A DNA stretch of 64,000 nucleotides from assembly GCF_011067745.1 (NCBI RefSeq), contig NZ_JAAMPJ010000015.1:92281-156280 (forward strand), given 5' to 3'. The stretch comes from Lentzea alba. Lineage in GTDB: Bacteria; Actinomycetota; Actinomycetes; Mycobacteriales; Pseudonocardiaceae. A program made the position numbers and the translations under genes. This document shows positions 1-64,000 of this stretch, in pieces (position 1 is the stretch's first letter; each line of letters begins with the position of its first letter). The notes beneath the pieces are model-generated. The model did no database searches, was not told the origin of the DNA, and saw only the letters and a program-made list of their open reading frames with translations.

Positions 1-24
1 GTCTGCCCGGGGGCCAAACCCCCC

Positions 25-45
25 GTCGGAGGGGCTCCCCCCGAC
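25..45 (-). terminator. GC-rich hairpin downstream of the small secreted protein gene
   Basis: GTCGGAGGGG and CCCCCCGAC can pair with one bulge, just past the stop of the leftward gene that ends at 95. There is no U-tract, so this is only a possible terminator. Confidence 0.3.
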
Positions 46-94
46 CGCCGGGGGGGCCGGGCGCCACCGCGCCCGCCACCACGGTCGTTTCAGC

Positions 95-484
95 TCAGCA
101 CGCTTCCGTCGAGCCGTTGTCGCTGAGGTACGCGTCTGCGAACCAGCCCTGTTTCTGCGTGCCCGCGATACGTCCCCAGGTCCACGCGCGGAGACCGCCC
201 GCCTCGTCGCCGTACGTGAAGCAGTGGTAATAGATCAGCGTGTTCTTGCCGGCCAGGCCCAACGCGGCGCAGTGGGTGTGCGGGCCGACCCGGTAGCGCA
301 GATCCGTGGTCGTCCTGCCCTCGCCGCTGTCCTTGTTCGAGTGCGAGTGGCTGCAGTCCATGGTCTGGACGGGTTCGTTCGGCGCGCCCTCGGAAGTGGC
401 CGCGGCCACCCCACTTGCGCTCAACAGAGCCGCCGCGACGACCCCGGACATCGTCAGCATGGCCTTCCGGCGCGAATTCCTCAT
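95..484 (-). CDS. Small secreted protein of unknown function
   Basis: The product is 129 residues. Residues 1-29 form a classical signal peptide: basic MRNSRRK, a hydrophobic stretch, then an AAA-like cleavage site. The mature part is about 100 residues with four cysteines (in MDCSHSH, HTHCAAL, YYHCF and the C-terminal EAC), so two disulfides are possible. A purine-rich GGGGGA precedes the ATG at 484. The protein is probably exported and folded outside the cell. I recognise no family, and the gene has no operon partner inside the window. Confidence 0.7.
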   Translation of the reverse strand: MRNSRRKAMLTMSGVVAAALLSASGVAAATSEGAPNEPVQTMDCSHSHSNKDSGEGRTTTDLRYRVGPHTHCAALGLAGKNTLIYYHCFTYGDEAGGLRAWTWGRIAGTQKQGWFADAYLSDNGSTEAC

Positions 485-674
485 GGTTCCCCCTCAATCG
501 CTCGTGATTGTCACCGGCCCGAGAAGGATGCGATGCGGCGCTTGCCTGGCGGTTTCCCCCTGCTTGCCGCAGGCCTGACCGCGGGCGCCCGCCCAGTGCG
601 TGGTGTGCTCAGCAATCCGCACAGCAGCTGAGGCAGGCGCCGCACCAGCGCGGCGTCACCGCCACCATCCAGGA

Positions 675-978
675 GCGCCTGCGGGACTTTCCGAGGTGGA
701 CAAGGGCAAGACGTCCGGCCCGGTCGTCCTGGAGGACGGCAGCGTGCTCGCCGGGGCCGTGGCCGGCAACCCGCGGATGGGCGGACAAGTGTGGTGAGCG
801 AGGTGCTGGGCAACCTGATCACCAACGACTTCCTCAAGCTCCTGGATGGCCGGAACCGGCAGATCGTCGTGCTGCTGAACAGCGGCGTCACCAGCAAGAC
901 CGAGATCGCCGACGTCCTCGGGTATGCCAACCACAGCGCCGTGTCGAAGCGCCTGGTGCAGATCTGTCGGGCCGCCGA
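675..978 (+). pseudogene. Truncated, frameshifted sigma-70-region-4-like DNA-binding protein
   Basis: Two reading frames join into one recognisable protein. One frame, up to 797, reads DKGKTSGPVVLEDGSVLAG. The other, from about 791, contains LLDGRNRQIVVLLNSGVTSK, followed by TEIADVLGYANHSAVSKRL, which looks like the helix-turn-helix of a sigma-70 region 4 protein. A frameshift lies near 790. Homology stops abruptly near 978, where sequence from an oppositely oriented gene begins. It is a broken remnant and no function is likely. Confidence 0.55.
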
Positions 979-1388
979 GGCGTCGGTCCTCGTCCGGCAT
1001 CTCCCTCCAGCGGCGCTGAAAGTGCGCGACCAAGGACACGACGTCCTGCTCAGCGTTGAAGTACTGGTTTGCCACCATGTGCGCGGTCAGCATGGATGCG
1101 TGTGCGATCGGCTCCCCGTCGAGGCGGACACCAAGGTCCGGCGCCGTCTCGTCGGGATCTTCGTTGCCGTACAGGTGCTCGTTGAGAACAAGCATCATCC
1201 ATGCCAACGACTCCGCAGCGGGCAGCGTTTCGTCGGAGGCGACGTAGCAGTGGCGCAGCGCGTACTCGATCAATTTCAGCACGTTGTGCTCGGTGACGAC
1301 GTAGCTGCCCTTGTCGATCTGAGCCAACACCTGCCCGAGCACAGGTGGTGTGAAGGGCTCTTTCGCGAAGTCGCGATCGACGACTTGA
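979..1388 (-). pseudogene. Truncated gene of unknown function
   Basis: An open leftward frame of about 136 codons has convincing coding character (IDKGSYVVTEHNVLKLIEYA, LAWMMLVLNEHLYGNEDPDE). It has no clear start and no natural end. On its 5' side it abuts an IS630 scar. On its 3' side it breaks off at about 979 against the sigma-like fragment. I infer an internal piece of a gene cut by transposition and deletion. The family is not recognised. Confidence 0.5.
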
Positions 1389-1390
1389 CG

Positions 1391-1500
1391 CTCAGTACCG
1401 CGTAGCGGATGTGGCGAGTCTGGAAGTAGCTGCGGACGATGTGCGGTTGGCGTTGGCGGCGACGTAGGAAGCGGCGGTCCGGTGGTGCGCGGTCATGCGC
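1391..1500 (-). mobile_element. 3' remnant of an IS630-family transposase
   Basis: Read leftward, this encodes RRFLRRRQRQPHIVRSYFQT followed by RHIRYAVL. That is nearly identical to the last residues of the IS630 transposase that ends at 4723. Only the last 30 or so codons remain and the stop is lost. It is a scar of a second copy of the same element. Confidence 0.75.
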
Positions 1501-1567
1501 TCGTTCTCGCCGGTCGTGCCTGGGTGGGGTCCCAGCCGCTGACCGCGCCACGGAAGTCGGTCCGGTC

Positions 1568-1598
1568 GGCGGCGACCGCGGAGTTCGCGGTCGCCGCC
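1568..1598 (-). terminator. Strong hairpin terminator of the GH27 gene
   Basis: GGCGGCGACCGCG (1568-1580) and CGCGGTCGCCGCC (1586-1598) form a perfect 13-bp stem with a 5-base loop, 7 bases past the stop of the leftward alpha-galactosidase gene. U-less stem-loops of this kind are common terminator candidates in actinomycetes. Confidence 0.6.
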
Positions 1599-1604
1599 TG
1601 GGGA

Positions 1605-3263
1605 TCAGGTGCGGGTCCACCTCTGGTTGGTGCCGCCGTGGCAGTCCCAGATGATGACCTTCGTCCCGTTGGCGGTGGCGCCGCCGTTGACGTCCAGGCA
1701 CTTGCCCGACGCCACCGCCGTCACGCTGCCGTCGGAGTTGACGCGGAACTGCTGGTTGCCCTGGCCATTGCAGTCCCACAACGTCACGGCGGTGCCGTTG
1801 GCCGTGCCCTGGTTGTAGGCGTCCAGGCACTTCGCGTCGTCGTAGGCGCGCAGCTCACCGGCCGCGGTCGTGGTGAAGCGCTGGTTGGTCTGGCTGTTGC
1901 AGTCCCAGATCTGGGCCAGGGCGCCGTTGGTCGGCGTGCTGCCGGGGATGTCCAGGCAGCGGCTGGAGCTCTGGCTCACCAAGGAGAACGACGTGGGCGC
2001 GGGGCCCCCGCCACCGATGACGACGTACACCGCGGTGCCGTGCGCCGGGACGCTGGCCGAGATGGCGCCGGACGTGGTGGTCGTGCCGTTGGTCCAGGCG
2101 TCGCGCAGCGTGAACGAGCTCCCCGACAGGCCGATCGCGCTCGCCGTGGTCGAGACGGTGGTCGTGCCGCCGCCCTGGTTGAACAGGGCGACCGCGACGT
2201 TGCCGTTGGCCAGCCGCTTGGCCAGGACGCGCCGGGTGCCGTCGTTGGAGACCTGCCTGGCCTGCAGGCCGAGGCTGTCCTGGTTGATGGCGATGAGGTT
2301 CGCGTTCTTCAGGATGGTCGACGTGGCGGCGTCCATGTTGCGCAGGTCGTTGCCCGCGATGAGGGGCGAGGCCATGACGGCCCACAGGGCGAAGTGGCTG
2401 CGCATCTCGGTGTCGTTCATGCCGCCGCGCCCGACTTCCATCATGTCCGGGTCGTTGAACCCGCCTGGCTGGGCGTAGGACGCCAGGGGCACGGTGACGT
2501 TGACGATGTTCTGGATGCCCATCGGGTAGCCGTTGGTCTGCCCGGTGTCCCACTTGTTGGTGATGTCCTCGGTGGTGCGCCACATGTTCGCCACGTCGCC
2601 CCAGTTGCGCCGGGGCCCGGTCTTGTCGTGGATGCTGTTGGAATTGATGCTGTAGACGATCGGGCGGCCGGTGGCGCCCAGCGCGTCGCGCATCTTGGCG
2701 AACGTGCGCACCTGGTCGTCGATCGTGCCGCTGGGCGAGCACCAGTCGTACTTGAGGAAGTCCACGCCCCAGGCCGCGAACTGGCGGGCGTCCTGCTCCT
2801 CGTGGCCCAGCGCCCCGGTCGAACCGGGGTAGGAGTTGAAGTACTGGGCGCACGTCTCGGCCAACGGCGCCTGGTAGATCCCGAACTTGAGGCCCTTGCC
2901 GTGGATGTAGTCGCCGAGCGCCTTCATGCCGCTGGGAAACCGGCTCGGGTCGCCTTGGAGGTTGCCCGCCGAGTCCCGGTTCGGGTTCATCCAGCAGTCG
3001 TCCACCACGACGTACTCGTAGCCCGCGTCACGCATGCCGGAGTTGACCATCGCATCGGCCATCTGCCTGATCAACGCCTCGTTGATGTTGCAGCCGAACG
3101 TGTTCCACGAGTTCCACCCCATCGGTGGCGTGCGTGCCACACCGTTCTCCAACGCCTCCGCGGACGACGTATGCAGTACCGCCGTCATCGCGGACAGCAG
3201 CAGCACGCCTGCCGCTAACAGCGTTGCCGCCCTGCGAGGACGGGGAAGTCGTGTTGCTGTCAC
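1605..3263 (-). CDS. Secreted GH27 alpha-galactosidase with C-terminal ricin-type CBM13
   Basis: The 552-residue product hydrolyses terminal alpha-galactosyl residues, for example in galactomannan or raffinose-type sugars, outside the cell. A signal peptide covers about residues 1-33. The GH27 barrel starts with the family signature TPPMGWNSWNTFGCNINE and has the disulfide cysteines and the nucleophile Asp in FLKYDWCSP (about residue 173). A beta-sandwich follows, then a three-repeat ricin B lectin domain over the last 130 residues (CLDIPGSTPTNG, KCLDAYNQG, KCLDVNGGAT, each with a QxF/W motif). I chose the GTG at 3263 because AGGAG lies about 10 bases upstream and the signal peptide begins there. 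An upstream palindrome at 3585 suggests sugar repression. Confidence 0.93.
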   Translation of the reverse strand: MTATRLPRPRRAATLLAAGVLLLSAMTAVLHTSSAEALENGVARTPPMGWNSWNTFGCNINEALIRQMADAMVNSGMRDAGYEYVVVDDCWMNPNRDSAGNLQGDPSRFPSGMKALGDYIHGKGLKFGIYQAPLAETCAQYFNSYPGSTGALGHEEQDARQFAAWGVDFLKYDWCSPSGTIDDQVRTFAKMRDALGATGRPIVYSINSNSIHDKTGPRRNWGDVANMWRTTEDITNKWDTGQTNGYPMGIQNIVNVTVPLASYAQPGGFNDPDMMEVGRGGMNDTEMRSHFALWAVMASPLIAGNDLRNMDAATSTILKNANLIAINQDSLGLQARQVSNDGTRRVLAKRLANGNVAVALFNQGGGTTTVSTTASAIGLSGSSFTLRDAWTNGTTTTSGAISASVPAHGTAVYVVIGGGGPAPTSFSLVSQSSSRCLDIPGSTPTNGALAQIWDCNSQTNQRFTTTAAGELRAYDDAKCLDAYNQGTANGTAVTLWDCNGQGNQQFRVNSDGSVTAVASGKCLDVNGGATANGTKVIIWDCHGGTNQRWTRT

Positions 3264-3584
3264 CCTGATCTCACTCCTCGGTGCGTACGGCTTTCCGGCT
3301 GCCATCCGTGCTGCCGCACGGCCGGGCACAGCGCTGCCCGTTGCTCCGGAATTCCGGGTTCGACAAATCCGCCGGCGGGCTGTGACGCGGCGGCTTCCGT
3401 CAGCGGCGCAGGCTTCGACGGAGACAGTGTCGCACCCATTGTTCACGCTCACAAGAGCGTCTCCATAAGAAGGTATGAACCACCGTTCGGGAGCCCTCGT
3501 TTAGGCTTTATCACTGCTTCTACCTGCGGTTATGGGGTTCCTTTCCAGCTGTTCGACGATGGTTCGATGCCAGATAAACCTTCT

Positions 3585-3594
3585 TTAGCGCTAA
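3585..3594. promoter_or_regulatory. Palindrome TTAGCGCTAA, candidate LacI-type operator
   Basis: TTAGCGCTAA, with a further TTT/ACA flank, is a perfect 10-bp palindrome about 320 bases upstream of the alpha-galactosidase start. It resembles the TGTTAGCGCTAACA operators of actinomycete sugar regulators. The IS630 element starts about 65 bases further upstream. Confidence 0.4.
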
Positions 3595-3657
3595 CATTTA
3601 GCACGGGAAGAAGCGTTGACTGCCAGGCCTCTGCACGATTACATCGGCTCGTATTTT

Positions 3658-4745
3658 TGAGTCGAAAGTGATCATCTTCCGACAAGTTGATCACTTGTGA
3701 TCGAGGTCGAGGGTGCGCACCGGTTATCGCCTGCGGAGCGTGAGGTGCTGCGGTTGCGGGTGGTGGCCGCGTTGGAGTCCGGTCGGGTCGAGGGCTATCG
3801 GCGGGCCGCCGAAGTGTTCGGAGTCTCCGAACGGTCGGTGGGCACCTGGTGGCGGGGCCTACCGGCGGGACGGTCGCGACGGCCTGGCGACCCGCAAGGG
3901 GCGTCCCGGCCCTGCCGAACTGATCAGCGCGGAGGACCGGGGCACGTTGTTCGCGGCGATGGCCGACTACACCCCCGGGGAACTGCTGATCGGCGGCCCG
4001 ATGTGGACCCGCCAGGCGGTGGTCGAGCTGATCCGGCTGGTCGGGGTCGCCATGACCGAGCAGGGCGTCGGTTTGTGGCTGCGCCGCCACGGGTTCACCC
4101 TGCAACGCCCGGCCCGATGCGCCTACGAACAGCAGCCCGCCGCGGTGCGCGCGTGGCTGGACGAGCAGTACCCGGCGATCGAGACCAGGGCGAAGGCCGA
4201 GGGCGCCGCGATCGCGTGGGTCGACCAGTGCGGGCTGCGCTCCGACGCAGCACCGCCGGGCCGGTCCTGGGCGCCGAAGGGCCGAACGCCGATCGTGCGG
4301 GTGACCGGCAAACGGCTGCGGGTCAACGTCATGTCCGCCGTCGCCTCACGCGGCGCGCTGTGGTTCACCGTGTTCACCGAACGCTTCACCGCCACCGTGT
4401 TCACCGCGTTCCTCGATCGCGTCGCCCGCCAGGTACACATCATCGCAGACCGGCACCCGGTGCACCGCAGCAAGGCCGTCCGCGCCTGGCTGGAGACCAA
4501 CGCCGACCGGGTCGAATTGCACCTGATGCCCGGCTACAGCCCCGAACTCAACCCCGACGAACTGCTCAACGCCGACCTCAAACGCAACGTCAACGCCTCA
4601 CGAGCCCACACCGTCGACCGCCTCGCCCACCAAACCCGCCGCTTCCTACGTCGCCGCCAATGCCAACCGCACATCGTCCGCAGCTACTTCCAGACTCGCC
4701 ACGTCCGCTACGCCATCATGTAGGCAACCGAACACTTTCGGCTCA
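3658..4745 (+). mobile_element. IS630-family insertion sequence
   Basis: Imperfect terminal inverted repeats bound the element: TGAGTCGAAAGTGATC at 3658 and GAACACTTTCGGCTCA ending at 4745 (14 of 16 positions match as inverted repeats). TA dinucleotides lie just outside both ends, which fits the TA target preference of IS630. One transposase gene fills it. Confidence 0.75.
3697..4723 (+). pseudogene. IS630-family transposase, two frames joined by a +1 shift
   Basis: The N-terminal helix-turn-helix region (LSPAEREVLRLRVVAALESG ... AAEVFGVSERSVGTWWR) is in the frame opening at 3697. The DDE catalytic part (IAWVDQCGLRSD, IIADRHPVHRSKAV, GYSPELNPDELLNADLK) is in the frame ending at 4723. The frames switch at the GGGG in TGGCGGGGCCTAC near 3857. 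Removing one G restores WWRAYRRDGRDGLATRKG. This is either a disabling insertion or a programmed frameshift, which some IS630 members use. Length and motifs are otherwise complete. Confidence 0.8.
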
Positions 4746-4767
4746 ATAGAAGTAGTCGAAAAATGAA

Positions 4768-4803
4768 TTACCCCACGGGATTATGATGAATCCCGTGGGG
4801 TAA
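4768..4803. repeat. 15-bp perfect hairpin repeat, copy 1
   Basis: TTACCCCACGGGATT (4768-4782) pairs exactly with AATCCCGTGGGGTAA (4789-4803) around a 6-base loop. A second copy with the same TTACCCCACGGG stem and a shared downstream TGTCCGAG...TTGAGCT stretch lies at 52877. Both sit next to mobile-element debris. Confidence 0.7.
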
Positions 4804-4967
4804 GAGAATGTCCGAGGGGACTTGAGCTCCCACGCGTAGCAAGCGTGCGCGGTTTGTGTGTTCACGCGCTATTGGATAGCTCGAACCTAGTATAGAGGGC
4901 CAGTCGACACGATTCAATCTTTCGCCGCTAAGTTCTGTCGAATGGGGCCAAGAATTTTCGCGGCGAC

Positions 4968-5215
4968 CTGTTGGACCGCACGCTGATCTGGGATCAGGCC
5001 CATCTGCGGCAAGGGCTGCGTGAGTACGAGCGGCACTACAACGAGCACCGAACCCACCAATCACTCGCTGGCGCGACACCACGAGTACCGCCATGTGTCT
5101 TAACCTGCATGGACGTAGTTTTCGGCACGCACAGAGTACTCGGCGGCTTGATCAGCGAGTACGAACCTGCGGCGGCCTGATACGCAGGTCAGCCCCATCA
5201 GTCAGTGTTTTGGTA
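4968..5215 (+). mobile_element. 3' part of an rve-integrase transposase with element right end
   Basis: About 70 codons ending at 5180 read LDRTLIWDQAHLRQGLREYE, then HYNEHRTHQSLAGATPRVPP, then LGGLISEYEPAAA. This is the typical C-terminus of IS3/IS481-like integrase-core transposases. The catalytic region is missing. About 35 bases after the stop run to ACCCCGCAGG and recur at 52025-52072, so the element end is probably near 5215. Confidence 0.7.
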
Positions 5216-5274
5216 CCCCGCAGGCTGATCTTCATCATGTTCTCGTTTTCGGGACTGCGTTCTACGTTCACTGG

Positions 5275-5800
5275 TCAGATTAGGTCCGCATGCCAGCGCT
5301 GGGTTCGGCTCAGGTGCTGGTATCCGACCCACTCCTGGGCGATGCGGCGTCCCTGGACGAGGAGGTTCGTGGCGGTCTCGAGGTGCTCTTCCGGGAGCCA
5401 GCTGGACAGCTCGGCGGCGCGGTCCTCGCTCACGGCCATGTCGCCGGCTCGCCAGCTCCGCCCGATGGTGAACAGCTCGGCGTAGAGGTGCGTCGCAGGG
5501 CGGACCGGAGGGAGCCCGGTCGCATGTGCGGTGCGCCCGGCTGAGGCGGGGATCCGCAGCCCGGAGGAGTCGACGTCTCCGAAGTAGCGGATCCGGCGGA
5601 TCTCGCGCTGTTCTCGACCACCAGCAACAGGTCGCCGTCGCCGACGCGCTTCAGGTGGTTCTCGTTCAACTCTTCCAGCAGCTGCTTGCTGAACAACGGC
5701 GGGGGGTGTCGCTGTGGCGTGCTGCAGATCGAGCAATCGCTCCTGGTCACCGAACAGCGGACCCTCTTCCAGCTGTCGTGAGCCGGACCACGACGTTCCT
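5275..5800 (-). pseudogene. jetD: Remnant of Wadjet defence protein JetD (DUF2220)
   Basis: Leftward frames contain ERLLDLQHATAT, LFSKQLLEELNENHLKRVGD, DGDLLLVVENSA and, in a further frame, RRIRYFGDVDSSGLRIPASA followed by a C-terminus ending EWVGYQHL...RWHADLI. The VVEN and RYFGDxDxxGLRIP blocks are features of JetD, the topoisomerase-primase-like nuclease subunit of the Wadjet anti-plasmid system. A frameshift lies at a run of six G/C pairs (5701-5706). The region between VVEN and RYFGD is deleted, and the N-terminal half is absent. No jetA, jetB or jetC lies nearby. This is a dead remnant. Confidence 0.65.
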
Positions 5801-6034
5801 CCGCGACGTGTTGGGCCGAGTGACGAGCGACGGCCCGAGGACGGTGTGACCATATTCGGCCACGACGATGCCGATCGCCTGGTCAGCGCGACCAACCACT
5901 GCTCAACATCGGGCCGACACGACCGGATCGGGTAGTTCCACCCCGGCTGGTTGGTTGGTGATGGTCGGGATGGACAAGAATGCGGATTCGAGCAAGGTGT
6001 CTCGAAGCTCCGATTTCAACGGCGAGGATCAAAC

Positions 6035-6871
6035 ATGTCGACTGCGCGGCCCACTGCGATCATCACCGGGGGGACCGGCGGCATGGGGCTGGCAACGGCA
6101 AGGCTCATGGGTCACGACCATCGCATCGTGCTGGCAGACCTCGATCAGACGCGCCTTGATGATGCGGTGCGTGAGCTGGCCACGGCTGGAGTTGACGCGA
6201 TTGGCGTGGTGTGCGACATCACCGACAAGGCATCCGTCGAGCAGCTGTTCCAGTGCGCGGAGTCTGAAGGAAGTCACGTTCGCGCAGTGGTCCACGCCGC
6301 TGGGATCAGTCCGCACATGGGTACGGCCGAACGCATTGCTCGCATCAACGCGACCGGCACCGTCAACATCGCGCGGGCATTCCTCGCACGAGCTGCGGAC
6401 GGTGACGCACTCGTCAACGTGGCATCCACCGCCGGGCACAGCATTCCCAAGATCCTCATCCCGCTCCGTGCTTTCCGCCTTGCCGAGCGACGACCCGACG
6501 ACTTCGAGAAGGCGATCGTCAGTCGCGCGAGGGTCGTCGGCCGAAAGCTGAAACCCGGACTGGCCTACGCGATCAGCAAGAACTTCGTCCACTGGTACAG
6601 CCGGTACCTCGCAGCCGAGTTCGGCGAGCGGGGAGCGCGCGTCGTCTCCGTCTCTCCGGGGAGCTTTGACACCGCGATGGGGCGTTTGGAGGAGAACCAC
6701 GGCGCCGGTGAACTGGTGAAGTCGGCAGCGATCAAGCGATTCGGCAAGCCTGAGGAGGTCGCGGCTGTTCTCGCGTTCTGCGCGAGCGAAGCGCCCGGTT
6801 ATCTGACTGGGGTCGACATCCTGGTCGACGGGGGCACCAAGGCCGGGAAAGAGTTCGCAACGGCTCAGTAA
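6035..6871 (+). CDS. SDR-family NAD(P)-dependent oxidoreductase
   Basis: A 278-residue classical short-chain dehydrogenase. The N-terminal cofactor motif is ITGGTGGMGLA, the acidic residues LADLD suggest NAD preference, the HAAG block follows, and the catalytic YAISK has a preceding serine in NVASTAG. An insertion between that Ser and the Tyr (PLRAFRLAERRPDDFEKAIV) is longer than usual, as in steroid and terpene-alcohol dehydrogenases. I chose the ATG at 6035 because CGAGGATC precedes it. The earlier in-frame start lacks a ribosome site. It points away from the aromatic cluster and may supply a dehydrogenase step, but no substrate can be inferred. Confidence 0.85.
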   Translation: MSTARPTAIITGGTGGMGLATARLMGHDHRIVLADLDQTRLDDAVRELATAGVDAIGVVCDITDKASVEQLFQCAESEGSHVRAVVHAAGISPHMGTAERIARINATGTVNIARAFLARAADGDALVNVASTAGHSIPKILIPLRAFRLAERRPDDFEKAIVSRARVVGRKLKPGLAYAISKNFVHWYSRYLAAEFGERGARVVSVSPGSFDTAMGRLEENHGAGELVKSAAIKRFGKPEEVAAVLAFCASEAPGYLTGVDILVDGGTKAGKEFATAQ

Positions 6872-6957
6872 GCCGCCCAGACTCGGACCCGGTGCTGTGG
6901 ATCGAGGATGATGATTACCCCCTCGGCGCGAACTCCGTCGTGTCGTCGACGAAGCCG

Positions 6958-7094
6958 GAGTCGCGTGCGGACGGCGGTTGGACCGGAGGCAATAAGCGCA
7001 CCTGCGAGACATGCGGCCCGTTCGGCAGGCGCACAGTGGTGTTGCCCGGTTCGCGCAGTGTCTCGGGACCTGCCTGGATCAGGTCCACAGCCAC
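6958..7094 (-). pseudogene. Fragment of an FAH-family gene (third copy of the 5' region)
   Basis: Leftward it reads VDLIQAGPETLREPGNTTVR then NGPHVSQVRLLPPVQPPSAR. The complete FAH 5' region at 9008-9135 reads DLIQAGPEALREAGNATLRV and GPHVSQVRLLPPLQPPS. Nothing else of the gene remains. It is a diverged leftover of duplication, downstream of the monooxygenase that ends at 7180. Confidence 0.7.
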
Positions 7095-7179
7095 GTCGGC
7101 CAAGCCTGGGTGGGCAACGCCGCCCGAAATCTCGAGGTCGACGTTTAAGGTGGGAACACAAAGGTGCACTTGTGTTTCT

Positions 7180-8421
7180 TCAACTTCCTGAAGCTCGGAG
7201 CGTCGTGAAGCGCTCTTCGGCCCGGTCGATCTCGCCGAGCTGAGTGAGGATCGAGCTGGGGGTCGAGTCGCCGACCACCTTCTGCATCAGCCGGGTGTGG
7301 TCCAGGATCGCGTCCCGGATGGGTCGCAGCGCGCGCGGCGCGTGATGGAAGACCTGCCCGAGGACGTAGGCCTGCTGGGACTGCCGGGCGGTGTGCGGCT
7401 TGCGGGGGGCCTCGAAGGCGTCGAGTGCCTCGCGGACGGCCTGGTAGTCCGTCAGGTCGATCCCGCCCAAGCGGCGGCCGATGAAGTATCCGTCCTCGAT
7501 GGCCATACCGGCGCCGTACGCGGCGTACGGGGATGTGGGATGCGCGGCGTCGCCGACGAGGGTCGCGCGGCCCTTGGACCACTGGCCCAGTGGCTTGCGG
7601 TCGCGGATCGCCCAGCGCTGGACGTGCGCGGGGTCGGTCGCGGCGATCAGCTGGGGAAGCGGACGGGCGAAGGCCTGGCCGAGGGTGGTCGCGATCGAGT
7701 GCGGGTCCCCGGTGAATTCCTGGCTCGTGTCGAACGCCTCGAGCACCCACCACTGGTGGCCGTCACGTCCCTTGTCGCGGATGGCTGTCCAGCTGCCCTG
7801 GACGGTGCGGCTGTGGGAAAGGACGCACATGCCGGGCTCGGCTTCGATGCTCTTGTCGAAGGTGTAGCCGCCGATGACGTGCAGGTTGTGCTCGCGCTTG
7901 GGGCTGTCACCCCACAGCGTGCGGCGGACCAGGGAATCGATGCCGTCGGCGCCGATCACGACGTCCGTCTCGTGGATCCGTCCGTCCGCGAAGTGCAGCC
8001 GAACACCGCTCTCGTCCTGCTCGACGCGTTCCACCGTGTGGTTGACCCGCAGGACTCCCTCAGGCAGCGCGTCGAGCAGCCGCTCGTACAGTTCGGGCCG
8101 CAGCAGGCCGATGAAGCCGCCGCCGTAGTCGCGGACGACGTCCTCCGGGATGGCCGCGCTGACCCTGCGGCGGCCGCTGGCGTTGCGGAACTCGGCCTTG
8201 CAGGGTGCGCCCAGGTCTTCGATGTTCACCCCGAGCAGCCCGAGTGCCTTGATGGGGGCCGGCCACAGGTTGAGGATGGTGCCGGCCGGTCGGGCCTGTG
8301 GGTAGCGCTCGAACAGCACGACGTCGTGGCCGGCCTGGTGGACGGAGAGTGCGGCGGCCAGACCACCAGGGCCGGCGCCGATGACGGCGACGCGGCCACG
8401 CTTGCCGGGGGACTTCGTCAT
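7180..8421 (-). CDS. FAD-dependent aromatic monooxygenase (PHBH fold)
   Basis: A 413-residue flavoprotein hydroxylase that inserts oxygen into an aromatic acid or phenol using NAD(P)H. The N-terminal Rossmann motif is VAVIGAGPGGLAAALSVHQAG, the middle DG motif is DVVIGADGIDSLVRR, and the C-terminal FAD motif is ATLVGDAAHPTSPYAAYGAG, in the order expected for the salicylate/hydroxybenzoate hydroxylase family. The ATG at 8421 has GAGGAA upstream. It lies just downstream of a broken FAH gene and is the last gene of the leftward cluster. A second, unrelated-sequence monooxygenase sits at 14733, so the cluster may act on two ring positions or two substrates. Confidence 0.88.
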   Translation of the reverse strand: MTKSPGKRGRVAVIGAGPGGLAAALSVHQAGHDVVLFERYPQARPAGTILNLWPAPIKALGLLGVNIEDLGAPCKAEFRNASGRRRVSAAIPEDVVRDYGGGFIGLLRPELYERLLDALPEGVLRVNHTVERVEQDESGVRLHFADGRIHETDVVIGADGIDSLVRRTLWGDSPKREHNLHVIGGYTFDKSIEAEPGMCVLSHSRTVQGSWTAIRDKGRDGHQWWVLEAFDTSQEFTGDPHSIATTLGQAFARPLPQLIAATDPAHVQRWAIRDRKPLGQWSKGRATLVGDAAHPTSPYAAYGAGMAIEDGYFIGRRLGGIDLTDYQAVREALDAFEAPRKPHTARQSQQAYVLGQVFHHAPRALRPIRDAILDHTRLMQKVVGDSTPSSILTQLGEIDRAEERFTTLRASGS

Positions 8422-8439
8422 GGCGCGTTCCTCGATCCT

Positions 8440-9234
8440 GGTTGTCGTTGACCCGGTAGACGATGAGGGTGGGTTTGTCACGCGGTTCCTGGGCGCGTTC
8501 GCGGGCGCGGGGGATGGCCACCGGTTCGGCACCGGGTACGACGGTGTTCGAGATGGTGCCGATGCCCTCGACGGTGAGGGTGACGGTGTTGCCGGGCTCG
8601 AGCGGTGGTAGGTCCTGGCGGACAGCAGGTCCTTGCCGACGACCTCGCCGTTGATCTCGGCGGTCAGCGCCAGGCGCAGGAGTCCGTCGCTGTCGCGGTA
8701 CGGCTCCAGTTCGTCCGCGGTGACGAGGTACGGGCCGAGGGTGGTGACGGTGTACTTGCCCTTGCAGGGACCGAGGCCGACCTGCATCTCGCGGGACTGG
8801 AGGTCGCGGGCTGACCAGTCGTTGTAGATGGTGTAACCGATGATGTGGTCGCGGGCCTGTTCCGGGGTGAGGTCACAGTCCTCGCGGCCGATGACGGCGT
8901 AGGGGTTGGTGAAGTAGGAGGTCGGCGCGTCGTACCAGGCGTCCGGGACGCCCGTGGTCCCGTCCATGCTGCGTCGTACACCCTCGACGTGCTCCTCGAA
9001 CGTGACGAAGTCGCGTATGGACGGCGGTTGGAGCGGTGGCAGCAAACGCACCTGCGAGACATGCGGCCCGCCCGGCACGCGCAGGGTGGCGTTGCCCGCT
9101 TCGCGCAGTGCCTCGGGACCTGCCTGGATCAGGTCGAGAAGCGACGCCGTGCCAGGCTGAGGATGGAGGACGCCGTCGTCCCCCACGGTGGCGACGCGGC
9201 TGCGACCGTGTTGTTCGTAGGTGGCGAAACGCAT
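8440..9234 (-). pseudogene. FAH-family hydrolase with an internal deletion
   Basis: The start at 9234 (MRFATYEQHGRSRVATV) and about 205 codons are intact, including SYFTNPYAVIG, GYTIYNDWSARDLQSREMQV, GLGPCKGKYTVTTLGPYLVT and TAEINGEVVGKDLLSA. Then the frame goes out near 8617. The C-terminal part resumes in another frame as PLEPGNTVTLTVEGIGTISN and VVPGAEPVAIPRAR. About 40 residues that include the conserved ASRG...GDVLGSGTC block of the family are missing (compare the intact FAH at 10684). FAH enzymes cleave C-C bonds in acylpyruvates formed after ring cleavage. This copy should be inactive. Confidence 0.75.
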
Positions 9235-9346
9235 GGCAGTCCTGGGTAGCTGGGCGAGTTGGCATTGACCGGGGTGCGGCGGCACGTCAGGGCTGGACAG
9301 TTCGACGCATCCCCGGATCGCGGGGTCAGACCGGCGGAGCGACGAA
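9176..9346. repeat. 171-bp direct repeat, copy A (FAH start / dioxygenase end junction)
   Basis: Nearly the same sequence as 12616-12788. Read leftward it holds the last codons of the extradiol dioxygenase gene (FVAPPV-stop complement at about 9325-9346), a spacer, and the first 19 or so codons of the FAH gene. The dioxygenase itself is intact only at copy B. Confidence 0.85.
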
Positions 9347-9378
9347 TGGGAGACACGCCCTCGTCGCTCTTGGCGGGT

Positions 9379-10586
9379 TCACCGGGAGCCGAGCGTGGAT
9401 GCGGCCGCGAGGCGGGTGCCCTGTCGCCAGACCGCGCGAATCGACAGGCTGTCGTTGATGGTCGTGGTGGGATCACCGTCGACCAGGACGAGATCTGCCC
9501 GCAGGCCTTGCTCGACGCGGCCCGATCGTGGAGGCCGAACCGTCGTGCTGTCAGTGAAGTCGCCGAGCGCAGGGCTTCGGCGGGGCTGAAACCGGCCTGT
9601 ACGAACAGTTGCAGCTCGCCGTGCAGACTTGCCCCGTGGGTCACGCCGCGCACGGTCAGAGCCGCGGCGTCGGTGCCTGCGATCACGTCGACCCCAGCCT
9701 GGCGCAGGGCTGCGATCGTGGCCAGTGCCATGTCGAAGTGCGAGGCGGGCAAGGCGCCGAACGTGTCGGAGAGGTGCGCCCGCAATTCCGGCGAAAGCTT
9801 TTCCGCAACGCGGGGATCCTGCGCCAGGTCCGTGCTGTGCGACAGCCCGACGAGGGAGGCAAGGGGGGTCAGTGTCGGCACCACGAACACGTTCGCGCTT
9901 GCGATGCGGTCGACGATCTCCGGGGTGTGGGCCGTGTCGGCGAACAGATGGGCGAGGCCGTCGACGCCGGCGTCGACCATCTGTTCGGTCTCGTGCAGCG
10001 TCATGGCGTGGGCCATCACCATCTTCCCGCGAGCGTGCGCCTCGGCGATCACGGCGGCGTGAATCTCCAGTGGTACGTGCGGCAGCTGGAAGCCGAACGC
10101 CCCGCCACTCTCGGCTATCACCTTGATGTAGTCGGCGCCCTCGCTGATCCGGTCGTCGACGAACCCGGCCGCCTCCGCCACGGTGGTCGCGGTCGGCCAG
10201 ACCGGATCGTTGAGGCCCTTCCGGAACCGATGAGGGTGGCCGTCGAGGTGGGTGAGCGAAAAGGAGGCGCTCCGCACGTCCGCGAAAGTCCGGTCGGCCT
10301 CGACCTCGGCGCGCAGCGGAATCATGGTGGCGGGCACCGAGCCCATGTCGAGCTCGGTGGTGACGCCGAAGGTCAGCGCCTGGCGCAGCATCGAGGCATC
10401 TGTGTGGGTGTGTGCGTCGATCAGGCCCGGCAGCAGGGTTGCGCCGATGGCGTCGACGACTTCCACCCCGGTGACCCGCGGCCCGCCCACCGAGACGATG
10501 ACGCCGTCGGCGACGTGCACGTCGACCTGGCCCAGGTTCTTCTCGCCGTCGAACACCTTCGCGCCGACGATGACGAACTCGTTGAT
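9379..10586 (-). pseudogene. Amidohydrolase (imidazolonepropionase/prolidase-like), frameshifted, start codon lost
   Basis: A metal-dependent amidohydrolase with VVDAIGATLLPGLIDAHTHT (HxH metal ligands), KVIAESGG, MAHAMT, GLAHLFADT and VIAGTDAAAL motifs. The frame reading TSLTARRFGLHDR breaks at 9520-9528. The natural C-terminus VEQGLRADLVLVDGDPTTTI ...GSR-stop is in another frame, so one base is missing. The expected start, right after GCGAGGAGAG, reads ATC AAC GAG TTC at 10586 where ATG would be expected. An in-frame ATG at 10631 lacks a good ribosome site. Related enzymes act on cyclic amides or dipeptides. It lies inside the repeat-bounded block of the catabolic cluster. Confidence 0.7.
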
Positions 10587-10683
10587 CGGACTCTCCTCGC
10601 AATGCTGGACATGTACTGGGTAGGGCTTCACTGCTCACGCGCGCGACGGCGACCCAACGGGGGCCCTTCCGGACAGACTGGGC

Positions 10684-11628
10684 CTACCGGCCCCGTCGTG
10701 CGGGTGGGATGGGAATCGGCTCGACTCCTGGCACGACGCGGGTCGTCAGGGTGCCGAGTTGTTCGACGGTGACGGTGACGACGTCGCCGGGTTGCAGGGG
10801 GCGGTGGGCGTTCAGGCCTTCGCGACCCCACAGTTCGGCGAGGCAGCCGCCGCCGCAGGTGCCGGAGCCGAGGACGTCGCCCGGGCGGATCTCGGCGCCA
10901 CGGGAGGCGTAGGCGATCATGTCGGCGTAGGAGAACGCCATGGACGACCAGCGGTCCTGCCCCAGCCGTTCGCCGTTGATCTCGACGGTCATCGTCAGGC
11001 CGAACGAGGTGTCGGTGCGCCAGGGTTGCAGCTCGTCGGGGGTGACCAGGACCGGTCCGAGGGTGGTGGCGGTGTCCTTGCCCTTGGTGGGGCCGAGCCG
11101 GACCTGCATCTCGGCGAACTGGACGTCGCGGGCCGACCAGTCGACGAGGATGGTGTAGCCGGCGACGTAGGCGTCGGCGTCGTCGGGGTGGATGTCGCGG
11201 CCGGTGCGGCCGATGACGGCGGCGACCTCCAGCTCCAGGTCGAACATCCGGCTGCCGGGCGGTACGGGGACGTCGTCGGCGGGGCCGAGGATCGCGTAGG
11301 GGTTGGTGAAGTAGAACGCGGGTGCCTCGTACCAGCGTTCGGGGACGGTCGCGTCGGTTCCGCCGAGTCTGGCGACACCTTCGACGTGCCGTTCGAAGGT
11401 CATGAAGTCCCGCACGGCGGGAGGATCGGGGATCGGCGCACGCAGCCGAAGGTCGCCGACTGCCAGGGTCGGGGCAGGTGCGGCCAGGGCCTGCTCCCCG
11501 GCCTCCCGCAGGGTGCCGTCGCGCAGGAGGCCGAGCATCGTGACGCCGCGACCCAGGGGATGGACCTGGTCGTGGTGGAGGACGCCGACCCGATCACCGT
11601 CGTCGTCGGCGTAGGTCACGAATCGCAC
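10684..11628 (-). CDS. Fumarylacetoacetate hydrolase family protein (second copy, intact)
   Basis: The 314-residue product is a complete FAH-fold hydrolase or isomerase. Visible family blocks are FYFTNPYAILG, MFDLELEVAAVIGRTGRDI (metal-binding acidic residues), GYTILVDWSARDVQFAEMQV, LGPTKGKDTATTLGP, ASRGAEIRPGDVLGSGTCG and a C-terminal PGVEPIPIPPAR. Such enzymes cleave 2,4-dioxo acids after aromatic ring opening. The GTG at 11628 follows AGGGAAGC, 14 bases after the MBL gene, so the two are probably cotranscribed. It shares the architecture of the broken copy at 8440 but is clearly diverged from it. Confidence 0.88.
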   Translation of the reverse strand: MRFVTYADDDGDRVGVLHHDQVHPLGRGVTMLGLLRDGTLREAGEQALAAPAPTLAVGDLRLRAPIPDPPAVRDFMTFERHVEGVARLGGTDATVPERWYEAPAFYFTNPYAILGPADDVPVPPGSRMFDLELEVAAVIGRTGRDIHPDDADAYVAGYTILVDWSARDVQFAEMQVRLGPTKGKDTATTLGPVLVTPDELQPWRTDTSFGLTMTVEINGERLGQDRWSSMAFSYADMIAYASRGAEIRPGDVLGSGTCGGGCLAELWGREGLNAHRPLQPGDVVTVTVEQLGTLTTRVVPGVEPIPIPPARRGR

Positions 11629-11642
11629 AGTCGCGCTTCCCT

Positions 11643-12602
11643 TCAGACGGAGGTGTGCATCGGGCGGCCGAGCCAGGCGATCGCGTCCCCGAAGGCGGCG
11701 ATCGGGTCGAGGTCCCGGCCGGCGTGGTCGGCGTAGACGCGGTGCAGGTTGAGCACGATTCGTTCGGCGTCGGCCCAGCCCGTGAACTCGCCCAGGTCGA
11801 CCTGGCGGGCGGCCTGCAGGGGCGTCAGACCCTGGGAGAGCCCGTCCTGGGCGATGTCGAGGATGAGCCGGTAGTAGCGGCGGTGCTCGTCCAGGACCCG
11901 GGTGATGTCGGCGCCGGTGAGGACCGGGCCGTGGCCGGGGACGACGACGTCGGGTTGCAGGGACTCCAGCCAGTCGACCGCGGCGAGGGCCCCGTCCACC
12001 GAGCCCATGAAGACCAGCGGGGTGAGTCCGGCGAACACCAGATCGCCGGCGAACAGTACGCGTTCTTCGGGCAGCCAGGCGATCAGATCTCCACTGGTGT
12101 GCGCCGGGCGGCCGGGGTGCAGCAGCTCGATCCGCCGACCTGCGACGTGCAGGGTGAGTGCGGAGCCGACCGAGATGTCGGGGAGCCTGCGGGTCACCGG
12201 CCCCCAGTCCGGGACCGGGTTCCACAGCGGCGGGCAGCCGTCGATGACCGGGTCGGCCTGAAGCCCTTCCCGCATCCGGCTGTGCCCGACGATCACTGTC
12301 GTGGAGGGGAGGAGGCTGTTGCCGTAGGTGTGGTCACCGTGCTGGTGGGTGTTCACCGCCAGCCTGACGGGCGCCCCGCCGGTGGCCGTGTCCACGGCGT
12401 CGAGAAACCGGCGGGTGCGGGCCGCGGTGGCACAGGTGTCGATCACCAGGACCCCGTCGTCGCCGGCCACCACGCCTGCGTTGTTGACCCACCAGGTCCC
12501 GTCCGGCTGCACCCAGGCGTGGATCCCGGGGAGCAACTCCTGGAGTTCCGCCGCGTCCGCTGTGGGAGGAGGAGCGGAGTTCGTGTCCGGGGTGTCGGTC
12601 AT
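11643..12602 (-). CDS. MBL-fold metallo-hydrolase
   Basis: A 319-residue metallo-beta-lactamase-fold protein with the zinc motif NTHQHGDHTYGN, a later AHTSGD histidine/aspartate pair, AGDLVF and the C-terminal VPGHGP. The SoxH-like or quinoprotein-relay-like subgroup is likely. The start ATG at 12602 overlaps by four bases (ATGA) the stop of a 25-codon FAH stub, so its translation may be coupled to that stub. Its role in the cluster may be lactone or ester hydrolysis of a ring-cleavage product. That is inference from position. Confidence 0.83.
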   Translation of the reverse strand: MTDTPDTNSAPPPTADAAELQELLPGIHAWVQPDGTWWVNNAGVVAGDDGVLVIDTCATAARTRRFLDAVDTATGGAPVRLAVNTHQHGDHTYGNSLLPSTTVIVGHSRMREGLQADPVIDGCPPLWNPVPDWGPVTRRLPDISVGSALTLHVAGRRIELLHPGRPAHTSGDLIAWLPEERVLFAGDLVFAGLTPLVFMGSVDGALAAVDWLESLQPDVVVPGHGPVLTGADITRVLDEHRRYYRLILDIAQDGLSQGLTPLQAARQVDLGEFTGWADAERIVLNLHRVYADHAGRDLDPIAAFGDAIAWLGRPMHTSV

Positions 12603-12676
12603 GACCCGGCCTGTCCGTCGTCCTTCACGGTGGCGACGCGGCTGCGACCGTGCTGTTCGTAGGTGGCGAAACGCAT
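12599..12676 (-). pseudogene. 25-codon stub of an FAH gene, translationally coupled to the MBL gene
   Basis: The ATG at 12676 opens MRFATYEQHGRSRVATV, identical to the start of the FAH gene at 9234, then diverges to KDDGQAGS and stops. The TGA shares ATGA with the MBL start. It keeps the FAH ribosome site (CAGGACTGCC). It is a relic of recombination but may now act as a leader ORF. Confidence 0.65.
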
Positions 12677-12788
12677 GGCAGTCCTAGGTAGCTGGGCGAG
12701 TTGGCATTGACCGGGGGCGCGGCGGCACGTCAGGGCCGGACAGTTCGCCGCCCCCCGGATCGCGGGGTCAGACCGGCGGAGCGACGAA
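12616..12788. repeat. 173-bp direct repeat, copy B (FAH start / dioxygenase end junction)
   Basis: Matches 9176-9346 with a few changes and small indels. Here the left-reading dioxygenase is complete up to the junction, and the FAH gene is cut after 17 shared codons. The two copies enclose the MBL, FAH and amidohydrolase genes. Confidence 0.85.
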
Positions 12789-13706
12789 GACGCCGCGGTC
12801 GACGTCGTTGTGCATCTCCTTGGCGACCATCTCGTTCATCGGGTTGGCCGTGCCCCACTGGTCGGCGTTCTCGGGCTTCGTCAGGTCGTAGATGTGCGGG
12901 TGCCAGGTGTCCTCGTCCAGCTCTTCGAGCTCGGTGGTGTACTCCACGGTGTTGCCGTGCGGGTCGAGGAAGTACGTGAAGGTGTTGTCGCCCGCCATGT
13001 GCCGTCCGGGGCCCCAGAGCTTGGTGGCGCCGGAGCGCAGCAGCCGGCCGGTGCCGCGCATGTACTCGTCGATGCCGCGCATCTCGAAGGAGAGGTGTTG
13101 CAGGGAGGTGTGCGGGCCACGGGCAATGGCCATGGAGTGGTGCTGGCTGCTGATCCGCATGAAGTGCATGAGCTCGCCCATGTGCGGGATGGCCATCGTG
13201 TCGGACAGCCGGAAGCCGAGGTGCTGCTCGTACCAGGTGCGGGTGGCGTTGATGTCGGTGGAGTTCAGCACGACGTGCGACAGACGGACGGGGATGGATT
13301 CCTTCTCCTCGACCCGGCGGTGCTTGCGTGCCTCGACGTCGGCGGAGACCTCGATGGTGCGGCCGTCGATGTCGAAGAAGCGGAAGCCGTAGCCGCCGCC
13401 GGGGGTGTCGAGCTTCCCGGGCTGGGAGATCAACTGCACTTCACCCGCGAGGAGCTGTTCGGCAAGTGTGTCCACATCGGCGGGGTTCGCGGCACCGTAG
13501 GAGATGAGGTCGAGGCGCTTCTCGTCGGCCTTGCGGAGCCGGACGATGTACTGCTCGGGCGAACCTTCGGCAGCGAGGAAGGAGATGCCGGAGTCCTCGG
13601 CGACCTTGGTCAGGCCCCAGACGCCGGCGTAGAAGTCGAGCTGCTTGTTGTAGTCCGGCACGGCGAGGTCGACGTGCCGCAAGTGGGTGAGTAGACGGTT
13701 GGTCAT
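12768..13706 (-). CDS. Extradiol ring-cleavage dioxygenase (VOC/type I, two-domain)
   Basis: The 312-residue protein has two vicinal-oxygen-chelate modules. The N-terminal module starts HLRHVDLAVPDYNKQLDFYA. The catalytic C-terminal module starts VRLSHVVLNSTDINATRTWYE, has HHSMAIARGPHTSLQHLSFE and ends with the glutamate ligand in GNTVEYTTELEEL. That is the 2-His-1-Glu iron set of catechol 2,3-dioxygenase relatives. The size fits the family. It should open a catecholic ring in meta fashion between the hydroxylase and FAH steps. The start is 11 bases downstream of the amidohydrolase stop in the same operon, and GGAGCCCGAC precedes the ATG. Confidence 0.88.
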   Translation of the reverse strand: MTNRLLTHLRHVDLAVPDYNKQLDFYAGVWGLTKVAEDSGISFLAAEGSPEQYIVRLRKADEKRLDLISYGAANPADVDTLAEQLLAGEVQLISQPGKLDTPGGGYGFRFFDIDGRTIEVSADVEARKHRRVEEKESIPVRLSHVVLNSTDINATRTWYEQHLGFRLSDTMAIPHMGELMHFMRISSQHHSMAIARGPHTSLQHLSFEMRGIDEYMRGTGRLLRSGATKLWGPGRHMAGDNTFTYFLDPHGNTVEYTTELEELDEDTWHPHIYDLTKPENADQWGTANPMNEMVAKEMHNDVDRGVFVAPPV

Positions 13707-13716
13707 GTCGGGCTCC

Positions 13717-14736
13717 TCAGATGAGACGCAGCAACGCTGCCGCGTTGCCGCCGCGCACGGCGTGGAAGTGGGGGTCGGGCAAATCCTTGACGGCGTGCAG
13801 CGCGCCGAGCGGGTCGTCGGTGCCCATGTCGAAGGGGAAGTCGGAGCCGAGCAGCACCCGGTCGGGGCCGGCCACCCGGATCAGTTCGCGCAGGACGTGC
13901 GGGTCGTGGACGAGGGAGTCGAAGTACAGCCGCTTGAGGTAGCTGCTGGGCGGGTGCGCGCAGCCGCGGGCGTCGGCGCGGGCACGCCATGCGTGGTCGG
14001 AGCGGCCGATGTGGGTGGGCAGGTAGCCGCCGCCGTGGGCGGCGACGACGCGCAGCCCGGGATGGTTGTCCAGGACGCCGGAGAAGATGAGGTGGGAGAG
14101 CGCGACGGCGTTCTCGGCGGGCTGGCCGACGGTGTTGGACAGGTACCACCGGTCGAGGCGTTCGTCGAGGGTGCAGCCGAAGGGGTGCAGGAAGAGGATC
14201 GCTCCGGTTTCCTCGGCACGCTTCCAGAACGGTTCGTAGGCGGGGTCCGACAGCTCGCGCCCTGGCGCGTGGCTGGAGATCTCGACACCGCGCAGGCCCA
14301 GGCTGAGGGCGTGGTCGAGGGCTTCGACGGCGTGGTTCGGGTGCTGGAGCGGGACGAGGCCGAGGCCGTGCAGTCGTTGCGGGGCTTGGGAAACGTGTTC
14401 GGCGGTGCCGGTGTTGGCCTCTTCCCAGACCGTGCGGGCCAGCGTCTCCTCGGCCCAGTAGTGGTAGTGCGAGGGGGAGGGGGAGACCAGTTGGACGTCG
14501 ATCCCGGCGGCGTCCATCGCGGCGAGCCGGGCCTTGACGTCGGTCAGTTTCGGGATGCGGTCGCGCAACATCGGGCCGCTGACGGCAGCGGCCTCGGGGC
14601 CGTTGCGGCGGGCGTCGAGAGCACGGGCGGCGGCCAGGGCGGGGTGTCCTGCGACGGCGTCCTCGATGCGCGGGAGCAGGACGTGCGCGTGCACGTCGAT
14701 CGTGGGTGCGCTGCTGAGCGGACGCGCGGAGTTCAC
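13717..14736 (-). CDS. Amidohydrolase-2 family decarboxylase/hydrolase (ACMSD-like)
   Basis: The 339-residue product has an N-terminal IDVHAHVLLPRIED (HxH metal site), SPSPSHYHYWAEETLARTVW, LGLVPLQHP, GVEISSHAPG, FLHPFGC, VVAAHGGGYLPT and a terminal LLGSDFPFDMG aspartate. This is the pattern of aminocarboxymuconate-semialdehyde and gamma-resorcylate decarboxylases. The GTG at 14736 overlaps the stop of the monooxygenase gene by four bases (GTGA), so translation is coupled. In an aromatic cluster a decarboxylase of a ring acid or of its cleavage product is the likely job. Non-decarboxylating hydrolysis is the alternative. Confidence 0.85.
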   Translation of the reverse strand: MNSARPLSSAPTIDVHAHVLLPRIEDAVAGHPALAAARALDARRNGPEAAAVSGPMLRDRIPKLTDVKARLAAMDAAGIDVQLVSPSPSHYHYWAEETLARTVWEEANTGTAEHVSQAPQRLHGLGLVPLQHPNHAVEALDHALSLGLRGVEISSHAPGRELSDPAYEPFWKRAEETGAILFLHPFGCTLDERLDRWYLSNTVGQPAENAVALSHLIFSGVLDNHPGLRVVAAHGGGYLPTHIGRSDHAWRARADARGCAHPPSSYLKRLYFDSLVHDPHVLRELIRVAGPDRVLLGSDFPFDMGTDDPLGALHAVKDLPDPHFHAVRGGNAAALLRLI

Positions 14737-15872
14737 GGGGTTTCCTTGATGACGGACATCGTGCGGGACATCAGACCGGCCATGTCGACGTTCCGGTTGC
14801 CCTCCAGCTGCCACTGACCGAGTTGCACCGAGGCGTCGACCACCGTGCGGACACGGTCGATCCGGCGTTCGTAGAAGCCGGTCAGCAGGGTGTCCAGGGA
14901 ACTCCAGTCCTGTTGGCCGCTCAGCATTTCGGCGAGCACGGAGGCGTCTTCCAGCGACATGGCCGCGCCCTGGGCGATGGTGGGGGGACAGGAGTGGGCG
15001 GCGTCGCCGATCAGGACGACCCGGCCGCGGTGCCAGGCGCCCTCGACGAGCAGCCGGGTGAACCACGTGTAGTTGACCTTGGCCGGGTCGGTGATGCTCG
15101 CGGCGATTTCCGGCCACACGCCGCCGTAGCCCGCGGCCAGCCGGCGCATCTCCTCCGCGTAGGAGGCGGGGTCGATGGTGGTGCGGTCGCGGTTGGCCTC
15201 CACGAGATAGGCGTAGATGGTGTCCTGGCCGGTGGGGCAGTAACCGGCGATGTAGCAGGCGCCGCCGTAGCTCAGGTCGGAGCGCACCACGCCCTCGGGG
15301 CGGTGCGTGGCGACGCGCCAGATGGCCATGCCGGTCGGCTCGGGCTGGTCGCTGATGCCGATCATGGCGCGGGTGGCGGAGTTGACGCCGTCGGCGGCGA
15401 TGACGAGGTCGTAGCGCCCCTCGGTGCCGTCGCTGAAGCGGACGGTGACGCCGGTTCCGTCCTGGGCCAGCTCGTTCGCGGTGGTGCCGAGACGGACGCT
15501 CGCGCCGCTGGCGCGGACGGCCTCGCACAGGATCTCCTGAAGCTGCGCCCGCTGCATGCCCGCGATCGCGGGCAGGTCCTCGCCACCCGTGCGGATGTTC
15601 TGCTGGACGTGGAACACCGTCCCGTCGGGCGCGGCGAGGCCCACGGAGTCGAAGGCGAAGCCGGTCTTCTCGACCTCGTCCCACACGCCCAGTTCGCGCA
15701 GGACGCGCAGCGCGTTGCCCTGCAAGGTGATGCCGGAGCCGAGGACGCCCCAGTCAGGTCGTGCCTCGATCAGCTCCACGGTGATGCCTGCCCGCCGTAG
15801 CAGCACGGTCACGGCGTTGCCGGATGCTCCACCGCCGATGACGAGGACGGTGCGAGGACGGGGATCTGTCAT
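14733..15872 (-). CDS. FAD-dependent aromatic monooxygenase
   Basis: A 379-residue flavin hydroxylase with N-terminal TVLVIGGGASGNAVTVLLRR, YDLVIAADGVNSATRAMIG (DG motif) and VVLIGDAAHSCPPTIAQGAA (GD motif). It resembles 3-hydroxybenzoate 6-hydroxylase and salicylate hydroxylase relatives. GGGAGACCCC precedes the ATG at 15872, which I prefer over an upstream in-frame start 13 codons earlier. It lies 89 bases downstream of the FAH gene and is coupled to the decarboxylase-like gene that follows. Its second motif, Ser-Cys instead of Pro-Thr-Ser after DAAH, differs from the enzyme at 7180. Confidence 0.87.
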   Translation of the reverse strand: MTDPRPRTVLVIGGGASGNAVTVLLRRAGITVELIEARPDWGVLGSGITLQGNALRVLRELGVWDEVEKTGFAFDSVGLAAPDGTVFHVQQNIRTGGEDLPAIAGMQRAQLQEILCEAVRASGASVRLGTTANELAQDGTGVTVRFSDGTEGRYDLVIAADGVNSATRAMIGISDQPEPTGMAIWRVATHRPEGVVRSDLSYGGACYIAGYCPTGQDTIYAYLVEANRDRTTIDPASYAEEMRRLAAGYGGVWPEIAASITDPAKVNYTWFTRLLVEGAWHRGRVVLIGDAAHSCPPTIAQGAAMSLEDASVLAEMLSGQQDWSSLDTLLTGFYERRIDRVRTVVDASVQLGQWQLEGNRNVDMAGLMSRTMSVIKETP

Positions 15873-15961
15873 GGGGTCTCCCGGTGAGGGCCGCGCGACG
15901 TCGGGCGGCAAGGGCGGGGCCGGGGCGCGCCTGTCGGAGCCGCCCGGCCGTTTTCAGGGCG

Positions 15962-16993
15962 CTACTTGACGGCGATGGGGTCGACCGGCGCGCCGACGGC
16001 TGCCGCTTCCTGCACGACACAGCGGGTGCACTGGGCGCCGAGCCCGGTGATCGAGCCGTCCATCACGTCGCCGTCGCGCAGCAGCCGGCCCCAGCGGATG
16101 CCGTTTCCTGCCGGGCTGCCGGTCAGGACCAGGTCGCCGGGGAGGAGCCGGGCGGTCTGGGAGATGTACGAGACCAGCCGTGCCACACCGAAGATCATGT
16201 CCTTTGTGGACTCGTCCTGCATGGTCTTCCCGTTGAGCTTGAGGGTGATCTGCAGGTCTGACAGGTCGGCGACGGAGCCTGCCGGGACGATCCAGGGGCC
16301 CAGCGGAGTGAAACCGGGAGCGTTCTTGCAACGCAGCCAGTCGGTGCCGATCGGGGGCATGTCCCGGCGGAAGACGGTCGCCCGGTCGGTGAGGTCGTTG
16401 GCGATGGTGTACCCCGCAACGTGGTCGAGGGCCTCCGCCACGGTGACCCGGTAGGCGGGGCGGGAGATCACCGCGGCCAGTTCCAGCTCCCAGTCGGGCT
16501 GCTCGGCCCACGAGGGGAGCACCACGTCGTCGTAGGGACCGGTGATCGCGGTCGGCAGGCCGATGAAGACGTACGGGAGGTCCTCCGCGGCCCGCTTGTC
16601 CATGATCGCCGCGACCTCGGCGCGGGCCTCCTCGGCGGTGCGCGGGTCGTCCGGGGCGCGGTGCGCGACCGCCAGGTCGATCACGTGCTGCCGGTAGTTG
16701 GCGCCCGACTGGAAGATCTGCCGGGGCTCGAGGGGCGCGTGCACCGCCAGGTCCGCCAGCGGCCGCCAGTCGCCCGCCGGGTCCTCCGCGAGGGTGCGCA
16801 GGAGTGGCAGCCGTTCGTCCCAGTGCTCCAGGAGTGCCAGCGTGGTCAGCGTGGATTCGCCCAGTGCCGCGCACAGGTCGAGGACACGGCCGTCCGGTAC
16901 CACGAGGCCGGGGAACCTGGCCCCGTCCGAAGCCGAAAGGGTGCCGATGGCGAACGGGCCCGAGAAGGGGGCCGACGCGGCGGTGGATGTCAC
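15962..16993 (-). CDS. Fumarylacetoacetate hydrolase family protein (first gene of the operon)
   Basis: The 343-residue protein has an FAH N-terminal extension (about residues 1-95) and the catalytic domain: IFQSGANYRQHVIDLA, PYVFIGLPTAITGPYDDVVL, DWELELAAVISRPAYRV (acidic metal ligands), VAGYTIANDLTDRATVFR and GDLVLTGSPAGNGIRWGR. It lacks sequence similarity to the other FAH copies beyond family motifs. It probably hydrolyses or isomerises a ring-cleavage keto acid. It is the promoter-proximal gene of the leftward cluster and faces the LysR gene across 130 bases that hold two inverted repeats. Confidence 0.88.
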   Translation of the reverse strand: MTSTAASAPFSGPFAIGTLSASDGARFPGLVVPDGRVLDLCAALGESTLTTLALLEHWDERLPLLRTLAEDPAGDWRPLADLAVHAPLEPRQIFQSGANYRQHVIDLAVAHRAPDDPRTAEEARAEVAAIMDKRAAEDLPYVFIGLPTAITGPYDDVVLPSWAEQPDWELELAAVISRPAYRVTVAEALDHVAGYTIANDLTDRATVFRRDMPPIGTDWLRCKNAPGFTPLGPWIVPAGSVADLSDLQITLKLNGKTMQDESTKDMIFGVARLVSYISQTARLLPGDLVLTGSPAGNGIRWGRLLRDGDVMDGSITGLGAQCTRCVVQEAAAVGAPVDPIAVK

Positions 16994-17021
16994 GGAGATG
17001 TCCTCCCGATTGAGATGTCAC

Positions 17022-17077
17022 CAATTTGGCCCGGAAGGTACGATCTGGCAAATTGATTCCTTGGATCGTCACGATCC
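17022..17077. promoter_or_regulatory. Inverted repeats between the LysR gene and the catabolic operon
   Basis: CAATTTGGC (17022-17030) and GGCAAATTG (17047-17055) form a spaced inverted repeat (8 of 9). GGATCGTCACGATCC (17063-17077) is a perfect palindrome with a one-base centre. The spacing and position in the divergent promoter region fit LysR recognition and activation sites. Confidence 0.5.
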
Positions 17078-17123
17078 ATCGCGCAGATACTCGTCAGGCC
17101 CGACTCCGCACTTGGGGTGCTTT

Positions 17124-18059
17124 GTGAATCTGGCAAGCCTCGACCTCAACCTGGTCGTCGCCCTGCGTGCCCTCCTGGAGGAGCGCAACGTCACCAAGGC
17201 GGGACGACGCATCGGGCTCAGCCAGCCCGCCATGAGCGCCGCGCTGGCCCGGCTGCGACACCATTTCGACGACGACCTGCTCGTCAGGGTCGGCGCACAC
17301 TACGAACTGACCACTCTCGGCCTGGCGCTCCTCGCCCGCACCGCCACCGCCTGTGACCTGCTGGAGCGCGTCTTCGCCAGCCAGGTTGACTTCGACCCCG
17401 CCCGCGAGGAACACGAGTTCACCCTGGTCGCCTCCGACTACGCGGTGGCCGTGTTCGGCGCCGAACTCGCCCGGACGATCCATGCCGAGGCGCCAGGCAT
17501 CCGGCTCCGGTTCAAACAGGCGTCGACGGAGATCATCGAGGACACCGCGACGCTGCTGAGCAGCGTCGACGGGTTGCTGATGCCACACGGCATCATCCGT
17601 GGCTTCCCCGCGGTCGATCTCTACCGGGACAGCTGGGTCTACCTCGTCGCCGACGACAACCCCGATGTCGGTGAGGAACTCACCCTCGACGACCTGGCCC
17701 GGCTGCCGTGGGTGACGTACCAGCGCACCTACGACGCGCCCGCCGCTCGCCAGATCGGCATGCTCGGCATCGAGCCGCGCGTGGAGGTCTCCGTCGACAG
17801 CTTCGGGTTGATGCCTCAACTGGTCGCGGGTACCCGCCGGGTGGCCCTCGTCCAGCGACGTCTCGCCGAGCAGTTGGGCGGGCTCGTCCCGGTCCGCGTC
17901 ATGGAACCGCCCTACGACGCCGTACCACTCCAAGAAGCCCTGTGGTGGCACCCCGTGCACACGCACGACGCGGCGCATATCTGGCTGCGTGAGACGGCGG
18001 CCAGGGTCGGCGAGGCCGTCAAGGACGATCGGCCAGCGGTCTCCAGTTCGCCGATCTGA
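17124..18059 (+). CDS. LysR-family transcriptional regulator of the catabolic operon
   Basis: The 311-residue protein has a winged HTH at residues 1-60 (LNLVVALRALLEERNVTKAG, then LSQPAMSAALARLRHHFDDD) and a periplasmic-binding-like effector domain. The DDDLLVR and VLLxP-like patterns resemble NodD/LinR/NagR-type regulators of aromatic degradation. The GTG at 17124 is preferred because the family consensus FxNLxxLDLNLL starts there. It is divergent from the FAH-led operon and probably activates it when an aromatic ligand binds. It converges with a LacI-family gene, with only four bases between stops. Confidence 0.85.
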   Translation: MNLASLDLNLVVALRALLEERNVTKAGRRIGLSQPAMSAALARLRHHFDDDLLVRVGAHYELTTLGLALLARTATACDLLERVFASQVDFDPAREEHEFTLVASDYAVAVFGAELARTIHAEAPGIRLRFKQASTEIIEDTATLLSSVDGLLMPHGIIRGFPAVDLYRDSWVYLVADDNPDVGEELTLDDLARLPWVTYQRTYDAPAARQIGMLGIEPRVEVSVDSFGLMPQLVAGTRRVALVQRRLAEQLGGLVPVRVMEPPYDAVPLQEALWWHPVHTHDAAHIWLRETAARVGEAVKDDRPAVSSSPI

Positions 18060-18063
18060 CAGC

Positions 18064-19134
18064 TCATCGACGGGGTGTGCTGTCCCGCAGGACGACGTTC
18101 GTGGAGATGGGTACGACCCGCGAGACGTCGTCGTTGGAGAGCGCGAGTTCCATCGCGCAGAGGCCGACCTGCCGCAGAGGTACGGCCACGGAGGTCAGCG
18201 CCGGAACGACGTCCACCGCTGGGCCGATGTCGCCGAAGCCGGCGACGGCGATGTCCCGGCCGGGGACCAGCCCGGCGTCGCGGAAGGCGGTCATCACACC
18301 GATCGCCATGACGTCGTTGGCGGCAATGACGAGTTCCGTGTCGCCGAGGCCCTGCCGGACGAGTTCGCGGCCGGCGGCAAGACCGCCGCGGCGGCTGAAC
18401 TCGGCTTCGACCACGAGCCGTGCCTCGACGCCGATGCCGAACTCGCGAAGGCCATCCACGAAGCCTTCGCACCGGTCGCGGGACGTCCTGAGCGCGGCAG
18501 ACGCGCGGACGACCGCGAATCGCCGGTAGCCCAGCCCCACCAGCTCGCGGGCAAGCTGCCGCGCTCCTCCGTAGTTGTCGATGCTGACGGTGCAGAACGG
18601 CAGGTCGTACTGGCTTATCAGGACGACGCTTCCGCCCGCCCTCCGGTAGGCGTCGAGTTCCTCGATGAGGGCGGCGCGGGTATCGGTGCCATCGATGCGG
18701 CTGCCGGTGAGGATGATGGCGCGGGGCCGCATGCCGCGCAGCGTCCTGACGATCTGGAGCTCTCGTTCGGGGGAGCGGTCCGCGACCGCCATGGTCACGA
18801 TGAGTCCGGCGGCCTCCGCCGCCTGCGTCGCCCCGCCCGCGACGGTGGAGAAGTACGGGTCGTCGACGCCGCTGACGACCAGCGCGGCGGTGTTCGTCGT
18901 CCCTCTCGCGATCGCCTGCGCGGACAGGTGCGGCGTGTAGTCCAGTTCGGCGGCCGCGGCGAGCACCTGGGCGACGTTCTCCTGGCGGACGTTGCGGATG
19001 CTGCCGTTGAGCACGCGCGACGCCGTTGCCTGTGAGACGCCCGCCGTTCGTGCTACATCGTGCAGGGTCGCCTGGCGCTGTGCGGCCGCGGCACCCTCGT
19101 GCTGCTGCGGAGGCGCAGCCGACCCGTCTTCCAT
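18064..19134 (-). CDS. LacI-family transcriptional regulator
   Basis: A 356-residue repressor. A 20-residue Ala/Gln-rich lead precedes the HTH TLHDVARTAGVSQATASRVL and the hinge helix NVRQENVAQVLAAAAELDYT. The sugar-binding domain follows (ALVVSGVDDPYFSTVAGGAT ... SIDNYGGARQLARELVGLGY ... VIAANDVMAIGVMTAFRDAG). I chose the ATG at 19134, not the upstream start, because the HTH normally lies within 30 residues of the N-terminus. It is divergent from a second LacI gene (about 35-40% alike by eye in the effector domain). The candidate operator in between may serve both. Confidence 0.87.
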   Translation of the reverse strand: MEDGSAAPPQQHEGAAAAQRQATLHDVARTAGVSQATASRVLNGSIRNVRQENVAQVLAAAAELDYTPHLSAQAIARGTTNTAALVVSGVDDPYFSTVAGGATQAAEAAGLIVTMAVADRSPERELQIVRTLRGMRPRAIILTGSRIDGTDTRAALIEELDAYRRAGGSVVLISQYDLPFCTVSIDNYGGARQLARELVGLGYRRFAVVRASAALRTSRDRCEGFVDGLREFGIGVEARLVVEAEFSRRGGLAAGRELVRQGLGDTELVIAANDVMAIGVMTAFRDAGLVPGRDIAVAGFGDIGPAVDVVPALTSVAVPLRQVGLCAMELALSNDDVSRVVPISTNVVLRDSTPRR

Positions 19135-19227
19135 ACCCGAATTGTGCACCGGAGTCCCACAACTCCCTGGCAACGGAGGGTTGACCACGGGAGCGCCCCT
19201 CATTGAGCGAACTGCCCCGCTCGTAAC

Positions 19228-19241
19228 GGAATACGATTTCC
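19228..19241. promoter_or_regulatory. Candidate LacI operator, site 1
   Basis: GGAATACGATTTCC is an imperfect inverted repeat (GGAA/TTCC arms) in the 184-bp space between the two divergent LacI genes. An almost identical site lies at 20480, ahead of the beta-helix gene, which supports autoregulation plus target control. Confidence 0.5.
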
Positions 19242-19318
19242 CAGCAGCGGTCCACCGTGGACATCTTCCGATACCGTCGACTGCGGCGCGTTCGTGGTAC
19301 GGGAGGGATTACTGCACT

Positions 19319-20353
19319 GTGCCCCATCCAGCCAGACCGACCGTCACCCTGCGCGAGGTGGCGGCGGCCGCCGGTGTGTCGGTCGCGACCGCGTCGCGAG
19401 TCCTGGGCGGCAGTTCTCGGACTGTTGCGCCGGAGTATCGGCGGCGGGTCCTCGCCGTCGCGGCCGAGCTGCGTTACACCGCGGACGCCTCGGCCCGGTC
19501 GATGCGCCGCGCGAACGACTCGATCGCGGTCGTCGCCGACGACCTCACCACCCCGTCGATCGGGATCGCCGTCGCGGCGATGGAACGGCAGGCGCGCGAC
19601 ACCGGCGCGTTCGTCACCGTCTCGTCGACCCACGGCGCCGTTGAGCGCCAGTTCGAAACCGTGCGGTTGCAGCGTGCACTGCGGCCGCGGGCGCTCATCC
19701 TGACCTCGAGCCGCGTCGAGGCGAACGCCCTGGAGGGGCGCCTGCTCGGCGAGTTGCTCGGCTACGAACGCGAGGGCGGCAGGGTGGTGATCGTCGGTGA
19801 CACCGACATGCCGTTCAGCTCCATCAGCTTCGACAACCGCGACTCCGCCAAGGAGCTCGCCGCCCATGTCGCCGGGTCGGGACACCGGCACGTGACGATC
19901 CTCGCGGGTGCGCGTGGGACGGGGAACGTCGCCGCCCGTACGTCGGGCTTCGTGGAGGGGCTTCGCCACGGCGGTGTCGACGGGCGGCACATCCGCATCT
20001 CGCACTGCGCGGTGAGTCGCCAAGGCGGCTTCGACGCGACGCGGCGGCTGCTCGCCAAGGGACTGGCGAGCACCGACGCGATCCTCGCCGCCAACGACAC
20101 CATCGCCATCGGTGCGATGTCCGCCCTCCGGGCTGCCGGCATGGCGGTTCCAGCCGACGTCTCGGTGACCGGCTTCGACGACATCGAGCTCGCGACCGAC
20201 GTGACACCGCGGCTGACAACCGTGTCGTTGCCGCTGGCGCGGGCAGGAGCCGAGGCGATCCGCCTCGCCCTTGCGGCTCACCCGGAAGTCGAGCACCTGA
20301 CGATGCGCGGGCAGGTCGTTGTGCGCGACAGCACGGCGATCCGCGCCGGCTGA
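19319..20353 (+). CDS. LacI-family transcriptional regulator
   Basis: The 344-residue repressor has an HTH at residues 10-30 (VTLREVAAAAGVSVATASRV), the hinge YRRRVLAVAAELRY and a sugar-binding domain ending ELATDVTPRLTTVSLPLARA and VVVRDST. The GTG at 19319 has GGAGGG 11 bases upstream. It is the first gene ahead of the beta-helix, SGNH hydrolase, GH3 and ABC importer genes, so it is the obvious local regulator. The paired GGAATACGWTTTCC sites at 19228 and 20480 are its likely operators. Confidence 0.87.
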   Translation: MPHPARPTVTLREVAAAAGVSVATASRVLGGSSRTVAPEYRRRVLAVAAELRYTADASARSMRRANDSIAVVADDLTTPSIGIAVAAMERQARDTGAFVTVSSTHGAVERQFETVRLQRALRPRALILTSSRVEANALEGRLLGELLGYEREGGRVVIVGDTDMPFSSISFDNRDSAKELAAHVAGSGHRHVTILAGARGTGNVAARTSGFVEGLRHGGVDGRHIRISHCAVSRQGGFDATRRLLAKGLASTDAILAANDTIAIGAMSALRAAGMAVPADVSVTGFDDIELATDVTPRLTTVSLPLARAGAEAIRLALAAHPEVEHLTMRGQVVVRDSTAIRAG

Positions 20354-20479
20354 CCTCAGCCGTTCGCTCCGCAGCCATCGCTGACGGCCAGTTCGTCCAC
20401 GGGCGCACCGATGTCACCTCGTTGACGCATTCAGCTGCCTGAACCTTGACGCGCTCAGCCGAACACTGCTTTTCTTCGC

Positions 20480-20493
20480 GGAATACGTTTTCC
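20480..20493. promoter_or_regulatory. Candidate LacI operator, site 2
   Basis: GGAATACGTTTTCC, extended by CGC/GCG on both sides to a 21-base near-palindrome (20477-20497), lies 120 bases upstream of the beta-helix gene. It matches site 1 at 13 of 14 positions. Confidence 0.5.
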
Positions 20494-20612
20494 CGCGAGG
20501 CCGCGCGTGCTCCCGGTGCGTCCTCGCCTGGACGTGAGCCGCCGCGCCCTGAGCCGTCAGTCAGGTTCGCCGCTTGAGGCGAACACAACCACCACGACGA
20601 GAAGAGGCATCA

Positions 20613-22886
20613 GTGATCGCTCACCGTCGAAGCGCGCCGGGAGCGCTCGCCAGCGCGTTATGCGCGTTGGCAGCTGTTTTCCTCTCGATCGCACTCGTCC
20701 CAGCGGGGACCGCCAACGCCGCGAGCTCCACGTACTACGTCAGTGCGACCGGCAACGACACCAACGCCGGGACCAGCAGCGAAGCGCCCTGGCGCACGTT
20801 GGGCAAGGTGAACTCGACGAGCTTCCAGCCCGGCGACACCATTCGCTTCCACGCGGGGGACAGCTGGGTCGGGCAGTTGTGGCCGAAGGGGTCCGGCGCT
20901 GACGGCGCACCGATCGTCATCGACCGCTACGGAGATGGCGCCAAGCCGAAGCTCGTCGGCCAGGGTGCCGTCGGCGAGGTGGTGCGGCTGTTCAACCAGG
21001 AGTACTGGGAGATCCGCAACCTCGACGTGTCGAACGCGAAGCCCGCCACGGGGACGCCCGGTGCGAACCTCGGTGACTTCCGCGGCATCGGCGTGCACGG
21101 CGACAACGGCCGGACCCTGCGTCACTTCGTGGTCGATTCGGTCGACGTGCACGACGTGACGGGCGAGGTCAAGTGGATCGGCGGCGACCCGGCGAACAAC
21201 TCGCCCGGCGTCACCTGGAAAACCGGCTGGGACCGATCCAAGAACACCGGCGGCATCGTCTTCACCACCACCGTCCCCAACATCGCCGCGCCCGGCAATC
21301 CGACTGTGCTCACCGGTATCACCGTGCAGAACTCCACGATCAAGAACACCTCGTTCGCGGGCGTCACGGTGAAGCAGTACACCGGTGACGCGCCGGGAGC
21401 CGTCCGGACGGGCTGGGGCACCCGTCGAACGGCCGACGACGTCCTCTTCAAGCCGCACACCAACGTCACGATCCGCGGCAACTACATCACGCAGGCGAAC
21501 ACGGCCTTCGGCGGCAACGGCGTCTACCTCACCAACGTCCGGGACGGGCTCGTCGAACGCAACGTGATCGATCGGGTCGGCGTGTCCGGTATCGAGACCT
21601 ACTACGCAGACCGCGTCACCGTCCAGCACAACGAGGTCATGGGGACCCACCACGCCCAGGGCAGTGCCGACGCGAACGGCCTCGATCCCGACGTCGGCAC
21701 CACCAACCAGCTGTTCCAGTACAACTACCTGCACGACAACGGCGACGGCATCCTGCTCTGCGGGTGCGGCACGCCCAAGTTCGGCAGCGCGGTGATCCGC
21801 TACAACGTCGTGACCGGCAGCAAGCGGTGGAACCTGCACATGTGGCAAGAGGCAGGCACGGTGGCGTCCATCTACAACAACACCTTCTACAGCACCGACG
21901 CGCCGAACATGGTGAGCGGCAACAACTCCGGCAGGGCCACGCTGACCAACAACCTGTTCGTGTCCGGCCGGTCCGCCTCGTTCCTGCAGCAGTCGAGTCT
22001 CACCTACAGCAACAACGGGTACTCGTCGAACCTCACGACCCGGCCCTCGTCGGACTCGAGGCGCGTCGTCGGTGACCCGAAGTTCGTGAATCCCGCCGTC
22101 AGGGGACCCTACGGCGACGAGAACGGGCCGAGGCTCGACACGGCGGCGAACTTCGCGCTCCAGAACGGATCGGTGTTCGTCGACGCCGGCGCCACCGTCA
22201 CCGGCAGCGGCGGTCGCGACTTCGCCGGAACGCCCGTGCCGAGCGGGAGCCGGCCGGACATCGGCGCGTTCGAACGCGGCGGAGCGGCGCCTGGTATCTC
22301 GTTCGAGGAGTCGTTCGACGGCCTGGCCACCGGCCTGCTCGCCAACGGCACGAACGGGTGGCGGGTCATCTCGACCGGGAACGAGGTTCGCGTGGTGGAC
22401 ACGCCTTCCGCGACCGACAAGAGCATCCGGCTCAACCGCACGACCGACGGCGGCGGCACCGACGGGACCAACCTCGCCCGGATCTTCGACACCCCTTTGC
22501 AGGGCACGGTCACGATCGAGGCGCAGGTGATGCGCAACGACACACAAGCGGGCTGGTTCGGGTTGCCCTACGTGTACAACTCCAGCGGCATTCAGGCAGT
22601 CAGCGTCGCGTTCGCACGCGGCGAGATCCTCGCGTACGAGGGCGGTACGAGCCGTGTGATCGGCACATACGCCTCCGGCCAGTGGTATCGGATCACGCTC
22701 ACTGTGGACACGGTGAACCAGCGCTTCGACCTGGACATCGACGGCCGCCGGGTGCTGACCGACGCCGCGTTCCGCACCTCGATGCCGGGGATCGGGAAGA
22801 TCGCGTGGTACGCGAACGCGGCAGAGCGCGGGGCGGTGCACGTCGACGACGTGCGGATCTCGGGCGGTCCCGCGGCCACCAACTGA
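20613..22886 (+). CDS. Secreted right-handed parallel beta-helix protein (probable polysaccharide-active enzyme)
   Basis: The 757-residue secreted protein has a signal peptide at 1-35 ending in AGTANAA. The mature start STYYVSATGNDTNAGTSSEA is typical of beta-helix lyases and hydrolases. Repeated short N-rich strands follow (VTIRGNYITQ, DGLVERNVIDRV, RVTVQHNEVM, NQLFQYNYLHDNGDGI), then DIGAFE closes the helix domain. A C-terminal sandwich of about 170 residues (from FEESFDGLATG) ends AVHVDDVRISGG and is similar in fold to laminin-G/CBM-like domains. The GTG at 20613 follows GAAGAGG. Catalysis on a pectin-like substrate is inferred from fold and neighbours. I cannot assign a PL or GH family. 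Confidence 0.8.
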   Translation: MIAHRRSAPGALASALCALAAVFLSIALVPAGTANAASSTYYVSATGNDTNAGTSSEAPWRTLGKVNSTSFQPGDTIRFHAGDSWVGQLWPKGSGADGAPIVIDRYGDGAKPKLVGQGAVGEVVRLFNQEYWEIRNLDVSNAKPATGTPGANLGDFRGIGVHGDNGRTLRHFVVDSVDVHDVTGEVKWIGGDPANNSPGVTWKTGWDRSKNTGGIVFTTTVPNIAAPGNPTVLTGITVQNSTIKNTSFAGVTVKQYTGDAPGAVRTGWGTRRTADDVLFKPHTNVTIRGNYITQANTAFGGNGVYLTNVRDGLVERNVIDRVGVSGIETYYADRVTVQHNEVMGTHHAQGSADANGLDPDVGTTNQLFQYNYLHDNGDGILLCGCGTPKFGSAVIRYNVVTGSKRWNLHMWQEAGTVASIYNNTFYSTDAPNMVSGNNSGRATLTNNLFVSGRSASFLQQSSLTYSNNGYSSNLTTRPSSDSRRVVGDPKFVNPAVRGPYGDENGPRLDTAANFALQNGSVFVDAGATVTGSGGRDFAGTPVPSGSRPDIGAFERGGAAPGISFEESFDGLATGLLANGTNGWRVISTGNEVRVVDTPSATDKSIRLNRTTDGGGTDGTNLARIFDTPLQGTVTIEAQVMRNDTQAGWFGLPYVYNSSGIQAVSVAFARGEILAYEGGTSRVIGTYASGQWYRITLTVDTVNQRFDLDIDGRRVLTDAAFRTSMPGIGKIAWYANAAERGAVHVDDVRISGGPAATN

Positions 22887-22901
22887 CGTTGTGAGGCCAA
22901 T

Positions 22902-22937
22902 GCGGCTCTGCCGGGTCCGCCCGACCGGCGGAGCCGC
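22902..22937 (+). terminator. Hairpin between the beta-helix and SGNH genes
   Basis: GCGGCTC (22902-22908) pairs with GAGCCGC (22931-22937). The stem continues inward as GCCGG/CCGGC after one mismatch. It lies 15 bases past the beta-helix stop, so it may attenuate read-through to the next gene. Confidence 0.45.
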
Positions 22938-22977
22938 CCGTGCTTCCGATCGCTGCTGCTACTCGAAGGGAATCCAC

Positions 22978-24333
22978 ATGCATCCCGGCCAACGGCGAAC
23001 CCGCCGATTTCTCCGGCCCGCGGCCGTCGCCGCCATGGTGGCGGCAGCGGTCCTCGTCGTCCCCACGGCGCAGGCAGCCGCTGGCGTTCTCATCGACGAG
23101 ACGTTCAGCGCCCAGACGACTCCGGCCAACTTCGGTTTTCCCGCTGGCGCCGCGGTGAGCGGCGGCGTCCTGAACGTCACCAAGGGGATGGGCAACTACA
23201 CCACCTCGGTCAAGGCGTTCGATGGAGCCGTCGCGGGGGAGCGCACCCTCGACCTGACGTTCGACTGGAAGACAGCGGTCGCCGCCGGCGGACAGAAGAC
23301 GGGCATCGAACTACGTGACAGTCAAGGAAATCTCGTGTTCGCACTCGCCGCCACCGCCACCGAACTCCGGTACGGCCTGACCGGCCCGGTGTCCGACTCG
23401 GCGTCCGCGCCGGACTCGCTCAACCCGGCGTGGACCAGGATCGCCTACAACCGCGCCAAGTGGTACACGGTGAACCTGCACCTCGACTTCACGCTGCAGC
23501 GAGTGCAGTACACGATCGCCACCAAGGAGACCGCTGCGACGGTCATGGCTTCCGGCACGGCGAGCATCACCGGTAAGGACCTCGCGAAGCTCGTCGCCTG
23601 CAACTACTACGGAACCGGCGTGCAGTCCCTCGACAACTTCCGCCTCACCGCACCAGCGAATGCGGCGAACGGGCGGCTGAAGGGCAAGACGGTGTACGCG
23701 TTCGGCGACAGCATCGTCGCCGGCCACACCTACTCGCGCAGCTTCGTGAACCTCACGGCCGAGCGCGAGCTCATGAACCTCAAGAAGTACGCCGTGAACG
23801 GCGCGGCGATCGGCCCCGTCGGCGCCTCCGGGGGCCAGATCCTCACGCAGGTGCGAAACGCCGCCTCACAGTCGCCCGACCACGTGGTGTTCGACGGCGG
23901 CACCAACGACGCCGAACTCATCCACAACAACCGGTACGAAGTCGGCACGATGGCGGCCGGCTTCGATCCCGCCACCTTCGACAGGTCCACCTACGCGGGG
24001 TCGCTCGAGACCACCATCCACACGATGCGGGCCAAGTGGCCGGCCGCGCGGATCGCGCACGTCACCGCGCACAAGCTCGGCTCCCGCGACTGGAACACGC
24101 AGCTCGCCATCCGCTCGGTGACGCAGCGGATCTGCGCCAAGTGGGGCGTCACGGTCGCAGACGTCTTCGGTGACTCCACTTTGGACACCCGCAACGACGG
24201 CCAGCGGGTGGCCTACACGTTCAACGGCCTGGCCAACGGTTACCCCGGAACCGGAGGAACCGGGACACATCCGAACATCGCCGGAATGAACTTCTACATT
24301 CCGGTGCTCACCGCCGCACTGACCGCGCCATGA
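22978..24333 (+). CDS. Secreted SGNH/GDSL hydrolase with N-terminal beta-sandwich
   Basis: A 451-residue secreted esterase. The signal peptide is about residues 1-35. A beta-sandwich domain covers about 36-225 (GVLIDETFSAQTTPANFGFP to SLDNFRLTAP). The catalytic domain has block I VYAFGDSIVAGHTY (Ser), a block III-like VFDGGTNDAEL and block V GTHPNIAGMNFY (Asp and His). SGNH enzymes of such loci remove acetyl or other ester groups from plant polysaccharides, and rhamnogalacturonan acetylesterase is one option. GAAGGG precedes the ATG. The gene lies between the beta-helix and GH3 genes on the same strand. Confidence 0.85.
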   Translation: MHPGQRRTRRFLRPAAVAAMVAAAVLVVPTAQAAAGVLIDETFSAQTTPANFGFPAGAAVSGGVLNVTKGMGNYTTSVKAFDGAVAGERTLDLTFDWKTAVAAGGQKTGIELRDSQGNLVFALAATATELRYGLTGPVSDSASAPDSLNPAWTRIAYNRAKWYTVNLHLDFTLQRVQYTIATKETAATVMASGTASITGKDLAKLVACNYYGTGVQSLDNFRLTAPANAANGRLKGKTVYAFGDSIVAGHTYSRSFVNLTAERELMNLKKYAVNGAAIGPVGASGGQILTQVRNAASQSPDHVVFDGGTNDAELIHNNRYEVGTMAAGFDPATFDRSTYAGSLETTIHTMRAKWPAARIAHVTAHKLGSRDWNTQLAIRSVTQRICAKWGVTVADVFGDSTLDTRNDGQRVAYTFNGLANGYPGTGGTGTHPNIAGMNFYIPVLTAALTAP

Positions 24334-24568
24334 ATGTGGGGCCAGAACTTGCCTCGAATATCGACGTGTTCGACATTCGACGAGTATCGGATCACGGCTG
24401 GACAGCAGAAGGTGCGGTGCGTGTTGACCGTCATTTGACCGGCCCTCTTGAATGACCTTTGAATTGCTCGAATCTTTCGCGACAGCGCAACCTGCGTCTG
24501 CGCGACGAGCCCGGCTACGACCATGCGACACACGTGCTTGGACTCGATTGGCAGCGGAGGAACTCGGC

Positions 24569-27500
24569 ATGGCGGCGCACGACGCGGCAAGCGGTGAAGG
24601 CTCGGTCTGGTCAGCGGAGCTGAACCGGCGCCAGTTCTTGGGTGGCGTGGTGCTCGGCGCGGGGGCGGTCGTGGCGGCGCAGCTACCGCTCACCCGCGTG
24701 GCCGCCGCCGAGGTACCGGTCGTGCTGAACCCGGCGGCGCTGAGACCGGACGTGCGGATCCGCGAGCTGATCGCCGCGTTGACGCTGGACGAGAAGGTGG
24801 GCTTGCTGCACCAGTTCAGCGTCGCCATCATCCGCCTCGGGATCCCGCAGTTCCGCGCTGGAACCGAGGGGCTGCACGGGTTGTCCTGGCTGGGCTACGC
24901 CACTGTTTTCCCGCAGAACACGGGACTGGCGATGACCTGGAACCCGGCGCTCATGCAGAAGGTGGGCGACGTCATCGGGCGGGAGGCGCGCGCGTACAAC
25001 AGTGTCGATGCCCGGTTCAACGGCATTGACATCTGGGGACCGGTCGTCGATCTCGCGCGTGATCCGCGCAGCGGGCGCGCCTCGGAGAGCATGGGCGAGT
25101 CCGTCACGCTGGCCGCCACCTTGTCGACGGCGATGGCGCGGGGAATGAAGGGGAACGACCCCTTCTACTACCAGAGCATCCCGACGCTCAAGCACATCGC
25201 GGCCTACGGTCAGGAGGCTTCGCGCACCTCGTACTCGGCCAACGCGACGCCGCGGAACCTGCACGAGTACTACTTGCGCGTCTTCCGGATGGGCATCGAG
25301 TCAGGCGCCGCGAACGGGATGATGACCTCCTACAACCTCGTCAACGGCAAGCCCACGATGGTGTTCCCCGAGATGATGTCCACCGTCTACGAGGACTGGG
25401 TTCCCGGCGGCTACGGGAACTGCGCCTACTTCAACGTCACCGACGCCGGGTCGCCCGGCAACCTGACCTTCTCGAACGGCTACTACCCCAACAGCGAGGT
25501 GGGGCAGGCGGCCGCGATGGCCGACTCGATCAAGAACGGTGTCGCCGTCATGACGCCGAGTGACACCGACACGCCCAGTACGCGGCGTCCGATCTACGAG
25601 GCGCTGGCCCGCGGCATGCTGACCGGCGCGGACATCGACAGGGCGGTCTTCGGCGTCCTGATGGTGCGCCTGCACGCCGGTGACCTCGACGCCGAGCCGG
25701 CCAACCCGTTCAAGCGGCTGAACAAGCGCAACGCCTTGACGACGCCTGCGCACAGCGCCGTGGCGGCACAAGCCGCACGGGAGCAGGTCGTGCTGCTGAA
25801 GAACACCGGCCACATCCTGCCGCTGGACAAGTCGCTGTCGCGGCTGGCGCTCGTGGGCCCGCTCGCGGATGAGAACTCCACCGACTTCTACGCCGGCAGC
25901 TATCCGTACACGACCTTCATCAAGGACGAGGTCGCGGCGAAGCTGAAGGGTGGCGTGAACGCGCTCGCCTTCACCCGCGGCCTCAACGTGGTCGGCCTGC
26001 AGGTCGTCAACGGCACCGGTACGCCCGACGGCAAGTTCCTGACCACCGGCGACACCCCGAACGCGTCCCTGACCGGATCGGCCACCTCCTCCGACGATCC
26101 GCTGGCCCAGTTCTACGACTACGACTACGGGTACAACAACCATCTGCTGCGTTCGGTCGCCCATGATCGCTACCTCGCGGCGCGGGGCGCCGGCAACACG
26201 GTGGTGGCCGATGCCGGCCCGCCCGGCTACGAAAGTCCCGACCGTTCCAGCCAGCAGTGGACGACAGACCAGAATCTCGGGATCGTCGGCCAGTCGGGGA
26301 ACACGGTGTCGCTGCGCTTCGCGAAGAGTTCCGGCATCGTCAGCCCGACGGCGAACCCCAACGTGTTCGTGAACGCCAGTGCGCCGTACATGGTGCGGCA
26401 CGACGGCTCGGCATCCAGCCCCAACCAGCAGTTCCAGCTCGTCACCGTCAAGGACGGCATCGCCGACGCGGTCGCCAGGGCGTCCTCGGCTCCGGTCGCG
26501 GTCGTGGCCGTCGGCGACCAGCCACATCTGACCTCGCGTGAGACGCAGGACCGGCTCACCAGCCCGCCCGACATCAAGCTGCCGCCCCACCAGCAGCAGC
26601 TCGTCGACGCGGTTGCCGCCGCCAACGCGAACACGGTCGTGGTGGTCGTCGGCAGCTACCCGTTCGACCTGCGCACCATTGCGGCGAACCCGAACGTGAA
26701 GGGAATCGTCTACACCAGCCATGCCGGCCAGGAGCTCGGCTCGGCAGTCGCCGACGTGCTCTTCGGCGACTACGCCCCGGCTGGCCGGCTCAACCAGACC
26801 TGGTATCCCGGCCTCGACGCGCTGCCGACGATCTCTGACTACGACATCATCAAAGGCAGGCGCACCTACGAATACTACGACGGCGATGTCCTCTACCCCT
26901 TCGGGTATGGACTGACCTACACGTCTTTCCGCTACCGCAACCTGACCGTGAGCCCGGCCTCGTCGCGCAACACCCGCGACCCGGACGTCTCGGTGGGACT
27001 CACGGTGACCAACACCGGAGCAGTGGCCAGCGATGACGTCGTGCAGGTGTACGCCAGGTACCGCCCCAGTGCCGAGTCGCGCGTCGAACACCCGAAGAAG
27101 CAACTCATCGGCTTCCAACGGATCCATCTCGCACCAGGCCGGTCCCAGCGCGTCACCATCGTCGCCAAGCTGTCCTGCCTCGCGATCCGGGACGTGTCAC
27201 GCAGCCGCTTCTTCGTGGAACCCGGTAGCTACACGATCAGCGCCGGCCGCTCGTCGGCCGACGCGGACCAGCTGGTGTCCCGCACCCTGACCGTGACCGG
27301 TGACCCGATCCCGGCACGCGACCTGAGCCGCGCCACGCCGGCCGGCGACTTCGACGACTACTCGTTCACGAGCCGGACGCCGACCGGGCTGCAAGCCGAC
27401 GTGGTACCGACATCGGTCAGCGAGGACGACACTTACGGCATCCTGGTCAGGACGGCAGGAGCTTGGGTCAAGTACGCCGACGTCAGCGTCGGACGGCGTT

Positions 27501-29008
27501 CGGCGGGAATCACGGTCCGCGTGTCCAACCCGAACCCCTCCGCGACGAAGGTTGCGGTGTGGAGCGGCGGGCCGAGCGCGGAGCAGGACGGAACGCAGAT
27601 CGGGACGATCACCGTCGAGCCCACGGGAAGTGCCCAGACGTTCGTCAACGCCGGTGCCGACCTGGCCCGGCCCGGCGGTCGCACCGCCGACCTGTACCTC
27701 GCCTTCCCCGACTCCGGGATGATCGTCAAGTGGCTTCGCCTGGGAGCGGTGACACCGGCGACGAGTGCGGAGGTCTCGATCACCTCGAACCTCTTCAGCT
27801 CGAGTGCGCAGACGTCTCTGGGCCGCGCCCGCGTCCGGATTCCCGCCACGATCGAACAGCAGTCCGCGAGCCTGCTCCTGGAAGCACCGCTGCGCGGCAC
27901 CGGAGTCGTCACCGGTCCGCCGACCTGGGCGGTGACCGCTCCCGGCGGCGGCCCGACAACGCTCGCGACGATCAACAGTTCCGGCCGGCTGACCGCCACC
28001 GGCACGGGCGACGGGACCGTACGCGCCACCGCCACCTACGCCACCCCGCACGGAACGATCGCCGCAGAGCTCACGGTCACCCTCAAGAATCAGACCGTAC
28101 CTGCGGGCACCGAAGCCGAGGCGATCATCATTCGGAGTGGACACGACTCGCGCCCGCGTGACATCTCCTGGGGGCCCAACCAGTTCTCCCGGTTCGGTGC
28201 GATCGACCAGCATCGCGGCTCGCTGATGCTGTCGGCGGTCACCTACCCGTTCCCGTCGGCGGCTCGCCCCGTCACCTTCGAACTGACCGACGTACAGGGC
28301 CGCCCCACTGCTCTCGCGGAGATCACCGCATCGGCAGCCGGCTTCATCGAGGGGCAGACCTCCGGCAACAACAACCGGTCGTGGAACTGCACGATCCGCG
28401 CGACGGGTGTTGGCAACGGCGACGTCCACCTCAAGGCGACCACGGGCAACGGCTTGTCCTGCACGACCCGGATCGTGATCCAGGGGCAGACCGACAAGAA
28501 CGCGTTCACCGCCCGGCACGAGGCGGAACTGTTCGATGCCTCCGGAAACGTCACCGGTGCCCCGTCGAACCTACGCGCGGACAACGTCCACGGTGATGAT
28601 GCCGGCCTGCAGCTGAACCGGATCCGCAACGGCGACTGGGCGGTCTATCGCAAGATCGACTTCCGTGGCGTCACGAGAGCCGACCTGACTCTCCGCTATG
28701 TCAAGGTGTCGACCGAGCCGGCCACGATCACCGTCAAGGCCGACGACCCGGTCAACGGGACCGTGCTCGGCAGCGTGACGGTCACCGGCGACCACGACCT
28801 GAACTCGGTGGCCGACTACCGCAACCCGCTCTACCGCTGGCGGCGGACCACCGTGCCGATCACCGCACTGCCCGGAGTGCACGACCTGTACTTCGTCTTC
28901 GAGATCTCGCCCGCCATCCCCGACACCGACATCTCGAACGCCTACGGCGCGGTGGCCGGCTGGCTCGACCTCGGTATCAACTGGTTCAGGTTCGGCCACC
29001 GGCGGTGA
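24569..29008 (+). CDS. Very large secreted GH3 glycosidase with tandem carbohydrate-binding modules
   Basis: The 1479-residue product carries a twin-arginine signal (LNRRQFLGGVVLGAGAVVAA). The GH3 N-domain follows (GTEGLHGLSWLG, GIDIWGPVVDLARDPRSGRA) with the putative nucleophile Asp at about 292 (in YFNVTDAGSPG), then the GH3 C-domain interrupted by a roughly 140-residue lectin-like insert (QPNQQF-type, around 500-640). Then come GQELGSAVADVLFGDYAPAG, the fibronectin-III domain from VSVGLTVTNTGAV, a CBM6-like module (about 930-1060), a Big-type domain and a C-terminal CBM6-like module (HEAELFDASGNVTGAPSNLR to the end). Most GH3 enzymes have 600-900 residues. GGAGG precedes the ATG at 24569. 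Substrate could be beta-xylosides or beta-glucosides. It probably feeds the adjacent sugar importer. Confidence 0.87.
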   Translation: MAAHDAASGEGSVWSAELNRRQFLGGVVLGAGAVVAAQLPLTRVAAAEVPVVLNPAALRPDVRIRELIAALTLDEKVGLLHQFSVAIIRLGIPQFRAGTEGLHGLSWLGYATVFPQNTGLAMTWNPALMQKVGDVIGREARAYNSVDARFNGIDIWGPVVDLARDPRSGRASESMGESVTLAATLSTAMARGMKGNDPFYYQSIPTLKHIAAYGQEASRTSYSANATPRNLHEYYLRVFRMGIESGAANGMMTSYNLVNGKPTMVFPEMMSTVYEDWVPGGYGNCAYFNVTDAGSPGNLTFSNGYYPNSEVGQAAAMADSIKNGVAVMTPSDTDTPSTRRPIYEALARGMLTGADIDRAVFGVLMVRLHAGDLDAEPANPFKRLNKRNALTTPAHSAVAAQAAREQVVLLKNTGHILPLDKSLSRLALVGPLADENSTDFYAGSYPYTTFIKDEVAAKLKGGVNALAFTRGLNVVGLQVVNGTGTPDGKFLTTGDTPNASLTGSATSSDDPLAQFYDYDYGYNNHLLRSVAHDRYLAARGAGNTVVADAGPPGYESPDRSSQQWTTDQNLGIVGQSGNTVSLRFAKSSGIVSPTANPNVFVNASAPYMVRHDGSASSPNQQFQLVTVKDGIADAVARASSAPVAVVAVGDQPHLTSRETQDRLTSPPDIKLPPHQQQLVDAVAAANANTVVVVVGSYPFDLRTIAANPNVKGIVYTSHAGQELGSAVADVLFGDYAPAGRLNQTWYPGLDALPTISDYDIIKGRRTYEYYDGDVLYPFGYGLTYTSFRYRNLTVSPASSRNTRDPDVSVGLTVTNTGAVASDDVVQVYARYRPSAESRVEHPKKQLIGFQRIHLAPGRSQRVTIVAKLSCLAIRDVSRSRFFVEPGSYTISAGRSSADADQLVSRTLTVTGDPIPARDLSRATPAGDFDDYSFTSRTPTGLQADVVPTSVSEDDTYGILVRTAGAWVKYADVSVGRRSAGITVRVSNPNPSATKVAVWSGGPSAEQDGTQIGTITVEPTGSAQTFVNAGADLARPGGRTADLYLAFPDSGMIVKWLRLGAVTPATSAEVSITSNLFSSSAQTSLGRARVRIPATIEQQSASLLLEAPLRGTGVVTGPPTWAVTAPGGGPTTLATINSSGRLTATGTGDGTVRATATYATPHGTIAAELTVTLKNQTVPAGTEAEAIIIRSGHDSRPRDISWGPNQFSRFGAIDQHRGSLMLSAVTYPFPSAARPVTFELTDVQGRPTALAEITASAAGFIEGQTSGNNNRSWNCTIRATGVGNGDVHLKATTGNGLSCTTRIVIQGQTDKNAFTARHEAELFDASGNVTGAPSNLRADNVHGDDAGLQLNRIRNGDWAVYRKIDFRGVTRADLTLRYVKVSTEPATITVKADDPVNGTVLGSVTVTGDHDLNSVADYRNPLYRWRRTTVPITALPGVHDLYFVFEISPAIPDTDISNAYGAVAGWLDLGINWFRFGHRR

Positions 29009-29148
29009 ACAGGGTGAAGGTGGGCAGCGTCGTGCCGATCAGGTTCGGGCTCGCCGGCGGAAGCACTCACACGGCGCGATTTCTGTTCAGCTGATCGGAG
29101 ATGGCATTCCGTTGGGGCGGTTTTATCGCTACCGTCCGAGGCGGTGTA

Positions 29149-29166
29149 AATCGAAGCGTTTCGATT
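29149..29166. promoter_or_regulatory. 18-bp palindromic operator of the sugar ABC operon
   Basis: AATCGAAGCGTTTCGATT is symmetric except at one pair and has the central CG typical of LacI/CcpA-class operators. It lies 42 bases upstream of the binding-protein start, where it could block transcription. The site differs from the GGAATACG pair, so another repressor may act here. Confidence 0.6.
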
Positions 29167-29207
29167 CGAATTCGACAATTTTTGTTCGTAGTGCCGAGGA
29201 GGGGTCG

Positions 29208-30503
29208 ATGACAGGGGTGTGGGGGCGGTCCAGGCGGGCGCTGGCGATCACGCTGGCTGCCGCGCTGGCGATCACGGGGTGCGGGTCGGGGTCGGGTGAC
29301 GACGGGCCGAGGACGCTGAAACTCTGGCACTACGAAGGCCCGGACAGCGCGATGGGCGTGGCGTGGGCCGAGGCGATCAAGCAGTTCGAGTCGACCCACC
29401 CCGGTGTGAAGGTGGAATTCGAGGAGAAGGGCTTCGAGCAGATCCAGAAGACGGCACCGATGGTGCTCAACTCCAAGGACGCGCCGGACGTCCTGGAGTA
29501 CAACAAGGGCAACGCCACCGCCGGCCTGCTGTCGAGGCAGGGACTGCTGACCGACATCTCCGAGGAGGTGGCGAAGCGCGGCTGGGACAAGCAGCTGAGC
29601 CAGAACATCCAGACCACGGCCCGCTACGACGAGCGGGGCGTGATGGGGTCGGGCAAGTGGTTCGGTGTGCCGAACTACGCCGAGTACGTGATGGCCTTCT
29701 ACAACAAGGACATGTTCGCGAAGCAGGGCCTCGCCGTGCCTACCACGATCGAGGAGCTGACTGCGGCGATGGACAAGTTCGTCGCGGCCGGCATCACGCC
29801 GCTCGCGGTCGGTGGCGCCGAGTACCCGGCGCACCAAATCATGTACCAGCTCGCGCTGTCCAAGGCGGACAAGGGCTGGGTGGACCGGTTCCAGCGGTAC
29901 ACCGGCACGGTGGACTTCCACGATCCGGCGTGGACGTACGGCGCGGAGACGTTCGCCGACTGGGTGAAGAAGGGCTACGTCAGCAAGGACTCGGCCGGGG
30001 TGAAGGCCGAGGACATGGGTGTGTCGTTCATGCAGGGCAAGCACCCGATCATGATCACGGGCTCGTGGTGGTACGGCCGGCTGGCCGCCGGGATCAAGGA
30101 CTTCCAGTGGGGGTCGTTCCTGTGGCCGGGGCTGACCGCCGGGTCCGCGGGCAACATGTGGGTGGTGCCGCAGGGCTCGAAGAACAAGGACCTGGCCTAC
30201 GACTTCATCGCGATCACGATGTCGCCGCAGATCCAGGACAAGCTCAGGGACGCGGGCGGTGTCCCCGTCGCGGACAGCGGTTCGCCCGCCGCGTCGCCGC
30301 AGATCAAGGAGCTCACCGAGAACTTCAAGACCCTCAGTGCGGGGGACCGCCTGGCCTTCTACCCGGACTGGCCCGCACCGGGCTACTACGACGTGCAGGT
30401 CTCCGCGGTGCAGAAGCTGATCACCGGCACGGCCACGCCGCGGCAGGCGCTGGACGAGCTGGCCAAGCCGTACCAGGAGAACCTGGCGAACGTCGGCAAA
30501 TGA
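29208..30503 (+). CDS. Sugar ABC transporter substrate-binding lipoprotein
   Basis: The 431-residue protein is an extracellular type-1 carbohydrate-binding protein. It has a lipoprotein signal with lipobox AITGC (Cys about 25), then LKLWHYEGPDSAMGVAWAEA, HPGVKVEFEEKGFEQIQKTA, DAPDVLEYNKGNATAGLLSR, GVPNYAEYVMAFYNKDMFAK and MITGSWWYG, all typical of the MalE/UgpB class. GAGGAGGGG lies ahead of the ATG at 29208. Its stop overlaps the first permease start (ATGA). Ligand is unknown. Oligosaccharides released by the upstream GH3 and beta-helix enzymes are likely. Confidence 0.92.
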   Translation: MTGVWGRSRRALAITLAAALAITGCGSGSGDDGPRTLKLWHYEGPDSAMGVAWAEAIKQFESTHPGVKVEFEEKGFEQIQKTAPMVLNSKDAPDVLEYNKGNATAGLLSRQGLLTDISEEVAKRGWDKQLSQNIQTTARYDERGVMGSGKWFGVPNYAEYVMAFYNKDMFAKQGLAVPTTIEELTAAMDKFVAAGITPLAVGGAEYPAHQIMYQLALSKADKGWVDRFQRYTGTVDFHDPAWTYGAETFADWVKKGYVSKDSAGVKAEDMGVSFMQGKHPIMITGSWWYGRLAAGIKDFQWGSFLWPGLTAGSAGNMWVVPQGSKNKDLAYDFIAITMSPQIQDKLRDAGGVPVADSGSPAASPQIKELTENFKTLSAGDRLAFYPDWPAPGYYDVQVSAVQKLITGTATPRQALDELAKPYQENLANVGK

Positions 30504-31396
30504 TCGCGAAGACGGTGCGGGAGCGCGGCTCGTATCTGCTGTTCCTGATCCCCGGCGCGTTGTTGCTGGTCACGGTGATCCTGGTGCCGTTCGCGATGAA
30601 CATCGGCATCAGCTTCACCCGCTGGCAGGGCGTCGGCGATCCACAGTGGACCGGGCTGGACAACTACACGCGGCTGCTCGGCGACAGCACGTTCTGGTCG
30701 TCGTTCCAGCACAACCTGGCGCTCGTCGTGGCGATGGCGATCCTGCCGACGGCCATCGGGCTGGTGATCGCGGCGGCGTTGTTCGACGTGATCGGCAAGA
30801 GGTTCGGGCAGCGGGCGGCGAGCGTGCTGCGGGCGTGCGTCTACCTGCCGCAGGTGCTGCCGATCGCGGTGGCGGGCATCGTGTGGAGCTGGATCCTGGC
30901 TCCACAGGGCGCGCTCAACGAGTTCCTCGACGCCGTCGGCCTGGGCTCGCTGGGGCAGAACTGGCTGGGCGACCCGGATGTCGCGCTGTGGAGCGTGATG
31001 GGTGTGCTGCTGTGGATCCAGCTCGGCTATCCGGTGGTGATCTTCATGGCGGGCCTGCAGCGGGCGGACCCGTCGCTGTACGAGGCCGCCGAGCTGGACG
31101 GCGCGTCGTGGTGGGGCCGGTTCTGGCACGTGACCGTGCCGCAGATCCGGCCCGAGGTCTTCGTGGTGCTGCTGACATGCACGATCGCCGCGCTGAAGGT
31201 GTTCGGGCCGATCTACGTGCTGACCAGGGGAGGCCCTGGCGGGGCGACGAACGTCCCGTCCTACTTCTCGTTCCAGAACTTCTTCGAGAAGACCCAGGTC
31301 GGCTACGGCGCGGCGATCGCGACCGTCCTCACCGTGCTGATCCTCATCCTCACCACGGTGTTCCTGAAAGTGCAGAACCGGGGTGAGCGCGCGTGA
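30500..31396 (+). CDS. Sugar ABC transporter permease (MalF/UgpA-like)
   Basis: The 298-residue membrane protein has six predicted helices (the first is YLLFLIPGALLLVTVILVPF). The EAA loop that contacts the ATPase is EAAELDGASWWGRFWHVTVP. The ATG overlaps the binding-protein stop, and its own stop overlaps the next permease (GTGA). There is no ATPase gene in the operon. As in many actinomycete CUT1 importers, a shared MsiK-type ATPase encoded elsewhere is probably used. Confidence 0.92.
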   Translation: MIAKTVRERGSYLLFLIPGALLLVTVILVPFAMNIGISFTRWQGVGDPQWTGLDNYTRLLGDSTFWSSFQHNLALVVAMAILPTAIGLVIAAALFDVIGKRFGQRAASVLRACVYLPQVLPIAVAGIVWSWILAPQGALNEFLDAVGLGSLGQNWLGDPDVALWSVMGVLLWIQLGYPVVIFMAGLQRADPSLYEAAELDGASWWGRFWHVTVPQIRPEVFVVLLTCTIAALKVFGPIYVLTRGGPGGATNVPSYFSFQNFFEKTQVGYGAAIATVLTVLILILTTVFLKVQNRGERA

Positions 31397-32205
31397 AACG
31401 GCATGCCGTGCTCTGGTCGCTGATCGTGCTCGCGGTGGTGATGCTGGCACCGTTCGCGATCGTGGCCCTGAACGCGCTCAAGACTCCGGCGCAGTACGCG
31501 TCCGACGGGCCGCTGGCGTTGCCCAGCGACATCACCTTCCAGGGCGTCATCGACTTCTGGGACCGGGTCGGGTTCGGTCAGAAACTGTTGAACAGCTTCA
31601 TCATCAGCGGTTCGGTCGCGGTGCTGGCGGTCGTCGTGTCCGTGCTCAACGCCTACGCGCTGGGCATCGGCCGGATCCGCGGCAGATCGTGGATCCTGAT
31701 CGCCTTCCTGGTGGCGAACACGCTGCCGCAGGAAGCGATGGTGTACCCGTTGTACTTCCTGGCCAAGGAAACCGGGCTGTACGACACGCAGCTCAGTGTG
31801 ATCATCATCTTCACGATCATCCAGGCCGCGTTCGGCACCTACCTGTTGTCCTCGACGTATGCCGGGTTTCCACACGAGCTGCTCGAGGCGGCCAGGATCG
31901 ACGGCGCGAACAAGTGGCAGACCCTGGTCCGGATCGTGGTGCCGATCAGCAGGCCCACCCTCGGCGTGCTGTTCGTCTTCTCGTTCATCTGGACGTGGAA
32001 CGAGTTCTTCCTGCCGCTGGTCCTGCTCATCTCCAACGACACCCAGACCGTGCCGGTCGCATTGGGTGTGCTGCAGGGTCAGCGGCTGATGGACGCGACG
32101 ATGACCAGCGCCTCGGCGTTGCTCGGGGTGATTCCGGCCATCGCGTTCTTCCTGATCTTCCAGCGCACTCTCACGCGGGGCATCACCGCGGGAGCGGTCA
32201 AATGA
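31393..32205 (+). CDS. Sugar ABC transporter permease (MalG/UgpE-like)
   Basis: The 270-residue membrane protein starts at GTG, overlapping the previous stop. Its N-terminal helix is VLWSLIVLAVVMLAPFAIVA, the EAA motif is EAARIDGANKWQTLVRIVVP and the C-terminus FQRTLTRGITAGAVK is characteristic of the MalG class. With the preceding permease it forms the heterodimeric channel. The gene that followed in the operon is broken, so only transport functions survive here. Confidence 0.92.
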   Translation: MKRHAVLWSLIVLAVVMLAPFAIVALNALKTPAQYASDGPLALPSDITFQGVIDFWDRVGFGQKLLNSFIISGSVAVLAVVVSVLNAYALGIGRIRGRSWILIAFLVANTLPQEAMVYPLYFLAKETGLYDTQLSVIIIFTIIQAAFGTYLLSSTYAGFPHELLEAARIDGANKWQTLVRIVVPISRPTLGVLFVFSFIWTWNEFFLPLVLLISNDTQTVPVALGVLQGQRLMDATMTSASALLGVIPAIAFFLIFQRTLTRGITAGAVK

Positions 32206-32211
32206 AGTTCG

Positions 32212-32526
32212 GCTCGGTGAGTTCCGCGAGTGGTACGAACGTGCAGCCCCGGAGTTCACGAGCGCGAGCCATTCCGGCCGCGCTGCTCGACGGTAACAGC
32301 TCGACGAGGTGGTCGACCTACTACAGCAAGGCCGCCACGGCCCTGCTGCCGGCGGTGCGTCGTGCACACGCGGCGGAGTGGGTGTCGCCGTCCGGTGTGG
32401 AGGGGCACCAATCAGCTTGGCGCAGGCCTCGCTCGTCATCGACTCGTGACACGGCCTGCCCGCGACGATCACGGTGTCCTACTGGAACGGAGCGGCGTTC
32501 GTGCCGGTCCGCAATGCGCGGATCTA
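32212..32526 (+). pseudogene. Remnant of a sugar-binding C-terminal domain from a lost glycosidase
   Basis: Frames ahead of and after small breaks read LDGNSSTRWSTYYSKAATAL, AHAAEWVSP and, after an in-frame stop, HGLPATITVSYWNGAAFVPV followed by RNARI-stop. This resembles the discoidin-like domain found at the ends of actinomycete beta-galactosidases and galactan hydrolases. The catalytic part is gone. It directly follows the importer operon and was probably its enzyme gene. Confidence 0.5.
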
Positions 32527-32609
32527 GTGGGAGACGCAGTCCTGCAGACCGACCGGGTCGCTTTCAGCCCGGTGAGCACCGGACGCATCCTTCCCGGCCC
32601 GAAAGACCT

Positions 32610-32690
32610 GTGGGGTGTCACAGCGCGGCCAAGGACGTGGAGTTGCTCGCTCTGCGGCATGAGGTCACTGTGCCGTCACGTTGAGAGGGG
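32610..32690 (+). mobile_element. N-terminal scrap of an integrase-type transposase
   Basis: The frame reads AAKDVELLALRHEVTVPSR-stop. The frameshifted transposase at 56042 has AAKDAELLVLRHENTVLRRQ near its N-terminus. Only about 20 codons remain. It marks the deletion that removed the gene after the ABC operon. Confidence 0.55.
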
Positions 32691-32703
32691 CGGGCGAGCT
32701 GCG

Positions 32704-33639
32704 CTACTCCGCGTCTTTCTGAGGGGTTTTGACGGGACCGGGGAAGAACATGTTGGTGGTGGCCTGGTATTGCGCGTAGTCAGGGCGTTTGCGAAGGCTG
32801 TAGTACTCGGCGGGACGGGCGCCGGTGTGCTTGGTCAGCGTGGCGTACAGCGTCCAGGATGCAAGGAACAGGCCCAGGGTCAGCAGCACCCACACAAGCG
32901 GTGTGGTGTCGTGGAACCGGGCCGGCAGTGACGGCAGTGCGAGCAGAACCAGGGCGTTCCACTGCATCCATTGGAAGAAGTAGTTCGGGTGCCTGCTGTA
33001 ACGCCACAGCCCTCGATCACAGGTACCCCGCTTGCCGCGGGCGGCGAACCGCTGCTTCTGGCGGTCGGCCACCGACTCCAGCACGTAGGACGCGGCCCAC
33101 AGGGTCAGAGCGGCCAAGGACCAGACAGCCGGCGGCCGCTGGTGATCGGCGGCGACGATGAACGCGGGGACGGCCAGCGCCGACGCGTTCGCCAGCCCCT
33201 GCAACCAGATCTCGTACTGGACGGACCAAGCCTCGCTGTGGAACCCCTGCCGTTCCCAGCGTCGCCGCTGATACTGGTACCGAGGTAGTTCGACCTTGGG
33301 GGAGCCGGGCGTCCACCAGCCGTGCTTGATCGTCAGCACCAGGCTCCACAGTCCCATCCGCGCGCCCATGGCGAGGTAGGCCACCGCGATCGCGACCGTT
33401 ACCACGTTGAGCTGGTCGGCCGTGAACACGGTGACCAGGCCGATGCCCACCAGACCCCACGGCCAGGCCACGTCGACGTACGACACGTGCCGGGTGAGAT
33501 ACCCCGGGATGGCCGCCGCCAGGGTGAACAACACGGCCTGCACCGCCAGGTTCGACCAGGCCGGTCCCGCGGTGCCCGGATCCAGCAGCAACGCGACTCC
33601 GACCAAGGCGAACGGCAGCATTGCCCAGAGCCGCCGCAT
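32704..33639 (-). CDS. DUF1295 / steroid 5-alpha-reductase-like membrane protein
   Basis: The 311-residue integral membrane protein has about seven hydrophobic segments. The DUF1295 core is WPWGLVGIGL, GARMGLWSLVLTIKHGWWTP and the C-terminal NADPH/SAM-binding-like GLWRYSRHPNYFFQWMQWNA with DYAQYQATTNMFFPG. Family members reduce or methylate lipophilic substrates. GAGGAGG precedes the ATG at 33639. The divergent TetR gene, with two inverted repeats in the 60-bp gap, almost certainly controls it. The pair is unconnected to the sugar genes around it. Confidence 0.85.
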   Translation of the reverse strand: MRRLWAMLPFALVGVALLLDPGTAGPAWSNLAVQAVLFTLAAAIPGYLTRHVSYVDVAWPWGLVGIGLVTVFTADQLNVVTVAIAVAYLAMGARMGLWSLVLTIKHGWWTPGSPKVELPRYQYQRRRWERQGFHSEAWSVQYEIWLQGLANASALAVPAFIVAADHQRPPAVWSLAALTLWAASYVLESVADRQKQRFAARGKRGTCDRGLWRYSRHPNYFFQWMQWNALVLLALPSLPARFHDTTPLVWVLLTLGLFLASWTLYATLTKHTGARPAEYYSLRKRPDYAQYQATTNMFFPGPVKTPQKDAE

Positions 33640-33660
33640 GCGGTCCTCCTCGCACAAGGT

Positions 33661-33711
33661 GAGACATTCCGCTTGAATGTCTCGTGAGACAATTTGTACA
33701 TGCTGTCTCAC
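33661..33711. promoter_or_regulatory. Two inverted repeats in the DUF1295/TetR divergent promoter
   Basis: GAGACATTC (33661-33669) and GAATGTCTC (33675-33683) form a perfect 9-bp inverted repeat. GTGAGACA (33684-33691) and TGTCTCAC (33704-33711) form a second perfect pair that overlaps the TetR start. All four arms share GAGACA, so these are likely TetR half-sites. Confidence 0.65.
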
Positions 33712-34275
33712 GCCGTGGCCAATGTGAACCTGGCCACCGAGCCCGAGGTGGATCCGGTGATAGCCCACGCGCTTCGGCAGTTCCTGCGCGGGAGCCGCAT
33801 CGACATGGGCGAACTCGCCACCAAGGCCGGCATCGGCCGGGCCACCCTCTATCGCCGGTACGGCGATAGAGACCGCGTCCTGGGCGAGGTGCTGTGGGTC
33901 ATCACGCAGAGGGCGTGGGCGCGCCTGTGGCAAGCCAGCCCGCAGCGGGGCATGGCAAGAGTGATCGCGGTACTGGACCAGGCGATGCGCGACACCGTCG
34001 CCTCACCGCCTCTGCGCGCCCTGCTCGAACGCGACCCCGAAACCGCGCTGCGGGTGCTGACCTCTCAGCAGGGGGTCGTGCAACATCGCCTCGTGACCGG
34101 ACTGGCCGGCCTCATCCGCGCCGAACGCGGCGACGACACATCAGAAATCCCGCTGACCAAGCTGGCCTACGCCGTGGTCCGACTCGCCGAGTCCTTCTGC
34201 TACTCCGACATCATCACCGGTGCCCCAGCGGACATCGACACCGCCACTGACATCATCCGGAAACTCCTCACCTAG
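33700..34275 (+). CDS. TetR-family transcriptional regulator
   Basis: The 191-residue repressor has an HTH in residues 20-62 (RIDMGELATKAGIGRATLYR, RYGDRDRVLGEVL) and an all-alpha ligand domain. The ATG at 33700 is used, and a TTG two codons earlier is an alternative. The start sits inside an operator-like repeat, so autorepression is expected. The target is probably the divergent DUF1295 gene. A weak GTGCCA/TGGCAC inverted repeat follows the stop (34275-34296). Confidence 0.87.
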   Translation: MLSHAVANVNLATEPEVDPVIAHALRQFLRGSRIDMGELATKAGIGRATLYRRYGDRDRVLGEVLWVITQRAWARLWQASPQRGMARVIAVLDQAMRDTVASPPLRALLERDPETALRVLTSQQGVVQHRLVTGLAGLIRAERGDDTSEIPLTKLAYAVVRLAESFCYSDIITGAPADIDTATDIIRKLLT

Positions 34276-34608
34276 TGCCACGTGCCTGCATGGCACGGCG
34301 CAGGTCGTTGTGGCTCTTCTGCTCGGCGGCTTCTACGTGCTGGCTGAAGAAGCGACCTGGTTGAGAACGCCAACGGTGTGTCCCTGCGCCGATCGCTCTC
34401 GCCACGCCTCGCGGCCTACGCGGGGCTGAGCATGGCGATCGTTCGTGTCGCTGTCGTGCTCATCCGCGTCTGCCGGACGACGTTGTGCCCTGGCCGCATG
34501 TCCCGCTCCTGGAAGACGACTTGAAAGCCTTCCTGCTCCGGCGGGGTCGGTCGCCTGGTTTCGTGCCCTGCGCGCGGGGTTGCTCGAGTGGAGCGGGCGG
34601 CTACGTCG

Positions 34609-34770
34609 TCATCGTGGGCGGTCCACAATGGTCTCGAGCCGCACGCGTTCTGCCACGCGGTCGGAACCGTTCTTGGTGGTGAACCACAGGTCGGCGAAAT
34701 CGTCACGATCCCTGAACACGTTGGCCCACCCGGCCAGCGAGGTGCCCACCCCTCTCAGAAGCCGTAGTTC
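34609..34770 (-). pseudogene. C-terminal fragment of an unidentified protein in a 580-bp gap
   Basis: Between the TetR gene and the GH5 gene (34276-34854) I find no intact gene. A leftward frame reads ELRLLRGVGTSLAGWANVFR, DRDDFADLWFTTKNGSDRVA then ERVRLETIVDRPR-stop and has convincing coding character. It has no start, overlaps the GH5 terminator, and its family is not recognised. The rest of the gap (34300-34600) shows only weak open frames. Confidence 0.35.
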
Positions 34771-34784
34771 GCGCCGGTATCGAT

Positions 34785-34820
34785 GGCGGGGGGCGAAGAC
34801 CGTCGTCCTCGCCCCCCGCC
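34785..34820 (-). terminator. 12-bp-stem terminator of the GH5 gene
   Basis: GGCGGGGGGCGA (34785-34796) and TCGCCCCCCGCC (34809-34820) pair perfectly around a 12-base loop, 35 bases past the leftward GH5 stop. Confidence 0.6.
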
Positions 34821-34854
34821 GGTTCCTGGTGTCAGCGGTCGGGCTGTTCCGCTG

Positions 34855-36060
34855 CTAGCTGGCGACGGCACCCATGATGGCGTTGATGATGCCCTGCTGG
34901 GTCACTGTGCGGGCCCTTCGGTCGAACAGGCCGAAGCCGTACTGGCCGTTGTGGCCGTTGTCCCAGTAGACGGTGGCTGCGCCGTACTTCTTGGAGGTGG
35001 CCACGACGGCGCGGGCGAAGTCGGCGCGGTACCTGTTGTTCGAGGAGTCGAACGAAGACTTGTCGATGGAGCCGTATTCACCGACGACCACCGGGTAGCC
35101 CTTGGAGACGAAGACGTCGCGCATCAGTTTCAGCTGTGAGTCGAGGTAGTCCTCCTGCCCCCAGGTGGACTTCTTCGCGGGGTTGGTCGATCCTCGACCC
35201 CACTGCGTGATCCTGCCGTTCTCCTCACCGGCGAAGTCCCACGGGGCGTAGTAGTGCACGGAGATCATGATGCGCTTCTCGGCGCTCGGGATCGACGGGG
35301 ACCGGTACTGGTCGGTCGGCAGCCGGAAGCCGTAGTTGCCCGCAGTGTAGTCGATGTTCGTGTTCCAGCCGGGCACGAGCAACCACCGCGAGCTGTTGTT
35401 CCCGCCGGCCCTGCGCACCGTGTCGACGAAGATCTGGTTGTAGGCGTTGATGTTCGAGTAGCACGGCTGGGTCGGGCGGCCGTACTGGCCGTCGAAGTTC
35501 TCGTTCATCGACTCCAGGATCAGGCGCTGGTCGTAGTTCTGGAACCGCTGCGCGATCTGCTGCCAGGCCTTCTGGTACTTGGCCTTGATCGTGGCCTGGT
35601 CGGACGCGTCGCAGATCAGCCAGGAGCCGGCGAAGTTCTTGTACCCGTCGCCGTGCATGTTGATCAACACGTGCATGCCGCGGTTGTAGGCGTAGTTGAC
35701 GACGGTCTGGATCCGGTCCAGCCAGGCGGAGTTGATCGTGTAGTTCGGCCCGGAACCGATGTACCTCAGATAGGAGACCGGGATTCGGATCGTTTTGAAG
35801 CCCGCGGCCTTCACCCTGTCTATTAGGGCTTGCGTGATGACCGGCTGGCCCCACGCCGTCTCGTTCGGAGTTCCGTCGAGGGTGCCTTCCAGTTGGTTGC
35901 CCAGATTCCAGCCCGCGCCCATGTCGGCGACGATCTGCGCGGCGTTGCGCTGGTTCATGGTGTCGGCTGATGCCGGACCCGCCAGGCCGGACGCAGACGT
36001 GGCGATCGCCAGCACGGCAGCGAGGAAGCCGACCCTGAACCTTCTTGCTTGTGAAGCCAT
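34855..36060 (-). CDS. Secreted GH5 endoglucanase/mannanase-type glycosidase
   Basis: The 401-residue secreted protein has a signal peptide (1-33, ending GPASAD). The GH5 barrel shows GAGWNLGNQLEGTLDGTPNE, FKTIRIPVSYLRYI, HVLINMHGDGY, the acid/base Glu in RLILESMNENFDG and the nucleophile Glu in YPVVVGEYGSIDK. Family and length fit cellulases or licheninases of subfamily GH5_2/25-like enzymes. The precise substrate is not certain. There is no binding module. The ATG at 36060 is chosen from the signal peptide, since the ribosome site is weak. It lies downstream of the GH43 gene on the same strand, only 53 bases from its end. Confidence 0.88.
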   Translation of the reverse strand: MASQARRFRVGFLAAVLAIATSASGLAGPASADTMNQRNAAQIVADMGAGWNLGNQLEGTLDGTPNETAWGQPVITQALIDRVKAAGFKTIRIPVSYLRYIGSGPNYTINSAWLDRIQTVVNYAYNRGMHVLINMHGDGYKNFAGSWLICDASDQATIKAKYQKAWQQIAQRFQNYDQRLILESMNENFDGQYGRPTQPCYSNINAYNQIFVDTVRRAGGNNSSRWLLVPGWNTNIDYTAGNYGFRLPTDQYRSPSIPSAEKRIMISVHYYAPWDFAGEENGRITQWGRGSTNPAKKSTWGQEDYLDSQLKLMRDVFVSKGYPVVVGEYGSIDKSSFDSSNNRYRADFARAVVATSKKYGAATVYWDNGHNGQYGFGLFDRRARTVTQQGIINAIMGAVAS

Positions 36061-36113
36061 GAGTTTCTCACTTCCGTTCCGGGGTGCCAAAACCAGTGGA
36101 TCTGCCGGGCGGC

Positions 36114-37636
36114 TCAGCCCCAGCGCTGCAGCAGCCGGTCGTACTCGGCCTGGGTGACCGGCAGGACGGTGCCGTGGCGCGGCCGGCGGGCAGGGTGTAG
36201 CTGGAGAGGGGCGTCCACTGCCGGGTGTTGAGGTCGGTGGTCGTGAACGGGACGTAGCCCCGGCCGCCGTACTCGTCGATGAACATGTACCAGCGCTCTT
36301 CGGTGTTCGACTTGAAGACCAGCGGTCCCTCGCCCTGCCTGATCGCGTTGTTGCCGATGCAGTCTGCGACGAAGGAGTAGTTGCGGTTGAGGATCGTCGC
36401 CGACTTCTCCGCGAGGATGAACTTGCCGCACGCCGACTGTGACGAGCTCCGTTCGTCCTTCGTGAAGCGGTAGTAGGTGCCGTTGTGCTTGGTGAGGGTC
36501 GAGTCGATCGTCGAGTAGCCCTTGTCGACCCAGACCTGTGCGGCGCTGAAGGTGCGGAAGTCGGACGTCGTGGCGTACATCATGCGGTTGTAGGTGTCGC
36601 CGGTGTGGTTGGGATCGTTGGGGGAGTAGAGCTTCGAGGCCCAGAACACGACGAACTGACCGAGGGTTTCGTCGTAGTACGCCTCAGGCGCCCACGTGTT
36701 CCCGGCGGTGTCCGGCGAGACCCGCGCCAGTCGCGGTGCGCTCCAGTTCACCAGGTCGGTCGACTCCCAGACCACAATGGACTTGCTGCCGGTCCGCTGC
36801 ACCTGGTCCCAGTTGCCGTTGCCGTACATCCGCAGATCGGTGGCGATCTGGTAGAACTTGTCGCCCTGCGGTGAGCGGAGGATGAACGGGTCGCGCACGC
36901 CGCGGGTCCCGATGGCCGAGGTCAGCACCGGCCGTCCACCGTTGAGCTGTCGCCATCGCGTCGGGTCGTTGCCCTGGCTGAGGGCGAAGTACACCTGTTC
37001 ACCGGCGGAGGAGTTCTCGCCGGTGAAGTGGCTGAACAGGTAGCCGGCGTACTTCGGTGCCGGTACCGTGCCGACCCGGACCAGCTGCCATTGCTGGTTG
37101 GTGGCACCGGTGTCGGCGTACTGGGAGATCCGCGCTCCGTCCGCTGTGGACTGATCTCGAACGCTCAGCGGTTTACCACTGTTGCGGTTGACGAGCTTGA
37201 CGTGTCCGTTGTCGGTGTCGGTCACCCGGAACTGCTGGTTGGTGCCGCCGTTGTCCGTCCACTGAACGACATTCGCGCCGTCCGCTGTGGACGCAGAGGC
37301 GATGTCCACCACCTTGCCGCTGTGCCTGGCCCGGAGCTTGTGGTAGCCACTGCCGGCGTCGACGAACTGGAACTGCTGGCCGGCCGCGTCGGTGCGGGTC
37401 CGTTGCTCAAGGCTGGCGCCGTCGGCGGTCGACTGGCCCGCGACGGTGGCGGCTTTGCCGCTGTGCCGCGACACGATCTGGTAGTAGGACGCCGGGTCGA
37501 TCACCGCCGCCTGCGCCGAGGGTTGCGTGACCAGTGCCGCGGCGGCGCTCACGATCAGCGCGCCGGCGAGGACGAGTGCGGTGCGGCGTCTGCAGGCACG
37601 TCGCGGTGGGGCCGGATCGTGGAGAGGCTGTGTCAT
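36114..37636 (-). pseudogene. GH43-type arabinan/galactan-active enzyme with N-terminal CBM13, frameshifted near its end
   Basis: After a signal peptide (to about residue 44) comes a ricin-type lectin domain (RHSGKAATVAGQSTADGASL, RNSGKPLSVRDQSTADGARI). The five-bladed catalytic domain follows with GVRDPFILRSPQGDKFYQIA (catalytic Asp), WAPEAYYDETLGQFVVFWAS and GNNAIRQGEGPLVFKSNTEE (catalytic Glu). The frame leaves coding near 36180-36190. In a neighbouring frame the natural end PRHGTVLPVTQAEYDRLLQR followed by WG-stop is found at 36114. Only about 23 residues are affected, so the product may still be active, or this may be a sequencing error. The ATG at 37636 is chosen from the signal peptide. 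Confidence 0.8.
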
Positions 37637-37677
37637 CGAACCCGTCCAGTGTGGTCGCGAAGGGGTGTCGGAGTCCT

Positions 37678-37707
37678 GATGGGGCACCGCCCGAGCGGTG
37701 CCCCATC
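37678..37707 (-). terminator. 13-bp-stem terminator of the esterase gene
   Basis: GATGGGGCACCGC (37678-37690) and GCGGTGCCCCATC (37695-37707) form a perfect stem with a 4-base loop, 11 bases past the stop of the leftward gene ending at 37718. It separates this gene from the GH43 gene. Confidence 0.7.
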
Positions 37708-37717
37708 GGGTCTCGGG

Positions 37718-39037
37718 TCAGACGCGGCGGCGAGTGAAGCGCTGGTTGGCGTTGCCGCTGTAGGTCCACTGGGAGATGCGCGCGCCTTCGGCGCTGGAGT
37801 ACTCCCACACGTCCAGCGCGAGGCCGGTCTGCCGGTTGACGAGGCTGATCACGTCGTTGCCGTGGTCGACAACGCGCCATTGCTGGCTCGTGACGGTGGC
37901 GTCGGGCTGTTGGGTGACGTCGGCGCCGGTGGCGGTGCCGGCTGGCTGGAGGAACAGGCCGCTGTGCCGGGCTTTGAGGCGGACGTGGCCATCGCCGGCG
38001 TCCACGAACTCGAACTGCTGGCTGGGATTGCTGGTGGTGGTCCTCTGGACGAGCCGTGCGCCGGCGGCGGTGGAGGCCGCGTCGATCTCGGCGGCCTTGC
38101 CGCTGTGCTGGACCACCAGGGTGTAGTTGCCGGGGACCGGCATCGTGTCGCCGAGCTGGGCTTCCCACCTGGTGTTGGACCCGGCCGCGTCAGCAGGGAG
38201 GCGGTCGCGTGCGGCGGTGTCGCCGTACATGGTCCAGCGGGCCCAGTCGACGACGGTCCTGGGGAAGCGCTGGTCGCTCCAGAAGCTGGTGTGGCTGCCG
38301 CCGACGAAGGTAAGGAACGCCTTGGGCCACCTCATCTCCGTGTACGCCTGCCGGGCCGAGGAGTACGACGTGGTCGAGTCGCGGTCACCGTGCACGAACA
38401 GGACTTTGGCGTTGACGGTGCTGGAGGGGTTGCCCATGTCCACACAGGACTGCGGGTTGGCGGAGATGATCCGGCTGTCGGGCCAGGAGGTGAGTAGGCC
38501 GTGGGTGACCATGCCGCCGAGGGAATGGCCCGAGACACCGACGCCGATGCCGGTGTTGATGCGCCCGGCCAGTGGTCCGCTCGCGTTGAGGGCGAGAGTC
38601 TCGGTGAGGACCTGCGAGACGTCCTTGGAGGTGTTGCCGTTGTTGACGTCGCCGAAGTTGTGGTTGAAGTGCGGGGCGGGGACGACGAAGCCCGCCGAGG
38701 CCAGGGCGCGGATGATGAACAGGGAGTTCTGCGGACTGCTGCCGAGACCGTGGGTGAAGTTGTAGACGGGGAAGACACCGTTGGCGGCCGGGGCGTTGGT
38801 CACCGGGTTGCCGCCGGCGGTGCCGGTGGCGGGGTAGTAGACGTAGGTGTTGATCCGGCGGCTGCCGCGCATCCAGCTGTACTGGCGCACACCGACGGCG
38901 AACGGAGTGGTCGGCGCGGTCCCCAGGGTCCAGGCGGGGGCGGCATTGGCCAGGCCGGCACCGAGCAGGGTAGCGCCGCCCACGGTCGCCGCCGCGGCCG
39001 TGCTCAGCCTCAGGAAGGTGCGTCGTTGCATCGACAC
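37718..39037 (-). CDS. Secreted alpha/beta-hydrolase esterase with C-terminal ricin-type CBM13
   Basis: The 439-residue protein has a twin-arginine signal (QRRTFLRLSTAAAATVGGAT). The alpha/beta-hydrolase domain shows the nucleophile elbow GVGVSGHSLGGMVTHGL, an acidic block FVHGDRDSTTS and the catalytic His in VGGSHTSFW. A roughly 135-residue ricin lectin domain follows (HSGKAAEIDAASTAAGARLV, RQTGLALDVWEYSSAEGARI). A polysaccharide esterase or feruloyl/acetyl esterase is likely. AAGGAG lies five bases before the GTG at 39037. An ATG two codons later is the alternative. Its lectin repeats resemble those of the GH43 enzyme, which suggests the same target polymer. Confidence 0.85.
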   Translation of the reverse strand: MSMQRRTFLRLSTAAAATVGGATLLGAGLANAAPAWTLGTAPTTPFAVGVRQYSWMRGSRRINTYVYYPATGTAGGNPVTNAPAANGVFPVYNFTHGLGSSPQNSLFIIRALASAGFVVPAPHFNHNFGDVNNGNTSKDVSQVLTETLALNASGPLAGRINTGIGVGVSGHSLGGMVTHGLLTSWPDSRIISANPQSCVDMGNPSSTVNAKVLFVHGDRDSTTSYSSARQAYTEMRWPKAFLTFVGGSHTSFWSDQRFPRTVVDWARWTMYGDTAARDRLPADAAGSNTRWEAQLGDTMPVPGNYTLVVQHSGKAAEIDAASTAAGARLVQRTTTSNPSQQFEFVDAGDGHVRLKARHSGLFLQPAGTATGADVTQQPDATVTSQQWRVVDHGNDVISLVNRQTGLALDVWEYSSAEGARISQWTYSGNANQRFTRRRV

Positions 39038-39072
39038 GATGACTCCTTGCAGGGGTGGTCGGGGACCAGGGT

Positions 39073-41313
39073 TCAGCGGACGTGGATGTTCGGCTGCGGT
39101 GGCGTGCTCATGCCGTTGCCGAGGAAGAAACTCGGGTGTGGTGGTTGGTTGTAGGCGGTGTTCTGCCAGGCGAGTGCCACGCGGTATTGGGCGTCGTGCA
39201 GCAGGGTGTGGATGCGTCGGTCGGTCGGTGTCGGGGTGGCGTAGATGCGCAGTGCGGCGTTGTCGTCGCGGGGCAGGACGACTTCCTCGCGCCAGTCGCC
39301 GAACAGGTCACCGGACAGCGACGGGGTGGACTTGGTGCCGTTGATGGAATGCGCGCCGGAAGCGGTGAGCAGGCGGGTGTCGCCGCCGGTGCCGTACTTG
39401 TCGACGTGGTTGCCGTCCAGCAGCTCCCGCACGGGGTCGGCGTCCCACCAGGCGAGGAAGTTCGCGCTGGCGGGTGCTCGTCCGACGCTGCCACCGGAGG
39501 CGTTGAACGCACTGGTCAGGCCGGTGCCCTTGCCCCAGAACTCGGCGCCGGGGTTACCGGCGTACACGTCTCCGGCCACGCCGCGGGCGGGGCCTTCGCA
39601 GTTGCAGGTGTTGTTCTTCTGCATGATGACGGCACCGGTGTTCGCGTCGCGTAGGGTGGCGGCGGCGCCGGAGCTCTGTTCGTGGATCTGCCAGATCTCC
39701 TGGCCGGGGCGGCTGGGCACGAAGTCGCTCACGTGCAGCGCGTCGCCGTGGGCGTAGAAGTTGGTGGTGTATCGGCCGGTGCCGTCGGCGTTGATGGTCA
39801 TGCCGCCGTAGATGATCTCGTCGGTGCCGTTGCGGTCGACGTCCGCGATGGACAGTGAGTGGGTGCCTCTGCCGGTCCACTGACGTCCGGCGCTGCCGGA
39901 GTCGAACTTCCAGCGCCGGGTGAGCTGGCCGCCCCGGAAGTCCCAGGCCGCGATCGTGCTCTTCTCGTAGTAGCCGCGGCCCATGATGATGCTGGGCCGT
40001 TGCCCGTCGAGGTAGGCGGTGCCGGCCAGGAACCGGTCACCCCGGTTGCCCTTGCAGTCGCCCCAGTCGCAGATGTTGCCGCGGGCAGGCTCGAAGTTCA
40101 CCGTGGACATGGCCGCGCCGGTGAGCCCGTTGAACACGGTCAGGTACTCGGGTCCGGTGATGATGTAGCCGTCGGAGTTGCGGTGGTCGGCGTTCGCGTT
40201 GCCGATCACCTGTCCGGTGCCCGACACCGTGCCGTCGCCCGTCTTGACCGCCAGTTCGGCCCGGCCGTCGCCGTCGTAGTCGTACACCTGGAACTGGGTG
40301 TAGTGTGCCCCGGCGCGGATGTTGCGGCCGAGATCGACGCGCCACAGCCGCTGTCCGTTGAGCTTGTACGCGTCGAGGTAGACGTTGCCGGTGCGGCCGG
40401 ACTGCGAGTTGTCCTTCTGGTCGCTGGGATCCCATTTGAGGAAGATCTCGTACTGGCCGTCGCCGTCTGCGTCGCCGACGCTCGCGTCACCGGCTGTGTA
40501 GTTGCTTCCCGGCCGGGAGATCGGCACGTCGAGGTAGTTGCCGCCGGTGAAGCGCAGTGACGACTCGGACGGCGCCTGCTCCGTGCCGTCCACGACCGCG
40601 CGGACCGTGTACGAGGCGTCCGCCGGTGCGCCGGAGTCCAGGAAGTTCGTGGAGTTGGTGATCGGCGCGGCGGTGAGCTTCGTGGTGCCGCGGTAGACGT
40701 GGAACCCGGTCGAGGCCGGCTCGGTTCCGAGCAGCCGCCACGAGACCAGGTTGCCGGACCCGGACCGCACGCTGACCAGACCGCGGTTGAGGTCTTCCAG
40801 TTGCCTGCCCTCTTGCGGCGGGGTGCCACCGGCTTCGAGGTCGAGGTGGTCGATGTTCGCCAGGCCCGCCGCGGTGGTGGGGGCCAACCGGATCGTGTTC
40901 GCGCCGGCGGTCACCGGCACGGTGAACGTCTTCACGGCCCACGCGCTCCAGGCGCCGGTCGGCTCGAACGCGGTGCCCGGTTGGGCGACCGCACCGTTCA
41001 CGAGCACGTCGGTGGGACGGTTGTCGGTTCCGCCGTTGGCGTATCGGATGGCGATGGTCGCCGGGCCGGCCGCGCCTGCGGTCACGGTGAACTGCGCAGC
41101 GGCGCCGATCGCGTTGTCGCCGTTGCAGAATCCGCTGCCGGAGTAGCCGGCGTGGTTGGACTCGATGGCACCGGCGCAGGTGGCCGGCGCGGCTTCCGCC
41201 TCGTATCGGGTCGCCGCCGCCGAGGCCGCCGAGACGACGAGACCGTTGCCGGCCAAGGTCAAGGCGACGACGCCGGCGGCGAGCGGTGTCGCGTGCCGCC
41301 GATGCAAGAGCAT
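39073..41313 (-). CDS. Rhamnogalacturonan lyase, PL11, with N-terminal CBM35
   Basis: A 746-residue secreted lyase that cuts the rhamnogalacturonan-I backbone by beta-elimination. The signal peptide is 1-33. A CBM35-type module covers about 35-165 (TRYEAEAAPATCAGAIESNH, HLDLEAGG). The PL11 catalytic part starts RQLEDLNRGLVSVRSGSGNL and continues through the calcium-binding eight-bladed propeller: DASVGDADGDGQYEIFLKWD, YDYDGDGRAELAVKTGDGTV, NICDWGDCKGNRGDRFLAGT, GDLFGDWREEVVLP and the family end NQPPHPSFFLGNGM. It is similar throughout to YesW/YesX. The ATG at 41313 is supported by the signal peptide. A 23-codon ORF precedes it. Confidence 0.93.
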   Translation of the reverse strand: MLLHRRHATPLAAGVVALTLAGNGLVVSAASAAATRYEAEAAPATCAGAIESNHAGYSGSGFCNGDNAIGAAAQFTVTAGAAGPATIAIRYANGGTDNRPTDVLVNGAVAQPGTAFEPTGAWSAWAVKTFTVPVTAGANTIRLAPTTAAGLANIDHLDLEAGGTPPQEGRQLEDLNRGLVSVRSGSGNLVSWRLLGTEPASTGFHVYRGTTKLTAAPITNSTNFLDSGAPADASYTVRAVVDGTEQAPSESSLRFTGGNYLDVPISRPGSNYTAGDASVGDADGDGQYEIFLKWDPSDQKDNSQSGRTGNVYLDAYKLNGQRLWRVDLGRNIRAGAHYTQFQVYDYDGDGRAELAVKTGDGTVSGTGQVIGNANADHRNSDGYIITGPEYLTVFNGLTGAAMSTVNFEPARGNICDWGDCKGNRGDRFLAGTAYLDGQRPSIIMGRGYYEKSTIAAWDFRGGQLTRRWKFDSGSAGRQWTGRGTHSLSIADVDRNGTDEIIYGGMTINADGTGRYTTNFYAHGDALHVSDFVPSRPGQEIWQIHEQSSGAAATLRDANTGAVIMQKNNTCNCEGPARGVAGDVYAGNPGAEFWGKGTGLTSAFNASGGSVGRAPASANFLAWWDADPVRELLDGNHVDKYGTGGDTRLLTASGAHSINGTKSTPSLSGDLFGDWREEVVLPRDDNAALRIYATPTPTDRRIHTLLHDAQYRVALAWQNTAYNQPPHPSFFLGNGMSTPPQPNIHVR

Positions 41314-41347
41314 GGTTGACCTCCGTCAGGTGAGCCGAACGCTCAGG

Positions 41348-41419
41348 TCAGCGCAGATGGGCGGTGAGCGGAGCCCGGCTGAAGGCGGCAACGCCGGCGG
41401 GTCTCCGGTACGCGGTCAT
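41348..41419 (-). CDS. 23-codon ORF upstream of the PL11 gene (possible leader peptide)
   Basis: The ATG at 41419 has a strong AAAGGAG ribosome site seven bases upstream. The peptide begins MTAYRRPAGVAAFSRAP and ends TAHLR-stop, 34 bases before the lyase start. It is arginine- and alanine-rich. Leader-type translation control of the lyase gene is an inference. A chance ORF cannot be excluded, although the ribosome site is better than that of most genes here. Confidence 0.4.
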   Translation of the reverse strand: MTAYRRPAGVAAFSRAPLTAHLR

Positions 41420-41467
41420 TCGATCTCCTTTGATCGAGTGATTCAAGGTTCGTGCGGGTGCGTTGCC

Positions 41468-41572
41468 GTGAACGTGCACAGTCTCAGCGGCGAACCATCT
41501 GCTTGGATGAAACCGCAGATGAGTGCTCCTTGAAAGGGCATTCGACAGAGTTTCTGTGAACGTGCACAGTCT
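41468..41572. repeat. Pair of 17-bp direct repeats in the PL11/GH53 intergenic region
   Basis: GTGAACGTGCACAGTCT occurs exactly twice, at 41468-41484 and 41556-41572 (88 bases apart). Each copy has a GTGCAC palindrome core. They lie upstream of the PL11 leader ORF and downstream of GH53. ATTCGAC motifs recur nearby. These are candidate regulator sites. Confidence 0.55.
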
Positions 41573-41631
41573 TGTCGAAATTCGACTGCGCATTCGACCT
41601 CCGCTCATCGAGATCGACGGTGACCGGGTGC

Positions 41632-43527
41632 TCAGAGCACGTCGACGACCGCCGTGACCTTGCCCAGCGCCGTCGTCCCGACGACGACCAGCTCGCCCGG
41701 CCTGTCCGTCGCTCCATCCGGAAGTGCCTGCCAGCGAACGGGAACCGTGCTGATGCGGTTGTTCGAGGTGGTCAGCACCCGCATCGCGGAGGGGAGCGCC
41801 GGCGCCCTGCCCACGCGGGTGGTGACGTGGACGGTGTCTTCGAGGACGTGCCTGGCCTGGCTCGCGTTGAACACGTTGATCGACGCGTGCGGCTCCCAGG
41901 TGTTGGACATCCCCGGCACGGCGCGGAACATCGACTGCCAGCCCGCCGGTTCCCAGACCAGCACGCCGGTGCCCCGGTTGCCGACCACGTCGTTGGCAGC
42001 CTGGAAGACCCGCTGGATCGCGTCCGCCTGGCCCTGGACGGTGCGGGGGAACGGCGAGTTCGGCATCGGTGAACCGTCGCCACCGGATGCCGGGTAGGAG
42101 GTCTCGGCGACCTCGATCTCGTAGCCGGGGTACGCCGTCGTCATCGTGTGCAGGTTGACCTCCAGGGCCTCGGGCGTACCGTGCCACTCCGGGTAGTAGG
42201 AGATCGCGAGCACGTCGGGGTTCTGGCCCTTGGCCTTCACCCTGGTCAGGAACTGGTGCCAGAACTCCATTGTCTTGGCGAGCCGCCCGGTGCCGACGAT
42301 CACGTGGATCTCGACCTTGGTCTTCGGTGACGTGTCGCGGACGGCTTTGATCCCGGCCGCGGCCAGCGTGGTGAACCGGTCCCAGGCCTCGTGGTAGAGC
42401 CGCTGCTCTTCGGGGTCGGTCGACTGCCAGTAGCGCCACAGCAGGCCGCCGCCGGGCTTCGACTGGTAGACGTCGGCCTGGTCGACGAAGTAGGGCGGTG
42501 CGGTCGTGCCGATGAGGGCAGCCTCGCTGCCGTACATGAAACCGTTGATGATCTCGTTCCCGACGGCGACCTTGTCGGGCCTGGTGCCCTGCCGGATCAG
42601 CCGGCCGAGGTAGTCGCGGGTGTAGCCGTACACCGCCTTGGTGAGATCGTCGAACTCCAACTGGGCCCAGGCGCGCGGTTTCGGCTGCTTGGACGGGTCA
42701 GCCCAGGAGTCCGCGTAGTGGAAGTCGATGCCGAGACCCATGTTCCGCTCCTTGACCCACCGCGCGGACTGGAGCGAGCGTTCCGGCCCCTGGCGGGGGA
42801 TCGCCGCCGGCTGGCCGGTGCTCTCGCTCCTGGGCTCGTTGAAGATCCGCAACCGCGAGTACTCCATACCGCGGTCCTTGGCCACGTCGAGCAGGTGCGG
42901 CCCGGCGCCTTTGTCGGCGGCCAGGGGATTGACCCAGTGCTCCTGGTCCTGACGATCGTCCATCCAGGACATGTCGGCGCCGAGGACGAGGTCGTCGCGC
43001 AGGTAGTTGAAGACCTGGAGCTCACTCACCCCGATCCGGGGGTGGCCCGACGTGCCGATGATCGAGAGCCGGACATACCGCGTTCCTGGCCTGGTGAACA
43101 GATGCACCGCGCCCCGTTCGGCGGCGCGGTTGCGGGACTCGTCGGCGACCTCGTGCCACCGCCGGCCGTCGGCCGAGACCTGGATGGTGTACCGGTACGC
43201 CACCCCGCGGTCGGCGAAGAGCACCTTGACCTTTCGCAGGTTGTCGTAGGCTCCGCCGAGGTCGACGGTCAGCTGCTGCCGGGCGCTGGGGCCGTCCGCG
43301 TACCAGGACGTGGCAGGGTTTCCGTCGATGGCCGATCTGGCGGTGGCCGAGCCACTGCTCGCCGTGGCGGAAGCCCAGAACTTGGCGGCGATGTTGCTCT
43401 CGATCGGCTTGATGTCGGCGGTGCCGTAGATCGCGTGCGCCGGCGTGGGAGCTGTCAGCACCCCGACCGCCACGGTCGCGAAGGCGGTGAATGCCGCTGT
43501 GACTCTGGACCGGAACCGAGCGATCAC
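41632..43527 (-). CDS. Secreted GH53 endo-beta-1,4-galactanase with discoidin domain
   Basis: The 631-residue enzyme hydrolyses beta-1,4-galactan side chains of pectin. The signal peptide is 1-32. An F5/8-type C (discoidin) module covers about 45-170 (SATARSAIDGNPATSWYADG, TRYVRLSIIGTSGHPRIGVS). The GH53 barrel starts VLGADMSWMDDRQDQEHWVN and has the acid/base Glu in KVAVGNEIINGFMYG, YYPEWHGTPEAL and the nucleophile Glu in EIEVAETSYPASG. A C-terminal Ig-like bacterial domain follows (VPVRWQALPDGATDRPGELV). The ATG at 43527 follows GGGAGAGAC. It sits beside the rhamnogalacturonan lyase, a classical RG-I pairing. Confidence 0.93.
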   Translation of the reverse strand: MIARFRSRVTAAFTAFATVAVGVLTAPTPAHAIYGTADIKPIESNIAAKFWASATASSGSATARSAIDGNPATSWYADGPSARQQLTVDLGGAYDNLRKVKVLFADRGVAYRYTIQVSADGRRWHEVADESRNRAAERGAVHLFTRPGTRYVRLSIIGTSGHPRIGVSELQVFNYLRDDLVLGADMSWMDDRQDQEHWVNPLAADKGAGPHLLDVAKDRGMEYSRLRIFNEPRSESTGQPAAIPRQGPERSLQSARWVKERNMGLGIDFHYADSWADPSKQPKPRAWAQLEFDDLTKAVYGYTRDYLGRLIRQGTRPDKVAVGNEIINGFMYGSEAALIGTTAPPYFVDQADVYQSKPGGGLLWRYWQSTDPEEQRLYHEAWDRFTTLAAAGIKAVRDTSPKTKVEIHVIVGTGRLAKTMEFWHQFLTRVKAKGQNPDVLAISYYPEWHGTPEALEVNLHTMTTAYPGYEIEVAETSYPASGGDGSPMPNSPFPRTVQGQADAIQRVFQAANDVVGNRGTGVLVWEPAGWQSMFRAVPGMSNTWEPHASINVFNASQARHVLEDTVHVTTRVGRAPALPSAMRVLTTSNNRISTVPVRWQALPDGATDRPGELVVVGTTALGKVTAVVDVL

Positions 43528-43782
43528 GTCTCTCTCCCGACATGTGTGTCGCCGGTGGGCCTCGTTGATCCAGTCCTCTCGGGGTTGACGAGAACCAGGT
43601 TTCTCATCACCGGTTCCTTCGAACGGAAGGAAGGGGCTCGAGGCCGACCGACATCGGACATCGGGTAGTCACGATGAACCGTCTCAAGCCCCGGCGCAAG
43701 AGCTGAACCTGGTGCAACAAAGGGAGGTAAGCGGTTTCCCAACGGATCGACGGATCGGTGGAGCGTCGTGGACGCGGGTAGT

Positions 43783-43798
43783 CTTGAAACGATTCAAG
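43783..43798. promoter_or_regulatory. Palindrome CTTGAAACGATTCAAG upstream of GH53
   Basis: Six-base arms CTTGAA/TTCAAG around ACGA form a cre-like operator about 256 bases upstream of the GH53 start. This core is typical of LacI-family sites in sugar loci. Confidence 0.5.
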
Positions 43799-45080
43799 CA
43801 GCTCGCTGGGCATGGCCTGGATATCGAGCCCCTGGGGGAAGTCCTATTGGGATGATCAGTCCACCGCTGCGCGAAGCGCGGCCGCAGGCGATTTCGCGCC
43901 AGTCGAATCGACGTGACGTTCGACGGACTCGTGTCGAAGATGGTGAACCAGTGTGCCGCGGATATTGCGGCAACGGCCGGAAAGCGCTTTCAATCAGTGC
44001 GAGGCGTGGACGGTTGCCAATGGCCACTGTGCGGTGACTCTGATGCCGCCGTCCGCGGCAGCGCGGCGCGGGTGACGTCGACCGGTCTGAACAGGGGGAT
44101 GGAGCTGGCAGTGGAACGCCTCGGGTTTCATCTCCTCGAAGGACCCGGCGTGGAACGACGTGATTTGTCGAACGACGATCCTGGGCGCCGTCAGAGGAGA
44201 AGTGTCTACTATGGACGATCTTTCGGCGGTAGCACGTCGCCGAACTCGTCGAAGCCGGCCGCGCTCAGCAGCGTGATACGCAGTTCAGGGTGCTCGGCAG
44301 GGTCTGGCGCCCCATGGGTTGTCCTGGACGAACGCGTTGCAGCGCATACAAGCCACCGTTGCGGACTGCGGCCTTGTCCGAGTTCGCTGTTCGACCGCCT
44401 TCGGGTGGAACTCGGTGATCCGTTGCCCATCCACGCTGCGTGACTACCACTGTCACCTATTCGTGCAGCAGACCCAATCGGTGTTGGCTGCGTGGATCGC
44501 CGTCAGCTCGGAGCTCGAGCTCAGAAGTCGAAGTGACTGGCGGGCAGCCCAGCGATAGTGAAACTGATCGCCATCCCTGCTCGGGCGAAGTAGATCTACG
44601 CCAGCCGTTCGCTCAGTCGTCCTATCGCCAGCACCTGTCACCGCGGCTCAGCGGTGTGGACGGATGGCGATCGTCGCACGCGTCTCGGACTTTCGACAGA
44701 AGGTTCAGCAGATCGGCGTGCCGCGCTCACCGGCCTGACTCGACGCGAGCGGCCAAATCGAACCGTTCCGGAGCACGAGTACTGCGCGGACAGCAGCGAC
44801 AACGCGAGTCGGATGTGCCGGACGTCGGCATCTTGGCTAGCGCCGCTTGGAGGGATCGCTGTCATAGGGGGAACGGAGCCTGTCTGGCGGCAGGAGGAGC
44901 GTTACCGGGTACTAGACCATTGACTGACCCAATGTGTCCACTATGGACGCGCATAAGGGTCTACTTTGGACTTTGGACCCCTCGTCGTCGAGGCTCAACG
45001 AGTCACAATGGGTCTGAACTGGCAAACATGTCGATGGAGCCGTCTTCGGAAGTGGTCCCGAAAACGGCCCCGTCGTGACC
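43799..45080. other. 1.3-kb gene-poor region with three GTCYACTWTGGAC sites
   Basis: No convincing gene is seen on either strand. Composition looks less GC-rich than the flanks. A leftward frame near 44215-44310 reads PAEHPELRITLLSAAGFDEF and may be the tail of a lost gene. GTCTACTATGGAC (44204-44216), GTCCACTATGGAC (44936-44948, a perfect GTCCA/TGGAC inverted repeat) and GTCTACTTTGGAC (44959-44971) recur at both ends of the stretch. Confidence 0.45.
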
Positions 45081-45082
45081 TG

Positions 45083-45325
45083 TCAGGCCTGGTCGGGCCA
45101 CCACTTCTGGGTGGCTTCGCCCAGGGTGGAGATCGGGTCGTAGTAGGGGGAGCGGCGGTCGAGCGCTTCGGGGTCTTCGAGTTCGATCCCGGTGCGGTAG
45201 TTCTTGGTCCAATACGAAATCCCCAGCTCACGGTCATAGCCTTCGAGCTGGTGGACCCACCGCTTGCCCACGTACGGCACGTGACAGACGATCCGCGGCG
45301 TCGCGTACCCAGGCGAGTTGCCCAT
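45083..45325 (-). CDS. 80-residue hypothetical protein
   Basis: The product (MGNSPGYATPRIVCHVPYVG at the start, ending GEATQKWWPDQA) has natural codon and residue composition and is rich in Tyr, Trp and acidic residues. It shows no signal peptide, membrane segment or recognisable motif. An in-frame stop 10 codons upstream supports the ATG at 45325, although the ribosome site is poor. It lies alone between a gene-poor region and the histidine kinase. It may be an intact small protein or a fragment. Confidence 0.45.
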   Translation of the reverse strand: MGNSPGYATPRIVCHVPYVGKRWVHQLEGYDRELGISYWTKNYRTGIELEDPEALDRRSPYYDPISTLGEATQKWWPDQA

Positions 45326-45449
45326 GATCGCGTAACGGCGACCCCCTCTTCACGGCCAGACGAATGAAGATCTGCTGGCAGGGGCACCGGTGAAGGTCGC
45401 GGAGAAGACCAAGGTCGGCTTCACCGACGGTGCTCGGACATGCCCGCAG

Positions 45450-46694
45450 TCAGGCTTCTTTCGCTGTGTGCGGGCACGCCGGGAGGGTGATGGTGACGAT
45501 CAGTCCGCCGCCGTGGTGCGGATGGATCGTGGCTTCTCCGCCGTGAGCGTGGGCGATCGACCGGACGATGGACAGCCCAAGTCCGGCGCCTGTCGGGGTG
45601 TGCGGGTGGTTGGTGGGCAGGCGGCGGAACGGTTCGAAGAGAGCCGGGATCTCGTTGTCCGGCACGACGGGTCCGCTGTTGTGCACCTGAACTTCGACGT
45701 GGCCGTCGTCGCGGGTGCGACTGCTGACCCGCACGTGTCCGCCTGGTCCGGTGTTGTGCCGGATGCCGTTCTCGACGAGGTTGTGCACGAGCCGTTCGAG
45801 CAGGAGCGCGTCGCCGGCGGTGAGCGCTTCGCCGGCGTGATCGTGGACGGTGATCCCGGCCTGCGCGGCTTCGGTGGCGGTCTGTTCCACGACGTGGGTG
45901 ACGAGGTCGGCCATGTCGACAGGGAGCTGCCCGGTGATCTCGTGTTCGGATTTGGCGAGCAGTAACAGGCCGCTGATCAGCTGTTCGTGCCGGGTGTTGA
46001 TCTGCAGCAGTTTCTCGCCGAGGTTCCTGACGTCCGCGGAGGCCGACTTGCGGTGCATCGCCAGTTCGACCAGTGAGCGGCCCAGGGTCAGTGGGGTGCG
46101 CAGCTCGTGGGAGGCGTTGGCGACGAAACGGCGCTGGCCGTCGAAGGACCGGTCGAGCCGTTCTACCATGGTGTTGAAGGCGTTGGCGAGGTCCGTGACC
46201 TCGTCGTCGGTGCCGTGCAGGGCGATGCGTTCCTGCAGGCCTCGCTCCGCGGCTGTGGCGGTGGCGATCCGTCTGGCGGTGTCGGTGACCTGGTGCAGCG
46301 GGACGAGCACCCGGCCCGCGACCAGCCAGCCGAAGCCCGCCGCCACGCAGGCGACCAGACCGAGCGCGATGCCGCCCTGGGCGAGCAGCGAGGTGGCCGC
46401 GGCGTCGCGCAGTATCGCCTGCTGTTCCCGCATCCACCGCTCGGCGTCCGTGCCGGTGAGCATTGTGCCGTCAGCGGTGAACACGAACATGTCCTTTGTG
46501 GACGTGGTCTCGGTGACGGGTGAGGCGTTGCGGGTGATGAGTGTCCGGCCGGAGCCTGACAGCTGCTGATTGAACAGCGCGTAGGTCGCGCCGAGCAGCA
46601 CGGCCCCGGCTACGAGGAACAGGCCGCCGTAGATGATGGTCAGCCGGACCCGCAGGGTGATCCGGCGCGGTAGCAGTCGCGTGCGAGGGTTCAC
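45450..46694 (-). CDS. Sensor histidine kinase of a two-component system
   Basis: The 414-residue membrane kinase has a first helix at about 17-40 (LTIIYGGLFLVAGAVLLGAT), a roughly 65-residue extracytoplasmic sensor loop, a second helix (IALGLVACVAAGFGWLVAG), a HAMP linker, the phospho-accepting H-box RRFVANASHELRTPLTLGRS, the N-box LLERLVHNLVENGIRHN and G-boxes ending TPTGAGLGLSIVRSIAHAHG. The GTG at 46694 overlaps the regulator stop (GTGA), so they are cotranscribed and coupled. It probably senses an envelope signal, with the divergent serine hydrolase as one candidate target. Confidence 0.9.
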   Translation of the reverse strand: MNPRTRLLPRRITLRVRLTIIYGGLFLVAGAVLLGATYALFNQQLSGSGRTLITRNASPVTETTSTKDMFVFTADGTMLTGTDAERWMREQQAILRDAAATSLLAQGGIALGLVACVAAGFGWLVAGRVLVPLHQVTDTARRIATATAAERGLQERIALHGTDDEVTDLANAFNTMVERLDRSFDGQRRFVANASHELRTPLTLGRSLVELAMHRKSASADVRNLGEKLLQINTRHEQLISGLLLLAKSEHEITGQLPVDMADLVTHVVEQTATEAAQAGITVHDHAGEALTAGDALLLERLVHNLVENGIRHNTGPGGHVRVSSRTRDDGHVEVQVHNSGPVVPDNEIPALFEPFRRLPTNHPHTPTGAGLGLSIVRSIAHAHGGEATIHPHHGGGLIVTITLPACPHTAKEA

Positions 46695-47350
46695 GGGACG
46701 ATCCGGTAGCCCACTCCCGTGACGGTTTCCACGACGGACGGGTCGCCGAGTTTGCGGCGCAGTTTCAGGATCGTGAGCCGGACGACGCCGGTGAACGGGT
46801 CGGCGTGCTCGTCCCACGCCTTCTCCAGCAGGAACTCGGCGGAGACCGTGGCACCGTCGGCGCGCAGCAGTTCTGTGAGCACGGCGAACTCCTTCCTCGA
46901 CAGCGGGATGTAGTGCCCGTCGCGGAACACCTGGTGGCGCGCCGGGTCAAGGGTAATCCCGGCCCGGCGCAGCACTGGCGGAACGGCCGGGCGGGAGCGC
47001 CGTCCCAGCGAGTGGATCCGGGCGGCCAGTTCGGGGAAGGCGAAGGGCTTGGTGAGGTAGTCGTCCGCGCCGAGGCCCAGCCCGGCGACGCGGTCGGTGA
47101 CCTCGGCGGCCGCGGTGAGCATCAGCACGCGCGTGGGGGAGGAGGACTCGACCAGCTCGCGGCAGACGTCGTCGCCGTGCACGACGGGCAGATCCCGGTC
47201 GAGGACGACGACGTCGTAGTCGTTGACCGCCAGTCGGTCGAGCGCCGCCCTGCCGTCGTGTGCGACGTCCACCGCGAGCGCCTCGTCGCGCAGCCACTCC
47301 GCGATCGCGTCGGCGAGCATCGGCTCGTCCTCCACCACCAAAACCCGCAT
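46691..47350 (-). CDS. OmpR-family response regulator
   Basis: The 219-residue protein has a receiver domain (MRVLVVEDEPMLADAIAEWL, the phospho-Asp in DVVVLDRDLPVVHGDD, LTAAAEV, and the conserved Lys in DDYLTKPFAFPEL) and a winged-helix DNA-binding domain (HYIPLSRKEFAVLTELLRAD ... VVRLTILKLRRKLGDPSVVE, VTGVGYRI). It is the first gene of the two-gene operon and is divergent from the serine hydrolase across 193 bases. Confidence 0.92.
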   Translation of the reverse strand: MRVLVVEDEPMLADAIAEWLRDEALAVDVAHDGRAALDRLAVNDYDVVVLDRDLPVVHGDDVCRELVESSSPTRVLMLTAAAEVTDRVAGLGLGADDYLTKPFAFPELAARIHSLGRRSRPAVPPVLRRAGITLDPARHQVFRDGHYIPLSRKEFAVLTELLRADGATVSAEFLLEKAWDEHADPFTGVVRLTILKLRRKLGDPSVVETVTGVGYRIVP

Positions 47351-47543
47351 GGGTCCATGATCGCCGACCGCCGTGTTTCCTCTCCGTTAGCGATCACAGA
47401 AACACCCGGGAAACGCGCTGCCGCGTTGCATCACCTCCCGATCGGCCGGAACCACACGGCCCGGCCAAGTACAGAAGTATTGGCCACAACCACGCAAGCC
47501 ATCCGTTCTGTCCATTGTGGTCCCCTTCGAAAGGAGTCGTGCG

Positions 47544-48743
47544 ATGACACGACACCAGCCCGCGTCCCGGCGCTCCGTGCTCGGCATGCTCGGAGCCGTC
47601 CCCGCCGCCATGCTCGTGGCCCCCGTGGCCGCACAGGCCGACGCCGGAACCTCCACGTCCGGCCGGGTACCCAAGGACCTGCGACCTGGCGGCGCGTACG
47701 ACCGGTTCGTCGCGCAGCTTGCCGCCGAGGACAAGTTCTCCGGAACCGTGCTGCTCAGCCACCGGAGCAGAACAGTGCTGTCCAGGGCCTACGGCATGGC
47801 CGACAAGGAGCTGTCCGTACCCAACGAAGCGGACACCGTATTCGCTCTCGCGTCGGCGTCCAAACCGTTCACGGCCTTGGCGATCGTCCAGCTCGCGCAG
47901 CAGGGCAGGCTCAACTTCCACGACACGCTGGGGACCCACCTGGACGGCTTCCCGGCCGCGATCGCCGACACCGTCACCGTCCACCACCTGCTCACCCACA
48001 CCTCTGGCATGGGTGATCTCCTCAACAACCAGGAGTTCATGGCGAAGGCCGGCACGTGGACCAGCGCGGACCAGGTCATGGACGAGCTCATGAAGATCAT
48101 CCGGAAGGAGCCGCTCACGTTCACTCCCGGCACCGGGAACCGCTACAGCAACAACGGCTACGACACACTCGGTGCGATCGTGGCGAAGGTGTCCGGCCAA
48201 TCCTTCTACGACTATGTCCGCCAGCACGTCTTTGCCGTGGCCGGCATGACCCGCACGGACTTCTACACCAGGCCGCAGTGGCAGACCGACCGGCGCATCG
48301 CCCACCCCTACACGCTTGACGCGTCCGGGCAACGCATCGACGCGCTCCGCGCCGGGCTGGGCGCGTCGCGCATGTTCATCGGCACCGGCGGCGGCAACGC
48401 GTTCACGACGGCGCCGGACCTCGTCCGGTTCGCGCGTGCGCTCGAAGGCGGGAAACTGCTCAACCCGGCCTACACCGAGCTCTTCATGAGCGCGAAGGTG
48501 CCCACTCGACCGCGAGGCAACAGTGATCCCAACGTGCGGGGCTTCATCGCGTACGGAGCGCCCACGCCCGTGGTGAACAACCACTGGCTCTTCGGGCACG
48601 GCGGAGGCGCCGCGGGCGAGTCGACCAACTGGACCATCTACCGCGGCCTGGACTGGTGCGGCGTCATCCTCAGCAACTACGACCAGATCGACCTAGCCGG
48701 GATCATTGAACGGGAGCGGAACCCCATCGTCGGCCTGTCATGA
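47544..48743 (+). CDS. Secreted serine hydrolase, class C beta-lactamase / DD-peptidase family
   Basis: The 399-residue secreted protein has a twin-arginine-like signal (SRRSVLGMLGAVPAAMLVAP). The catalytic SxxK is in FALASASKPFTALAI, the YxN motif is in NRYSNNGYDTLGAIVAKVSG, and a late HGGGAAG loop replaces the KTG motif. Relatives include D-alanyl-D-alanine carboxypeptidases, esterases and EstB. AAAGGAG lies just upstream of the ATG at 47544. Its position opposite the two-component operon suggests that this system regulates it and a cell-wall role. That is inference. Confidence 0.88.
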   Translation: MTRHQPASRRSVLGMLGAVPAAMLVAPVAAQADAGTSTSGRVPKDLRPGGAYDRFVAQLAAEDKFSGTVLLSHRSRTVLSRAYGMADKELSVPNEADTVFALASASKPFTALAIVQLAQQGRLNFHDTLGTHLDGFPAAIADTVTVHHLLTHTSGMGDLLNNQEFMAKAGTWTSADQVMDELMKIIRKEPLTFTPGTGNRYSNNGYDTLGAIVAKVSGQSFYDYVRQHVFAVAGMTRTDFYTRPQWQTDRRIAHPYTLDASGQRIDALRAGLGASRMFIGTGGGNAFTTAPDLVRFARALEGGKLLNPAYTELFMSAKVPTRPRGNSDPNVRGFIAYGAPTPVVNNHWLFGHGGGAAGESTNWTIYRGLDWCGVILSNYDQIDLAGIIERERNPIVGLS

Positions 48744-48879
48744 GTGATCAATTGTCAGCTCTCGCCTGGGGGAAGCGGCGGTGGCTTCCACCCTCGACAC
48801 CTACTCGGCGGACATCGAAGACCTCGATCGCGACGCTGCCACGAACGGGTCTGCTGCGGGAGCGCCAACCTGCTGGTCC

Positions 48880-49125
48880 GCTACCTTAACCAGGGCCGCG
48901 CCGAAGGGGACCGCCCCGTCACGACCGCCCGCCACGCCAGCCTTCTCATACTCACCAAACCCGAGAACCTGTGTCCGAAGGACACGGCTCTGCTGGAGAA
49001 GATCGCCGCGTCCTGCCCGGAGATGACCGCACTCGCCAACCTGGTATCCGGCTTCGCCGCCCTGCTGAAACCGGCCGCGGGCAACGACGTGAAACTCACC
49101 GAGTGGATCGCGGCGGTCGAACTGG
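48880..49125 (+). mobile_element. Internal fragment of an ISL3-family transposase
   Basis: The frame reads HASLLILTKPENLCPKDTAL, LEKIAASCPEMTALANLVSG, FAALLKPAAGNDVKLTEWIA. This matches the central to C-terminal region of ISL3 transposases (TRPENL...CPEMTAL). It breaks at about 49125 in the same frame into a serine recombinase. Confidence 0.65.
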
Positions 49126-49784
49126 ACAGTCCGGTCCACCAAGCGCTGATGGTCTTGCTCGGTGCGCAGGCTCAGCGGGAGGTGGCCCGTGCCCGGCAGC
49201 GCGTGCTCGGGGCGATGCGGGCGCAGACCAGTCAGCAGGGCAGGTTCCTCGGCGGCCGTCCGCCTTATGGGTATCGCCTGGTCGATGGTGGTCCGCATCC
49301 GAATGCGCGGCATAGTGGGTGGGGTCGGAGGTTGCAGTGCTGGCGCCGGATCCTGTGACCGCGCCGTGGGTGCGGTGGATGTTTCGGGAGCGTGCGGGTG
49401 GTCGTGCGCTGGCCTCGATCGTCCGCGAGCTGAATAGTCGTGGTGTGCCGTGTCCGTCGAGTGCGGATCCGGGACGCAACTCGCATAGGACGGGCGGGCG
49501 GTGGATGGTGACCGCGGTCGCGGCGATTCTCGAGAACCCGCGTTACACGGGCCGGCAGGTGTGGAATCGGCATGGCACGCGGGGGAGGGGACCTGGAGGC
49601 CGGCTGGGGCTCGTGCCGCGGGCCGGGTGACCCGCAACCCGGTCACGGTGTGGGAGGTGTCGGAGAAACTCTCGCATGAGCCTCTGGTCGACGATGAGAC
49701 CTTCGTGGCGGTTCATCGGATCAGGGCACCGAGACAGACCAAGGATGGCGGGGCACGCAGATATGCGTTGGCTGGTCTGGTCGT
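49126..49784 (+). pseudogene. Large serine recombinase fragment, copy 1 (frameshifted)
   Basis: It reads SPVHQALMVLLGAQAQREVA, GRFLGGRPPYGYRLVDGGPH, then after a frameshift near 49320 APDPVTAPWVRWMFRERAGG and WMVTAVAAILENPRYTGRQV. After another shift near 49605 it reads VTRNPVTVWEVSEKLSHEPL. This is the recombinase-domain part of an actinobacterial site-specific recombinase. The catalytic resolvase domain is missing. It ends in a joined integrase fragment. Confidence 0.75.
49343..49784. repeat. 442-bp direct repeat, copy 1
   Basis: Nearly identical to 52073-52515 in recombinase sequence. The pair encloses 2.3 kb with the ECF42/DGPF genes. Differences are scattered substitutions and a one-base indel near 49605. 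Confidence 0.85.
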
Positions 49785-49905
49785 ATGTGTTGGACGGCAC
49801 GCTGACGCGGAATCAGGCCCATCTGTGGCAAGCGCCGCATGGGTACGAGCAGCAATACAACGAGCACCGTACCCACCGATCACTCGCTGGCGGACACCCC
49901 TGGGG
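49785..49905 (+). mobile_element. rve-integrase C-terminal fragment
   Basis: The frame reads LDGTLTRNQAHLWQAPHGYE, QQYNEHRTHRSLAGGHPWG. It is homologous to LDRTLIWDQAHLRQGLREYE at 4968 and joins directly to the recombinase fragment. No element end was recognised downstream. Confidence 0.65.
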
Positions 49906-50022
49906 TCGCGCGGCCTGCCGCGTGTGCTTGAGGAGCAGTTGTCTACGAGGCATTGAATCGGCCCGGGGAGCGTCAGCTGCGCCTGTTGACGTGAGGCCTC
50001 GAGGAGTCGCCTGGTCACGCGT

Positions 50023-51264
50023 TCAAAGATTCCGCGAGACCTCGGTCAGCCGTTCGGTCAGGAAGACGCGTTCGACTTCGTTGTCGGTGAGGGCCAGCGC
50101 CTCCTCGTAGGCCACTGCGGCTTTCGGCCAGTTTTCCAGCTGCCGCAAGAAGTCGGCGCGGGTGGCGCTGAGATAGCCGTAGGTGGCCAGGGCCGGCTCG
50201 GCCAGCAACGGGGACAGCGCGTCGAGTCCTGCTTGGGGCCCGTCGCGCATGCCGACCGCGACGACGCGGTTGAGCTCGACCACCGGCGAGGGCCACAGCC
50301 GATGGAGGACTTCGTAGAGGCTCACGATCTCCTCCCAGTCGGTGTCGGCCCAGCTCGGCGCCTCCGCGTGCAAGGCGGCGATCGCGGCCTGCAGCGCGTA
50401 GCGGGTCGGTGGCCGTCGGAGTAGGGCCTCGGTCAGCAACGACTGGCCCTCGGCGATGAGCGGCCGGTCCCAGCGTGAGCGGTCTTGTTCGGACAGCAGC
50501 ACCAGGCGCCCGTCGACGGCCATCCGAGTCTCCTGGCGGGCTGCGTTGAGCAGCAGCAGAGCCAGCAGGGCGGTGATCTCCGCATCGGCCGGCATGAGCA
50601 GGTGCAGCAGGCGGGCCAGTCGGATCGCGCTGTCGGTCAGGTCACGGCGCACCAGGTGGGAGCCGAACGGAGCGGTGTGCCCCGTGGTGAAGATGAGATG
50701 AACGACCTCGAGCACGGCGCCGACCCGTTCCTCGAGCTGGTCGGGACCCGGCACCCGGTAGGGGATGCGAGCCGCGGCGATCTTCTTCTTGGCTCTGGTG
50801 ATGCGTGCCGCCATGGTGGCCGGCGGCACCAGGAAAGCCCTGGCCACCTCCGGTGTAGACAGCCCGCAGACCAGGCGCAGCGTCAGCGCCACCTGGGCGT
50901 CCGTCGACAGCGCGGGGTGGGTGCACGTGAAGATGAGCCGGAGCCGGTCGTCGTCCAAGACCTCCTCCGGCCCCTGCACCGCCTCGTCGGCGACCAGCAG
51001 GGGCATCCTGCGGCGGAAGACCGAGTCATGACGCATCACGTCGAGGGCTCGGTTGCGCGCGGACGTGGTCAGCCAGGCACCGGGCCGATCCGGGACGCCC
51101 CTTTCGCCCCACGTCTGCAACGCCTGCGCGTACGCGTCCTGTGCGCACTCTTCGGCCAGGTCAAGATCGCGGGTCATTTGGACGGTGACGCTGAGAACCT
51201 TGGCCCAGTCGCGGCGGTAGGCCTCGGCCACCGCCGCGACGACCTCGACTTGCGCGTTGCTCAC
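50023..51264 (-). CDS. ECF42-type RNA polymerase sigma factor
   Basis: The 413-residue sigma factor has region 2 (VVAAVAEAYRRDWAKVLSVT, AEECAQDAYAQALQTWGERG), region 4 (LTLRLVCGLSTPEVARAFLV, PPATMAARITRAKKKIAAAR) and a C-terminal TPR-like extension of about 200 residues (RYALQAAIAALHAEAPSWAD, LNRVVAVGMRDGPQAGLDAL), which defines ECF42. The GTG at 51264 overlaps the DGPF gene stop (GTGA). ECF42 factors characteristically pair with DGPF proteins and lack an anti-sigma factor. The extension substitutes for it. Confidence 0.92.
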   Translation of the reverse strand: MSNAQVEVVAAVAEAYRRDWAKVLSVTVQMTRDLDLAEECAQDAYAQALQTWGERGVPDRPGAWLTTSARNRALDVMRHDSVFRRRMPLLVADEAVQGPEEVLDDDRLRLIFTCTHPALSTDAQVALTLRLVCGLSTPEVARAFLVPPATMAARITRAKKKIAAARIPYRVPGPDQLEERVGAVLEVVHLIFTTGHTAPFGSHLVRRDLTDSAIRLARLLHLLMPADAEITALLALLLLNAARQETRMAVDGRLVLLSEQDRSRWDRPLIAEGQSLLTEALLRRPPTRYALQAAIAALHAEAPSWADTDWEEIVSLYEVLHRLWPSPVVELNRVVAVGMRDGPQAGLDALSPLLAEPALATYGYLSATRADFLRQLENWPKAAVAYEEALALTDNEVERVFLTERLTEVSRNL

Positions 51265-51617
51265 CCGTGCTCGACCACAGGGCGGATCTCCACGCCGCTG
51301 TGCGTGTAGTTCAGCTCGGGCAGCAGCTTGGCCAGCTCCAGCACTTCGTCCAGGTCCGCTGCTTCGAGCAGGTAATAGCCACCCAGTCCTTCTTTGGTCT
51401 CCAGGAATGGGCCGTCGGTGATGTGGATCCGACCGGCCGCGTCGGCACGCAGTGACGTGGCCGTGGGTGCCGTCTCGAGCTGCTGACCATCGAGGAATCG
51501 GATGCCCGCCTTGGCGACGAAAGCCGCGTGCCCGGCATTGTGCGCCTGCCACTGCTCCTCGGTCATCGCATCCCACTGCTCAGCGTCGCCGTAGATGAGG
51601 ATCATGTACTTCGCCAC
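51261..51617 (-). CDS. YciI/DGPF-domain protein
   Basis: The 118-residue protein has a ferredoxin-like YCII fold (MILIYGDAEQWDAMTEEQWQ) with the DGPF signature in HITDGPFLETKEGLGGYYLL. It is a typical partner and target of ECF42 sigma factors, whose start it overlaps. The GTG at 51617 has AGAGG upstream. An ATG four codons later is possible. Biochemical function is unknown for the family. Confidence 0.88.
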   Translation of the reverse strand: MAKYMILIYGDAEQWDAMTEEQWQAHNAGHAAFVAKAGIRFLDGQQLETAPTATSLRADAAGRIHITDGPFLETKEGLGGYYLLEAADLDEVLELAKLLPELNYTHSGVEIRPVVEHG

Positions 51618-51973
51618 GTCTTCAGCCTCTCGGGTGCGGGCCCTCTGCGGAGGGCCTTTACCGTACGACGTGTCAGGCGTGTGCCAGATCGACAGCTTGG
51701 CGAGATTCAGTCGTCCGCACACAGTGGAAAGGCCCGGCGGCCGACCGTAGGGGACGCCGTGCGACGCACGTGGTTTGCCTCACGGAGCAGGCGCGGACGA
51801 CCGCCCGAAGATGATCGGGGTAGTGCCGGCACAGCTGCGCTGGCCGTGAAGCAAGGTCCTGCGGCACAGGCTTTCGTTGATTCACCGCACGTCGCACCGT
51901 GGCTCTATAACACAACTTGTCGTGAAGCTGAGGCCGACGAGCCCGATCGCAGAGCTCGGCTGCAGGTCCGTAT

Positions 51974-52072
51974 GTCGCCGACGAGTGCTGGGTGGCATGA
52001 TCAACGAGTACGAATCTGCGGCAGCTTGATGCACAGGTCAGGCCCATTGGGCCGTGTTTGGGGACCCCGCAG
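51974..52072 (+). mobile_element. Right end of an rve-integrase element
   Basis: GTGCTGGGTGGCATGATCAA onward encodes the transposase tail (LGGMINEYESAAA-stop in a neighbouring frame sense), homologous to 5144-5180. The next 45 bases to GACCCCGCAGG match 5181-5215. The element end truncates recombinase copy 2 at 52073. Confidence 0.65.
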
Positions 52073-52515
52073 GCGCCGGATCCTGTCACCGCGCCGTGGG
52101 TGCGGTGGATGTTCCGGGAGCGTGCGGATGGTCGTGCGCTGGCGTCGATCGCCCGCGAGCTGAATAGTCGTGGTGTCCCGTGCCCGTCGAGTGCAGATCC
52201 GCGACGCAACTCGCATAGGACGGGCGCGCGGTGGATGGTGACCGCGGTCGCGGCTATCCTCGAGAACCCGCGTTACACAGGCAGGCAAGTGTGGAATCGG
52301 CATGGCACGCGGGGAAGGGGACCTGGAGGCCGGCGGGGTGGTCGTGCCGCGGGCCGGGTGACCCGCAACCCGGTCACGGCGTGGGAGGTGTCCCAAAAGC
52401 TCTCGCATGAGCCTCTGGTCGACGATGAGACCTTCGTGGCGGTGCATCGGATCAGAGCGCCGAGGCAGACCAAGGACGGCGGGGCACGCAGATATGCGTT
52501 GGCTGGTCTGGTCGT
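52073..52515. repeat. 443-bp direct repeat, copy 2
   Basis: Partner of 49343-49784. Copy 2 keeps one reading frame through the region where copy 1 is shifted. Confidence 0.85.
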
Positions 52516-52873
52516 GTGTGGGGTGTGTGACCGCAGGATGGACGCTCACTGGGTGCACGACCGACCTTCCTACCGCTGCCGCCACGGCTTCAACAGCGTG
52601 TCGACCCGGCCTCCGGACGCGCCGGCCAACACCTACGTCCGCGAGGACGTCGTCCTCCAGATGCTCCCAGGACTGATCACTGAGCGCGGGCACAATCCGG
52701 AGTCTGATTTAGCAGTGCAACTCCATGAATTACGGCTAGAAATCACCTGCGTAGGGTCTGGTCTGAGATTAAGAACCTGGCCGACCAGTCGAAATCCCGC
52801 GCGAACTCAACGTGCAACGCAAGCGGCGTTAGCATTGGATTGGGGATCGGGGGCGCCAGAAGTGCCTATATAA
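52073..52873 (+). pseudogene. Large serine recombinase fragment, copy 2
   Basis: An open frame reads APDPVTAPWVRWMFRERADG through WEVSQKLSHEPLVDDETFVA and the zinc-ribbon VCGVCDRRMDAHWVHDRPSY. It lacks the N-terminal resolvase domain, cut by an integrase element end. Its C-terminus drifts into unfamiliar sequence after HNPESDLAVQLHELRL. It has no proper start. Confidence 0.75.
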
Positions 52874-52876
52874 AGC

Positions 52877-52913
52877 AATTACCCCACGGGGAAATTGCTC
52901 CCGTGGGGTAATT
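52877..52913. repeat. 14-bp perfect hairpin repeat, copy 2
   Basis: AATTACCCCACGGG (52877-52890) pairs with CCCGTGGGGTAATT (52900-52913). The TTACCCCACGGG stem, and after it a GTCCGAG and a TTGAGCT, are shared with the hairpin at 4768. The next 240 bases to the glyoxalase gene hold nothing recognised. Confidence 0.7.
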
Positions 52914-53157
52914 CCGTGTCCGAGACATTTGAGCTGCGATGCTTTGCCGATGCGGGCAGCTTCGACGCCGCCGACCTCTTGAGATGGTCAGCAGCCATGC
53001 CGCCAACGTTTGTCCGGCACCGCAACACAGGACAATCACGAAGGCAGCCATCGCGACTCGGCGGTAGCAGCCCGAGACAGGTGACCATTTCGATGGGACG
53101 AGTCGGGCAGCCTCCAGGCCGTGCACCCGCAGACAGGGTTCGCAACCCGCAGCGTGG

Positions 53158-53505
53158 TCAGCCCTTGCCGGTGTTCACCACGCAGAACAAGTTGCCCTCG
53201 GTGTCGGCCAGCACGGTGAAAGCGGCATCGGGCGGATAGGTCCAGGGAACGCGTCGGGCGCCGAGAGCGAGGAGTCTTTCGACCTCGGCACGCTGTTCGT
53301 CTTCGTCGGCCGTGTGCAGGTCGAAGTGCATTCGGTCGCTGTCGTCCAGTGCGATGGGTTGGCCGTGGCCGTCCTTCGGGACGAGGACGGGCGTCTCGTC
53401 GCCGATCGGGCCGTCGCGCAGTTCGTAGCCGAGGGCTTCAGCCCAGAACTTGGCCGCTCGGTGTACGTCCGCGACATGGACGACGACGGTTCCGATGTGC
53501 ACCAT
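53158..53505 (-). CDS. VOC/glyoxalase-fold protein
   Basis: The 115-residue protein has a single VOC module (HIGTVVVHVADVHRAAKFWA, EALGYELRDG, MHFDLHTADEDEQRAEVERL, FTVLADTEGNLFCVVNTG). It is likely a metal-dependent lyase, dioxygenase relative or antibiotic-binding protein. The domain alone does not tell which. The start at 53505 is where the VOC fold begins. Just upstream lies an integrase fragment, so the native promoter may be lost. Confidence 0.8.
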   Translation of the reverse strand: MVHIGTVVVHVADVHRAAKFWAEALGYELRDGPIGDETPVLVPKDGHGQPIALDDSDRMHFDLHTADEDEQRAEVERLLALGARRVPWTYPPDAAFTVLADTEGNLFCVVNTGKG

Positions 53506-53527
53506 CGGACCATCATCGGGCGTCCCC

Positions 53528-53600
53528 GCAACGAGCACCGAACTCACCGATCACTCGCCGCCGCAGCACCCTTGCACCGCCTCTCACGACCCGCGAACCG
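53528..53600 (+). mobile_element. rve-integrase C-terminal scrap
   Basis: It encodes NEHRTHRSLAAAAPLHRLSR. This is the same conserved block as at 4968 and 49785, in a third variant. Fewer than 25 codons remain. Confidence 0.55.
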
Positions 53601-53633
53601 GATGAGGCGCGGTCGGGTCACGTTGACGGCCTC

Positions 53634-55172
53634 TTACCCACGGAGCAACCGTTTCTCGCCCTCGGGAACGACGAACCGAGCGTGCGGCGTGACGGACACC
53701 TTGGCGAAGTCCGGCTCGGTTGTGCTGGACAGCTGCATGAACTCGGCGGTCAGCTGGGTGCTGGTCGCTGTGCAGCGGATGTAGCCGCGCCGGTCGTGCA
53801 GGTACTTGACGTGCGGCAGGTGGTCGGGGAGGCCGGGTTCCGGATCGGTCGGGTCCGCAGAGGGGCCGCCGCTGGAGACCGAGGTCGTCACCAGCTCGAC
53901 GCCGATGTGCGCGCTGTCCGGGGCGTACGGGTTCGCCAGGAGGTCCGCGGCCCAGTGCCGGTGCACGTCGCCGGTCAGGAGCACCGGGTTGGGCACCCCC
54001 CGCTCCACCCAACCCGCGCTGATGCGGCTGCGCTGCGGCCTGTAGCCGTCCCAGGAGTCGTCGCCGTCGCAGGTGTTCGGGTTGCGATCGCGGTCCCGGT
54101 CGGCGAAGAACACCTGCTGTCCGAGGAAGTCCCACGTTGCCGGGTGCGTGGCCAGGCCGTCGAGCAGCCACTGCTCCTGGTTCGAGCTGATCATGCGGCG
54201 AGTGCCGTCGTTGCAGTCGGGAGTCGACTGCGGGGAGCGGTACTGGCGGGTGTCGAGCATGTGGAAGCGGGCAAGCGAGCCCCAGCCGAGCCGGCGGTGC
54301 ATGGTCATGGCGCCACCCTGCGGCTTCTGCGCGGCCCGCACGGGCATGTTTTCGTACCAGGCCTGGAAGGCCTGCGCCCGCTGGGTTGCCGAGGGCGTCG
54401 AGTTGTTCCAGTTGTTCTTCACCTCGTGGTCGTCGAACACCACGACCCACGGCGCCGCGGCGTGTGCGGCGCGCAGCGCCGGGTCGGTCCGGTGCTGCGC
54501 GTAGCGCAACCGGTACTCGGCCAGCGTGTCGACGACGTCGGTGCCCCAGTCGACGTACTCGCGGACGTTGGTCGTCTTGTTGGTGGAGAACTCGTAGATG
54601 TAGTCACCGAGGAACAGCACAAGATCGGGGTTGTCGTTGGCGATCTGCCGGTAGGCGTGGAACCATGCCTCCTCCCAGTGTGCACAGGACGCGACAGCGA
54701 ACCGCAGCTGGTTGGGCAGGACGCCCTGGCCGGGCGCCGTGCGGGTACGCCCGGTCGGCGACAGGTACGAGGGCGCGGTGTCGGTGCGGAACCGGTAGTA
54801 GTAGAACCGGCTGTGGTCGAGACCGCTCAGCTCGACGTGCACGCTGTGCGCGCTCGCCGGGGTGGCGGTGGTGGTGCCCGAGGCCACGATGGTGGCGAAG
54901 TTGCCGTCAGTGGCCACCTGCCACTGCACGTCGACGTTGGACGACGGCATCCCGCCGCGTCCGTCGGGGTTCAGCGGCGCCGGTGCGAGCCGGGTCCACA
55001 GCACGAAGCCATCGGCCGACGGGTCACCCGATGCCACACCGAGCTGGAAAGGGTCGTGCGGCAGCGAGGTTGCGGTCGCACGCACACCCGTCGCGCCAGC
55101 GGAGGGAAGGGCGATCGAACTGGCCACGGCGGCCCCGCCGAGGATGAAGGTACGTCGATGGACGTTGCGCAT
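53634..55172 (-). CDS. phoD: Secreted PhoD-family alkaline phosphatase/phosphodiesterase
   Basis: The 512-residue enzyme has a twin-arginine signal (VHRRTFILGGAAVASSIALP). The PhoD N-domain follows (LGVASGDPSADGFVLWTRLA), then the metallophosphatase core with SCAHWEEAWFHAYRQIANDN, LVLFLGDYIYEF, VVFDDHEVKNNWNNS, NQEQWLLDGL, FADRDRDRNP and LLTGDVHRHWAADL. It should release phosphate from phosphodiesters such as teichoic acids, using iron and calcium. It is nine bases upstream of a small secreted-protein gene in reading order reversed, so the two could share a transcript. Confidence 0.92.
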   Translation of the reverse strand: MRNVHRRTFILGGAAVASSIALPSAGATGVRATATSLPHDPFQLGVASGDPSADGFVLWTRLAPAPLNPDGRGGMPSSNVDVQWQVATDGNFATIVASGTTTATPASAHSVHVELSGLDHSRFYYYRFRTDTAPSYLSPTGRTRTAPGQGVLPNQLRFAVASCAHWEEAWFHAYRQIANDNPDLVLFLGDYIYEFSTNKTTNVREYVDWGTDVVDTLAEYRLRYAQHRTDPALRAAHAAAPWVVVFDDHEVKNNWNNSTPSATQRAQAFQAWYENMPVRAAQKPQGGAMTMHRRLGWGSLARFHMLDTRQYRSPQSTPDCNDGTRRMISSNQEQWLLDGLATHPATWDFLGQQVFFADRDRDRNPNTCDGDDSWDGYRPQRSRISAGWVERGVPNPVLLTGDVHRHWAADLLANPYAPDSAHIGVELVTTSVSSGGPSADPTDPEPGLPDHLPHVKYLHDRRGYIRCTATSTQLTAEFMQLSSTTEPDFAKVSVTPHARFVVPEGEKRLLRG

Positions 55173-55181
55173 GGCTTCCCC

Positions 55182-55595
55182 TTACGCGTAGTCGGTGACA
55201 CCGTCGCTGCACGTGTCCCGGAAGATCTCCCCGGCCGAGCCGATGCAGACCTTGTAGAAGATCCAGTCCCCCTCGGGGATGTCGCCGGTCGGCGCTTTGA
55301 CGTCCGGCCCCGCTGAGCCTTCCCGGTTCCACGCCTCGAACGGCCCGGTGCCGTCACTGCGCCACCACTGCACGACCGCCGGGAATCCGTCGGCGAAGCG
55401 GTCGTCGACCATGAGGTGGTCGCCGTAGGACATGAAGTACGCGAGCCCGGCGCAGCCCTCGTACTTGGTGGTGCCGTCGGTGTTGAGCACCCGCTTGCTG
55501 CAGGTGGCCGTGTCCGCCGATGCCGCCTGCGGAGCGACGATCCCGAGCACACCCACCACGACCGCCGTGAATGCCAACCGAGCACGCTTTCTCAT
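55182..55595 (-). CDS. Small secreted protein of unknown function
   Basis: The 137-residue product has a signal peptide at 1-28 (MRKRARLAFTAVVVGVLGIV, cleaved after ASA) and about 109 mature residues with four cysteines (TATCSKR, YEGCAGLAY, KVCIGSAG, RDTCSDG). The four-cysteine pattern and the YFMSYGDHLMVDDRFADGFP stretch resemble small secreted actinomycete proteins of no known role. GAGGAG precedes the ATG at 55595. It lies directly upstream of phoD. Confidence 0.75.
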   Translation of the reverse strand: MRKRARLAFTAVVVGVLGIVAPQAASADTATCSKRVLNTDGTTKYEGCAGLAYFMSYGDHLMVDDRFADGFPAVVQWWRSDGTGPFEAWNREGSAGPDVKAPTGDIPEGDWIFYKVCIGSAGEIFRDTCSDGVTDYA

Positions 55596-56041
55596 GGACC
55601 TCTCCTCTACGGAATGCCCACGTTGCCGGGCATCGAGGCAGGGCGTGCGCCCGGATTTCGCCGATATGTCGCCGAAAGCGGCGACGTATCGGCAAGGGCT
55701 GACAGTCCCGGCCGATAGCTTCCCAGGACAGCGCAAGGTCGCGTGTCGGGTGTTCACCTGACATCGCGGCAGGCAGAGTGTCCTAGTTGTTCGTCGGCAT
55801 GAACGGGTGGTCTTCGGTGTTCTGGGACGGCAGGCGCGGTGTGGTTGCCAGCGTGCTCACGACCGGTTTGCTGATGACGGGAGTGCCTGCCGGTTCCGTT
55901 GCGGCGGGAACCGGCACGGCCACCCAAACTCGACATCGGTGTCCCCACTGCGGCGTTGGAGTACCAGCAGATCTTGTGCCGCTCGAAAAGTCGTTACCGC
56001 AGTGTGGCAACGCCTCTCTCCCAGGCTGAGAGCATGCTCGG
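55596..56041. other. 446-bp interval with one weak ORF
   Basis: A rightward 80-codon frame (55787-56029) has a hydrophobic N-terminal run (VVASVLTTGLLMTGVPAG) and a CPHCG pair. It has no ribosome site and no family match. I do not call it a gene. Nothing else was recognised. Confidence 0.3.
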
Positions 56042-56995
56042 GTGATCGTGTCTCTGCTGTACAAGGTGACATGGAAGATGCTGTCCGCCGCGTCGGTGCT
56101 GCTCCGCGGTGAGGCGGCGAAGGATGCGGAGCTGCTTGTGCTGCGGCACGAGAACACCGTGCTCCGTCGGCAGCTGGCCGGCCCGGTCCGCTACGAGCCA
56201 GCGGACCGATTCTGGTTCGCGGCCCTGTCCAGGCTGATACCTCGTTCGCGCTGGCGCGAGGTTTTCTCAGTCACGCCCGGCACGGTGCTGGGCTGGCATC
56301 GCAGGTTCATCGCCTGGAAGTGGGACTACACCACGCGACGACGCACCGGACGTCCACCCAGCCGAGCAGCAATCAAGGCAATCGTGCTGCGGCTCGCAGC
56401 AGAGAACCCGCGGTGGGGGACATCGACGGATCCAGGGCGAGCTGGCTCGACTCGGCCACCGGATCGCCGCCTCGACCGTCTGGGAGATCTTGAACGCCGC
56501 GGGAATCGGCCCGGTACCACGTAGATCCGGCCCATCCTGGCGCGAATTTCTCTCCGCCCAAGCAGAGGGCATCATCGCTGCAGACTTCGTCCACATCGAC
56601 ACCTCACTCGGCACACGCCTGTGCGCCTTGGTGTTCCTCGAACACGGCACCAGACGCCTGCACACCACCGGCGTGACTACCCACCCGACGCAGGCCTGGG
56701 CTGTTCAGCAAGCCAGGAACCTCGCCACCGACCTCGGGACGCGGATGGAGTCCCTGCGCTTCCTGCTACGCGACCGCGACGGCAAATGCGGCAAGACGTT
56801 CGACACTGTCTTCGAGGCCGAGGAACTGCGGGTGATCACAAGTGCGCCTCAAGCGCCCCGGATGAATGCACACTGCGAACGGGCCATCGGCACTCTGCGA
56901 CGCGAACTGCTCGACCACGTCCTGATCACCAGCGAAGCCCACGCACGGCACGTCCTCAAGGCCTACCAAGAGCACTACAACCGACACAGACCCAT
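56042..56995 (+). mobile_element. rve-integrase transposase, frameshifted and 3'-truncated
   Basis: The GTG at 56042 opens VIVSLLYKVTWKMLSAASVL and then AAKDAELLVLRHENTVLRRQ. A frameshift near 56413 separates ENPRWG from HRRIQGELARLGHRIAASTV. The DDE core follows: AADFVHIDTSLGTRLCALVF (D), LLRDRDGKCGKTFDTVFEAE (D), MNAHCERAIGTLRRELLDHV (E). Homology stops at EHYNRHRP near 56995, where the antisense XRE gene ends. The element is therefore non-autonomous. An N-terminal relative is at 32610. Confidence 0.8.
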
Positions 56996-58315
56996 ACTGT
57001 CGAGCAGTTCTGCGAATCTGCTGCCCAGGCGGGTGCGGAGCCTGCTGAGTTCGTGGCGGATGGGGGTGGCCGGAGCCGATGTCACCGCCGCCATCACCGG
57101 CCGTGCGAGCTCCACGGCGGCGTCGAGGTCGCCTCGGCACGCGTGGCTGTCGGCCAGGCGCAGGGTCAGCATGAGCCTGCTGCCGTGCATCCGGGCGGGC
57201 ACGTTCGCCAGTGATGTCTCCGCGTGCATCACCGCGCGGTCGGCGATCACCGATCGGCCGGTGACCTCTGCCAGGTCGCGCAGTCCGCCGGCCAGGTGCG
57301 AGGCGATGTAGGTCGCGCCCGCCGCTCCGATCAGCCACGGCGCCTCGATGCGGTCCCGGCCGTCAAACTGGTCGACAGCTCGTTGCGCGGCCCTCGACAA
57401 CCTGGAGAACTCCCGATGGTCACCGAGCATGGCGTGCGCGCGGGCCTGGATCAGTTGCGCGTGCACGCCCGTCCACAGGCGGCTGGGGTCCACCGCGGAC
57501 GCGGCGGCGCTGTAGTCGAGCGCGGTCGCCGCGTCGCCTTCGATCATGGCGAGCACGCCCATGCTGCTCAGCGCCTCACAGGCCGTTGCGACGCCACCGG
57601 AAGCCAGCGCCCACTCGACGCCGCGGTGCAGCCATGTCATGGCAATTCCGTGCTGCCCTCGTTTCACCCGGAGCCATCCGGCCAGGTCGGCGTACCTGGC
57701 GGCGAGTTGTAGCAGGCCGTTCGCGTGGACGCCCCGCGCCATCGGCACCAGGGTCGTGAGGGTGCGCAACGCCCGTTCGACAGGAACAGCGAGGTCACCG
57801 GCGACTTCGCTGATGTCGGCGTCGAGGTAGGTCGTCAGCAGCGCGGCGAATCCGTGCAGTGTCTCGGCACCCACGGTGAGCCCATCGACACCGGGCACCT
57901 CCGCGAGGCCGCCGGGCACCGGCGCCGCGCAGCCGTTGATGCCGTGCGAGGGGCAGGTGACGCCGAACGCCGGCAACCGGACGTACCGGGTGAGCGAGGG
58001 CCGAAGCTGGTCAGCACCATGTGGTGCTCGGGGCAACGGGACCGAGGCCTCCCCGGCGGAGGCGACGAGTCCAGCGCACAGCCGCGCACGGATCCTCGTC
58101 GCCACGGCGAGCAGCGAGCCGCCCGCTGCCAGCAGATCGTCGGCCTTGTCGGCGAACGCGATCCGCGGCTCCCGTGCGCCGCTCTCGATCTTGGAGACGT
58201 AGGAGTGGTGATAGCCGAGGCGCGCAGCCAGCTGGACCTGAGTGAGACCTGCCTGCTCACGCAGGCGGCGCAGTTCCTGCCCGAACTCGTTCCGGCCTGA
58301 TTCCTCGTGCGTCAT
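56975..58315 (-). CDS. XRE-family regulator with TPR-like C-terminal domain, 3' end altered
   Basis: The 446-residue protein has an HTH in residues 10-65 (LRRLREQAGLTQVQLAARLG, YHHSYVSKIESGAREPRIAF). A roughly 380-residue helical region follows with repeats such as AIEG/ADL/ALDYSAAASAVDP and RLWTGVHAQLIQARAHAMLG, the layout of actinomycete developmental or antibiotic-cluster regulators. The last residues SMGLCRL are encoded by transposase sequence, so the natural end was probably removed by the insertion. The ATG at 58315 is set by the HTH. Upstream codons extend without a ribosome site. Confidence 0.82.
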   Translation of the reverse strand: MTHEESGRNEFGQELRRLREQAGLTQVQLAARLGYHHSYVSKIESGAREPRIAFADKADDLLAAGGSLLAVATRIRARLCAGLVASAGEASVPLPRAPHGADQLRPSLTRYVRLPAFGVTCPSHGINGCAAPVPGGLAEVPGVDGLTVGAETLHGFAALLTTYLDADISEVAGDLAVPVERALRTLTTLVPMARGVHANGLLQLAARYADLAGWLRVKRGQHGIAMTWLHRGVEWALASGGVATACEALSSMGVLAMIEGDAATALDYSAAASAVDPSRLWTGVHAQLIQARAHAMLGDHREFSRLSRAAQRAVDQFDGRDRIEAPWLIGAAGATYIASHLAGGLRDLAEVTGRSVIADRAVMHAETSLANVPARMHGSRLMLTLRLADSHACRGDLDAAVELARPVMAAVTSAPATPIRHELSRLRTRLGSRFAELLDSMGLCRL

Positions 58316-58800
58316 CGCCTGCCACTCCCACGCTTCGTTCGGACGCCGGACGCGGAAGGCAGCTGTGGTCGCGTCCGGCGCCGTGAACGCTACGACGGCT
58401 CTCGTCGCGTTGTCAGCAAGCTGGCAGTGAATTGATAGGCGACACCATTGTTCGAGTCGAATTTCGACGATTCCTCGATGCCCGTGAGGATCGCTGCGTC
58501 TCGGTCGGCCGGGTCGCACGGCCAGGCCGGCAGGAACTTGAGTCGCCAGGGTGTCCGGGAAGCTCCTGGGGCACGGTAGTGGCGCACCGCAAAGGCGCGC
58601 AACATGCTCACGAGTCTGTTCTGTTTGGACTGTCAGGTGGTGATGTGCCAGGAAGTCGCGGTCGTGGTTGTCGAACACTGTGGTCGACCGCGCGACTTTG
58701 ACAGTTCTTGACAACCGCGTTCCGCGGCGTCGGCGTGCCTCCTCGTGCTCATACGGTGATCCTTTGCCCTGTGCAGCACGTTGTTGAGGAGATCCGAGCG
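58316..58800. other. 485-bp divergent intergenic region, no gene seen
   Basis: It lies between the XRE start and the GH16 start. Two TTGACA boxes (58698-58703 and 58708-58713) are possible -35 elements for GH16. No clear -10 follows either. No operator-like palindrome was found. Confidence 0.4.
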
Positions 58801-59661
58801 ATGATGAACGCACGCCCAGGCATCCGGCGCTTCAGCAGAGTCGCCGCGATTTGGCCGCTCGTGGCCGCAGCCTTCGTGGGCACCGCCCAGCCCGCCGTCG
58901 CGGCTGACGTTCCTCCGAACCCCGTGCAGAAGCCCGGTTGGATCCTCGATCGGCACGACGAGTTCAACGGTTCGCTCGACAGCAATCTGTGGATCACCAA
59001 CTACCTCGAGTCGCGGACGCCGGAGTGGCGATCCAGGGCGCGGTACGGGTTCCGCAACAACGCGCTGGTGCTGCGGATCGACAACGACCAGCCGACGTAC
59101 TACGCGGGCGGCGACAAGATGAAGGTCTCCAGCATCCAGACGGGGCAGAAGACCGGGCTGCACAAGGGTTCGCCCCAGGACCACACGATCCCGACGATCT
59201 GGAAGTACGCGCCCAAGTACGGATACTTCGAGATTCGCGGGAGGACGTCCGCGCGCAGCGGCCTGCACGCCGCGTTCTGGACGGTGGGCAAGCAGGACAC
59301 GCCGTCCCAGAGTGCCGAGATCGATATCATGGAACACCCAGGGCGGACTCCCCGGAACTTCAACTTCAACCTGTTCAAGTGGTCGGACCCGAACATCACC
59401 CAGGTCACCCAGTCGGTCGGGACGTCGTTCGACCTCGCGGGTGGGATGCACATCTACGCGCTCGAGTGGACGCCCACCCAGATCAAGCTGTACGTCGACA
59501 ACCGGCTGACCAGGACGGTCAACCAGTCGCCGGCCTACGCCTCAGGATTCCTGCTGGGCATCTACGAGAACGCCGGGTGGACGGGGAACGTGGATCCCAA
59601 CGACCCGCGGCCGAAGGAGTTCGTCGTGGACTACTTCCGCGCCTACCGCAAGGCCAGCTGA
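58801..59661 (+). CDS. Secreted GH16 beta-glucanase
   Basis: The 286-residue secreted enzyme has a signal peptide at 1-34 (ending PAVAAD). The GH16 jelly-roll shows WILDRHDEFNGSLDSNLWIT, YGYFEIRGRTSARSGLHAAF, the catalytic EIDIMEHPG (two Glu around Asp), HIYALEWTPTQIKLYVDNRL and EFVVDYFRAYRK. It is likely active on beta-1,3/1,4-glucans or laminarin. Agarase-like specificity is less likely. There is no binding module. The ATG at 58801 has GAGGAG seven bases upstream, and an adjacent second ATG is possible. A perfect hairpin terminator follows. Confidence 0.92.
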   Translation: MMNARPGIRRFSRVAAIWPLVAAAFVGTAQPAVAADVPPNPVQKPGWILDRHDEFNGSLDSNLWITNYLESRTPEWRSRARYGFRNNALVLRIDNDQPTYYAGGDKMKVSSIQTGQKTGLHKGSPQDHTIPTIWKYAPKYGYFEIRGRTSARSGLHAAFWTVGKQDTPSQSAEIDIMEHPGRTPRNFNFNLFKWSDPNITQVTQSVGTSFDLAGGMHIYALEWTPTQIKLYVDNRLTRTVNQSPAYASGFLLGIYENAGWTGNVDPNDPRPKEFVVDYFRAYRKAS

Positions 59662-59684
59662 TCCTCGGCTGCGTGACGGCGGCC

Positions 59685-59717
59685 GGAGTGCGCGGTCCAC
59701 AGGAGACCGCGCACTCC
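59685..59717 (+). terminator. 13-bp-stem terminator of GH16
   Basis: GGAGTGCGCGGTC (59685-59697) and GACCGCGCACTCC (59705-59717) pair perfectly with a 7-base loop, 24 bases past the GH16 stop. Confidence 0.7.
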
Positions 59718-59762
59718 GATGGCCGGCAGGAATCCAGGTGACGACACCCCGACCTCGCGGAG

Positions 59763-59944
59763 TCACGCCTTCACCGCCCCGGCCGTCAGCCCTTCCAGCA
59801 ACTGCTTGCGCAGCAGGAAGAACACCAGCAGCTGATCGGCGTCGTCGAGCGGGACCCGCACGCGCCCAGCGCGCCCACGGCCGCGGCACCCAGCGTGCCG
59901 CGCAGCAGCGCACGCCTGGTGAACAGGTTTCCCGGCGTGCTCAC
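59763..59944 (-). pseudogene. Deletion scar joining a sugar-binding lipoprotein start to a permease end
   Basis: From the GTG at 59944 the frame reads VSTPGNLFTRRALLRGTLGA, AAVGALGACGS, a twin-arginine lipoprotein signal with lipobox Cys. It then breaks. About 10 codons later, in another frame, comes LLVFFLLRKQLLEGLTAGAV followed by KA-stop, the typical C-terminus of a MalG-type permease. Everything between (most of a binding protein, a permease and most of a second permease) is deleted. The GTG overlaps the GH35 stop (GTGA). Confidence 0.75.
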
Positions 59945-62262
59945 CACAGCTGCACCCGAGCGCGACGCACCAGCCGGACCGAGTCGACCTGGGCGGTGTC
60001 CAGCGCGGCTTTGTACTGAGCGCGCACCGAATGGTCCACGTACACCGTGCTTTCCGCTGCGCGGGGCAGGATCCTGATCTCGACGCCGTGCTCCACCACT
60101 TGATCGGCGAAGCGGCGCAGGCCGATCTCCCACTCGGGGCCGTACCAGAAGTGGTCGGTCACGAGCCGTCCTCCGACGTACGCGCGGGCCACGTCTCCGG
60201 TGTAGCCGAGCGCCAGCAGGACTTCGTCTTCGCCGTGCAGCGCTTGGGCGGGCACGTCGACGTGGAAGACGGCGGCGTGCTCGAAGTCCTCGTCCAGCGG
60301 TGCCGAAGCCCGATGCTGGGCACCACCCGTCCTGGCGGGCGGTGCCTGCGCCTTGGCGCGCACCGGTTCAAGCACCGGTTCGTGCGAGGTCCGTGGCACG
60401 GTGAGGCGGACCTGGGTGAACGCGCCGCGCGGCTCCCCGGTGACCTGCTCGGGCGCGGGCAGGAAGGACACGTCGAGGTGGTCCGCGGTCGTCTCCACCC
60501 ATGCCACGTTCCCGTCCACCACCAGGGGTTCGTCGCAGAGCACCAGCGTGTCGACCCCGGCCAGGGAAACGCGTTGCAACCGCAGGCCGTTCTCCTCGTC
60601 CAGCACCAGCAGTCGCGCCACTTCGCCTTCGGGGGTGGTGGCGGTGACCACGGCGCCCGGTCCGGGATGGGCGACCGTGACCACGCCCCGGTCGTCGATC
60701 GGGGCGCCGGCCACCCAGGTCCCCGCGGGCAGGGCGAACTGCGGGGTGATGCCCGCGGTGGCGACGAACACGGCCGTGGGCACGCCGTCCCAGGTGAACC
60801 GGCCCACCGGCAGCGCGCTGGCCCAGACCAGCTCGACCTGGCCGACGCGATAGTCGATCGGCCAGGCGAAGTGGGCCTCGGACGAGATCGTCACGCCGCC
60901 GGCGGGCATCCGCACGACTCGGCTGCCGAGTGTGATCTCGAAGCGCACGTCGTGGTGGTCGGGCAGCTGCTCGTGCGGCTGGTGGTTGTTGACGAACAGG
61001 AACGCCGGACCGCCGCTCCACCGCACCGACCAGCGCGGAGTGCGCCGGTCGTCCAGGCTCGACGGCTGCTCGTCGGGCAGGTGCAGCTCGGCGGGAGCGA
61101 GGTCGGCGCCGCAGTCGCGCAGGAACAGGTGCTGGAGTCGCAGCGCCGCGAACGAAGGCCGCACCTGCCCGTACTCGCCCAGCGGCGCCTGGAAGTCGTA
61201 GTTCACCACCGGCAGGTCGTTGGGATAGCCGGTGGCGTGCGACTCCTGGTTAGTGGTCGCGAGGTCCAGCCGTTGGGAACAGCCGTGGTAGAGGTAGTAG
61301 CCCTGCCACGCCGACCCGCTCGCGAGCTTGGCCAGCGCCAGGGCCGACACGTCGGCGGCCGGGACGAGCGGGCGGCGGTGGTAGGCGATGGCCATGCCGC
61401 CGCCCAGTTCGCACGTCGCGTAGGGGTAGCGCGTGTCGTCCGGACCGCTGCCCGCCGGTGCGGTGGTGCGCAGGTCGGCGCCGATGGCGTGGTCGTCCCG
61501 GATCGGGGTGGGGAAGTAGTGCCGGCGCACCTCGCGCGCCCACCCGTCGGTGGCGTCCTCCCAGAACGCCTCGGGGTAGCCGCCGTAGAGGGGGAGCACG
61601 ACGTCGGGCGGGAGTTGCGCGGCACCCCAGCCGGTCGCCGTCCACAGTGGAGCGTTGACGCCTGCTTCTTCGGCGAGTGCGCGCAACGTGGCCAGGTGAC
61701 CGGGCTGGTCGTACAGCTCGTTCTCCACCTGCACCGCGACGACCGGGCCGCCGTCACCCCACCACAACCCGGCCAACTGCTCGGCGATCGCCGCGTAGTA
61801 GGGCCGCACCAGCGTGAGATAGGCAGGGTCGTCGGTGCGCGGCGTGCAGTCCACATCGGACAGCCAGTCGGGGAAACCGCCGTTGCGGCACTCGCCGTGC
61901 GACCACGGGCCGAGGCGCACCGACACGGCGAGGCCGAGCTCGGCGCACAGCTCGACGAATCGCCGTATGTCGCGGTTGCCGTCGAAGCGGTAGTGCTTGC
62001 GGATCTCCTCGTGGTGGTTCCAGAACAGGTAGGTGGCGACGAGGTCGATCCCGCCAGCCCTCATCAACAGCAGCTCGCGCCGCCACAGCGACTCGGGGAA
62101 GCGGCTGAAGTGGAACTCGCCCATCACGGGCAGCCAAGGCCGTCCGTCCCGGCTCAGCGTCCGGCTGTCCACCCGCACCGGCCTGGCGTCGCCGGGAGCG
62201 GTGCCCATCGGCAGGTGTCCCATCAGCGGTGGGGCGGGATCGTGGGCGTGCAGCGAGAGCAT
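59941..62262 (-). CDS. GH35 beta-galactosidase
   Basis: A 773-residue, apparently cytoplasmic enzyme (no signal peptide). It shows the GH35 start VDSRTLSRDGRPWLPVMGEF and HFSRFPESLWRRELLLMRAG, NIDL-type YLFWNHHEE, SVRLGPWSHGECRNGGFPDW, the acid/base Glu in VVAVQVENELYDQPG and the nucleophile region YPYATCELGGGMAIAYHRRP. Then beta-sandwich domains follow. AGGAG lies five bases ahead of the ATG at 62262. It was the first gene of an operon with the deleted sugar importer and is divergent from the FadR-type regulator. The product probably splits beta-galactosides taken up by that lost importer. Confidence 0.9.
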   Translation of the reverse strand: MLSLHAHDPAPPLMGHLPMGTAPGDARPVRVDSRTLSRDGRPWLPVMGEFHFSRFPESLWRRELLLMRAGGIDLVATYLFWNHHEEIRKHYRFDGNRDIRRFVELCAELGLAVSVRLGPWSHGECRNGGFPDWLSDVDCTPRTDDPAYLTLVRPYYAAIAEQLAGLWWGDGGPVVAVQVENELYDQPGHLATLRALAEEAGVNAPLWTATGWGAAQLPPDVVLPLYGGYPEAFWEDATDGWAREVRRHYFPTPIRDDHAIGADLRTTAPAGSGPDDTRYPYATCELGGGMAIAYHRRPLVPAADVSALALAKLASGSAWQGYYLYHGCSQRLDLATTNQESHATGYPNDLPVVNYDFQAPLGEYGQVRPSFAALRLQHLFLRDCGADLAPAELHLPDEQPSSLDDRRTPRWSVRWSGGPAFLFVNNHQPHEQLPDHHDVRFEITLGSRVVRMPAGGVTISSEAHFAWPIDYRVGQVELVWASALPVGRFTWDGVPTAVFVATAGITPQFALPAGTWVAGAPIDDRGVVTVAHPGPGAVVTATTPEGEVARLLVLDEENGLRLQRVSLAGVDTLVLCDEPLVVDGNVAWVETTADHLDVSFLPAPEQVTGEPRGAFTQVRLTVPRTSHEPVLEPVRAKAQAPPARTGGAQHRASAPLDEDFEHAAVFHVDVPAQALHGEDEVLLALGYTGDVARAYVGGRLVTDHFWYGPEWEIGLRRFADQVVEHGVEIRILPRAAESTVYVDHSVRAQYKAALDTAQVDSVRLVRRARVQLW

Positions 62263-62329
62263 GTGCGCTCCTGAACTCCTGTGGTCAGCGGCGGGGTTCA
62301 TCGTGGGCAGCGACCACTCCCGTGTCAAG

Positions 62330-62343
62330 AATTATTCATAATT
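62330..62343. promoter_or_regulatory. AATTAT-TC-ATAATT palindrome between GH35 and the GntR regulator
   Basis: A perfect 6-bp inverted repeat with a two-base centre lies in the 125-bp divergent gap, in an AT-rich patch that stands out here. It fits a FadR/GntR-type operator covering both promoters. Confidence 0.55.
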
Positions 62344-62387
62344 AATGACGACCGGCTAAGCTGGCGGCCATCACAGCGGGAGGCAAC

Positions 62388-63098
62388 ATGGCGCGCTACA
62401 CCGGCCGCGGCGTGCACTACCAAGTCGTGCAGGACATCGGCTCACGGATCGTGGGCGGGCAGTACGCGCCCGGCGACGTCCTGGACCTCCGGGCGCTGCG
62501 GGAGGAACTGGACGTCAGCCTCACGGTGCTGCGCGAGGCGCTGAAGGTGCTGACCGGCAAGGGTCTTGTCGACGCCCGGCAGAAGCGCGGCACGTTCGTG
62601 TGCCCCCGCTCGGCGTGGAACCTGCTCGACACCGACGTGATCGACTGGCGCATCGACGGCGGCGACGCCGAGCGGGTCCTGCGTGACCTGGCGGATCTGC
62701 GGTCGGTCATCGAGCCGGCGGTCGCGCGCCGCGCGGCCCTGCGGCGCGCCGACGCGGACCTGGAAACCCTCGACGCGGCGCTGGAGGCCATGACCTCGGC
62801 CGGTGACGACGCGGTGGCAGCCGAGGAAGCCGACGCGGCCTTCCATCGCGCCCTGCTCGCCGCCACCGGCAACGAGCTGTTCGCGCGCATGGACCTGCTG
62901 CTGGAACCCGGCCTGCGTGCCCGCGACCGCCTGGTGCATGCCCACTCCGGCGCCGACGATCCCGTGCCCAGCCATCGCGCCGTGCTCGACGCCGTGCGCG
63001 ACAGGGACGCGCCGCGCGCCGAACTGGCCATGCTCGACCTGCTGGCCAAGGCGATGAAGGACATCGACGACATGGCCGTCCACGCGGAGTCCCGGTGA
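62388..63098 (+). CDS. GntR/FadR-family transcriptional regulator
   Basis: The 236-residue regulator has a winged HTH (residues 8-75: VVQDIGSRIVGGQYAPGDVL, VSLTVLREALKVLTGKGLVD, KRGTFVC) and an FCD effector domain with metal-binding residues (LRSVIEPAVARRAALRR, DAAFHRALLAATGNELFAR, SHRAVLDAV). Relatives include DgoR, the galactonate-responsive repressor, which fits the sugar-acid genes that follow. The stop overlaps the SDR start (GTGA). Confidence 0.88.
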   Translation: MARYTGRGVHYQVVQDIGSRIVGGQYAPGDVLDLRALREELDVSLTVLREALKVLTGKGLVDARQKRGTFVCPRSAWNLLDTDVIDWRIDGGDAERVLRDLADLRSVIEPAVARRAALRRADADLETLDAALEAMTSAGDDAVAAEEADAAFHRALLAATGNELFARMDLLLEPGLRARDRLVHAHSGADDPVPSHRAVLDAVRDRDAPRAELAMLDLLAKAMKDIDDMAVHAESR

Positions 63099-63862
63099 CC
63101 AAGCCACTGACCGGATCGTTGGCCGGCCGCGTGGCTGTGGTGACCGGCGCGGCTCAGGGGATCGGCGAGGCCACCGCGCACCGTTTGGCCCGTGACGGCG
63201 CGGCTGTCGCCCTGCTCGACGTGTCGCCGCGGTCCGAGACCGTGGCGACGGCCATCGACGCCGCCGGTGGCCGGGCGATCGCCCTGCGTTGCGACGTCAG
63301 CTCCGAAACCGACTGGAGTGACGCGGTGCGGGCCTGCCGGGAGCAGCTGGGACCGGTCGACGTGCTGGTCGGCAACGCCTACACCGTTGACGTGCGGCCC
63401 GCACACGAGACCACCACGCAGTCCTGGGAGCGGCAGCTCGCCGTCAACCTCACCGGCGCTTTCCTCGGCGTCCGCGAGTGCCTGCCCGACCTGCGGCGCG
63501 ACCGACGCGGCGCGGTGGTGCTGACGTCCTCCGTGCACGCCCTGATCGGACTGCCCGGCCGTGCCGCCTACGCGTCCGCGAAAGCGGGGCTCACCGGCCT
63601 GACTCGCCAACTGGCCGCCGAGTACGGGACCGAGGTCCGGGTCAACGCCGTGCTGCCCGGTCCCGTGTTGACCGCCGCGTGGGACGACATCGGCGAGGAC
63701 GAGCGGCGTGCCACCGCCGGGCAGACCGTCGTGCGGCGCCTGGGCCGCCCCGACGAGGTGGCCGCCGTGATCGCCTTCCTGGTCGGCGACGACGCCTCGT
63801 TCGTCACCGGCGCCTCGATTCCGGTCGACGGCGGGTGGAGCGTCTACAAGACCTCGTCCTGA
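63095..63862 (+). CDS. SDR-family dehydrogenase, probable galactose/aldose dehydrogenase
   Basis: The 255-residue classical SDR has [20 protein letters not shown] (NAD site), [17 protein letters not shown], Ser in [12 protein letters not shown] and the catalytic [11 protein letters not shown], with [14 protein letters not shown] at the end. The GTG at 63095 is coupled to the regulator. Followed by a galactonate-dehydratase-like gene and opposite a beta-galactosidase, it likely oxidises galactose to galactonolactone. This is inference, since SDR substrates cannot be read from sequence. Confidence 0.85.
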
Positions 63863-63894
63863 CCGGTCACCCCGACCAGAGAGAAGCGCACCGG

Positions 63895-64000
63895 TTGAAG
63901 ATCACCGCTGTCGAGACCTTCCTGGTCCCACCCCGCTGGCTGTTCTGCCGCGTCAGCACCGACGAGGGGGTCACCGGCTGGGGCGAACCGGTCGTGGAAG
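63895..64000 (+). CDS. Galactonate-dehydratase-like enolase-superfamily enzyme (partial, runs off the window)
   Basis: The first 35 codons (TTG start at 63895 after GAGAGAAG) read [20 protein letters not shown] then [15 protein letters not shown]. This is the capping-domain start typical of mandelate-racemase-family sugar-acid dehydratases such as DgoD. The catalytic barrel lies outside the window. It is 32 bases after the SDR. Confidence 0.7.

Follow-up and report, generated by a model that had tools for sequence, protein, structure and literature searches.

Two hairpins with a common flank

Why does one stretch of a Lentzea genome carry two distant copies of a perfect hairpin, each followed by the same short flank? 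The window, by which we mean the whole analyzed stretch of 64,000 nucleotides, corresponds to positions C7:92281-156280 (contig C7) of a 10.2-Mb genome. The first-pass annotation had reported two matching hairpins with perfect arms and loops of 6 and 9 nt, and both the coordinates and the stems were borne out:

4768 to 4803, strand unassigned: hairpin copy 1, 15-bp perfect stem and 6-nt loop, terminator-like on the minus strand
52877 to 52913, strand unassigned: hairpin copy 2, 14-bp perfect stem and 9-nt loop

The flank said to follow each copy, TGTCCGAG and a TTGAGCT stretch, was likewise present, at 4809-4828 and 52917-52935. In the 64-kb window, the 12-mer arm TTACCCCACGGG is present in just four exact copies, which are the arms of both hairpins. 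With up to two mismatches allowed, the window gave 5 matches versus 5.6 expected; thus, it is solely the exact arms that stand out. At five places, the window has a perfect palindrome of at least 12 bp (loop 3-10), compared with none in five first-order Markov resamplings. In the folding test against shuffled sequences (minus strand), copy 1 reached a z of -6.4 and copy 2 a z of -5.4, and none of the 200 shuffles equaled either. The Rfam scan of the window returned no match above the family gathering score, and a known RNA family was dropped as an explanation for the hairpin. Other perfect palindromes of 13-14 bp lie at 1568-1598, 37678-37707, and 59684-59718; they are perhaps ordinary terminators.

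Further copies in the genome and the genus

The first-pass annotation had made its proposal depend on further copies in related genomes, and these are present. A 12-bp stem pattern matched 8 of the 24 genomes of the genus (reversed control, 0), and a search of 84,980 species genomes, a collection that may leave out the window's own genome, resulted in 10 matching stretches, all from Lentzea and representing six species. Within the host genome, a 9-bp stem pattern was found at five exact places, all on C7 (one for the pattern read backwards). Additionally, a query with the tRNA side of the site described below retrieved a diverged hairpin copy on contig C32, and the motif search revealed a decayed site at C7:43680. 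The C7 sites number six, all on the same strand and 18 to 144 kb apart; one tRNA gene hit by repeated insertion would leave such a same-strand series. A viral scan with the 9-bp stem matched 36 contigs. We inspected 32 of these contexts, the other 4 being passed over by a duplicate filter; TGTCCGAG was absent from the 30 nt displayed for each, and a phage origin was dropped.

The flank as the 3' end of a tRNA-Leu gene

On sequence grounds, the TGTCCGAG...TTGAGCT flank is the decayed 3' end of a tRNA-Leu gene. At three loci of relatives (L060, L063, and L066), the TGTCCGAG flank runs on into an intact tRNA-Leu on the opposite strand, with the hairpin abutting the gene, and ARAGORN called tRNA-Leu(GAG) at these three of the 15 loci scanned. 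The stretch TGTCCGAGGGGGGACTTGAACCCCCAC is the complement of the tRNA-Leu 3' end and T arm, which are decayed in the window. Based on the flank sequence and on the relatives with an intact tRNA, two features were assigned:

4809 to 4828, minus strand: decayed tRNA-Leu 3' end (att core), copy 1
52917 to 52935, minus strand: decayed tRNA-Leu 3' end (att core), copy 2

The site lies 3' of tRNA-Leu and faces the gene in all 12 cases that could be placed on the same contig, at distances from 6 nt to 130 kb, some of the positions being recombinase ends and not the site itself. A scan of C7 for tRNA-Leu found none on the contig, so the tie of the window array to a tRNA gene is presumed. In the relatives, a recombinase gene stands beside an intact tRNA gene and tRNA 3' fragments lie at other junctions, as in tRNA-targeting islands.

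The G run of the core comprises six bases in the intact tRNA and falls to none at array junctions, for example TGTCCGAGACTTGAG in L004. At L093, the tRNA-Leu locus of genome G016, tandem tRNA 3' ends 48 nt apart lie behind a single tRNA-Leu gene. A second sequence type to the right of the core (near GAGTTGCACACTATCCAC) occurs in L200, L224, L239, L242, and at C7:339217, in several genera, and is perhaps another far-end arm.

The serine recombinase side

The hairpins had also been described as lying beside mobile-element debris, and the domain scans agree. The features upstream of the two copies are as follows:

3713 to 4723, plus strand: transposase with DDE_3 and HTH_33 domains (Pfam scan), occupying the place expected for the recombinase body
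4749 to 4766, plus strand: last codons and stop of a recombinase gene, upstream of copy 1, by comparison with aligned recombinase ends (match from 4750)
49038 to 49806, plus strand: broken, frameshifted recombinase piece (similarity)
52058 to 52873, plus strand: C-terminal half of a serine recombinase with Recombinase and Zn_ribbon_recom domains (domain scan), stop codon at 52871-52873

The stem begins 1 nt past the stop codon in copy 1 and 3 nt past it in copy 2, where the recombinase half shows 57% identity. The sequence after the frameshifted piece is similar to the IS debris behind copy 1, and a piece of an Integrase-core (rve_3) transposase lies at 56490-57311.

In relatives, the gene upstream of the hairpin encodes a serine recombinase with Resolvase, Recombinase, and Zn_ribbon_recom domains. 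All three were found in the L116 and L117 proteins (486 aa each), the window recombinase at copy 2 having only the latter two. By their domains, the island recombinases are large serine recombinases, for which attP x attB activity is predicted. A hairpin, perfect or not, and the tRNA-derived core follow all 23 distinct recombinase 3' ends listed, a listing that kept only matches reaching query residue 70 or later and in which part of the loci had originally been fetched via the hairpin pattern; one base of the core is changed in L116, L120, and L192. The loci fetched by protein or tRNA similarity (L104, L120, and L183-L190) have the same layout with more variation. Relatives of the recombinase (E 1e-50) were found in 84 of 200 genomes of the family, and tRNA-Leu(GAG) adjoins them at 5 of 25 loci in the family search and at 17 of 25 in the order search.

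At nine Lentzea loci (L085, L089, L096, L098, L103, L106, L107, L111, and L112), an open frame enters the tRNA-Leu gene. There, the tRNA 3' end encodes the last residues (VRGGT, once VREGT) and the stop, and a lineage-specific palindrome lies near the frame end. Three of these nine frames were scanned, and the recombinase domains were present.

A model of the island junction

Since each copy has a tRNA-Leu flank on one side and a recombinase stop on the other, we regard it as the att-site junction of a serine-recombinase island. Of the identities proposed earlier for the hairpins, element end and recombination target were accordingly upheld in this form. We are fairly confident that the hairpins are the recombinase-side ends of islands at the 3' end of tRNA-Leu(GAG), where they most likely supply a replacement terminator.

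According to this model, a serine recombinase would insert a genomic island at the tRNA-Leu(GAG) 3' end. The junctions run from the recombinase gene over a few bases to the hairpin, and from there through a spacer of 5 nt to TGTCCGAGGGG..ACTTGA, which is the tRNA 3' end on the opposite strand; beyond the core lies an intact tRNA-Leu at some junctions and the putative far end of a second island at others. The insertion would leave the tRNA 3' end intact and cut the tRNA off from its earlier downstream sequence. A palindrome that the island places straight behind the tRNA would then end tRNA-Leu transcription and spare the recombinase gene antisense read-through.

The window copies appear to be old junctions of an accretion array that have lost their mobility, given that nothing but the final recombinase codons is left at copy 1 and nothing but the C-terminal half at copy 2. 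About 150 bp to the right of the core are common to several junctions, including window copy 1, two in L118, and two in L113. We interpret this shared stretch as an island's far end; its position in the window was assigned by similarity:

4822 to 4969, plus strand: putative far end of a neighboring island (shared arm, about 150 bp, 85% identical to the query)

At locus L118, a 17.6-kb island of the same array carries as cargo a protein with a caspase domain, matched as a caspase by PADLOC as well, together with a TPR-CHAT protein (617-1291 and 9803-12757).

Constraint on the stem

The first-pass annotation had taken the perfect arms with differing loops as a sign of selection on structure, and we ran the covariation test it had suggested. 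In an alignment of 24 copies, 94.5% of the cells of the 16-pair stem are paired and six pairs are changed on both sides, values that none of 500 shuffles reached for either measure. When the stem partner was slid, 35-53% were paired. Four inner pairs are replaced in L185 and one outer pair in L183, with pairing kept in both. The claim is thus supported by two-sided changes that preserve pairing, with the qualification that sliding the partner by -1 lowers the covariation score only from 0.096, the value for the true stem, to 0.093. The 24 rows are without L188, which escaped the search pattern, and include L116 with its 5' arm misaligned. The copies and their flanks are related by descent; therefore, these tests rest on non-independent events.

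Hairpins behind tRNA-Leu

The genus-wide comparison of tRNA-Leu flanks bears on what the structure would do. The 24 genomes of the genus gave 48 tRNA-Leu matches, of which one was truncated at the end of a contig, and their 3' flanks comprised 44 distinct sequences. A hairpin score of at least 10 within 85 nt was found in 41 of them, versus 2.8% of 1500 background windows from the same loci. In a count of perfect stems made before mismatch-tolerant scoring, 22 of the 44 flanks had at least 10 bp (background 1.7%). The 8 nt behind the stem contain 3.7 T on the tRNA strand and 1.8 on the other strand (Wilcoxon p 2.8e-6; background 1.3). Some flanks have fewer than 8 nt in front of the stem, which brings the other-strand count down. 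The palindromes behind tRNA-Leu vary in sequence by lineage.

Among loci mostly of other genera, 22 were given and 15 parsed (L196, L199, L202, L209, L259, L265, and L267 are uncounted): only 7 of the 15 flanks scored at least 10 and 11 at least 8 (background 2.3% and 9.7%), with T counts of 3.8 versus 1.9 (p 0.012). In the window, the terminator scan called copy 1 terminator-like on the tRNA (minus) strand. Copy 2, with its loop of 9 nt, was not called by the consensus scan, which accepts loops of at most 8. Many Lentzea copies are followed by the tail TTCATATTTC, which is without a clean T run.

We predict that the hairpin is most likely an island-borne terminator for tRNA-Leu. The simplest reading of the flanks is that tRNA-Leu needs a terminator behind the gene and that each island supplies one.

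A possible double role of the inner arm

The inner arm of the hairpin is part of a motif with a second candidate role. It occurs in both copies (motif search):

4797 to 4816 (C7:97077-97096), plus strand: GGGGTAA-N5-TGTCCGAG motif, copy 1, proposed recombinase half-site
52905 to 52924 (C7:145185-145204), plus strand: GGGGTAA-N5-TGTCCGAG motif, copy 2

Of the 200 family genomes searched for GGGGTAA-N3-7-TGTCCGAG, 34 contained it, with 51 matches in total versus one for the reversed control, and the spacer was exactly 5 nt in 42 of the 51. A recombinase lies upstream at 24 of the 34 distinct motif sites read; 13 of the 34 came from loci fetched with the recombinase itself, and counting only the motif-fetched sites the figure is 11 of 21. 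A complementary outer arm (score of at least 10) is present at 16 of 17 Lentzea motif sites. Outside Lentzea, the outer-arm score was at least 8 at 8 of 29 sites and below 8 at 21 (random 95th percentile, 7). Because the inner arm recurs across genera even where a complementary outer arm is absent, GGGGTAA may double as part of the recombinase half-site. In the outer 9 bases of the 24 copies, the inner (3') arm shows 2 changes; the 5' arm shows 8, with the rearranged copy L116 contributing three. From this pattern, it seems that the recombinase holds the inner arm in place and pairing holds the outer arm.

The fixed distance of GGGGTAA from the core, its presence without a complementary arm, and the better conservation of the 3' arm would all fit a palindrome that is a recognition element of the recombinase only, its arms being inverted outer half-site motifs (TTACCCC / GGGGTAA) with no role in transcription. 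However, other lineages have unrelated palindromes in the same spot with T-rich tails on the tRNA strand, and the inner stem of L185 has changed with pairing kept, so that we consider recognition alone unlikely. As an extension of the terminator reading, we give about even weight to one att palindrome with two jobs: the inner arm would be the outer part of the half-site, and the complementary outer arm would complete the replacement terminator. The unrelated palindromes of other lineages would then serve the same need, some of them within a recombinase frame whose stop is supplied by the tRNA.

A terminator native to the tRNA-Leu genes of the genus, and copied at each insertion, would also explain a hairpin directly behind tRNA-Leu in three relatives. 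This seems very improbable to us: the hairpin is tied to one recombinase family, many other tRNA-Leu flanks of the genus differ, and the two tRNA-Leu genes of the host are each followed by hairpins of other sequence, which indicates that this hairpin came with the island.

REP / RAYT elements are dispersed copies linked to a RAYT transposase. A self-spreading REP-like or IS-borne hairpin unit, which the first-pass annotation had considered and which several similar hairpins with a transposase nearby might suggest, is scarcely credible, as the five exact genome copies all lie on one contig, placed not in a scatter but after genes of a single serine recombinase family and facing tRNA-Leu or its remnant with the tRNA-derived core (12 of the 12 placeable sites). 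For the same reason, neither a REP / RAYT element nor the end of a known IS was retained, the DDE_3 transposase at copy 1 being a separate neighbor and the hairpin going with the serine recombinase and the tRNA core (23 of 23 listed ends).

Relation to known systems

Tyrosine integrases classically insert at tRNA genes. The serine recombinases found here stand repeatedly beside tRNA-Leu(GAG) in Lentzea, in the family, and in the order, and so offer a ready set of att half-sites. Islands of serine recombinases at RNA genes are a kind already known, of which the proposed double role of the hairpin would be a variant. Among the PMC papers searched, none was found to describe a tRNA terminator that an island carries at its serine att site; the term "tRNA" does not occur in the available text of PMC4111918, nor in the available main text of PMC10083194.

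Passages of PMC3218068 describe eight serine recombinases of Mycobacterium AICEs in one tRNA-Leu gene and call such integration rare. By this description, the AICEs resemble the Lentzea islands in the serine recombinase, the integration in tRNA-Leu, and the actinobacterial host. AICEs carry replication and transfer genes (PMC3218068); a scan of 10 proteins taken from two Lentzea islands turned up no member of a replication or FtsK-type transfer family.

The closest architecture is that of the tandem ssrA islands of Dehalococcoides with the serine recombinase DsiB, as outlined in parts of PMC3146451. These share with the Lentzea islands a recombinase located where the island ends, a structured-RNA gene whose 3' end is the insertion site, and the tandem arrangement, and the DsiB frame extends into the att site, a feature also of other Lentzea lineages. 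The target in Dehalococcoides differs, being tmRNA, and a term search of the main text of PMC3146451 found no mention of an inverted repeat.

Insertion of ICEKp1 at the 3' end of tRNA-Asn displaces the tRNA terminator, according to passages of PMC13023037. The int gene of ICEKp1 is described there as co-oriented with the tRNA and using its promoter, whereas the Lentzea recombinase gene converges on the tRNA with the hairpin in between. Should the palindrome prove to be a replacement terminator, it would show how an island can reduce what its entry into a tRNA gene costs, in contrast to ICEKp1, which exploits the loss of the terminator. The Lentzea hairpin, called terminator-like at copy 1 and not called at copy 2, resembles intrinsic terminators in its GC-rich stem, short loop, and T-rich tail on the tRNA strand, and unlike them in being borne by a mobile element and in overlapping a conserved motif beside the att core.
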